This document shows, piece after piece, positions 1-25,776 of a stretch of DNA of 25,776 nt (the stretch's first letter is position 1; each line of letters begins with the position of its first letter). The stretch comes from a virus. The translations under genes and the position numbers were made by a program. Location: positions 1-25,776 of IMG/VR virus record IMGVR_UViG_3300026184_000051. The stretch is one strand, 5' to 3'. Below the pieces are notes generated by a model that was not told the DNA's origin, did no database searches, and worked only from the letters and a program-made list of their open reading frames with translations.

Positions 1-2
1 AG

Positions 3-176
3 AAAGCGAACCTCACCCAGGTCGCGCTTGCCAAACGGCTCGGCATCCGCCAGCCCTCCGTCAGCGACTGGGGCCGCAATGGGATCCCGCTCAAGCGCCT
101 CGATGAGATCTCGGCCGCGACGGGTATCCCGGTGCTGGAGCTGCTCAATACAGAGCCTTCTGACAGAGCGGCATGA
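3..176 (+). CDS. Cro/YdaS-like helix-turn-helix repressor, 5' end missing
   Basis: The window opens inside this gene; 57 codons remain before the TGA at 174-176. The visible peptide has the classic HTH layout: LTQVALAKRLGI (helix 2 and turn), then RQPSVSDWGRNG (recognition helix), then PLKRLDEISAATG. This is the arrangement of Cro/CI and YdaS-type phage repressors, which bind operator DNA as dimers. It lies directly upstream of a terminator and O/P-like replication genes, the place lambda gives to cro, so a Cro-like role is likely (inference from context). The next ORF starts at ATG 173 and overlaps the stop as ATGA. The N-terminus and any promoter or operator lie outside the window, so Cro cannot be separated from another small HTH regulator. 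Confidence 0.75.
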   Translation, partial: KANLTQVALAKRLGIRQPSVSDWGRNGIPLKRLDEISAATGIPVLELLNTEPSDRAA

Positions 177-463
177 ACTGGCATGAGTCCTCCCTGTGTG
201 AAAACCCCAACCTCCCAGGGGCAACTGGGGCGCCAAGCGGCACAGCCTGGCGCCCATTTTTTTGGACGGGTCGCGAAGACACCGGCATCATCGAGCGCTA
301 CATCGAGAAGTTTCAAGATCCGACGCCGGCATTGTTCTGGGCCGCCCGGTTCTGTCAGGACTCCAAAACGCTCCAGGAGCAGGCGCTCGCTCAGATCCCG
401 GAAGTCATGGGGCATCTCAATGCCTTGCTCGAGGCGGCCAAAGGAGGGAAAAGGAATGCCTAA
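173..463 (+). CDS. Small hypothetical phage protein (96 aa)
   Basis: The ORF begins with an ATGA overlap on the HTH gene and ends 8 nt into the O-like gene. The C-terminal two thirds look like a normal soluble helical protein (from about REDTGIIERYIEKF to the end, with coding-like third positions). The first 30 codons are unusual because they encode the stem and T-tract of the terminator at 228-263, giving Gly/Pro/Ala-rich residues then PFFW. No ATG, GTG or TTG in frame lies just after the terminator, so ATG 173 is the only good start. It occupies the lambda cII position but has no CII-like HTH that I can see. Function unknown. Whether the first 30 codons are translated is uncertain. Confidence 0.5.
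   Translation: MNWHESSLCENPNLPGATGAPSGTAWRPFFWTGREDTGIIERYIEKFQDPTPALFWAARFCQDSKTLQEQALAQIPEVMGHLNALLEAAKGGKRNA
228..263 (+). terminator. Strong intrinsic terminator (tR1-like position)
   Basis: GGGCGCCA at 228-235 pairs perfectly with TGGCGCCC at 248-255 across a 12-nt loop, followed by A and seven T (257-263). This is a textbook rho-independent terminator for + strand transcription. It sits between the Cro-like gene and the replication genes, as tR1 does in lambda, but also lies inside the reading frame 173-463. Confidence 0.85.
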
Positions 464-1250
464 AGGTATGCCATGGTGGAGGGCGTACGCGGAGATGGTG
501 GACGATGAGAAGCTGCGTCTTCTCGCATTCGAAGATCGTTGGCACTTCATCGCATTGTGCTGTTTGAAGTGCTCCGGGCTACTTGACGAACCTTACAGCG
601 ACCTAAAAACCCGAAAGATTTCCGTAAAGTTGGGTTTACGTCTTCCGGAACTTGACGAAGTTAAAAGACGGCTTATGGAAGTCGGCCTGGTGGACGAAGA
701 CTTTATTCCTGTGGCTTGGGAAAACCGCCAGTTTGTCAGTGACTTAAAAGACCCCAGCGCAGCTGAGAGAATGCGTCGCTACAGACAGCGCAAACTTTAC
801 GAGCGTAACGACACCGTAACGTTACGCCCCCCAGAGTCAGATACAGATACAGAGTCAGATACAGAAGAAGAAAAGAACGCGCGTGTTACGCGCGGCGAAA
901 AGATTGTCGCTGATCTGAAAAGAATTTACCCCAAACGGGAAGGATCGCAGCGCTGGGCAGATTGCCAACGCTACCTCAATGCGCTTCTGAAATCCGGGGA
1001 GAAGGAGGAGCGGATTTACAGCGGCGTCTCACGCTACAAAACCTACTGCGAAGCGAAGGGGATCATCGGCACTGACAGCGTTCAACAGGCCGCGACATTC
1101 TTCGGACGCAACAGGGGCTACCTCGAAGACTGGAAGGCAAACCCGGGAGCAAAAAATGCAACACGTCGGAACCTATCTGCCGCGGAACGGGTTAGAGCGG
1201 CAAACCGCGAGCGAATCGAGCGCGAAGGCGATGCCTGGAATCAGTCGTAA
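456..1250 (+). CDS. Phage replication initiator, lambda O-like
   Basis: A 264-aa protein. ATG 456 was chosen because AAGGAGGG (441-448) lies just upstream; the open frame extends back to 183 but that part overlaps the preceding ORF and the terminator. Residues 1-100 read as a winged-helix domain (YAEMVDDEKLRLLAF, then KISVKLGLRLPELDEVKRRL). There follows an acidic low-complexity linker (ESDTDTESDTEEE) and a helical C-terminal region. This two-domain plan with a hydrophilic linker is that of O-type initiators, which bind origin repeats and recruit a P-type helicase loader; the P-like gene overlaps the 3' end. The 5' half is visibly lower in G+C than its neighbours. The linker DNA carries direct repeats and palindromes (803-894). 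Assignment rests on architecture and context more than on a catalytic motif. Confidence 0.72.
   Translation: MPKGMPWWRAYAEMVDDEKLRLLAFEDRWHFIALCCLKCSGLLDEPYSDLKTRKISVKLGLRLPELDEVKRRLMEVGLVDEDFIPVAWENRQFVSDLKDPSAAERMRRYRQRKLYERNDTVTLRPPESDTDTESDTEEEKNARVTRGEKIVADLKRIYPKREGSQRWADCQRYLNALLKSGEKEERIYSGVSRYKTYCEAKGIIGTDSVQQAATFFGRNRGYLEDWKANPGAKNATRRNLSAAERVRAANRERIEREGDAWNQS
803..894 (+). other. Candidate replication origin inside the O-like gene
   Basis: AGAGTCAGATACAG occurs at 833-846 and again at 851-864, an 18-bp period. On either side are a perfect 12-bp palindrome CGTAACGTTACG (815-826, with extra CGTAACG at 804-810) and a 7-bp-arm inverted repeat, CGCGCGT/ACGCGCG (878-884 and 888-894, loop GTT). 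Lambda has its origin, with 18-bp iterons, inside gene O, so position and period fit. The repeats also encode an acidic ESDTDT linker, so they could be low-complexity coding sequence only. Confidence 0.4.
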
Positions 1251-1755
1251 GCACATCGCCGAGCTTTGGGCCCGCATGGCTGAGATCTACGGCCACGCCT
1301 GGGTCTCGCAGTACGGAGAGACCGATTCGCACGACACTTGGCTGATCGGCCTTCGCGGCATCAGTGAAAAGCAGCTGGGCGACGGCATCAAGCGCTGCCT
1401 CGAGACCGGAGGCGACTGGCCGCCATCACTCCCGAGGTTTCGCCGCTTCTGTCTTTCGATCCCCACGCACCGGGAAGCGAAGCAACGACTCGACGATGGC
1501 TCGCCATTCTCGCTTCTCCTCTGGCAGTACCTCGATAAATGGTCCTACGAGCGGGCGAGCTACGACCAAGCTGAGCGACTGTTCGCCGACGCCTATCTCC
1601 GCGCCGTCGAGCATGTGGACAAAGGGCTTCCGATGCCCGAGAAGCCGGTAGCGGCCATCACCCATCAGGAGCCGTTGCGGGATCCGAACGCGCCGCGCAT
1701 GAGCCGCGCCGAGGCGATCTCCGAAGCCAAGCAGATTCTACGCACACCCCGATGA
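1231..1755 (+). CDS. Lambda P-like replicative helicase loader
   Basis: A 174-aa protein from ATG 1231; the frame could start at ATG 1156 (199 aa), but that would overlap the O-like gene by 95 nt and the extra residues look non-native. The core is typical of the phage lambda P family: ISRKHIAELWARMAEIYGHAW, an LIGLRGISEKQLGDGIKRC stretch, and the signature GGDWPPSLPRFRRFC, in which WPP, the Phe and the Cys are conserved. P proteins deliver host DnaB helicase to the O-bound origin. The C-terminal half is helical and ends in a basic tail. It overlaps the O-like stop by 20 nt and the next ORF follows at once, so replication genes and nin-like genes form one transcription unit. Confidence 0.78.
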   Translation: MPGISRKHIAELWARMAEIYGHAWVSQYGETDSHDTWLIGLRGISEKQLGDGIKRCLETGGDWPPSLPRFRRFCLSIPTHREAKQRLDDGSPFSLLLWQYLDKWSYERASYDQAERLFADAYLRAVEHVDKGLPMPEKPVAAITHQEPLRDPNAPRMSRAEAISEAKQILRTPR

Positions 1756-1769
1756 GGGAGGGAAGATCC

Positions 1770-2186
1770 ATGCCTGCAAGCATCGTGTTTCTCGGAGCAG
1801 CGCTTTTCGTGCTGACGGTCCTGTCCTGCTACACCGCGCTCACCTGGTATTTCCGCTGGCGACGCGGACGGTTCACGCGCGGGATCCAGTCCAGGCGCAT
1901 CAACCTCGCCCGAAAACGCGCGCTTCGACCGCAACCACAGCGGCGGCGCTCGATGATCGGTAAGGCCTTCGCGCTCATCGCGGCATTTTGCATGCTGCTC
2001 TTCTTCGCCTTCCTGTTCCTCTTCGCCCTGTGGACGGCATTCATCCTCTGGGCGGGATCGAAGGCGCTCAAGCTCGAGGATCGCTACATCGCCTGGCGGT
2101 CGCGAAACGTCGTGGCAGCAGCGCCTGGGGAGCCGATCACGCTCAGGCGCCGGCCCTGGCTCAGGAAGGAGGGCTTCTACCTGTGA
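1770..2186 (+). CDS. Small two-helix membrane protein, unknown
   Basis: A 138-aa protein. The frame opens at ATG 1752 (ATGA overlap with the P-like gene), but GAGGGAGGGA (1754-1763) is best placed for ATG 1770, giving MPASIVFLGAAL as N-terminus. Two strongly hydrophobic segments are visible: about residues 4-24, and about 62-85 with a run of Leu/Phe/Ala and Trp. Between them is a very basic loop (RWRRGRF, RRINLARKR, QRRRS), and the C-terminus is basic as well. By the positive-inside rule, loop and C-terminus are probably cytoplasmic, which would be unusual for a simple hairpin; one segment may be peripheral. It has no lysis context, so a holin is not favoured. Function unknown; exclusion or host-membrane roles are only guesses. 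Confidence 0.65.
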   Translation: MPASIVFLGAALFVLTVLSCYTALTWYFRWRRGRFTRGIQSRRINLARKRALRPQPQRRRSMIGKAFALIAAFCMLLFFAFLFLFALWTAFILWAGSKALKLEDRYIAWRSRNVVAAAPGEPITLRRRPWLRKEGFYL

Positions 2187-2623
2187 GCCGGCGCAAGGAA
2201 CTCGGCTACGAAATCGCGGACGAGGCCGGGATCGCCTTCGGCCTCAAGTGGGCCGAGCGCATGATCCGCACCGGGCTCGAGCGCGGTCCCGTGCTTCTTG
2301 TGCTCACGCGACCCAGGCGCACGAAGGATCAGAACGACAAGCTCCATCCGATCATCCGCGATGTCGCAAAGCAGGTGATGTGGCACGGACGCTGGCTCGA
2401 CGAGGATAAGTGGCGGCAGCTATTCGTCGCGAATCTCCTGAGCCAGGACTCAGCGCCAGGCCTCGATGGCGAGACGGTGTTCTTCGGTCCGTCCTCGAGG
2501 AATCTCCCGAAGGAGGTGTTCAGCGATTTGATCGAATTAGTGATGGCCTTTGGGTCAAACCACGGCGTTGTGTGGAGCGAGAAATCCAAGCGCAACGCAG
2601 AAGAAGTTAGGGCTGCGGCATGA
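2183..2623 (+). CDS. ninB: NinB/Orf recombination mediator
   Basis: GTG 2183 overlaps the previous stop (GTGA) and has AGGAAGGAGG at 2162-2171. The product is 146 aa, the same length as lambda NinB (Orf). Matching stretches run through the protein: TKDQNDKLHPIIRDVAKQV, WHGRWLDEDKW (lambda has WHGRWLD at this point), FGPSSRNLPKEVFSDLIELV, and AFGSNHGVVWSEKSK. NinB is a DNA-binding mediator that helps load the phage annealing protein by displacing single-strand binding protein, in place of host RecFOR. Its presence after O and P is the usual nin-region order. No Bet/Exo or Erf-type gene is in the window, so its recombinase partner must lie upstream or be absent. Confidence 0.93.
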   Translation: MSRRKELGYEIADEAGIAFGLKWAERMIRTGLERGPVLLVLTRPRRTKDQNDKLHPIIRDVAKQVMWHGRWLDEDKWRQLFVANLLSQDSAPGLDGETVFFGPSSRNLPKEVFSDLIELVMAFGSNHGVVWSEKSKRNAEEVRAAA

Positions 2624-3090
2624 GCAATCTGCGTCACGGTCGTTCGAAAACCCCGCTATATCGTGTGTGGCGTGCTATGCGCTCACGGTGTGAAAACGAA
2701 AACGTTTCCGCCTATCCACGTTATGGCGGGCGAGGAATAACCATTTGCGAAAGATGGAAGAAATTCGAAAATTTCCTAGCTGATATGGGAAGCCCGCCAC
2801 GTGGATACACGCTCGAGCGCGTGGATAACAACAAAGGTTATTCGCCGGAGAACTGCATTTGGGCCGATCTCTCGACGCAGAGCAGAAATCGCCGTGACAG
2901 GAGACCTCTTACAGCGCTCGGAAAGACAATGCTCCTTTGTGAGTGGTCAGAGGAAACTGGAATTTCTGTTGCCGCGCTATGGGCCCGCCTAGAAAAGTAC
3001 GGTTGGACGCCTGATGACGCGGTTTCAATCCCGTTGATCACCAGGAGAAAAGGAATACCAAAAGGAGAAAAACTCAGGAGGTATGCGTGA
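2620..3090 (+). CDS. HNH-like phage nuclease-type protein with C-terminal HTH
   Basis: A 156-aa protein starting with an ATGA overlap on ninB. Residues 5-95 carry the pattern of a widespread phage family: HG then YRVWRAMRSRC, RYGGRGITICERW, and LERVDNNKGYSPENCIWA, then a run of basic residues. The last block resembles the metal-site half of HNH/beta-beta-alpha-metal nucleases. Residues 96-140 (LTALGKTMLLCEWSEETGIS, then LWARLEKYGWTPDDA) form a small HTH-like specificity domain often seen in phage HNH proteins. The gene is clearly lower in G+C than its neighbours, suggesting recent acquisition. The first HNH histidine is not obvious, so nuclease activity is inferred, not shown. A free-standing homing endonuclease or an inactive DNA-binding relative are both possible. 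Confidence 0.65.
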   Translation: MSNLRHGRSKTPLYRVWRAMRSRCENENVSAYPRYGGRGITICERWKKFENFLADMGSPPRGYTLERVDNNKGYSPENCIWADLSTQSRNRRDRRPLTALGKTMLLCEWSEETGISVAALWARLEKYGWTPDDAVSIPLITRRKGIPKGEKLRRYA

Positions 3091-3449
3091 GCATGCGAGA
3101 CACGAGCATCGAGGCCCTGGCGAAGCTGGAGGCGCAGGGGAAGGGTAAAACCCGGAGAGCGACGGTGTTGCGCACGGTCGCGAATTCCCCCTGCGCGATG
3201 TCGCGGGCCCAGATCGCGGCGAAAAGCGGCCTCAGCCTGCAGACGGTGACCGCGCGCGTGAACGAGTTGATCCACAAGTACAAGGTCCTGGATGAGGTGC
3301 CGCATCGGATCGTCTGCCCCGTGACCGGCGAGCGCGTGCACGGCGTGATTGCGGTCACCGAGGTGGCGCAGGGCGAGCTCTTCCCCTCGATGATCATCCG
3401 CGGCGACGGGAATCACAACCCGGTTCGCGCCTGGAGCGGTGCGGCATGA
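3087..3449 (+). CDS. Winged-HTH DNA-binding protein
   Basis: A 120-aa product. GTG 3087 overlaps the preceding stop (GTGA) and GGAGG at 3077-3081 is 5 nt upstream; ATG 3093 is the alternative. Residues about 20-75 form a winged helix-turn-helix: RRATVLRTVANSPCAMSRAQ (helix 1), IAAKSGLSLQTVTARVNEL (helices 2 and 3), then a wing (VLDEVPHRIVCPVTGERVHGV). The layout is like the MarR/phage-replisome type of wHTH. The C-terminal 30 residues show no motif. It lies among nin-region genes and could be a regulator or an accessory DNA-metabolism protein; nothing in the sequence decides which. Confidence 0.68.
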   Translation: MSMRDTSIEALAKLEAQGKGKTRRATVLRTVANSPCAMSRAQIAAKSGLSLQTVTARVNELIHKYKVLDEVPHRIVCPVTGERVHGVIAVTEVAQGELFPSMIIRGDGNHNPVRAWSGAA

Positions 3450-3676
3450 GGTGGGTGGCGTACACACCCGGCGACCAATTCGCGATCAAGCTGATCGATG
3501 AGACCGGACACGCTACGCATTCGGTTGCTCGGGTGAAGTTGGCCGACGGCTGGAAGTATGAGTGCTGGCGCAATCCGGGAACGCACCGGCGCGATCTGTT
3601 CGCGGTCAGCACGGACGCAGCCGAGGCAAAGCGGATCTGTGAGAAAGATTTGGCGAAGCGGGAGGCGGCAGCATGA
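3446..3676 (+). CDS. Hypothetical phage protein (76 aa)
   Basis: A small gene in a tight overlapping series: ATG 3446 shares ATGA with the stop of the wHTH gene, and its own stop overlaps the next ATG. The sequence looks like a small alpha+beta protein, with alternating strands (FAIKLIDETGHATHSVARVKL, WKYECWRN, LFAVS) followed by one charged helix (DAAEAKRICEKDLAKREAAA). No Cys pairs, signal peptide or membrane segment. I do not recognise the family. Coding is supported by overlap spacing and codon bias. Confidence 0.62.
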   Translation: MRWVAYTPGDQFAIKLIDETGHATHSVARVKLADGWKYECWRNPGTHRRDLFAVSTDAAEAKRICEKDLAKREAAA

Positions 3677-4032
3677 CGCTCGCAGACGCTCTCGCAAAAA
3701 TCCCCTTTACGGAAAGCGAGGAATCGTTTCAGAACCGCGTCGTGCACGTCGCCCGGCTGTACGGCTGGCGTGTGGCGCATTTCCGCAAGGCCCCAGTCGC
3801 TAAGCGTAACGGGCAGCGGTCATGGAGCACTCCGATCCGCTACGACGGGCGGGGATTTCCTGACTTGGTGCTGGCGCGCGATGGTGTTGTCCTATTCGCC
3901 GAGCTCAAGAATGAGAAAGGATACCCGAGCCGCGAGCAGCGTGCGTGGCTGGCCGAAATCGGCGGTCAGGCGCGTCTGTGGCGTCCGCGTGATTGGGATT
4001 CAATCGTAGAGGAGTTGAAACGTGACAGTTAA
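3673..4032 (+). CDS. VRR-NUC domain endonuclease
   Basis: A 119-aa protein starting with an ATGA overlap. It is a stand-alone VRR-NUC domain, a branch of the PD-(D/E)XK nucleases: an N-terminal helix SEESFQNRVVHVARLYGWRV, the motif RGFPDLVL with D64, the strand GVVLFAELKNEKG with E77 and K79 (ExK), and the closing helix PSREQRAWLAEIGGQARLW. These give the catalytic acidic and lysine residues. Phage VRR-NUC proteins are thought to cut branched DNA, and it sits where lambdoid phages carry Holliday-junction resolvases (rus or ninG), so junction processing during replication and recombination is the likely role. The length fits the single-domain phage forms. Confidence 0.85.
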   Translation: MTLADALAKIPFTESEESFQNRVVHVARLYGWRVAHFRKAPVAKRNGQRSWSTPIRYDGRGFPDLVLARDGVVLFAELKNEKGYPSREQRAWLAEIGGQARLWRPRDWDSIVEELKRDS

Positions 4033-4059
4033 ACCAAAGCAGAACGGAGAGACTATCCA

Positions 4060-4371
4060 ATGACCGAACCCACCGAGAGACATCCCTCATCGCTCAACGC
4101 CTACCGGGCGAGCGCCGAGCTCCTGCGCCGCAGGCTCGTGAACATCATCGCGACGAGCCACGGCGGAAAGCGCGCGCTATTTGTCGCGGAAAACGGCGAC
4201 TGCGTGACGTCGCTTCCCTGTAACGCCGTCGGCAAGAACCGCCGGCTCCCGTGGCACTTCCACCTGGTCGGCGTCTACGACACGCGAAAGCCCACGTTTT
4301 CGGCCGACCGGATGATGGAGGACGTCGAATTCACCCTGGAGGAGATCAATGGACAGCCAATCGCCGCATAA
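4060..4371 (+). CDS. Hypothetical phage protein (103 aa)
   Basis: ATG 4060 follows a 27-nt gap after the nuclease gene, with a modest ribosome site (CGGAGAG). Residues 14-30 form a basic helix (YRASAELLRRRLVNIIA), followed by short strands (KRALFVAENGDCVTSL, LPWHFHLVGVYD) and an acidic helix near the end (MMEDVEFTLEEI). No known motif or membrane segment. The 3' end overlaps the next gene by 23 nt. Function unknown. Confidence 0.62.
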   Translation: MTEPTERHPSSLNAYRASAELLRRRLVNIIATSHGGKRALFVAENGDCVTSLPCNAVGKNRRLPWHFHLVGVYDTRKPTFSADRMMEDVEFTLEEINGQPIAA

Positions 4372-4720
4372 CGGCTCACGAATCCTGGTGCCCGGGCGCC
4401 CGTTCAATGCGCGTGAGCAGCAGATGAACAAGGACCTGCGGGTGCTGCGCGCCCGCATTGAGGAGCTCGAGCACGGCCACCACCAGCTGCAGGTCGTGCT
4501 TTGGCATGCGCTGCGCAAGCTCGAGGGCCACCGGCTGCAGGTCTCGATCGCCGATCTACACAAGGCTGAGAAGCTCGGCGACCAACTCGGGCTCGTTTCG
4601 CACCAGGCGATGGACGAGGAGAACGCCTACGTGTTCCACGCCCATGATGCGGCCGAGGATCCACCGGTGGTGACGCCCGCGAATGATCCGGGCGGGGATG
4701 GTCCCGATGCAGCCGCGTGA
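4349..4720 (+). CDS. Hypothetical helical protein with possible coiled coil
   Basis: ATG 4349 is preceded by GGAGGAG (4338-4344), a strong ribosome site inside the upstream gene. The 123-aa product has a long charged helix, about residues 22-80 (REQQMNKDLRVLRARIEELE, then VVLWHALRKLEGH), with heptad-like leucines, so a coiled coil is plausible. The tail after residue 95 is acidic and Pro/Gly/Asp-rich and probably disordered. I do not recognise a family. It overlaps the Mor-like gene by up to 38 nt. Confidence 0.6.
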   Translation: MDSQSPHNGSRILVPGRPFNAREQQMNKDLRVLRARIEELEHGHHQLQVVLWHALRKLEGHRLQVSIADLHKAEKLGDQLGLVSHQAMDEENAYVFHAHDAAEDPPVVTPANDPGGDGPDAAA

Positions 4721-5027
4721 GCTCGAGGTCGTCGTCGGCCGGGAGTCGGCCGCGGTCATCATGCGCACCTGCGGAGGCTCCCCGATCTACGTGCCGCTCC
4801 GGGTGACAGGCTCCAAGCTCGCCGAAATGGTCGGCATCACCGCGGCGCAAAAGCTCGCCGTGGAATACGGGGGCGAGACCGTCTGGATCCCGATCGATCC
4901 CGCGAGCCGTCCACGGGAGCAGGTCAAGGACCTCCTGCGCCAGGGCGTCGAACCCCGCGAAGCGCAGAAGCGCGTTGGCTGCAGTTTCATGACGCTCAGG
5001 GCCGCTCAGAGAGAGGTAGACCGATAA
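4683..5027 (+). CDS. Mor/C-like transcription activator
   Basis: Up to 114 aa; starts at ATG 4683, 4698 or 4707 are all possible, and all conserved parts follow the last. The centre has two copies of the strand motif of the Mor/C family: CGGSPIYVPLR and YGGETVWIPID, separated by GSKLAEMVGITAAQKLAVE. The C-terminus is an HTH (VKDLLRQGVEPREAQKRVG then SFMTLRAAQREV). Mor and C of phage Mu activate middle and late promoters by binding dyads near -35. This is the last gene of the early block, followed by a regulatory spacer with two 25-bp repeats, so it is a good candidate for the activator of the genes downstream. Related Mor-like genes are common at this place in proteobacterial prophages (general knowledge). 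Target sites are inferred. Confidence 0.75.
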   Translation: MIRAGMVPMQPRELEVVVGRESAAVIMRTCGGSPIYVPLRVTGSKLAEMVGITAAQKLAVEYGGETVWIPIDPASRPREQVKDLLRQGVEPREAQKRVGCSFMTLRAAQREVDR

Positions 5028-5035
5028 ACCCAACA

Positions 5036-5096
5036 ACCGAAAAACTACCCACCTACTGATCTGTCACAACGACCGAAAAACTACCCACCTACTGAT
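5036..5096 (+). repeat. Two perfect 25-bp direct repeats in the regulatory spacer
   Basis: The 25-bp sequence beginning ACCGAAAAACTACCC and ending CTACTGAT occurs at 5036-5060 and 5072-5096 without mismatch; the start-to-start distance is 36 bp. The spacer is 11 bp. They lie after the Mor-like gene and 14 bp upstream of a possible -35 element, the position expected for activator or repressor sites. No inner dyad is obvious. Confidence 0.85.
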
Positions 5097-5109
5097 TGGC
5101 GGGAAACTG

Positions 5110-5139
5110 TTCAGAGAGGCGTTAAAGTACATCTATATT
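5110..5139 (+). promoter_or_regulatory. Possible promoter for the double-HTH gene
   Basis: TTCAGA (5110-5115), 18 bp, TATATT (5134-5139) is a weak sigma70-like promoter. TTAAAG (5122-5127) and CTTTAA (5141-5146) form a 6-bp inverted repeat around the -10, which could be an operator. The weak -35 next to the 25-bp repeats suggests an activated promoter. This is inferred from pattern only. Confidence 0.4.
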
Positions 5140-5164
5140 CCTTTAAGCGTTTAGGGATGAGCCG

Positions 5165-5623
5165 ATGAGCCACAAACCAGCTGTTTTGCTAAGAGATGTT
5201 TATGTGTATTACCTTTTTATGGATGGTGTTGATGCCTCCGAGGTTGCGAGCCGTGTAGGGCTTTCGCGGTGCAGTGTGTGTCAGATCATAAATACGATAG
5301 AAAGGAGAATGCGATCCCGGTATGGTTTTCCCAAACGCACCTGTGCAGAATATTTCGGCCCCAATCTTGCGCGCGGCGAAGAGGGTCCATGGGAGGGGCG
5401 AGAATTCGAGATTCATGATGGTGATAAACCAGACCATAGGTTTCTAAGACGCCGTGAAGTCGAGTCTCGCACTGGTCTCAGCCGGTCGACCATTTACCTG
5501 GCAATGTCCCGCGGCAATTTCCCGAAGCCCGTAAAACTCGGTGAGCGTGCCGTCGGTTGGCTTGAGAGCGACATCGATGCATGGATCTCATCACGCATCG
5601 ACCCAACACCAGCCAAAGGTTGA
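5165..5623 (+). CDS. Double-HTH regulator with C-terminal AlpA domain
   Basis: A 152-aa protein with AGGGA (5153-5157) 7 nt before ATG 5165. Residues 92-144 are a clear AlpA/excisionase-type winged HTH: FLRRREVESRTGLSRSTIY, FPKPVKLGERAVGWLESDID. AlpA-type proteins are DNA-binding activators or excision factors. Residues 10-47 contain a separate HTH (DGVDASEVASRVGLS, then RCSVCQIINTIERRM) like those of sigma-region-4 or phage antitermination-type regulators, joined by a 40-aa linker. The gene is isolated between two spacers, is visibly lower in G+C than both flanks, and precedes the terminase genes, so a role in switching on late genes is plausible (inference). With no integrase nearby, an excisionase role is less favoured. 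Confidence 0.8.
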   Translation: MSHKPAVLLRDVYVYYLFMDGVDASEVASRVGLSRCSVCQIINTIERRMRSRYGFPKRTCAEYFGPNLARGEEGPWEGREFEIHDGDKPDHRFLRRREVESRTGLSRSTIYLAMSRGNFPKPVKLGERAVGWLESDIDAWISSRIDPTPAKG

Positions 5624-5628
5624 CATTA

Positions 5629-5693
5629 TTTTTTGAACCCATCGACCCAAAAAACAATTAAAAAACCGCGATTAAAACACCAAAATAAAGAAA
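5629..5693. promoter_or_regulatory. AT-rich spacer with roughly phased A-tracts
   Basis: In the 145-bp gap before the small terminase gene, T6 (5629-5634), A6 (5649-5654), A6 (5660-5665), A4 (5674-5677) and A4 (5682-5685) follow each other at spacings of about 20, 11, 13 and 8 bp. Such tracts bend DNA when in phase. The spacer also repeats ATCGACCCAA (5598-5607 and 5641-5650). It could be an upstream promoter element, a host-factor site or part of the packaging site. Confidence 0.4.
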
Positions 5694-5713
5694 GAACTAT
5701 AAGACGCCACCTA

Positions 5714-5742
5714 TTAACTCAGCAGCGCTCGCCTGTCATAAA
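5714..5742 (+). promoter_or_regulatory. Possible late promoter upstream of terminase
   Basis: TTAACT (5714-5719), 17 bp, CATAAA (5737-5742) with a TG at 5734-5735 (extended -10 form). Transcription would start about 20 nt before ATG 5769. Each hexamer matches consensus at only 4 of 6 positions, so an activator would probably be needed. Inferred from sequence pattern only. Confidence 0.33.
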
Positions 5743-5768
5743 TACGCCAATCCGACGGCGCGCGGTCA

Positions 5769-6272
5769 ATGGCGAAAGCTCAGGCGAAGGCCTCAACACG
5801 CAAGAAGAAAGCGACGCGATCGCGAGGACGTCCGTCTTCGTACAAACCCGAGTTCTGTCACTTGGCCGAGCAGCATTGCCTGCTGGGGGCCACCAACGAC
5901 GATCTTGCGCGCCTGTTCGAAGTAGCGCCAAGCACGATCGACTTATGGATCAAGAAGAAACCTGAATTTTCGGGCGCCGTAAAGAAGGGACGGGCCGATG
6001 CGGACGCGAAAGTCGCGCGCAGCCTCTTCGAGCGCGCCTGCGGCTACAGCCACCCGGATGTGCATATCAGCAACTACCAGGGCGACGTGACCGTGACCGA
6101 GGTCACCAAGCATTACCCACCCGACACCGCGGCGGCATTCATCTGGCTCAAGAACCGGCGCCCGGACCTGTGGCGCGACAAGCAGGAGCACCAGCTGAGC
6201 GGGCCCAACGGCGAGCCGGTGCAGGTTCATCTCTACATGCCCGATAACGGACGCGATGGACATCCGGCCTAA
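5769..6272 (+). CDS. terS: Terminase small subunit
   Basis: A 167-aa protein. After a basic N-terminus (TRKKKATRSRGRPSSYKPEF) comes an HTH with the family pattern GATNDDLARLFEVAPSTIDLW followed by KKKPEFSGAVKKGRADADAKVA and SLFERACGYSH. This is the common phage small-terminase form, which recognises the packaging site and regulates the large subunit. The end (PPDTAAAFIWLKNRRPDLWRDK) is also typical of the family. Its 3' end overlaps the large subunit by 17 nt. No good ribosome site is seen before ATG 5769, so the exact start is slightly uncertain, although the upstream sequence is AT-rich and non-coding in character. Confidence 0.88.
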   Translation: MAKAQAKASTRKKKATRSRGRPSSYKPEFCHLAEQHCLLGATNDDLARLFEVAPSTIDLWIKKKPEFSGAVKKGRADADAKVARSLFERACGYSHPDVHISNYQGDVTVTEVTKHYPPDTAAAFIWLKNRRPDLWRDKQEHQLSGPNGEPVQVHLYMPDNGRDGHPA

Positions 6273-7728
6273 CCCCGGCCCGCAGGAGCAGTTCCTGTCC
6301 TCGCCGGCCGACATCGTGATCTACGGCGGCCAGGCGGGCGGCGGCAAGACGATGGGCCTCTTGCTCGAGCCGCTGCGCCACATCCGCGTGCCGGGATTCT
6401 CGGCGGTGATCTTCCGGCGCACGACCCCGCAGATCAAGAACCCGGGCGGCCTGTGGGATACCGCTCACGAGCTCTACCCAAGCCTCGGCGGTGTTCCACG
6501 TGAACAGCCGCTCGACTGGGTGTGGCCGACCGATGGGAGCACGAAGGCGATCATCAAGTTCGGGCACATGGAGCACGAGAAGGACAAGCACGACTGGCAG
6601 GGCTCCCAGATTCCCCTGATCGGCTGGGACGAGCTCACGCACTTCACCCGTAGCCAGTTCTTCTACATGCTCAGCCGCAATCGCTCGACCTGCGGCGTGA
6701 AGCCCTACATGCGCGCGACCTGCAACCCCGATGCCGACAGTTGGGTGGCCGAGCTCATCGCCTGGTGGATTGACCAGGACACGGGCTTTCCGATTCCCGA
6801 ACGCGCCGGCGTGATCCGCTGGTTTGTCAATATCGACGACACGCTGCACTGGGCCGGCAGCCGCCAGGCGCTGATCGATGAGTTCGGCGATGAGTGCGAG
6901 CCCAAGAGCCTGACTTTCATCCCGGCGAGCATCTACGACAACCCGCAGCTGCTCGAGAAGGATCCGGGCTATCTCGCAAACCTCAAGGCGCTTCCCCGCG
7001 TCGAGCGTGAGCGCCTGCTCGGCGGCAACTGGAAGATCCGACCGGCCGCGGGCCTGTACTTCAATCGCGCGAACGTCGAGATCGTCGATGCCGCGCCGCC
7101 GCTCCGGCGCCAGGCGCGCTACTGGGACCTTGCCGCAACCCCGAAGACGCAGTCGAACGATCCGGACTGGACCGTCGGCATACGCATGGCGGCCGCCGCC
7201 GACGGGCGCTACGTGATCACGCACGCCTTTCGGATGCGAGAAGCCCCGGGCAAGCGCGACCGGCTGATGAAAAACATCGGCGACCAGGACGGCATCGAGG
7301 TCGCGCTCGGTTTTCCGCAGGACCCTGGCCAGGCCGGCAAGGACCAGGCGCAGAAGCTCGTGCAGCGCTTTGCCGGGCACAACGTGCGCACCCGACGCGA
7401 GACCGGCGACAAGCTGACGCGCTTTGCGCCGTTTAGCGCCCAGGTTGAGGCCGGCAACGTCGTTGTCCTGCGTGCGCCCTGGAACGAGTGGCTCTTTGCC
7501 GAGCTCGAGGCCTTTCCCGAATCCCTCCACGACGACGCGGTCGATGCCTGCGCCGGCGCCTTCGAAATGCTCACCGGCGGCAAGTTCGGGTTCCTCGACC
7601 TGATGGAGGAGGACATGCGCGAGCAGGATGAGCGCCGCGACAAGCGGGGACTGCCGCGAATCAAGCCCGATGAGCCGGCACCCGCTGCCGCCGTGAGCGC
7701 GCAGGACTGGATTGAGGGGATGGATTGA
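6256..7728 (+). CDS. terL: Terminase large subunit
   Basis: A 490-aa packaging motor with ATPase and nuclease parts. Walker A is GGQAGGGKT (residues 24-32, K31). Walker B is IPLIGWDEL with D125 and E126. The RNase H-like nuclease begins at about residue 285 with RYWDLAATPK (D291) and WTVGIRMA, and ends with DDAVDACAGAFEML (D426, D427). The late arginine and lysine-rich stretch ends the protein. It pumps DNA into the prohead through the portal and cuts the concatemer. Length is typical. The start at ATG 6256 overlaps the small subunit; the stop shares one base with the portal ATG. All expected catalytic residues are visible, so the gene looks intact. Confidence 0.95.
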   Translation: MDIRPNPGPQEQFLSSPADIVIYGGQAGGGKTMGLLLEPLRHIRVPGFSAVIFRRTTPQIKNPGGLWDTAHELYPSLGGVPREQPLDWVWPTDGSTKAIIKFGHMEHEKDKHDWQGSQIPLIGWDELTHFTRSQFFYMLSRNRSTCGVKPYMRATCNPDADSWVAELIAWWIDQDTGFPIPERAGVIRWFVNIDDTLHWAGSRQALIDEFGDECEPKSLTFIPASIYDNPQLLEKDPGYLANLKALPRVERERLLGGNWKIRPAAGLYFNRANVEIVDAAPPLRRQARYWDLAATPKTQSNDPDWTVGIRMAAAADGRYVITHAFRMREAPGKRDRLMKNIGDQDGIEVALGFPQDPGQAGKDQAQKLVQRFAGHNVRTRRETGDKLTRFAPFSAQVEAGNVVVLRAPWNEWLFAELEAFPESLHDDAVDACAGAFEMLTGGKFGFLDLMEEDMREQDERRDKRGLPRIKPDEPAPAAAVSAQDWIEGMD

Positions 7729-9956
7729 TGACCGACCCGCTGAAAACCGAACTCTCGCCCGGCTTCGTGCGTCGCGCCGTCGAGGGCCTGCGCTACACGG
7801 TGAGCGGGATCAAGCCCGATACCTGGATGAGCCCGGGCCAGCCGATCGCCCCGGAGGAGCAGCAGGTACAGGGCCGCGCCTGGGATTTCATGCCCGGGCA
7901 AAACCTCTGGATCGAGCCGCGCTCGGGCGAGCTGATCACCTTCGCGAAGCTCAGGAACCTTGCCGAGTTCTGCGACCTGGTGCGCATGGCGGTCGAAACG
8001 CGAAAGGACCAGCTCTGCGCGATGGAGTGGGAGATCCGCGTCGACGAGGACAGCGGGCGCAAGAAGGATGACCCGGTGGTCGAGCAGCTGCGCACCTTCT
8101 TCCGCCGCCCCGATGGACGCACGCTCTGGTCGAGCTGGCTGCGGATGCTGCTCGAGGACCTGCTCGTCATCGACGCCCCGGCGCTTTACGTGCGCCCGCG
8201 CCGCGACGGCAAGCCCTACGGCCTGGAGGTCATGGACGGCGCGACGTTCAAGCCGATCCTAGACGAGGACGGGCGCGCACCGTTGCCGCCCGATCCCGCC
8301 TACCAGCAGATCCTCAAGGGCATCCCGGCGGTCGACTTCACGGCCGAGGAGCTGATCTACCTGCCGCGCAACCCGCGCTCGAACCGGATCTACGGCTACA
8401 GCCCAGTCGAGCAGATCATCGTGACGATCGAGATCGCGCTCAGGCGCCAGGCACACAAGCTGCAGTACTACACCGAGGGCTCGACCCCGGATCTGCTCAT
8501 GGAAGCGCCGCCCGACTGGACGCTCGCGCAGATCAAGCAGTTCCGCAACTGGTTCAACTCGATGCTCTCGGGCAACACCGCCGATCGCAGGAAGGCGATG
8601 ATGGTCCCGAACGGCACGAAGACCACAAACACGAAGGAGGCCGCGCTCACCGACCAGTACGACGAGTGGCTCGCGCGGGTGGTGATGTTCTGCTTCAGCC
8701 TGCCGCCGACGCCTTTCGTCAAGGCTCACAGCCGGGCAAACGATGTCACCCAGCGAGAGACCGCCGAGGACGAGGGCAAGCTCCCGCTCATGAACTGGGT
8801 GAAGGATCTGTGCAACCTCGTGATCACCGACTACCTCAAGCTCGAGGGCGTCGCCTTCGCCTGGAAGGAGCAGAAGGAGCTCGACCCGTCGATGCAGGCG
8901 ACGGTCGACAAGGAAAACGTCATGACCGGCACCCGCCAGATCGACGAGATCCGCGAGGAGCGCGGTGACGCGCCGCTCGGGCTCAAGCCCGGCGTGGTGA
9001 CGGCGAAGGGCTTTGTCCCATTCAAGACAACCGACTTCAAGGGCGCGCCCGATGCCGCGCCGCCCCCGCAGCTCACGCCAGGCGCACAGCCGGCGCCCGC
9101 GGAGGTCGATGAGAACGGCGATCCGGTGCAAAAGCGCCGGCTTGTCCCGATCAAGCGCGACCGCGATGCAATCCAGGCGATCGAGAAGAAGGTCACGAAG
9201 CTGATGAGCCACACGCTCAAGAAGGCCGCGCCCGGAATTGCGGACAAGATCGTCGAGACCTACGAGAAGCACCGGGCCGAAAAGCTGCAGAAGGACGAGG
9301 GCGATCGCTCCATATCCGCATCCGATGTGGTGGCGAGCGTGATCGCGACCGACATCGGGCTCGAGGACGTCGACGGGCTCGCCGAGGAAATCTCGAAGCT
9401 GCTCGGCGAGGCGGCCAAGGACGGGGCCACCGCGGCGCTCAAGCAGGTCGGCATCACCGACGAGGATGTCTTCGACTTCGCAAACGAGCAGGCGGTTGCC
9501 TTCGCCAAGGACCGCGGGGCAGAGCTGGTCGGAAAGAAGTGGGTCGGCGATGAGCTGATCGACAACCCGTCGGCGAAGTGGGCGATCACGCAATCCACGC
9601 GCGATGCACTGCGCGGCTACGTCGCCAAGGCCGTGAAGGAAGGCTGGAGCGGCGACGAGCTCAAGCAGAAGATCGTCAAGGGCTTTGCCTTCAGCCCGGC
9701 ACGCGCCGAGATGATCGCGCGCACCGAGGTCGCCCGGGCCGATACGGCAGGCAACCTGACCGGCTGGAAGGAGTCGGGCGTCGTGAGCGGCAAGGAGTGG
9801 CTGCTCTCAAACATCCACCCGAGGACCGACATCTGCGACGACAACGCATCGGTCGGAAAGATTTCATTCAATTCACCGTTTCCGTCCGGAGACATGGGAC
9901 CGCCGGCGCATCCGGCCTGTGAGTGTGCCGTGATCCCGGTCATCGACGAGGAGTAA
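7728..9956 (+). CDS. Portal protein fused to Mu gpF-like head morphogenesis domain
   Basis: A 742-aa protein, much longer than an ordinary portal of about 450-500 aa. ATG 7728 shares its A with the terL stop; TTG 7725 would add one residue. Residues 1 to about 470 are portal-like (FCDLVRMAVETRKDQLCAME, SWLRMLLEDLLVIDAPALYV, IYGYSPVEQIIVTIEIALRR, TEGSTPDLL). A Pro/Ala linker follows near residues 440-470. The C-terminal 110 residues have the MuF (minor head protein) signature: RAEMIARTEVARADTAGN, then ICDDNASVGK and PPAHPACECAVIPV. Portals form the 12-subunit DNA channel; MuF proteins are minor head components often injected or used in assembly. The two are usually separate genes, here joined in frame. 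Confidence 0.9.
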   Translation: MTDPLKTELSPGFVRRAVEGLRYTVSGIKPDTWMSPGQPIAPEEQQVQGRAWDFMPGQNLWIEPRSGELITFAKLRNLAEFCDLVRMAVETRKDQLCAMEWEIRVDEDSGRKKDDPVVEQLRTFFRRPDGRTLWSSWLRMLLEDLLVIDAPALYVRPRRDGKPYGLEVMDGATFKPILDEDGRAPLPPDPAYQQILKGIPAVDFTAEELIYLPRNPRSNRIYGYSPVEQIIVTIEIALRRQAHKLQYYTEGSTPDLLMEAPPDWTLAQIKQFRNWFNSMLSGNTADRRKAMMVPNGTKTTNTKEAALTDQYDEWLARVVMFCFSLPPTPFVKAHSRANDVTQRETAEDEGKLPLMNWVKDLCNLVITDYLKLEGVAFAWKEQKELDPSMQATVDKENVMTGTRQIDEIREERGDAPLGLKPGVVTAKGFVPFKTTDFKGAPDAAPPPQLTPGAQPAPAEVDENGDPVQKRRLVPIKRDRDAIQAIEKKVTKLMSHTLKKAAPGIADKIVETYEKHRAEKLQKDEGDRSISASDVVASVIATDIGLEDVDGLAEEISKLLGEAAKDGATAALKQVGITDEDVFDFANEQAVAFAKDRGAELVGKKWVGDELIDNPSAKWAITQSTRDALRGYVAKAVKEGWSGDELKQKIVKGFAFSPARAEMIARTEVARADTAGNLTGWKESGVVSGKEWLLSNIHPRTDICDDNASVGKISFNSPFPSGDMGPPAHPACECAVIPVIDEE

Positions 9957-9961
9957 CTCTC

Positions 9962-11686
9962 ATGCATTTATTCGCGCAACTGGTCAAGGTAGACGAGGCG
10001 ACGCGCACGGTCTACGGCCGCGCGGTCCAGGAGGTGCCGGATCACGCCGGCGAGATATTCGACTACGAGTCCTCGGCGCCGTACTTCAAGAGCTGGAGCG
10101 AGGATGTCGCGAAGATCACCGACGGCAAGAGCGTCGGCAACGTCCGCGCCATGCACGGCAAGGTCGCGGCGGGCAAGCTCACCGAGCTGACCGGCAACGA
10201 CACCGAAAAGGCCTTCGATGTCGCCGCCCAGATCGTGGACGACAACGAGTGGAAGAAATGCCAGGAAGGCGTCTACACCGGCTTCTCAATCGGCGGCCGC
10301 TACGTGAAGAAGTGGCAGGACGGTGACTTCACCCGATACACCGCGCAGCCGAACGAAATCAGCCTTGTCGATGCGCCCTGTGTGCCGACGGCGCGCTTTA
10401 CGGTCGTCAAAGCCGACGGCTCAGAAGTCGAACAGGAGTTTGCAGCGGCCGAGGGGCTGCTCAAGCAGCACTGGTTTTGTGGAATCGACGAGCATCGCCA
10501 CCTTGCAAAAGACGATGCCAGAAAGTGCATCGGAGATCAGGCGATCGAGAAGGCCGAGGCCGCGTTGATCGAGGCCCAGGGTCCGGCCGCGACCGGGGAT
10601 GAACCGGGCCCGGATCTTGCGAAGTCGCTCTCGAGCGCCGTGAAGGAGAAGTTTCTCTCCGACATCAAGGACAGCTCCAAGAATCCGACGCACGACCTCT
10701 CGGCCGCGATCCGGCGCCTGAGCCAGTGGGCTGCGAGCGGTCGCTTTCCGACAGGATGCAACTACGGCGATCTGAAATGGATGTACAACCAGATCGTCAA
10801 GGAAATGCACCGTCGCGACCCGAAATCCAAGGCCGGCGGCAACTTCCCGGCAGAAGGGAGCGCGAAGAAGGCGTTCGATGCTGACGGCCTGACCAAGTGC
10901 CAGGCGCTGACCGCGGCGCTCAAGACCACCAAGGAAGCGGCCGAGTCGAAAGGCAAAGGCGGTGCGAAGAAGTCCGACGAGCCCACGCTCAAGAAGGGAC
11001 TTTATGGCGTCGCTCGGTTCGCTGACCTTCTGGAAAGCCTCAACTGCCTGGCGGAGAGCCAGAAATACGAGGAAAGCATCGAGCAGGACGGCTCGACGAT
11101 GAGCAGCCGGCTGAAAGCAGCGGTCGGTGCGCTCGGCGATCTCCTGGTCGATATGGCGACAGAGGAGACCAAGGAACTCACGGACGGCGATGACGTGGAA
11201 GTGTTGACGCTGTCCGAGACGGGTGAAATCGAAAAGGCCGCAATCAACGCTGGGCGCTACCCGGCCCTGGCGAAGGCCATCGAGTTCAGTCACGCCAATC
11301 CCACCGGGGACGGCTCGGGAACGGCTCCAACAGCAAGCGAGGTAAGCATGGACGAGAAAGCAGTACAGAAGCTGCTCGAGGAGCGCGACGGGAAGATCGC
11401 CAAGCACCTGGAGAAGATCGACTCCCAGGAGTCGACCATTCAGGAGCAGGGCGAGACGATCCTGAAGCTCAACGAGCGACTCGAAAAGCTGGAAGCCGGA
11501 CCGGCACCAGCGAAGGGACGGCGCCTGGTTGTCAGCAAGGGCGCGGACGCCGGTGATCACACCGACGGCGCGGCCGACGACGGCGTCGATGAAATGGCAG
11601 AAAAGCTCGAGAAGATGTCGCCCGAGGACCGCGCGACGCTTCTGATCAAGGTGTCCCAGCGGCACCCGAGCGTTGTGACTGAGTAA
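9962..11686 (+). CDS. XkdF-like head maturation protease fused to scaffold
   Basis: A 574-aa protein. ATG 9962 follows GAGGAG; the frame is open further upstream but that overlaps the portal gene. Residues 1-150 resemble XkdF/U35-type phage prohead proteases: VYGRAVQEVPDHAGEIFDY, VRAMHGKVAAGKL (H65), GVYTGFSIGGRYV (S109), EISLVDAPCVPTARF. The middle (150-460) is a helical region with several Lys-rich linkers. Residues 463-574 are a coiled-coil scaffold (LLEERDGKIAKHLEKI, then ILKLNERLEKLEAG). The protease would cut scaffold and capsid during head maturation. ATG 11348 inside the frame has its own ribosome site, so scaffold may also be made alone, as in lambda C/Nu3. Catalytic assignments are by family pattern. 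Confidence 0.82.
   Translation: MHLFAQLVKVDEATRTVYGRAVQEVPDHAGEIFDYESSAPYFKSWSEDVAKITDGKSVGNVRAMHGKVAAGKLTELTGNDTEKAFDVAAQIVDDNEWKKCQEGVYTGFSIGGRYVKKWQDGDFTRYTAQPNEISLVDAPCVPTARFTVVKADGSEVEQEFAAAEGLLKQHWFCGIDEHRHLAKDDARKCIGDQAIEKAEAALIEAQGPAATGDEPGPDLAKSLSSAVKEKFLSDIKDSSKNPTHDLSAAIRRLSQWAASGRFPTGCNYGDLKWMYNQIVKEMHRRDPKSKAGGNFPAEGSAKKAFDADGLTKCQALTAALKTTKEAAESKGKGGAKKSDEPTLKKGLYGVARFADLLESLNCLAESQKYEESIEQDGSTMSSRLKAAVGALGDLLVDMATEETKELTDGDDVEVLTLSETGEIEKAAINAGRYPALAKAIEFSHANPTGDGSGTAPTASEVSMDEKAVQKLLEERDGKIAKHLEKIDSQESTIQEQGETILKLNERLEKLEAGPAPAKGRRLVVSKGADAGDHTDGAADDGVDEMAEKLEKMSPEDRATLLIKVSQRHPSVVTE
11348..11686 (+). CDS. Internal in-frame start: separate scaffold protein
   Basis: ATG 11348 is in frame with the protease gene and is preceded by GAGGT (11339-11343). 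It would give a 112-aa product starting MDEKAVQKLLEERDGK, made of a coiled coil and an acidic tail. The preceding residues (HANPTGDGSGTAPTASE) are a low-complexity linker, as expected at a domain border. This mirrors the nested Nu3 scaffold in lambda gene C. Separate expression is inferred. Confidence 0.5.
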   Translation: MDEKAVQKLLEERDGKIAKHLEKIDSQESTIQEQGETILKLNERLEKLEAGPAPAKGRRLVVSKGADAGDHTDGAADDGVDEMAEKLEKMSPEDRATLLIKVSQRHPSVVTE

Positions 11687-11696
11687 CGGAGGCAAT

Positions 11697-13172
11697 ATGG
11701 ACTTCAAGGCATTACTGAAGGACGCGCTCGGATCTCCCACCGAGAGCCCGCTCGCGAAAGCGACCTTCCTCGAGAGCAGTTCGGCAACCACGGGTCTGAC
11801 CTATTACGACCTCGAGGCGCCGGCCAAGATGCTCTATCCGGTCCTGACGCCGCTGCGTAACGAGACGCCGCGCGTGTCGGGCAAAGGCGGCATTCAGGCG
11901 AACTGGAAGGCCGTCACCGCCATCAACCCGTCGAAGGTCGGCATCGGTGTCCCGGAAGGTACCCGTGGCGGCACGATGGACATCACCACGGCCGATTACC
12001 TGGCGGCCTATCGCGGCATCGGCCTCGAGTCGAGCGCGAGCTTCGAGGCGGTCTATGCCGGGCGTCCGTTCGCGGACATCCAGGCCGAGGCCACGCAGAA
12101 GCTGCTGCAGGCGATGATGATCCGCGAGGAGCTGGCGCTCCTGGGTGGCAACACCTCGGTCAGTCTCGGCACCGCGCCGCAGCCGACGCTCTCGGCCTCG
12201 GGTTCGGGTTCGAGCCTCGCGGCATCGGCCCTGTCGGTGATCTGCGTCGCCCTGACGCTCGACGGCTACTACCGCGCATCCATTGCCGGCGGCGTGCAGT
12301 CGAAGATCACGGTCAGCAACCCGAACGGCAAGACCTACACCCAGTCGGGCGGCTGCTCCAAGCCCTCGTCCGCGGCCTCGGTCACGCCCTCGGCGGGCAA
12401 CTACGTCTACGGCTCGGTCACGCCGGTCAACGGCGCGATCGCCTACGCGTGGTACTGGGGTGCGGCCGGCAATGAGGCGCTCGGTGCGATCACGACCATC
12501 AACTCGGTTTCGATCGGCGCGGCCGCTGCGGGGACGCAGCTCGCCTCGGCGCTCGACACCTCCGGGGACTGGTCGATCGACGGCATGATCTTCGACGGTC
12601 TGCTCTACCAGGTGTTCAAGCCGGGCCTTAACGGCTACGTGAACACGCTCGCGACGGGCACCGCCGGCACGGGCACCAAGCTCACGCCGAACAACGTCGG
12701 CGGCGTCGACGAGATCGACACGGCCCTGCAGCACTTCTGGGACAACTGGCGCCTGTCGCCGGCCGAGATCCTGGTGAGCTCGCAGGAGCAGAAGTCGATC
12801 ACCAACGCCATCCTGGCCGGATCGAGCACGAGCGCCCAGCGTTTCAACATCTCGGTCGACCAGAATGCGCTCGTCGGCGGATTCTCGGTGAAGGAGTACC
12901 TGAACCCGTTCGGCTTGAACGGCTCGACGGCGATCCCGATCAAGCTGCACCCGAACATGCCCGCGGGCACGATCTTCTTCCGCTCCAAGGAGCTGCCGTA
13001 CCCGATGGCGAATGTGCCGAACCTCGTGCAGGTTCGCGCCCGCCAGGAGTACTACCAGCTCCAGTGGCCGCTGCAGGAACGCGAGTACCAGTACGGCGTC
13101 TACGCCGACGAGGTCTTGCAGAACTACTTCCCGGCCGCGTTCGGGGTGATCACCAACATTGCCAAGGGGTGA
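11697..13172 (+). CDS. Major capsid protein, HK97-type with inserted domain
   Basis: A 491-aa protein with CGGAGG upstream of ATG 11697. Flanking parts look like an HK97-fold coat: MLYPVLTPLRNETPRV, GVPEGTRGGTMDITTADYLA (E-loop region), QKLLQAMMIREELALLGGN, and at the end LVQVRARQEYYQLQWPL and YADEVLQNYFPAAFGVITNI. Between about residues 155 and 280 is a Gly/Ser/Ala/Thr-rich beta region (KITVSNPNGKTYTQSGG, VTPVNGAIAYAWYWGAAGNE) that reads like an Ig/FnIII-like domain inserted in the coat. Position after protease and scaffold, and length, support major capsid. A scaffold-cleavage site near the N-terminus is not evident. A terminator follows at once, as expected for the most abundant head protein. 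Confidence 0.93.
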   Translation: MDFKALLKDALGSPTESPLAKATFLESSSATTGLTYYDLEAPAKMLYPVLTPLRNETPRVSGKGGIQANWKAVTAINPSKVGIGVPEGTRGGTMDITTADYLAAYRGIGLESSASFEAVYAGRPFADIQAEATQKLLQAMMIREELALLGGNTSVSLGTAPQPTLSASGSGSSLAASALSVICVALTLDGYYRASIAGGVQSKITVSNPNGKTYTQSGGCSKPSSAASVTPSAGNYVYGSVTPVNGAIAYAWYWGAAGNEALGAITTINSVSIGAAAAGTQLASALDTSGDWSIDGMIFDGLLYQVFKPGLNGYVNTLATGTAGTGTKLTPNNVGGVDEIDTALQHFWDNWRLSPAEILVSSQEQKSITNAILAGSSTSAQRFNISVDQNALVGGFSVKEYLNPFGLNGSTAIPIKLHPNMPAGTIFFRSKELPYPMANVPNLVQVRARQEYYQLQWPLQEREYQYGVYADEVLQNYFPAAFGVITNIAKG

Positions 13173-13180
13173 GGCAACTC

Positions 13181-13212
13181 GGGCGCCCTGCTAGTCGGGG
13201 CGCCCACTTTTT
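13181..13212 (+). terminator. Intrinsic terminator after the capsid gene
   Basis: GGGCGCCC (13181-13188) pairs with GGGCGCCC (13198-13205), loop 9 nt, then AC and TTTTT (13208-13212). It lies in the 69-bp gap after the capsid stop and would reduce expression of the following neck and tail genes relative to capsid. It shares GGCAACT-N-GGGCGCC with the terminator at 228-263. Confidence 0.82.
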
Positions 13213-13241
13213 CCGAGCCCAAACAGTGAGGTAACAGGACC

Positions 13242-13523
13242 ATGACGGAAGAAACCCAAAGCAACGACCAGGCGGCAGCCGAGTCGAAAGCGCCGGCGGC
13301 GAAAAAGCCCTCGGCCAAGGAACAGGCGACGGCGGCCAAGAAGGCAGCCGAGTCGAAAGCGCCGAAGATCCCGATGATCGCCCCGGAAGGCGCCACGGAG
13401 GCGAGCGTCGCGGGCACGACCTACAAGGTCAAGAGCGGGCGCATCATGGCGCTGGTCGATCACGTCGAACAGCTGATCGCGCACGGCTTTGAGGTCGTGG
13501 TCAAGGATCTCGAGAAGCTCTGA
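13242..13523 (+). CDS. Small Ala/Lys-rich head-region protein
   Basis: A 93-aa product with AACAGGA before ATG 13242. Residues 1-45 are low-complexity Ala, Lys, Glu and Ser (AAESKAPAAKKPSAKEQAT), probably disordered. Residues 50-93 form a small folded part (VAGTTYKVKSGRIMALVDHV, then HGFEVVVKDLEKL). The phrase AAESKAP occurs twice because a 22-bp DNA repeat (13274-13295 and 13343-13364) is present. Genes in this place, between capsid and connector, often encode a head decoration or completion protein, but I do not recognise this family. Function unknown. Confidence 0.68.
   Translation: MTEETQSNDQAAAESKAPAAKKPSAKEQATAAKKAAESKAPKIPMIAPEGATEASVAGTTYKVKSGRIMALVDHVEQLIAHGFEVVVKDLEKL
13274..13364 (+). 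repeat. 22-bp direct repeat inside the Ala/Lys-rich gene
   Basis: GGCAGCCGAGTCGAAAGCGC followed by CG occurs at 13274-13295 and 13343-13364, 69 bp (23 codons) apart and in the same frame. Exact identity at the DNA level suggests a recent duplication within the disordered N-terminal part. Confidence 0.85.
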
Positions 13524-13524
13524 G

Positions 13525-14091
13525 ATGACCACGCCTCTGTGCGCACTTGCCGACGTCAAGACCTACCTCAGCCAGTCGGGGACGGGCAACGATGCCCTTC
13601 TCAATCGGCTGATTACGGCGGCGTCGGCCTTTATTGAAAGCTGGCTATCGCGCACGATCGCGGTAGCGAGCTACACCGAGACGTTCAACGGCAACGGCCA
13701 GAAGGTGCTCTACCTTCCGAATCGGCCGGTGCAGTCGATTGTCTCGGTCACGATCGATACGGTCACGATCGAGGCGGCGGCCGATGCAACGAGCTTCGGC
13801 TACGCCTTCGACGAGGAGCGCGTCTATCTGCGGGGTTATGAGTTCACGGTCGGCGTGCAGAACATCGCCGTCGAGTACACGGCGGGCCTTTCCTCGAACG
13901 CACCAGCGGACGTGCCGGCAGACCTGACACAAGCCTGCATCGAGCTGATCGCGCTCAAGTACCGCCGGATGGGCGATGAGGGGCAAGCCTCGAAGCATCT
14001 CGGTAGCGAGACGGTCTCGTTCGTTACCGCGGATATGCCGAAGCCCGTCGCGACGCTGCTCCAGCAGTACAAGAACGTGGTGCCGGCATGA
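13525..14091 (+). CDS. Head-tail connector protein, HK97 gp6-like
   Basis: A 188-aa protein; ATG 13525 is separated by one base from the previous stop. The N-terminal helix pattern is that of the gp6-like adaptor family: CALADVKTYLSQSGTGND, LLNRLITAASAFIESWLSR, then a beta region (FNGNGQKVLYLPNRPVQSI, SVTIDTVTIE, GVQNIAVEYTAG) and a closing helix (DLTQACIELIALKYRRMGD). Such proteins form a ring beneath the portal that joins head and tail. Position between the capsid gene and the gp10-like gene fits. The stop overlaps the next ATG (ATGA). Confidence 0.85.
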   Translation: MTTPLCALADVKTYLSQSGTGNDALLNRLITAASAFIESWLSRTIAVASYTETFNGNGQKVLYLPNRPVQSIVSVTIDTVTIEAAADATSFGYAFDEERVYLRGYEFTVGVQNIAVEYTAGLSSNAPADVPADLTQACIELIALKYRRMGDEGQASKHLGSETVSFVTADMPKPVATLLQQYKNVVPA

Positions 14092-14531
14092 TCCGGGGGG
14101 CAGCGGAGCTCCGGGCGAAGTTTCTCCTGATCGGGGAGACGCTTCCGGCGCGGTTGATCCGCACGATCGACCAGCAGGATGCGCTGCTCCAGGCTCATAT
14201 CGTCAGGGACAAGCTATCGGGGCAGGTGCTGCACCGGCGCTCGGGCAGGCTTTCGAGAAGCATCCATAGCGCGCCGGCGCGAGCCGAGGGCGGCAATGTC
14301 ATCGGCAAGGTCGGTACGAATGTCATCTACGCACCGGTGCATGAGTTCGGGGCAACGATCCGAGCCAAGCGGGCGAAATACCTGCGCTTCAAGGTCCAGG
14401 GGCGGTTCGTCTCGGTCAAGGAGGTGACGATCCCGAAGCGGCCGTTCATGAAACCCTCGCTCGAGGAGCGTCGGCCGGCGATCGCTGCGGCGATCCGAAA
14501 GACCGTCGTGCAGGTGATCCATGAATCGTGA
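14088..14531 (+). CDS. HK97 gp10-like neck/tail-completion protein
   Basis: A 147-aa protein starting by ATGA overlap. The pattern RSGRLSRSIHSAPAR (GxL segment), then IGKVGTNVIYAPVHEFGATI and KAKYLRF-like strand (AKRAKYLRFKVQGRF), IPKRPFMKPSLEE is characteristic of the HK97 gp10 / phage virion-morphogenesis family. These proteins act in head-tail joining. The characteristic YAPxHEFG motif is present (YAPVHEFG). Overlaps the next gene by 11 nt. Confidence 0.87.
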   Translation: MIRGAAELRAKFLLIGETLPARLIRTIDQQDALLQAHIVRDKLSGQVLHRRSGRLSRSIHSAPARAEGGNVIGKVGTNVIYAPVHEFGATIRAKRAKYLRFKVQGRFVSVKEVTIPKRPFMKPSLEERRPAIAAAIRKTVVQVIHES

Positions 14532-14961
14532 AGCGATCTACGCCGCGATCTTCGCGCTCGCTCCGTCTGGCTTCGTCACCAAGAGCCGCAAGCTCGTCCT
14601 CTGGGACGACGTAAAGGCGGCGCAGATGCCGGCGCTCTTCCAGCAGCAACACGACGAGACGGTCAAGGGAAACGGCAACCTGCCGACGACGATCACAGGC
14701 GGCGTCACCTGGTGGCTATACGTCCACGAGGACACATCGCAGAGCCTTGTCCCCTCGCAAATCCTGAACCCGCTGCTCGATGAAATCCAGGCGGCGTTCG
14801 CCCCGAAGCCCGGGCCGTGGCCGGCGGGGGCTCAAACCCTCGGCGGCCTCGTCAGCCAGTGCTACATCGACGGGACGATAGAAACCGACGAGGGCTATCT
14901 CGGCGAGTTATCGATCGCCCGGGTGCCCATTCACTTTGTAATCGGAGAACCGCGTTCATGA
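14521..14961 (+). CDS. Tail terminator-like protein
   Basis: A 146-aa protein with a long N-terminal helix start (NREAIYAAIFALAPS), a strand pair (LVLWDDVKAAQMPALFQQQH), an aromatic strand (GVTWWLYVHED), and an end made of paired strands (YIDGTIETDEGYLGELSIAR, IHFVIG). This is the alpha/beta layout and position of tail terminator or tail-tube completion proteins (lambda gpU type), between neck and tail tube genes. Assignment is by position and fold-like pattern, with no catalytic motif to confirm it. Overlaps both neighbours. Confidence 0.65.
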   Translation: MNREAIYAAIFALAPSGFVTKSRKLVLWDDVKAAQMPALFQQQHDETVKGNGNLPTTITGGVTWWLYVHEDTSQSLVPSQILNPLLDEIQAAFAPKPGPWPAGAQTLGGLVSQCYIDGTIETDEGYLGELSIARVPIHFVIGEPRS

Positions 14962-15173
14962 GTACGAAAGCGACGACAGCGAAGGCGTCCGGAAAAACGG
15001 ATGCGAAAAAGGTCGAGCAGGCGCTCGACAAGTGGTGGCGCGAGCGGGTCCAGAACTCGCCTGCGAGCCGTGACACGGTGGTGCATAACCATCTACTCGA
15101 GGCCTTCGGGGATCTGAAAAACGATCTCAAGGCCATCCTGGAGAAAAGCGAGGTGAAAGACGATGCTAGTTAA
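14958..15173 (+). CDS. Small hypothetical protein before the tail tube gene
   Basis: A 71-aa product from ATG 14958 (ATGA overlap). The frame runs further upstream but that would lie inside the previous gene. The N-terminus is Lys/Thr/Ala-rich and the remainder is helical (KVEQALDKWWRERVQN, LEAFGDLKNDLKAILEK). It overlaps the tail tube ATG by 11 nt. No family recognised. Confidence 0.6.
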   Translation: MSTKATTAKASGKTDAKKVEQALDKWWRERVQNSPASRDTVVHNHLLEAFGDLKNDLKAILEKSEVKDDAS

Positions 15174-15906
15174 ATTCGGCACGGGCTCGCTGTACGGTGT
15201 GAATACGGCCGCAAATTCCACGCCCGTACAGTTCGGTGGCCTGCAAGACGTTTCGGTGGATGGATCCGGCGAGGTCAAGGAACTCTACGGCAAGTACCAG
15301 TTCCCGATCGCCGTCGCACGCGGCACCATGAAACTGACCGGGAAGGCGAAGTTCGCCCAGATTTCCGGGCAGCTCTACAACAGCCTATTTTTTGGGGCGA
15401 CGCTCTCGACCGGGCAGCTGCTCGGCGTCGACGGGGAAGCCGCCTCGGTCCCGGCATCAGCCGGCCCGTACACGGTGGTGGTCGCGAACGGGGCGACGTT
15501 CAAGACCGACTACGGCGTGACCTACGCTGCGACCGGTCTCGCGTTCGAGCGGGTCGCTGCCGGCTCCGAGGCGACGGGCAAGTACTCGGTCGACGAGGCG
15601 ACCGGAACCTATACGTTCGACTCGACCGACGCCAACGCCGCTGTCCTGATCAGCTACAGCTATCAGAACGCCACGGCGGGTGTCACGATCGCGATCGCGA
15701 ACCAGCTCCAGGGCTCGAGCCCGTTCTTCAAGGTTCGGTTCAACACGACCTACGACGGGAAGCAGGCGTACTACGAGTACAGCCGGTGCGTTTCGTCCAA
15801 ATTCACGATGGCCTCGAAGATGAGCGACTGGAATATCGACGAGTTCGACTTTTCCTGCTTCGCGGACTCCTCGGGCAACGTCGGCTACATCGGCCTGGCC
15901 GAGTAA
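15163..15906 (+). CDS. Major tail tube protein
   Basis: A 247-aa protein starting inside the preceding gene, with GAGGTGAAAGA upstream. It is beta-rich with few Lys/Arg: LVKFGTGSLYGV, KELYGKYQFPIAVARGTMKL, GKAKFAQISGQLYNSLFFG, and the C-terminal YYEYSRCVSSKFTMASKMS, WNIDEFDFSCFADSSGNVG. These strands and the position between tail terminator and chaperone genes fit the tail tube family. The centre (about 85-190) holds repetitive Thr/Gly/Val strands (TGKYSVDEATGTYTFDSTD) suggesting an extra surface domain. Confidence 0.88.
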   Translation: MLVKFGTGSLYGVNTAANSTPVQFGGLQDVSVDGSGEVKELYGKYQFPIAVARGTMKLTGKAKFAQISGQLYNSLFFGATLSTGQLLGVDGEAASVPASAGPYTVVVANGATFKTDYGVTYAATGLAFERVAAGSEATGKYSVDEATGTYTFDSTDANAAVLISYSYQNATAGVTIAIANQLQGSSPFFKVRFNTTYDGKQAYYEYSRCVSSKFTMASKMSDWNIDEFDFSCFADSSGNVGYIGLAE

Positions 15907-15921
15907 GGGAGGGAAGGACTT

Positions 15922-16284
15922 ATGTCACTTGATCCGGCAGAACAAATCACGCCGGGCATCGATATGGAACTCGGCGGCACGACTCTCACCGTGCCGCCGC
16001 TTCCGCTTGGCGCTCTTCGTGAGCTCGCGAAGTTCTCCGATGCGGCCAAGGATGGCGGCGTAGGGGTTCCGGAATCGATCGACGCCCTGATCCAGGCCAT
16101 GCACCGCACCCTGAAGCGCAACTACCCGAGGATCACGATCGAGGAGATCGAGGATCTGATCGACGTGAATACCGCGATGCGCATCTTCGGCAAGCTCGGG
16201 CAGCTCTCGGGGCTCTCTCCGCAGCAGGCCGAGGGGGCCAAACCGATGGGGGAATCGAATGGGGGAAGCTCTACGGATGGCTAG
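15922..16284 (+). CDS. Tail assembly chaperone, short form (gpG-like)
   Basis: A 120-aa protein with GGGAGGGAAGGA before ATG 15922. It opens with a strand pair (ITPGIDMELGGTTLTVPPLP) and continues with helices (LGALRELAKFSDAA, ESIDALIQAMHRTLKRNYP, IEEIEDLIDVNTAMRIF). This is the form of tail chaperones that coat the tape measure during tail assembly, like lambda gpG. The last 10 residues (ESNGGSSTDG) are low-complexity and lie over the frameshift region, as expected. A longer form is made by a -1 shift. Confidence 0.85.
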   Translation: MSLDPAEQITPGIDMELGGTTLTVPPLPLGALRELAKFSDAAKDGGVGVPESIDALIQAMHRTLKRNYPRITIEEIEDLIDVNTAMRIFGKLGQLSGLSPQQAEGAKPMGESNGGSSTDG

Positions 16285-16547
16285 TCGCCTCGACGGGCTG
16301 GTCGTACGAGTACATCGACTCGTGCGTGACGCTCGCCGTCGTGGCGGATCTCGGCAGCTATTTCGAAGAGATTCCCCCGACCCACGTCTCGGCGGCGATC
16401 ATCGCCCGGTTGCTCGGAGCCGATCTCGATGCGACGGGCACCGAGAAGCCGCGCGAGGATGTCCTGGTAAATCCCACGATCGAGGACATGATCGGCGCCG
16501 GCCTCGTCTCCCAAGAGGCGGCCGATACCGTGCTTTCGAAACCGTGA
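15922..16547 (+). CDS. Tail assembly chaperone, frameshifted long form (gpGT-like)
   Basis: A second frame, -1 relative to gpG, is open through the end of gpG to TGA 16545-16547. It encodes a conserved-looking domain right over the gpG tail: EWGKLYGWLVASTGWSYEY, then VADLGSYFEEIPPTH. This has no start codon of its own in the right place; GTG 16326 falls after conserved residues. A -1 shift at the first GGGGGAA (16248-16254) gives a 208-aa product, 110 from G and 98 from T. Lambda G/GT and most long-tailed phages do the same. Exact shift site is inferred; coordinates cover both frames and are not one reading frame. Confidence 0.72.
16246..16267 (+). promoter_or_regulatory. Programmed -1 frameshift region
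   Basis: ATGGGGGAA occurs twice, at 16246-16254 and 16259-16267. Read in gpG frame the first is ATG GGG GAA, so G_GGG_GAA can slip back to GGG GGA; it enters the T frame as GIEWGKLYG. The second copy is in a different phase. G-rich runs of this kind are used by tail chaperone genes of other phages. Which copy is used cannot be settled by eye. Confidence 0.55.
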
Positions 16548-16549
16548 AA

Positions 16550-16792
16550 TCAGGGCTGAGTACCGAGCTCCGAGGCGAGGCGTTTGCCTCGCGGGCTATC
16601 GAGCGGGACGAGGTTTGTCGCCCCGCACTGCCTGCATCCCTTGTAGCGGCTAGAAACGCGCCACAGCGAGTAGATGAGGCCCGGGATCAGGAAAAGAAGC
16701 CACAGGACGAGCTCTATCAGGATGCTGCCTTTCGTGAAGGTCTTTGGGACGCCCGTGGTGCCGCAATTCGGACAAATCGAAGCCTTCGCCAT
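16550..16792 (-). CDS. Antisense moron: zinc-knuckle membrane protein
   Basis: An 80-aa gene on the - strand. The open frame extends to 16945 but real coding starts at ATG 16792, preceded by GGGGGA in the - strand. Two CxxC knuckles, CPNC (C7, C10) and CRQC (C53, C56), flank one hydrophobic helix of about 22 residues (SILIELVLWLLFLIPGLIY, 23-41) with Lys at its start and Trp-Arg at its end. The C-terminus (LVPLDSPRGKRLASELG) is polar. The layout recalls LITAF-like zinc ribbons, where paired knuckles hold a membrane-embedded helix. It is the only antisense gene here, fits exactly between the T frame and the tape measure, and has its own promoter, the definition of a moron. Its function is unknown; host-envelope modification or superinfection exclusion are guesses. 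Confidence 0.8.
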   Translation of the reverse strand: MAKASICPNCGTTGVPKTFTKGSILIELVLWLLFLIPGLIYSLWRVSSRYKGCRQCGATNLVPLDSPRGKRLASELGTQP

Positions 16793-16819
16793 CGTTTTTC
16801 CCCCAGGGTGAGCAGCCCA

Positions 16820-16848
16820 AGTATAGACCAGGAGGCGCGCCATGTCTG
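16820..16848 (-). promoter_or_regulatory. Promoter of the antisense moron
   Basis: Read on the - strand: CAGACA (16848-16843), 17 bp, TATACT (16825-16820). The -10 matches consensus at 5 of 6 and the -35 at 4 of 6, with ideal spacing. Transcription would start near 16812, about 20 nt before ATG 16792. The -35 overlaps the start codon region of the tape measure gene, so the two may interfere. Confidence 0.6.
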
Positions 16849-19487
16849 ATGCCACCGACACACTACTGGTCGAAATCCGCGCGTCGCTCGAGGGCTTTCG
16901 CGCCCAGATGAGCGAGGCCGCGGGAGTCGTCGAGGAGAACACCACCCGGATGACCGCCGCGCTCGATTCGGTTAAAGGCGCGTTAGCCGGCCTCGGTGGT
17001 CTTTTCGCCGCTTACCTCGGGGGCGACGCCGTCAAGCACATCGTGGACGCGAATATCGACTTCCAGCAGATGTTCTACACGCTCGAGGCTGGAACCGGGA
17101 GCGCGAAAGGCGCCGGCGACATGCTGAACTGGCTCACGCAGCTTTCGATGTCGCTCGGCATCAACCTGCGCACAGCCGGCCAGCAGTTCGGGATGATGCT
17201 CGCCGCCGCCCAGGGGCAAAACATCAGCGTCCAGTCTATCCAGGGCCTGTACCTGGGACTGGCGAAGACCTTCGACATCATGCACGCCAAGACCTACGCC
17301 CAGCAGCGGGTGATGTACGCCTTTAACGAGATGATCTCGATGGGAACGGTTCGCACTCGCCAGTTCCAGCGGATGCTCTCGCAGGATCTCCCGGGCGTCC
17401 CCTGGCTCAAGATTGCGAGTAACGCCCTCGGCGTCACGGAGCAGCAGTTCGACAAGCTCCTGAAGTCCGGGCAGATTACCGCGAGTGAGCTAATTCCGAA
17501 AATGGCCGAGGGGCTTAACGAATGGGCCGGACACAGCGACGCACTCAAGGGCGCCGTCGGTGGCCTGAACGCGACGATCAATCGATTCAAGACCGCTATC
17601 TTCGAAGCGACGAAGAACGCCGGCGACGGATTTATCGGTGCGCTCACGGCGATGATCGACCAAATCACGAAAGTGATGCAGGTACTCGACCCGCTGAACA
17701 AATCCGTCGGCGATACCGGGGATCACTTTACCTGGCTCCGCGATGTCGTCAACGCCGTCGTTACGGTCTTCGAAGCGCTCGCAGCGACGGTAAAGACGCA
17801 GTTCACGCTGATCTTCGCGATCATCCGGACGGTGATCCAGGCGATCGTCGCCGGCTTTCACGAGATCGTCGGCGCGGCGCATATCGTCGCGCACGCCTTC
17901 GACCTTCTCATGCAGGTAATCGGGAACTTCGTCTACAAGACGCGTGAGGGGTTCTCGAATATCGGGGCGGCGTTCAAGGATGCCTTTACCGGGCACTTCG
18001 CCGCCGCGAAGGATGCGCTCGGGCAGACCGGGGCGGCATTCAAGAGCGCATTTACCGGCGGCGATCTCCAGGGGCAGCTCAAGCGGTTAAGCGGCGATCT
18101 CTCCTACATGGGGAAAACCGGAACGACCGCCGGTAACGACATCAAGGCGAACTGGATCGCCGCGGCCTCCGAGATCAGCGACGCCTGGTCGAGCGCTTCG
18201 AAGAAGATGGGCGCCGTCTGGAATATCAGCCCGAACGAGGCAGCGATCCCGAATGCCCCGGCCGGCGCCGGCGTAAGCCACGCAGCGAGTACCGGTATAT
18301 CCGAGGGCGATAAGAAGAACACGATGGCCGCGATGCAGACGCAGCTTCAGGCGGCGCAGAAGGCGAGCCTCGAGCGGCTCGGTATCGCACGCGCCGAGGT
18401 CGCGGAGTCGAAGATCCTCTTCGGCGAGAAGTCGACCGAGTACCAGGATGCGCTACGGCGCATGAATACCGCGCAGCAGCAGTACGAGGCGCAGCAAAAG
18501 CAACTCGACGAGCTCGACGTCGAGCAGGCGAAGCAGTCGGCGCTCGCCCGGGTCGCCTCCAAGCGCCAGGAACTCGATCAGCTCCGCGCGCTCGGACAGA
18601 TCTCGGCAGCGGAGGAAACCCGCGGCCTGATAAAGCTCGAGGACGAGAAGTACAAGATCGAGCTCGCGGCGCTCGATAAGAAGCTCGCCCTTAACGAGAA
18701 GGACAAACTCGATACGAAGCGCACGCAGCTCGCGATCGATGCGCTTGAGCAGCAGCACGCGCTGCGGGTCCAGAAGCTGAACAACCAGATGGTGCGCGAC
18801 GTTCAGCAGCATTGGCTGCAGATCTTCTCCGCGGTCACGAACGCCGTCGACCAGTCCGTGAAGGGACTGATCCGCGGCACGACGACCTGGCATAACGCGG
18901 CGCGGAATATCTTCCAGTCGATCCTTGCGGAGTTCATCGACATGGGGGTGAAGATGGTCGCGCATTGGCTCGCGACGCAGATCGCGATGACCGGCGCCAC
19001 GGTCGCTGGCGCGACCGCGCGGACCGCGGTCGAGGAGGCGGCGAACAAGAAAAGCCTGCTCTCGACCGCCGCGACGGTTACGAAGCAGATCCTGATGCGG
19101 ATGTGGGCGGTGATGACCGAGGTCTACTCCGCGATCGCCGGGATCCCGTACGTCGGCCCGTTCCTCGCCCCGGCGATGGCGATCGCCGCCGGCGCCCTGA
19201 TCGCCTCCTGGGCCGGGCGTGTGGCGTCTGCCGCCGGCGGTTGGGCGAACGTGCCCGAGGATCAGATGGCGATGGTGCACAAGAACGAGATGATCCTCCC
19301 CGCACCACTCGCCGAGGGCGTTCGGAACATGATCGGGCAGGGCGGCGCGGGCGGCGGCGCTACGCATAACTGGCATATCCACGCGGTTGATGCGGCAGGC
19401 GTCAAGCGGTTCTTCCTTGACAACCAGGACGCGCTCGCGGCGGCGTTGTCGCGAGCCTCACGCAACGGAGTATTCATGGCACCATGA
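16842..19487 (+). CDS. Tail tape measure protein
   Basis: An 881-aa protein with AGGAGG (16830-16835) 6 nt before ATG 16842. Residues about 60-225 show the tape-measure N-terminal domain: NIDFQQMFYTLEAGTGSAKG, LSMSLGINLRTAGQQF, RQFQRMLSQDLPGVPWLKI, ASNALGVTEQQFDKLLKSGQ. Hydrophobic helices follow (VVTVFEALAATVK, FAIIRTVIQAIVAGFHEIVG), then a long coiled coil of about residues 480-650 rich in Ala/Gln/Glu/Lys. Membrane-like segments occur near 710-800 (VAHWLATQIAMTGATVAG, PFLAPAMAIAAGALIAS), and the end matches the usual tape-measure C-terminus (GGWANVPEDQMAMVHKNEMI). The protein sets tail length and may span the host inner membrane at injection. At about 1.5 angstrom per residue it predicts a tail of roughly 130 nm (rule-of-thumb inference). 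Confidence 0.95.
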   Translation: MSDATDTLLVEIRASLEGFRAQMSEAAGVVEENTTRMTAALDSVKGALAGLGGLFAAYLGGDAVKHIVDANIDFQQMFYTLEAGTGSAKGAGDMLNWLTQLSMSLGINLRTAGQQFGMMLAAAQGQNISVQSIQGLYLGLAKTFDIMHAKTYAQQRVMYAFNEMISMGTVRTRQFQRMLSQDLPGVPWLKIASNALGVTEQQFDKLLKSGQITASELIPKMAEGLNEWAGHSDALKGAVGGLNATINRFKTAIFEATKNAGDGFIGALTAMIDQITKVMQVLDPLNKSVGDTGDHFTWLRDVVNAVVTVFEALAATVKTQFTLIFAIIRTVIQAIVAGFHEIVGAAHIVAHAFDLLMQVIGNFVYKTREGFSNIGAAFKDAFTGHFAAAKDALGQTGAAFKSAFTGGDLQGQLKRLSGDLSYMGKTGTTAGNDIKANWIAAASEISDAWSSASKKMGAVWNISPNEAAIPNAPAGAGVSHAASTGISEGDKKNTMAAMQTQLQAAQKASLERLGIARAEVAESKILFGEKSTEYQDALRRMNTAQQQYEAQQKQLDELDVEQAKQSALARVASKRQELDQLRALGQISAAEETRGLIKLEDEKYKIELAALDKKLALNEKDKLDTKRTQLAIDALEQQHALRVQKLNNQMVRDVQQHWLQIFSAVTNAVDQSVKGLIRGTTTWHNAARNIFQSILAEFIDMGVKMVAHWLATQIAMTGATVAGATARTAVEEAANKKSLLSTAATVTKQILMRMWAVMTEVYSAIAGIPYVGPFLAPAMAIAAGALIASWAGRVASAAGGWANVPEDQMAMVHKNEMILPAPLAEGVRNMIGQGGAGGGATHNWHIHAVDAAGVKRFFLDNQDALAAALSRASRNGVFMAP

Positions 19488-20059
19488 ACGTCTACCCGTC
19501 ACTCGCTGGCCTCACGTTCCCGGTAACCCGCACGCCAATCTTCAAGAACCTGAAGACGGAGTCGGTAACCGGGCGCGTGGTGACGGCCACGTACATGCAG
19601 TACCCGCTCTTCGAGTTCGCGTTGAGCTACGACTACCTGAGCGCGGCGGACCTGAAGCTGCTCGAGGGCCTCTTCGTTGAGATGGGTGGCGACCTTACCG
19701 GGTTCTACTTCGACGCGGGTCCGGGTGACGACACCGTAAGCGCCCAGGGCATCGGATCAGGCGACGGCGCGACCACGTCGTTTCAGCTCTTCCAGGCCAA
19801 CCCTGGTACGGCGGTGCCGGTTGATTCTTCGTTCGGCGCGCGCACCGCGTACGTGAACGGCGGCGCGGTCGCGGCCACCTTCGAGTCGCCGTCGCCTGGT
19901 TGGGTCACGTTCGTAAGCGCCCCGGCCAACGGCGCGGCGCTTACCTGGTCCGGGCAGTACTACTACAAGTGCCGCTTCAAGCAGGGGTCGCAGGACTTCG
20001 ACGAGTTCATGCACCTGCTGTACTCAACGAAGTCAGTCATCTTGAGGACCTACAAGTGA
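19484..20059 (+). CDS. DUF2460-type distal tail protein
   Basis: A 191-aa protein beginning by ATGA overlap on the tape measure stop. N-terminal features fit the DUF2460/TIGR02217 family of GTA-like distal tail proteins: VYPSLAGLTFPVTRTPIFKN, ATYMQYPLFEFALSYDYLS, LKLLEGLFVEMGGDLTGFYF. The centre is a beta segment (IGSGDGATTSFQLFQ, AYVNGGAV), and it ends KQGSQDFDEFMHLLYSTKSV. It forms the ring joining tube to tip. It is followed by DUF2163 and NlpC/P60 genes in the same order as in GTAs and many phages, which strengthens the call. Confidence 0.88.
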   Translation: MNVYPSLAGLTFPVTRTPIFKNLKTESVTGRVVTATYMQYPLFEFALSYDYLSAADLKLLEGLFVEMGGDLTGFYFDAGPGDDTVSAQGIGSGDGATTSFQLFQANPGTAVPVDSSFGARTAYVNGGAVAATFESPSPGWVTFVSAPANGAALTWSGQYYYKCRFKQGSQDFDEFMHLLYSTKSVILRTYK

Positions 20060-21024
20060 GAACGTTAAGTGCCGCGCTCAAGACCGTGCTCGCGAACGGA
20101 CCGCCGTACGTGCTTGCCGACCTCTGGACGATCACCTTGTCCAACGGAACCGTGCTTCACTGGACCAGTTCGCAACAGGCGCTCACCGTAGGCGGCACCG
20201 CGTTCAACGTTGGTCCGCCCATCCAGCGCGACACCGTCACCTTCAAGCTGGGCTTAGGCATCGACGAGTTGAAGTTGACCGTTACCGACGACGGCGGCAC
20301 ACTGATCAACGGAACGCCGATCGTGACCGCCGCGTGGCAGAACATGTTTGACCTGGCCGAGGTGCGCCTGGATCGCTTCGTCTCAGACAGTTGGTCCAAC
20401 ACGGCGGTCGGCAGCACTGAGTACTTCACCGGCCTCGTGGGTGATGTCTCGGTCCACGGCAAGACGGTGGAGCTGACGGTAGAGTCGGCCCTGGCCCAGC
20501 TAAAGGCAACGTTCCCGCGCACCTACCAGTTACCGCAGTGCTCCAACACGCTGTACGACGGCGTGTGTGGGTTGCTCGCGGCTAACTTTACCTCGAGCGG
20601 AACGGTCGGAGCAGGCGCTTCAGCGACGAGCTTTACGCTCTCGGGAGTCAGCAAACCCGACGGCTACTTCACGCTCGGTAAGATCAAGTTCACGAGCGGC
20701 GCTAACGCTGGCCAGGTTCGCCAGGTCAAGGACTACACCGGTGGCGTGGTCACGCTCGCGTACCCTCTGTACCAGGTTCCTGCGCAGGGTGACGCCTTGG
20801 ATGCGATCGCCGGTTGCGACAAGACGCGCCCTACCTGCAACGGTACGTTCAACAACATCACGCACTTCCGCGGCTTCCCGTACATCCCGGACCCCAACGA
20901 CCTCTACACCGGCCAGGGTGGCGGAGGCAGCAGCGGTGGAAACGGCGGCGGAGGCGGAGGTGGTGGCAGTGGTGGCGGCATGCGCAAGCGCCCCGGTTCT
21001 GGCGGCCGACTCAGGATGAAGTAA
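20056..21024 (+). CDS. DUF2163/BR0599-type tail tip protein, probable Fe-S hub
   Basis: A 322-aa protein from GTG 20056 (GTGA overlap). Residues 1-150 are DUF2163-like (VLADLWTITLSNGTVLHWTS, GIDELKLTVTDDGG), followed by BR0599-like end motifs: C162 and C171 (QCSNTLYDGVC) and C254 and C261 (AGCDKTRPTC), then NNITHFRGFPYIPDP. The spacings, C-X8-C and C-X6-C, equal those of the [4Fe-4S] ligands of lambda tail-tip gpL, so an iron-sulphur cluster is likely (inference). The last 37 residues are Gly/Ser-rich then basic (MRKRPGSGGRLRMK), an unusual flexible tail. It would form the hub at the tail tip. Order with neighbours matches GTAs. Confidence 0.88.
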   Translation: MRTLSAALKTVLANGPPYVLADLWTITLSNGTVLHWTSSQQALTVGGTAFNVGPPIQRDTVTFKLGLGIDELKLTVTDDGGTLINGTPIVTAAWQNMFDLAEVRLDRFVSDSWSNTAVGSTEYFTGLVGDVSVHGKTVELTVESALAQLKATFPRTYQLPQCSNTLYDGVCGLLAANFTSSGTVGAGASATSFTLSGVSKPDGYFTLGKIKFTSGANAGQVRQVKDYTGGVVTLAYPLYQVPAQGDALDAIAGCDKTRPTCNGTFNNITHFRGFPYIPDPNDLYTGQGGGGSSGGNGGGGGGGGSGGGMRKRPGSGGRLRMK

Positions 21025-21028
21025 CGGC

Positions 21029-21466
21029 ATGGAGCGAGCAGAGCTAGACCCGCGCCGGTTCGTCGTCCTCTCAGTAGCGAGGAGCTGGCTCGGTACGCCC
21101 TGGAAGCATGCCCAGGTTGCGCGTGGCATCGGCGTGGACTGCGCGATGTTCTTGTGCAGCGTCTACTACCAGGCAGGCTTGGTCCCCTGGATTGACCCAC
21201 GGCCATATCCACCCGACTGGTTCCTGCACCGTGACGAGGAACGCATGCTCAACATCGTGAAGCGCTACGCCCATCCGGTAGTCGAGCCGTTGCCCGGAGA
21301 CATCGCGCTCTATCAGTGGGGCAGATGCGTTAGCCACGTCGCGATCGTTGTTGACGACGAGCTCGTTATCCACGCGTTCCTCCAGGCGGAATCCGTCACG
21401 TACACCGAACGCGACGCACTCGCAGACCGGCTTGCAAAGCCACATTCTTATTGGAGTGCCTTCTGA
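21029..21466 (+). CDS. NlpC/P60 tail tip peptidase
   Basis: A 145-aa protein. The catalytic core of an NlpC/P60 cysteine peptidase is visible: SWLGTPWKHAQ, GVDCAMFLCSVYYQAG with C38, then LPGDIALYQWG, and VSHVAIVVDDELVIHAF with H103 and H115. These enzymes cut cell-wall peptides, helping the tail cross peptidoglycan. In GTAs and many phages the gene follows the DUF2163 hub gene, as here. No clear ribosome site is present 4 nt after the previous stop, so translation coupling is likely. Stop shares one base with the next ATG. Confidence 0.92.
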   Translation: MERAELDPRRFVVLSVARSWLGTPWKHAQVARGIGVDCAMFLCSVYYQAGLVPWIDPRPYPPDWFLHRDEERMLNIVKRYAHPVVEPLPGDIALYQWGRCVSHVAIVVDDELVIHAFLQAESVTYTERDALADRLAKPHSYWSAF

Positions 21467-24400
21467 TGGGTAGCTTGTTAGGTACCGGCCAGGGAACGCC
21501 GATGGCGACGCAGGCCCAGCGCGCGAACGGCGTGCAGGTTCAGTCGTCCTCGTTCGGCAAGGGTCTTCCTATCGTGTACGGGCGTGCCCGCGTGCCAGGC
21601 AACGTCATCTGGACGGGTGACTTCCAGGCAGTTGCGCACAAGCAACAGGTCGGCAAGGGCGGCGGTGGCAATGACTCCACGACGTACACGTACAGCTCGA
21701 GCTTCCAGCTCGCACTCTGTGAGGGTCCGGTCACCAAGCTCGGCACCATCTGGAAGGGCAGTGGCACGTTGTCACTCAGTGACATCAACGGTACGTTCAA
21801 GGCAGGCGCGGCAGGGCAGACGCCTTGGTCACACCTGTCAGGGTCACCGGTCACGAGTGACGCGCTGAGCTACCCGTACGTGGCGTGGGTCGCGTGTCTC
21901 AACATCAAGCTCGGCAGCTCTCCCAACATCCCGAACCTGACGTTTGAGGTGTACGGGATGCTGCCGTTTAATGCGGGCACCATTGACGACGCTGAACCGT
22001 CTGCCATCGTGACTGACCTCATGACGAGCCAGACCCACGGCATCGACTTCAGCTACCTCGGAAGCCTCACGCAGTTCAAAGACTACTGCACCGCGAATGG
22101 CATCTTCATCAGCCCGGTCATCAGTGAAGAGAAGACGATGATCTCTTTGCTGAAGGACCTGCTGACCATCACGAACTCGACGGCTTACTGGTCAGGTGGC
22201 TCACTCACCGTGCTGCCGTGGTCTGACCAGGCCAAGACCGGTAACGGTGTTACCTACACCCCGGACACGACGAGCGTGCGTGACCTGGGTCCGGCCGACT
22301 TCATGCCTGGCGACGGTGATGCCCCGGTTACCATAGAACGCAAACCGCTCGGCGACCTGTATAACTGCATCAGGGTTGAATACATCGACCGGGCGAACAA
22401 CTACCGAACCAGCGTCGCCGAAGCCAAGGATCAGTCTGACATCGACGCGCGCGGCGTGCGTTCTCTCGAGACGATCCAGGCGCACGCGATCACTAACGGC
22501 GCCCTGGCCATGCAGGTGGCTCAGCGCATCCTGCAGCGCAACCTGTACATCCGCAACACGTTCAGCTTCAGGACCAGCTTTGAGAACTTTGACCTGGAGC
22601 CGGGCGACGTCGTCACGCTGACTGAACCGTCGGTCGGTCTCACCAATGAGCCGGTGCGTATCATCTCCACGAAGGAGGGCGACAAGGGAACCATTGAGTT
22701 CACCGCACAGGAGTTTCCGGCTGGGGTCAGCGAGGGTGCTAACCAGGCGCTTGAGGCTGCGGCTGCGACCGCGCTCGACACGAACGCCGCGCCGGACACC
22801 ACGGCGGCTCCTGCGATCTTCCGCGCTCCCCAGTTCCTCACAGAGACGCAGCAGCCCGAGTTGTGGCTCGGCGTGAGCGGCGTCGGCAAGAACTGGGGCG
22901 GCGCGAACGTGTGGATCAGCCTAGACGGTACCTCCTACCACTTCGCCGGAACCGTACGCCCAGGTTGCCGCTACGGGCAGACGACGAGCGCGCTCGCGAG
23001 CGGCAGCGATCCCGACACGGCGAACAGCTTCAGCGTCCAGCTAGACGGCCAAGGTGGTGAGTTGAACGGTGGCTCACAGACCGACGCCGACCAGAACCAG
23101 ACCCTCATGCTCGTAGACGAGGAGCTCATCAGCTACGAGACGACGACCCTGGTCGCAACGAACCAGTACACGCTTGGCAACGGCTACCTTCGCCGAGGGC
23201 AGTACGGAACCACGATCGCGAGTCACGCGAGCGGTGCCCCCTGGTTGCGCATCGACGACAACTTCTTCAGGTGGGCGTTTGACCCTGGTCTCATCGGGTC
23301 GACCGTCTACATCAAGTTTACGGCGTTCAACCTGTTCAGCAGCGGCGAAGAGCAGTTAGCTAACGTCAACGCTACGACCTACACGCTCGGCCAGGGCGCT
23401 GAGATTCCTGACACCCCTGCCACACCGACCGGCCTCACCGTGACAGGCGCTACCAACGGCAACAAGCTGAGTTGGACCAACGCGAACCCGGCAGCGGTAG
23501 CGATGAGCAGCGTTGAGTACGCCACCGCAAGTAGTGGCCCGTGGACGGTGCTCGGGCAGACCCAGGGTGAGGCACTGGATCACAACTTCAGCGGCAACAC
23601 CACTTACTACTACCGCGTGCGCGCGCGTAGCCCCAAGTTCATGTGGAGTGCCTACAGCTCAGCAGTGAGCGCGACCGGCGGCTCCATCGACCACGCCTCA
23701 GACGGCGCGTTCTCTAAGATCCAGACCGCCTACACCAAGGGCAACCGCCCCTACATCTACCGAGGGCCGTACAACTCGAGCACCACCTATCACCAGGGCG
23801 ACGAGGTGTCGAGCGGCGGCAACATGTACCTGTACATCAGCCCCACCTCGTCCAGCGGCAACGCACCGCCGAACCCGACGTACTGGCAGATTCGCGGCCC
23901 GCAGACACTTGACTATCTTTTGGACGGCGATCCCACCACCGGCTATCTTCGGATGCCCGGCGCGAACATGGACGGCAACCGGCGCGGGTTGGTGGACTTC
24001 TCGCAGACCGGGCACCTGAACAAGAACGCGGACAACATCGCGGAAACAGCCACTAACCTGCACTGGAAAGGCAGTCAGCAGACGGCGCTTTTCTCCCAAA
24101 GGGGTGGCGAGAATCATGTTACTGACCCATTTTTCACCAGCGAAGACTTTTGGAATGGTGGAGGCAGCGGATTAAATGGTTACAGCTTGCCGGGGTCAGG
24201 GCAATTACAGTGTCCGGTGGCAGCAGCGTCCGCAAACATCCAGATACAAAACCGCGATGGGCGCGGCAACGTGGTTTATGTTCCGGTGCATGATGGTGAT
24301 ACCGTCCGGCTATCTTTCGACATCGTTACTGCGGCGACGGGAACAGCGGGCGGCGCGATATTTGGGCACATCGTTAAAGCAGACAAAACGACCGGCGTCT

Positions 24401-25776
24401 ATTACCTCGATCCGGGTGACTTCTCTGCGGTAGGAACAGACTACCACGCAACGTACACGATACCGGCAGGAAGCGGGGCCGCGTGGATTATTCTAAGCGC
24501 CCGGACGCACGGGTATGCAAGCGGAGGAACCGGGCCTGTTATTGAAAACCCGGTTCTGCGCATCGGCTCGCAAACCATAAACCAGCCTAACGGCGCAAAA
24601 GGTTATATCAACTTCGGTGATAACACGACCGGCGGCCATATCGGTAAGCACGGTGGAAACATACCAACCAGCTCTACCGTCGCTACGACCTTGGACCACG
24701 CCTTCACCAAGGGGAGTCCCTCTGATGCCAATACCATGGACAGTGTCCCCGACGGCTCCATCAAGTTCGGCGCAATCCATAATCCGACGACACAGGGCAC
24801 GATCAAGACCAACGCCGACAAGGCGGGCCTCGGGCTGGATTCCAGCGGCAATGTCCAGCTAGATATTCCACCGACACACGTCAAGTACACGGGCGGTGCG
24901 ACTCTTGACAGCTTGAAGCCCGCTGTTGCTGGCTCGACCAAGAACCTCGTACCCGGCTCCTACGCGGCGCAGAATCTGTTTCCCGATCCCGGGGCGACGA
25001 ATGCAGCTTTTTATAGCAACAGTGCATGGACGCTGGACGGATCAGGTGGCGTGGTTTCCCCGACGCTGGCTGCGAATATCGGTACGACTACTTTCGCGCT
25101 CGATGGAACGGGCGCTTATGTGAAATACCAAGGCCCGGAGATATACGCAGGTCAATCGGTGACGCTCACGGGTACGATAAAGGCTGTGACGGGTACCGGC
25201 ATTGGGACGGTCGGGATGCAATGTCTGGACGCGAGTGGTGCTGTCGTAACGGGCGGGTATGTGACGCTCGGCAACTACTTTGCGAGTGGGACACACACAC
25301 GAACGACTGTGTTGCCTGCGGGGACGGTCTCGATTACTCCTTATCTGTCCGCCCACGGCGGCGCAAGCGGAGGCAGCGCGACGATCAGCAACTTTGCAAT
25401 CCGTATCGGCTCACAAACGGTGGGTGATCCCGGCGGCATGAAAGCCGATGACGTGCAAGTTGGGGCGGGGAAGGCCGTAGCTGAATCCGGTGCCGAGCCG
25501 ACAACGGGCAAGTCGCTCACTGTTCTGATTGATCGCAACATGGGGAACATTTCCGATGATGCTACAAGTGGCAGATATGGAGCGATTCACGATTCTACTA
25601 CGCAGGGCACCATCAAGAGCAATGCCGACAAAGCCGGACTAGGACTGAGTTCAAGCGGGGCAGTCAAGCTTGATATTCCCCCGGCGCACGTAAAGTACAC
25701 CGGCGGAAGTACTCTGGATAGCCTTAAGCCTGCCGAATCCGGCTCAGATGTTACCGGCTCACATACAGCAGCGGAT
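21466..25776 (+). CDS. Central tail tip / receptor-binding protein, 3' end missing
   Basis: ATG 21466 overlaps the peptidase stop and the frame is open to the end of the window, 1437 codons so far with no stop. The N-terminus has the GTA/J-like tip signature (SSFGKGLPIVYGRARVPGNV, then SSSFQLALCEGP). Residues about 255-395 resemble the Phage-tail_3 domain (YNCIRVEYIDRANNYR, AMQVAQRILQRNLYIRNTF, FDLEPGDVVTLTEP). An FnIII domain covers about 648-742 (PATPTGLTVTGA to TTYYYRVRAR). A small carbohydrate-binding-like module lies at about 759-811 (YHQGDEVSSGGNMYLYI, GNAPPNPTYW). From about residue 866 composition changes and fibre modules begin, including two copies of a repeat. It is the main adsorption protein of the tip. 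Only the distal end is missing. Confidence 0.9.
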   Translation, partial: MGSLLGTGQGTPMATQAQRANGVQVQSSSFGKGLPIVYGRARVPGNVIWTGDFQAVAHKQQVGKGGGGNDSTTYTYSSSFQLALCEGPVTKLGTIWKGSGTLSLSDINGTFKAGAAGQTPWSHLSGSPVTSDALSYPYVAWVACLNIKLGSSPNIPNLTFEVYGMLPFNAGTIDDAEPSAIVTDLMTSQTHGIDFSYLGSLTQFKDYCTANGIFISPVISEEKTMISLLKDLLTITNSTAYWSGGSLTVLPWSDQAKTGNGVTYTPDTTSVRDLGPADFMPGDGDAPVTIERKPLGDLYNCIRVEYIDRANNYRTSVAEAKDQSDIDARGVRSLETIQAHAITNGALAMQVAQRILQRNLYIRNTFSFRTSFENFDLEPGDVVTLTEPSVGLTNEPVRIISTKEGDKGTIEFTAQEFPAGVSEGANQALEAAAATALDTNAAPDTTAAPAIFRAPQFLTETQQPELWLGVSGVGKNWGGANVWISLDGTSYHFAGTVRPGCRYGQTTSALASGSDPDTANSFSVQLDGQGGELNGGSQTDADQNQTLMLVDEELISYETTTLVATNQYTLGNGYLRRGQYGTTIASHASGAPWLRIDDNFFRWAFDPGLIGSTVYIKFTAFNLFSSGEEQLANVNATTYTLGQGAEIPDTPATPTGLTVTGATNGNKLSWTNANPAAVAMSSVEYATASSGPWTVLGQTQGEALDHNFSGNTTYYYRVRARSPKFMWSAYSSAVSATGGSIDHASDGAFSKIQTAYTKGNRPYIYRGPYNSSTTYHQGDEVSSGGNMYLYISPTSSSGNAPPNPTYWQIRGPQTLDYLLDGDPTTGYLRMPGANMDGNRRGLVDFSQTGHLNKNADNIAETATNLHWKGSQQTALFSQRGGENHVTDPFFTSEDFWNGGGSGLNGYSLPGSGQLQCPVAAASANIQIQNRDGRGNVVYVPVHDGDTVRLSFDIVTAATGTAGGAIFGHIVKADKTTGVYYLDPGDFSAVGTDYHATYTIPAGSGAAWIILSARTHGYASGGTGPVIENPVLRIGSQTINQPNGAKGYINFGDNTTGGHIGKHGGNIPTSSTVATTLDHAFTKGSPSDANTMDSVPDGSIKFGAIHNPTTQGTIKTNADKAGLGLDSSGNVQLDIPPTHVKYTGGATLDSLKPAVAGSTKNLVPGSYAAQNLFPDPGATNAAFYSNSAWTLDGSGGVVSPTLAANIGTTTFALDGTGAYVKYQGPEIYAGQSVTLTGTIKAVTGTGIGTVGMQCLDASGAVVTGGYVTLGNYFASGTHTRTTVLPAGTVSITPYLSAHGGASGGSATISNFAIRIGSQTVGDPGGMKADDVQVGAGKAVAESGAEPTTGKSLTVLIDRNMGNISDDATSGRYGAIHDSTTQGTIKSNADKAGLGLSSSGAVKLDIPPAHVKYTGGSTLDSLKPAESGSDVTGSHTAAD
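24766..24924 (+). repeat. Fibre repeat module, copy 1
   Basis: Codes for 53 residues from FGAIHNPTTQGTIK through NADKAGLGLDSSG to ATLDSLKPA. 44 of 53 residues equal those of copy 2 at 25576-25734, 810 bp downstream in the same frame. Each copy follows a beta-sandwich-like block ending in RIGSQT. Confidence 0.85.
25576..25734 (+). repeat. Fibre repeat module, copy 2
   Basis: Codes for YGAIHDSTTQGTIK through NADKAGLGLSSSG to STLDSLKPA. Identical to copy 1 in 44 of 53 residues, yet 25 of those 44 conserved residues use a different codon. The window stops 42 bp later, so more copies may follow. Confidence 0.85.

What the first reader, a model, noticed from the sequence alone, without database searches (positions are those of the whole stretch)
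16550..16848. Antisense zinc-knuckle membrane moron between chaperone and tape measure
It is the only - strand gene, with a good promoter (CAGACA-N17-TATACT) whose -35 overlaps the tape measure start and a ribosome site at the right distance. Two CxxC knuckles flank one membrane helix, a LITAF-like plan. G/GT and tape measure are almost always adjacent in long-tailed phages, so the insertion is striking. Expression from the prophage could change the host membrane or block other phages. Late transcription across it would silence it, so it should work in lysogens.
Basis: partly seen in the sequence, partly recalled or inferred. Interest (0 to 1): 0.75.

Follow-up and report, generated by a model that had tools for sequence, protein, structure and literature searches.

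The report
Zinc-ribbon membrane moron beside tape measure
A small gene read backwards inside a phage's tail gene cluster encodes a zinc-binding membrane protein from an uncatalogued family that phages repeatedly carry either beside the gene for the DNA-injecting tape measure protein or beside a repressor-like gene, which suggests it lets a dormant phage stop rival phages from injecting DNA.

Summary
An intact 80-aa minus-strand ORF (16550-16792) lies between the tail-chaperone frame and the tape measure gene (TMP). It has a 9/12 sigma-70 site overlapping the TMP start, a ribosome site, and two CxxC pairs around one hydrophobic, P-G-centred helix. A family profile built without it scores it 104 bits (E 6.5e-32).

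It belongs to a large uncatalogued family (107 viral, 90 bacterial-genome pattern hits; 12 invariant residues) and misses Pfam's LITAF cut-off. Family genes recur in two phage places. One is beside TMP (30/108 viral loci); there 47% carry an extended -10 element (controls 3%) and 17/25 a terminator-like site (controls 3.7%), so they look like self-contained morons. The other is on the 3' side of a CI-like repressor (24/108, always 3'), as expected of lysogen expression.

The nearest relative has an empty site. In related tails the slot often holds unrelated envelope proteins; in two phages it holds another antisense CxxC-TM-CxxC protein.

Best explanation: a prophage-expressed superinfection-exclusion protein acting at the inner membrane on TMP-dependent DNA entry. 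It would work like HK97 gp15, without detected sequence kinship. Anti-phage activity and TMP targeting are inferred, not shown.

The parts
16550..16792 (-). F gene: 80-aa zinc-ribbon membrane protein (ATG at 16792)
16763..16774 (-). first zinc knuckle CPNC (residues 7-10)
   Evidence: second Cys invariant and first Cys at least 90% in 102 aligned members
16658..16726 (-). hydrophobic stretch SILIELVLWLLFLIPGLIYSLWR (residues 23-45) with invariant E27, W31, F34, P37-G38, Y41, W44-R45; matches the second half of Pmp3
   Evidence: (helices 24-33 and 35-47)
16625..16636 (-). second zinc knuckle CRQC (residues 53-56)
   Evidence: invariant
16800..16804 (-). ribosome-site-like GGGGG, 7 nt before the ATG
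16820..16848 (-). sigma-70-like promoter CAGACA-N17-TATACT; -35 overlaps the TMP start codon
16548..16841 (.). 294-bp moron insert between the chaperone T frame and TMP; absent in relative L201, where the two genes overlap by 8 bp
15922..16284 (+). tail assembly chaperone (G-like), phrog_7947
   Evidence: role from position
16326..16547 (+). T-like continuation in the -1 frame (open from about 16233), phrog_8018
16842..19487 (+). tail tape measure protein (881 aa)
   Evidence: Pfam TMP_3 E 6.7e-19, PHROG tape measure E 2.5e-31

Best explanation
F is a moron: a self-contained gene inserted beside the tape measure gene of a temperate long-tailed phage and expressed from the prophage. It makes a small inner-membrane protein in which two CxxC pairs form one split zinc ribbon on the cytoplasmic side, while the helix broken at Pro-Gly dips into the membrane as a re-entrant hairpin. 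In the lysogen it interferes with the step in which an incoming phage's tape measure protein engages the inner membrane and opens the way for DNA, so related phages are excluded (superinfection exclusion). Shown here: the gene, its promoter-like site, the family, the moron layout, recurrence next to TMP and next to repressors, and exchange with other envelope proteins in the slot. Inferred: zinc binding, hairpin topology, lysogen expression, anti-phage activity, and TMP as target.
For: (1) Family profile hit E 6.5e-32, with 12 invariant residues across 102 members. (2) TMP lies within 2 kb of F in 30/108 viral loci; in 21 of 22 independent clusters where a TMP was detected it is within 3 genes, against 9.8 expected within the same loci, P < 1e-4. 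The neighbours tested are PHROG tape measure proteins of many families. (3) A CI-like repressor lies within 2 kb in 24/108 viral loci, F always on its 3' side and 19/24 on the same strand; representative = HTH + Peptidase_S24. This is where lysogen-expressed genes sit. (4) TMP-side copies have an extended -10 element in 47% against 3% of gap-matched control genes (p 2.6e-8), and a terminator-like site in 17/25 against 38/1019 control genes. (5) Empty site in L201 and in L259, L260, L263, L264 of another clade. (6) In relatives the slot holds other envelope-type proteins: BamE-type lipoprotein (L231), signal-peptide proteins (L219, L229), zinc-ribbon + TM proteins (L218, L222, L224, L226, L261, L262), TM protein (L215, L221, L254). 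(7) A different CxxC-2TM-CxxC protein lies antisense in the same slot in L202 and L208. (8) Precedent from papers: HK97 gp15, TP-J34 Ltp and P22 SieA are membrane-side exclusion proteins blocking DNA entry, with escape through tape measure changes for Ltp and HK97 (PMC10883804); SNIPE meets TMP at the inner membrane (PMC13190303).
Against: No phenotype, transcript or localisation data. 54 of 108 viral loci are near neither a detected TMP nor a repressor (many are short or truncated). Chromosomal copies exist outside recognisable prophages (for example Nitrotoga next to pyruvate phosphate dikinase), so the family is not exclusively phage. A crude test of TM-protein excess in the 2 kb before TMP in related phages was not significant (23/119 against 24/193, p = 0.07); the slot-exchange argument rests on inspecting the variable genes. 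No integrase or complete repressor is in this partial window. PADLOC has no match for the window protein.
Confidence: 0.5

Rival explanations
1. Tail-assembly blocker: F is expressed in the lysogen and binds newly made tape measure protein of the invader, blocking tail assembly (as JBD26 Tab does) rather than DNA entry.
For: Tab is an 83-residue moron in a late operon, constitutively expressed from the prophage, whose target is TMP (PMC10884400). Same size class; TMP adjacency.
Against: F has a strong conserved membrane segment and cytoplasmic-type zinc knuckles, and alternative occupants of the slot are envelope proteins. A phage making its own F late would risk its own assembly unless it is self-tolerant.
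Confidence: 0.15
2. Tail or injection co-factor: F is a structural or assembly partner of TMP made late in infection.
For: Recurrent TMP adjacency, mostly sense strand just 5' of TMP (20/30).
Against: Close relatives lack it at the same site (L201; L259, L260, L263, L264); many members sit beside repressors, not tails; own promoter- and terminator-like signals; here it is antisense to the late genes.
Confidence: 0.08
3. Host-modifying moron unrelated to phage exclusion, for example a membrane-potential or stress modulator like Pmp3/YqaE, or a zinc/redox-sensing membrane protein that benefits the lysogen.
For: 68 of 102 members match Pfam Pmp3 over its second helix; chromosomal copies outside phage context.
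Against: Only about half of the 49-position Pmp3 model matches (25-47) and the zinc knuckles are foreign to it; does not explain the TMP association.
Confidence: 0.2
4. TMP-side position is only a permissive insertion hotspot, and F carries an unrelated function (for example anti-defence or lysis timing).
For: The slot tolerates many unrelated inserts, including a transposase-like gene (L220) and KilA-N/BRO-type genes (L215-L217).
Against: Repressor-side copies and the envelope character of most alternative occupants point to lysogen envelope function.
Confidence: 0.07

Closest known systems
HK97 gp15 superinfection-exclusion moron (Cumby et al. 2012; cited in PMC10883804 and PMC13190303; details of its position and YebO-like N terminus from my own knowledge)
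   Same: Small predicted inner-membrane protein encoded as a moron within the tail gene region; prophage expression; tail tube or tape measure as suspected target
   Different: No YebO-type match in Pfam; F has two CxxC knuckles around a Pro-Gly helix; F family also occupies the repressor neighbourhood and can be antisense
Ltp lipoprotein of phage TP-J34 and Sie2009 (PMC3952083, PMC10883804)
   Same: Exclusion proteins encoded beside the lysogeny genes (ltp lies between integrase and a cI-like gene); Ltp's target is TMP
   Different: Lipoprotein or other fold; Gram-positive hosts; F is a zinc-ribbon membrane protein
JBD26 Tab tail assembly blocker (PMC10884400)
   Same: 83-aa prophage-expressed moron in the late operon that targets TMP
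   Different: Located between terminase genes; acts on tail assembly; no relationship by sequence tested
Pmp3/YqaE (PF01679)
   Same: Hydrophobic helix with Pro-Gly, residues 23-45 match the second half of the model above its cut-off
   Different: Pmp3 is a two-helix proteolipid without zinc knuckles; only half the model matches
LITAF-like zinc ribbon (PF10601)
   Same: Plan CxxC - hydrophobic segment - CxxC
   Different: Window protein scores 18.4 against cut-off 23.8; 10 of 102 members reach E 1e-3; eukaryotic endosomal family

Membership tests
Phage moron (gene with own transcription signals inserted between genes adjacent in relatives) | Genes flanking it are adjacent in a close relative | tested here: met
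   L201: T frame and TMP overlap by 8 bp; flanking proteins 40-85% identical
Phage moron (gene with own transcription signals inserted between genes adjacent in relatives) | Own promoter | tested here: met
   Promoter-like site, 0 of 60 shuffles as good; family beside TMP 47% against 3%. Consensus match only, no transcript
Phage moron (gene with own transcription signals inserted between genes adjacent in relatives) | Own terminator | tested here: not met
   None in the window; present in 17/25 TMP-side family members, which is not this copy
HK97 gp15-type superinfection-exclusion protein | Sequence kinship to gp15/YebO | tested here: not met
   No such family among Pfam hits of the window protein at E 1 or of 102 members at E 1e-3
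HK97 gp15-type superinfection-exclusion protein | Encoded in the tail region beside TMP | tested here: met
HK97 gp15-type superinfection-exclusion protein | Blocks DNA entry of superinfecting phage | not testable with these tools
   needs plating and ejection assays
zf-LITAF-like (PF10601) | Score above Pfam gathering cut-off | tested here: not met
   18.4 bits against 23.8
Pmp3 (PF01679) | Score above gathering cut-off over the two-helix domain | tested here: inconclusive
   23.7 against 22.9, but only model positions 25-47 of 49
Known anti-phage defence families (PADLOC-DB 2.0.0) | Model match | tested here: not met
   No match for the window protein; one of 102 members at E 0.009
Split zinc ribbon with membrane hairpin | Both CxxC pairs on one side of the membrane, joined in one zinc site | tested here: inconclusive
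   AlphaFold2 pLDDT 84, pTM 0.56, strands 17-19 and 50-52 flank two short helices; coordinates not available; no PDB match below E 1e-3

The most novel reading that the evidence does not exclude
The site just 5' of the tape measure gene is an exchange slot for self-matched exclusion proteins. Phages swap unrelated envelope proteins there (zinc-ribbon membrane hairpins, zinc-ribbon TM proteins, BamE-like lipoproteins), each tuned to the entry route of the neighbouring tape measure protein, and the same F family is deployed from the repressor neighbourhood in other phages. F would be a new structural class of entry blocker.
Probability: 0.3. Interest if true: 0.8.

Novelty: new variant of a known kind. 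Interest (0 to 1): 0.6.

Why it matters
Exclusion proteins that stop DNA entry are known from a handful of phages and none shares this architecture. A family of about 200 pattern hits in phages and bacteria of many phyla, placed recurrently beside either the tape measure gene or the repressor, gives a directly testable set of candidates. It also points to a place in tail clusters where other such genes can be looked for. How tape measure proteins cross the inner membrane is an open question, and natural inhibitors of that step would be tools for it.

Tried and rejected
tblastn of several family members in the phage and plasmid collections found no relatives (weak chance hits); the low-complexity filter may mask the hydrophobic core, so absence there is not proven. 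Foldseek: one unnamed viral protein at E 1e-4, nothing in PDB below 1e-3. A plain two-hexamer promoter scan gave no family-wide excess; the extended -10 test was made after seeing aligned upstream regions, so it is post hoc, although large. The excess of TM proteins before TMP in related phages is not significant as a whole-zone count (p 0.07). The family tree is poorly resolved (75 columns): at least 9 changes between TMP and repressor neighbourhoods, taken only as a hint. LITAF membership was rejected by cut-off. One row of alignments A1/A2 was a made-up consensus from memory used only as a probe; it entered no result. The HK97 gp15 paper itself is not held in the library.

Full report
What is there. 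The window is a 25,776-base IMG/VR virus record with no host genome. It runs from a Cro/CI-type HTH gene at its left end through replication genes (DnaD-like, P-like helicase loader, NinB) to terminase, portal, head and tail genes, the order of a lambda-type temperate phage; no integrase or complete repressor is inside. All credible genes are on the plus strand except one. That gene, here called F, is 16550-16792 (-), 80 aa, MAKASICPNCGTTGVPKTFTKGSILIELVLWLLFLIPGLIYSLWRVSSRYKGCRQCGATNLVPLDSPRGKRLASELGTQP. It lies between the -1 frame continuation of a tail chaperone-like gene (ends 16547) and the tape measure gene TMP (starts 16842). Its promoter-like site CAGACA-N17-TATACT (16848-16820) overlaps the TMP start codon and its spacer contains the TMP ribosome site; none of 60 shuffles of the upstream 120 bp reached its score.

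The family. A single-protein search found only a near-identical fragment of the same phage. A degenerate DNA pattern for W-x2-F-x2-PG-x2-Y-x2-W found 107 stretches in viral contigs, and all encode the same core; nearly all have a CxxC on both sides, with the spacing between the two CxxC starts 46 residues in 97 of 103. Residues outside the pattern are also invariant (the Gly and Glu before the helix, the Arg after it, the four Cys in nearly all), so the family is real. The same pattern finds 90 stretches in 84,980 bacterial and archaeal genomes of many phyla, including candidate phyla; nine genomes checked each hold one copy. A profile made without the window phage gives the window ORF 103.7 bits, E 6.5e-32, alone among 473 frames. 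Two thirds of members (68/102) match Pfam Pmp3 over its second helix and 10/102 match the LITAF-like zinc ribbon at E 1e-3; the window protein passes the Pmp3 cut-off narrowly and fails the LITAF one. PHROGs holds at most weak matches and PADLOC none for the window protein.

Where phages keep it. Neighbouring genes were called with a self-trained script and key neighbours identified with PHROGs and Pfam. In 30 of 108 viral loci a TMP lies within 2 kb of F; the neighbours tested belong to many different PHROG tape measure families. F is 5' of TMP in 23 (20 sense, 3 antisense, the last including the window and its near-identical fragment) and 3' of TMP in 7, all antisense. In 24 of 108 a CI-like (HTH or S24) repressor lies within 2 kb, F always on its 3' side and on the same strand in 19. 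Some of these repressor calls may be HTH-only proteins. Against random placement in the same loci, F lies within three genes of TMP in 21 of 22 independent clusters with a detected TMP (9.8 expected, none of 20,000 draws as high), and within three genes of a repressor in 13 of 16 (6.2 expected, P 0.00025). The remaining half of the loci are near neither; many are cut short. Twelve neighbours among these still hit repressor or regulator families and five hit tape-measure-annotated families, so the two classes are lower bounds.

Moron signals. F of the TMP class has an extended -10 element upstream in 47% (17 genes with a gap of at least 40 bp) against 3% of 91 gap-matched control genes of the same loci (p 2.6e-8). 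It is followed by a terminator-like hairpin with T run in 17 of 25, against 38 of 1019 control genes. The repressor class shows little promoter excess (17% against 11%), as expected of co-transcribed genes. The promoter test was framed after seeing alignments. The window copy has a promoter-like site but no terminator-like one.

Empty sites and exchange. In L201, the closest relative by tail genes (proteins 40-85% identical), the chaperone frame and TMP overlap by 8 bp with nothing between. In another clade (TMP 62-69% identical) the slot between major tail protein and chaperone is empty in L259, L260, L263 and L264, holds F in L258, and holds other zinc-ribbon + membrane proteins in L261, L262 and L265. 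In the L024 clade, with tail genes 75-95% identical, the slot 5' of TMP holds F (L227, L233) or a BamE-type lipoprotein (L231, L232, L234, L235, L239), a signal-peptide protein (L229) or no such gene (L228). In the L010 clade it holds F, zinc-ribbon + TM proteins sharing the N-terminal MQCPKCxYEPT module (L218, L222, L226), or other TM or signal-peptide proteins (L215, L217, L219, L221, L224). L202 and L208, more distant relatives of the window tail, hold an unrelated 137-148 aa protein, CPKC/CPNC - two TM helices - CIKCG, antisense in exactly the same chaperone/TMP gap as in the window. A whole-zone count of TM proteins was not significant (p 0.07), so the exchange argument rests on the listed cases.

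How it most likely works. The position beside repressors and the own transcription signals beside TMP point to expression from the prophage. The protein is small, cytoplasm-facing by its charges, and membrane-embedded. AlphaFold2 gives two short helices broken at the Pro-Gly, flanked by strands 17-19 and 50-52 (pLDDT 84, pTM 0.56). If the four cysteines share one zinc, both ends must lie on one side and the helices form a hairpin; this is inferred. TMP is the tail component that reaches the inner membrane during DNA entry; HK97 gp15, TP-J34 Ltp and P22 SieA block that step from the membrane, and changes in TMP overcome Ltp and, with the tail tube gene, gp15 (PMC10883804). SNIPE associates with lambda TMP at the inner membrane (PMC13190303). 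The most economical reading is therefore superinfection exclusion at DNA entry through TMP. Confidence 0.5 for this full statement. The main rivals are a host-modifying moron, a Tab-like assembly block (PMC10884400) and a tail co-factor; the last is disfavoured by empty sites and by the repressor-side copies.

Verdict. The finding is real.

Noticed in passing
L202:2868-3281 (-) and L208:922-1368 (+): A second, unrelated zinc-knuckle family (CxxC - two TM - CxxC) lies antisense in the same chaperone/TMP gap in two phages.
   Followed up: partly
L231:3569-3919, L232, L234, L235, L239: A BamE-domain lipoprotein with lipobox occupies the slot just 5' of the tape measure gene in close relatives of an F-bearing phage.
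   Followed up: partly
L010:268-672, L218:2404-2769, L222:2707-3450, L226:1642-2358, L262:2676-3401: An N-terminal module MQCPKCxYEPT..CxxC is shared by slot proteins with otherwise different membrane C-terminal parts: domain swapping in the slot.
   Followed up: no
L112, L146, L150, L160, L179, L184, L190 (Nitrotoga and Gallionellales): F lies next to a pyruvate phosphate dikinase-like gene in several species, apparently a chromosomal, non-prophage copy.
   Followed up: no
window 16230-16330: The chaperone gene and its -1 frame continuation (WGKLYGWLVASTGW...) overlap at two GGGGGAA runs, a likely -1 frameshift site; the exact slip point was not determined.
   Followed up: partly
L220:2068-3408: A transposase-like gene (446 aa) sits between F and the tape measure gene.
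   Followed up: no
L118, L120, L135, L163, L185: In some bacterial genomes the F core is part of an open frame of 400-450 aa, possibly a fusion protein.
   Followed up: no
window 3-176: The left end of the record is a Cro/CI-type HTH gene, possibly cut by the contig end, so the repressor of this phage is probably just outside the record.
   Followed up: partly
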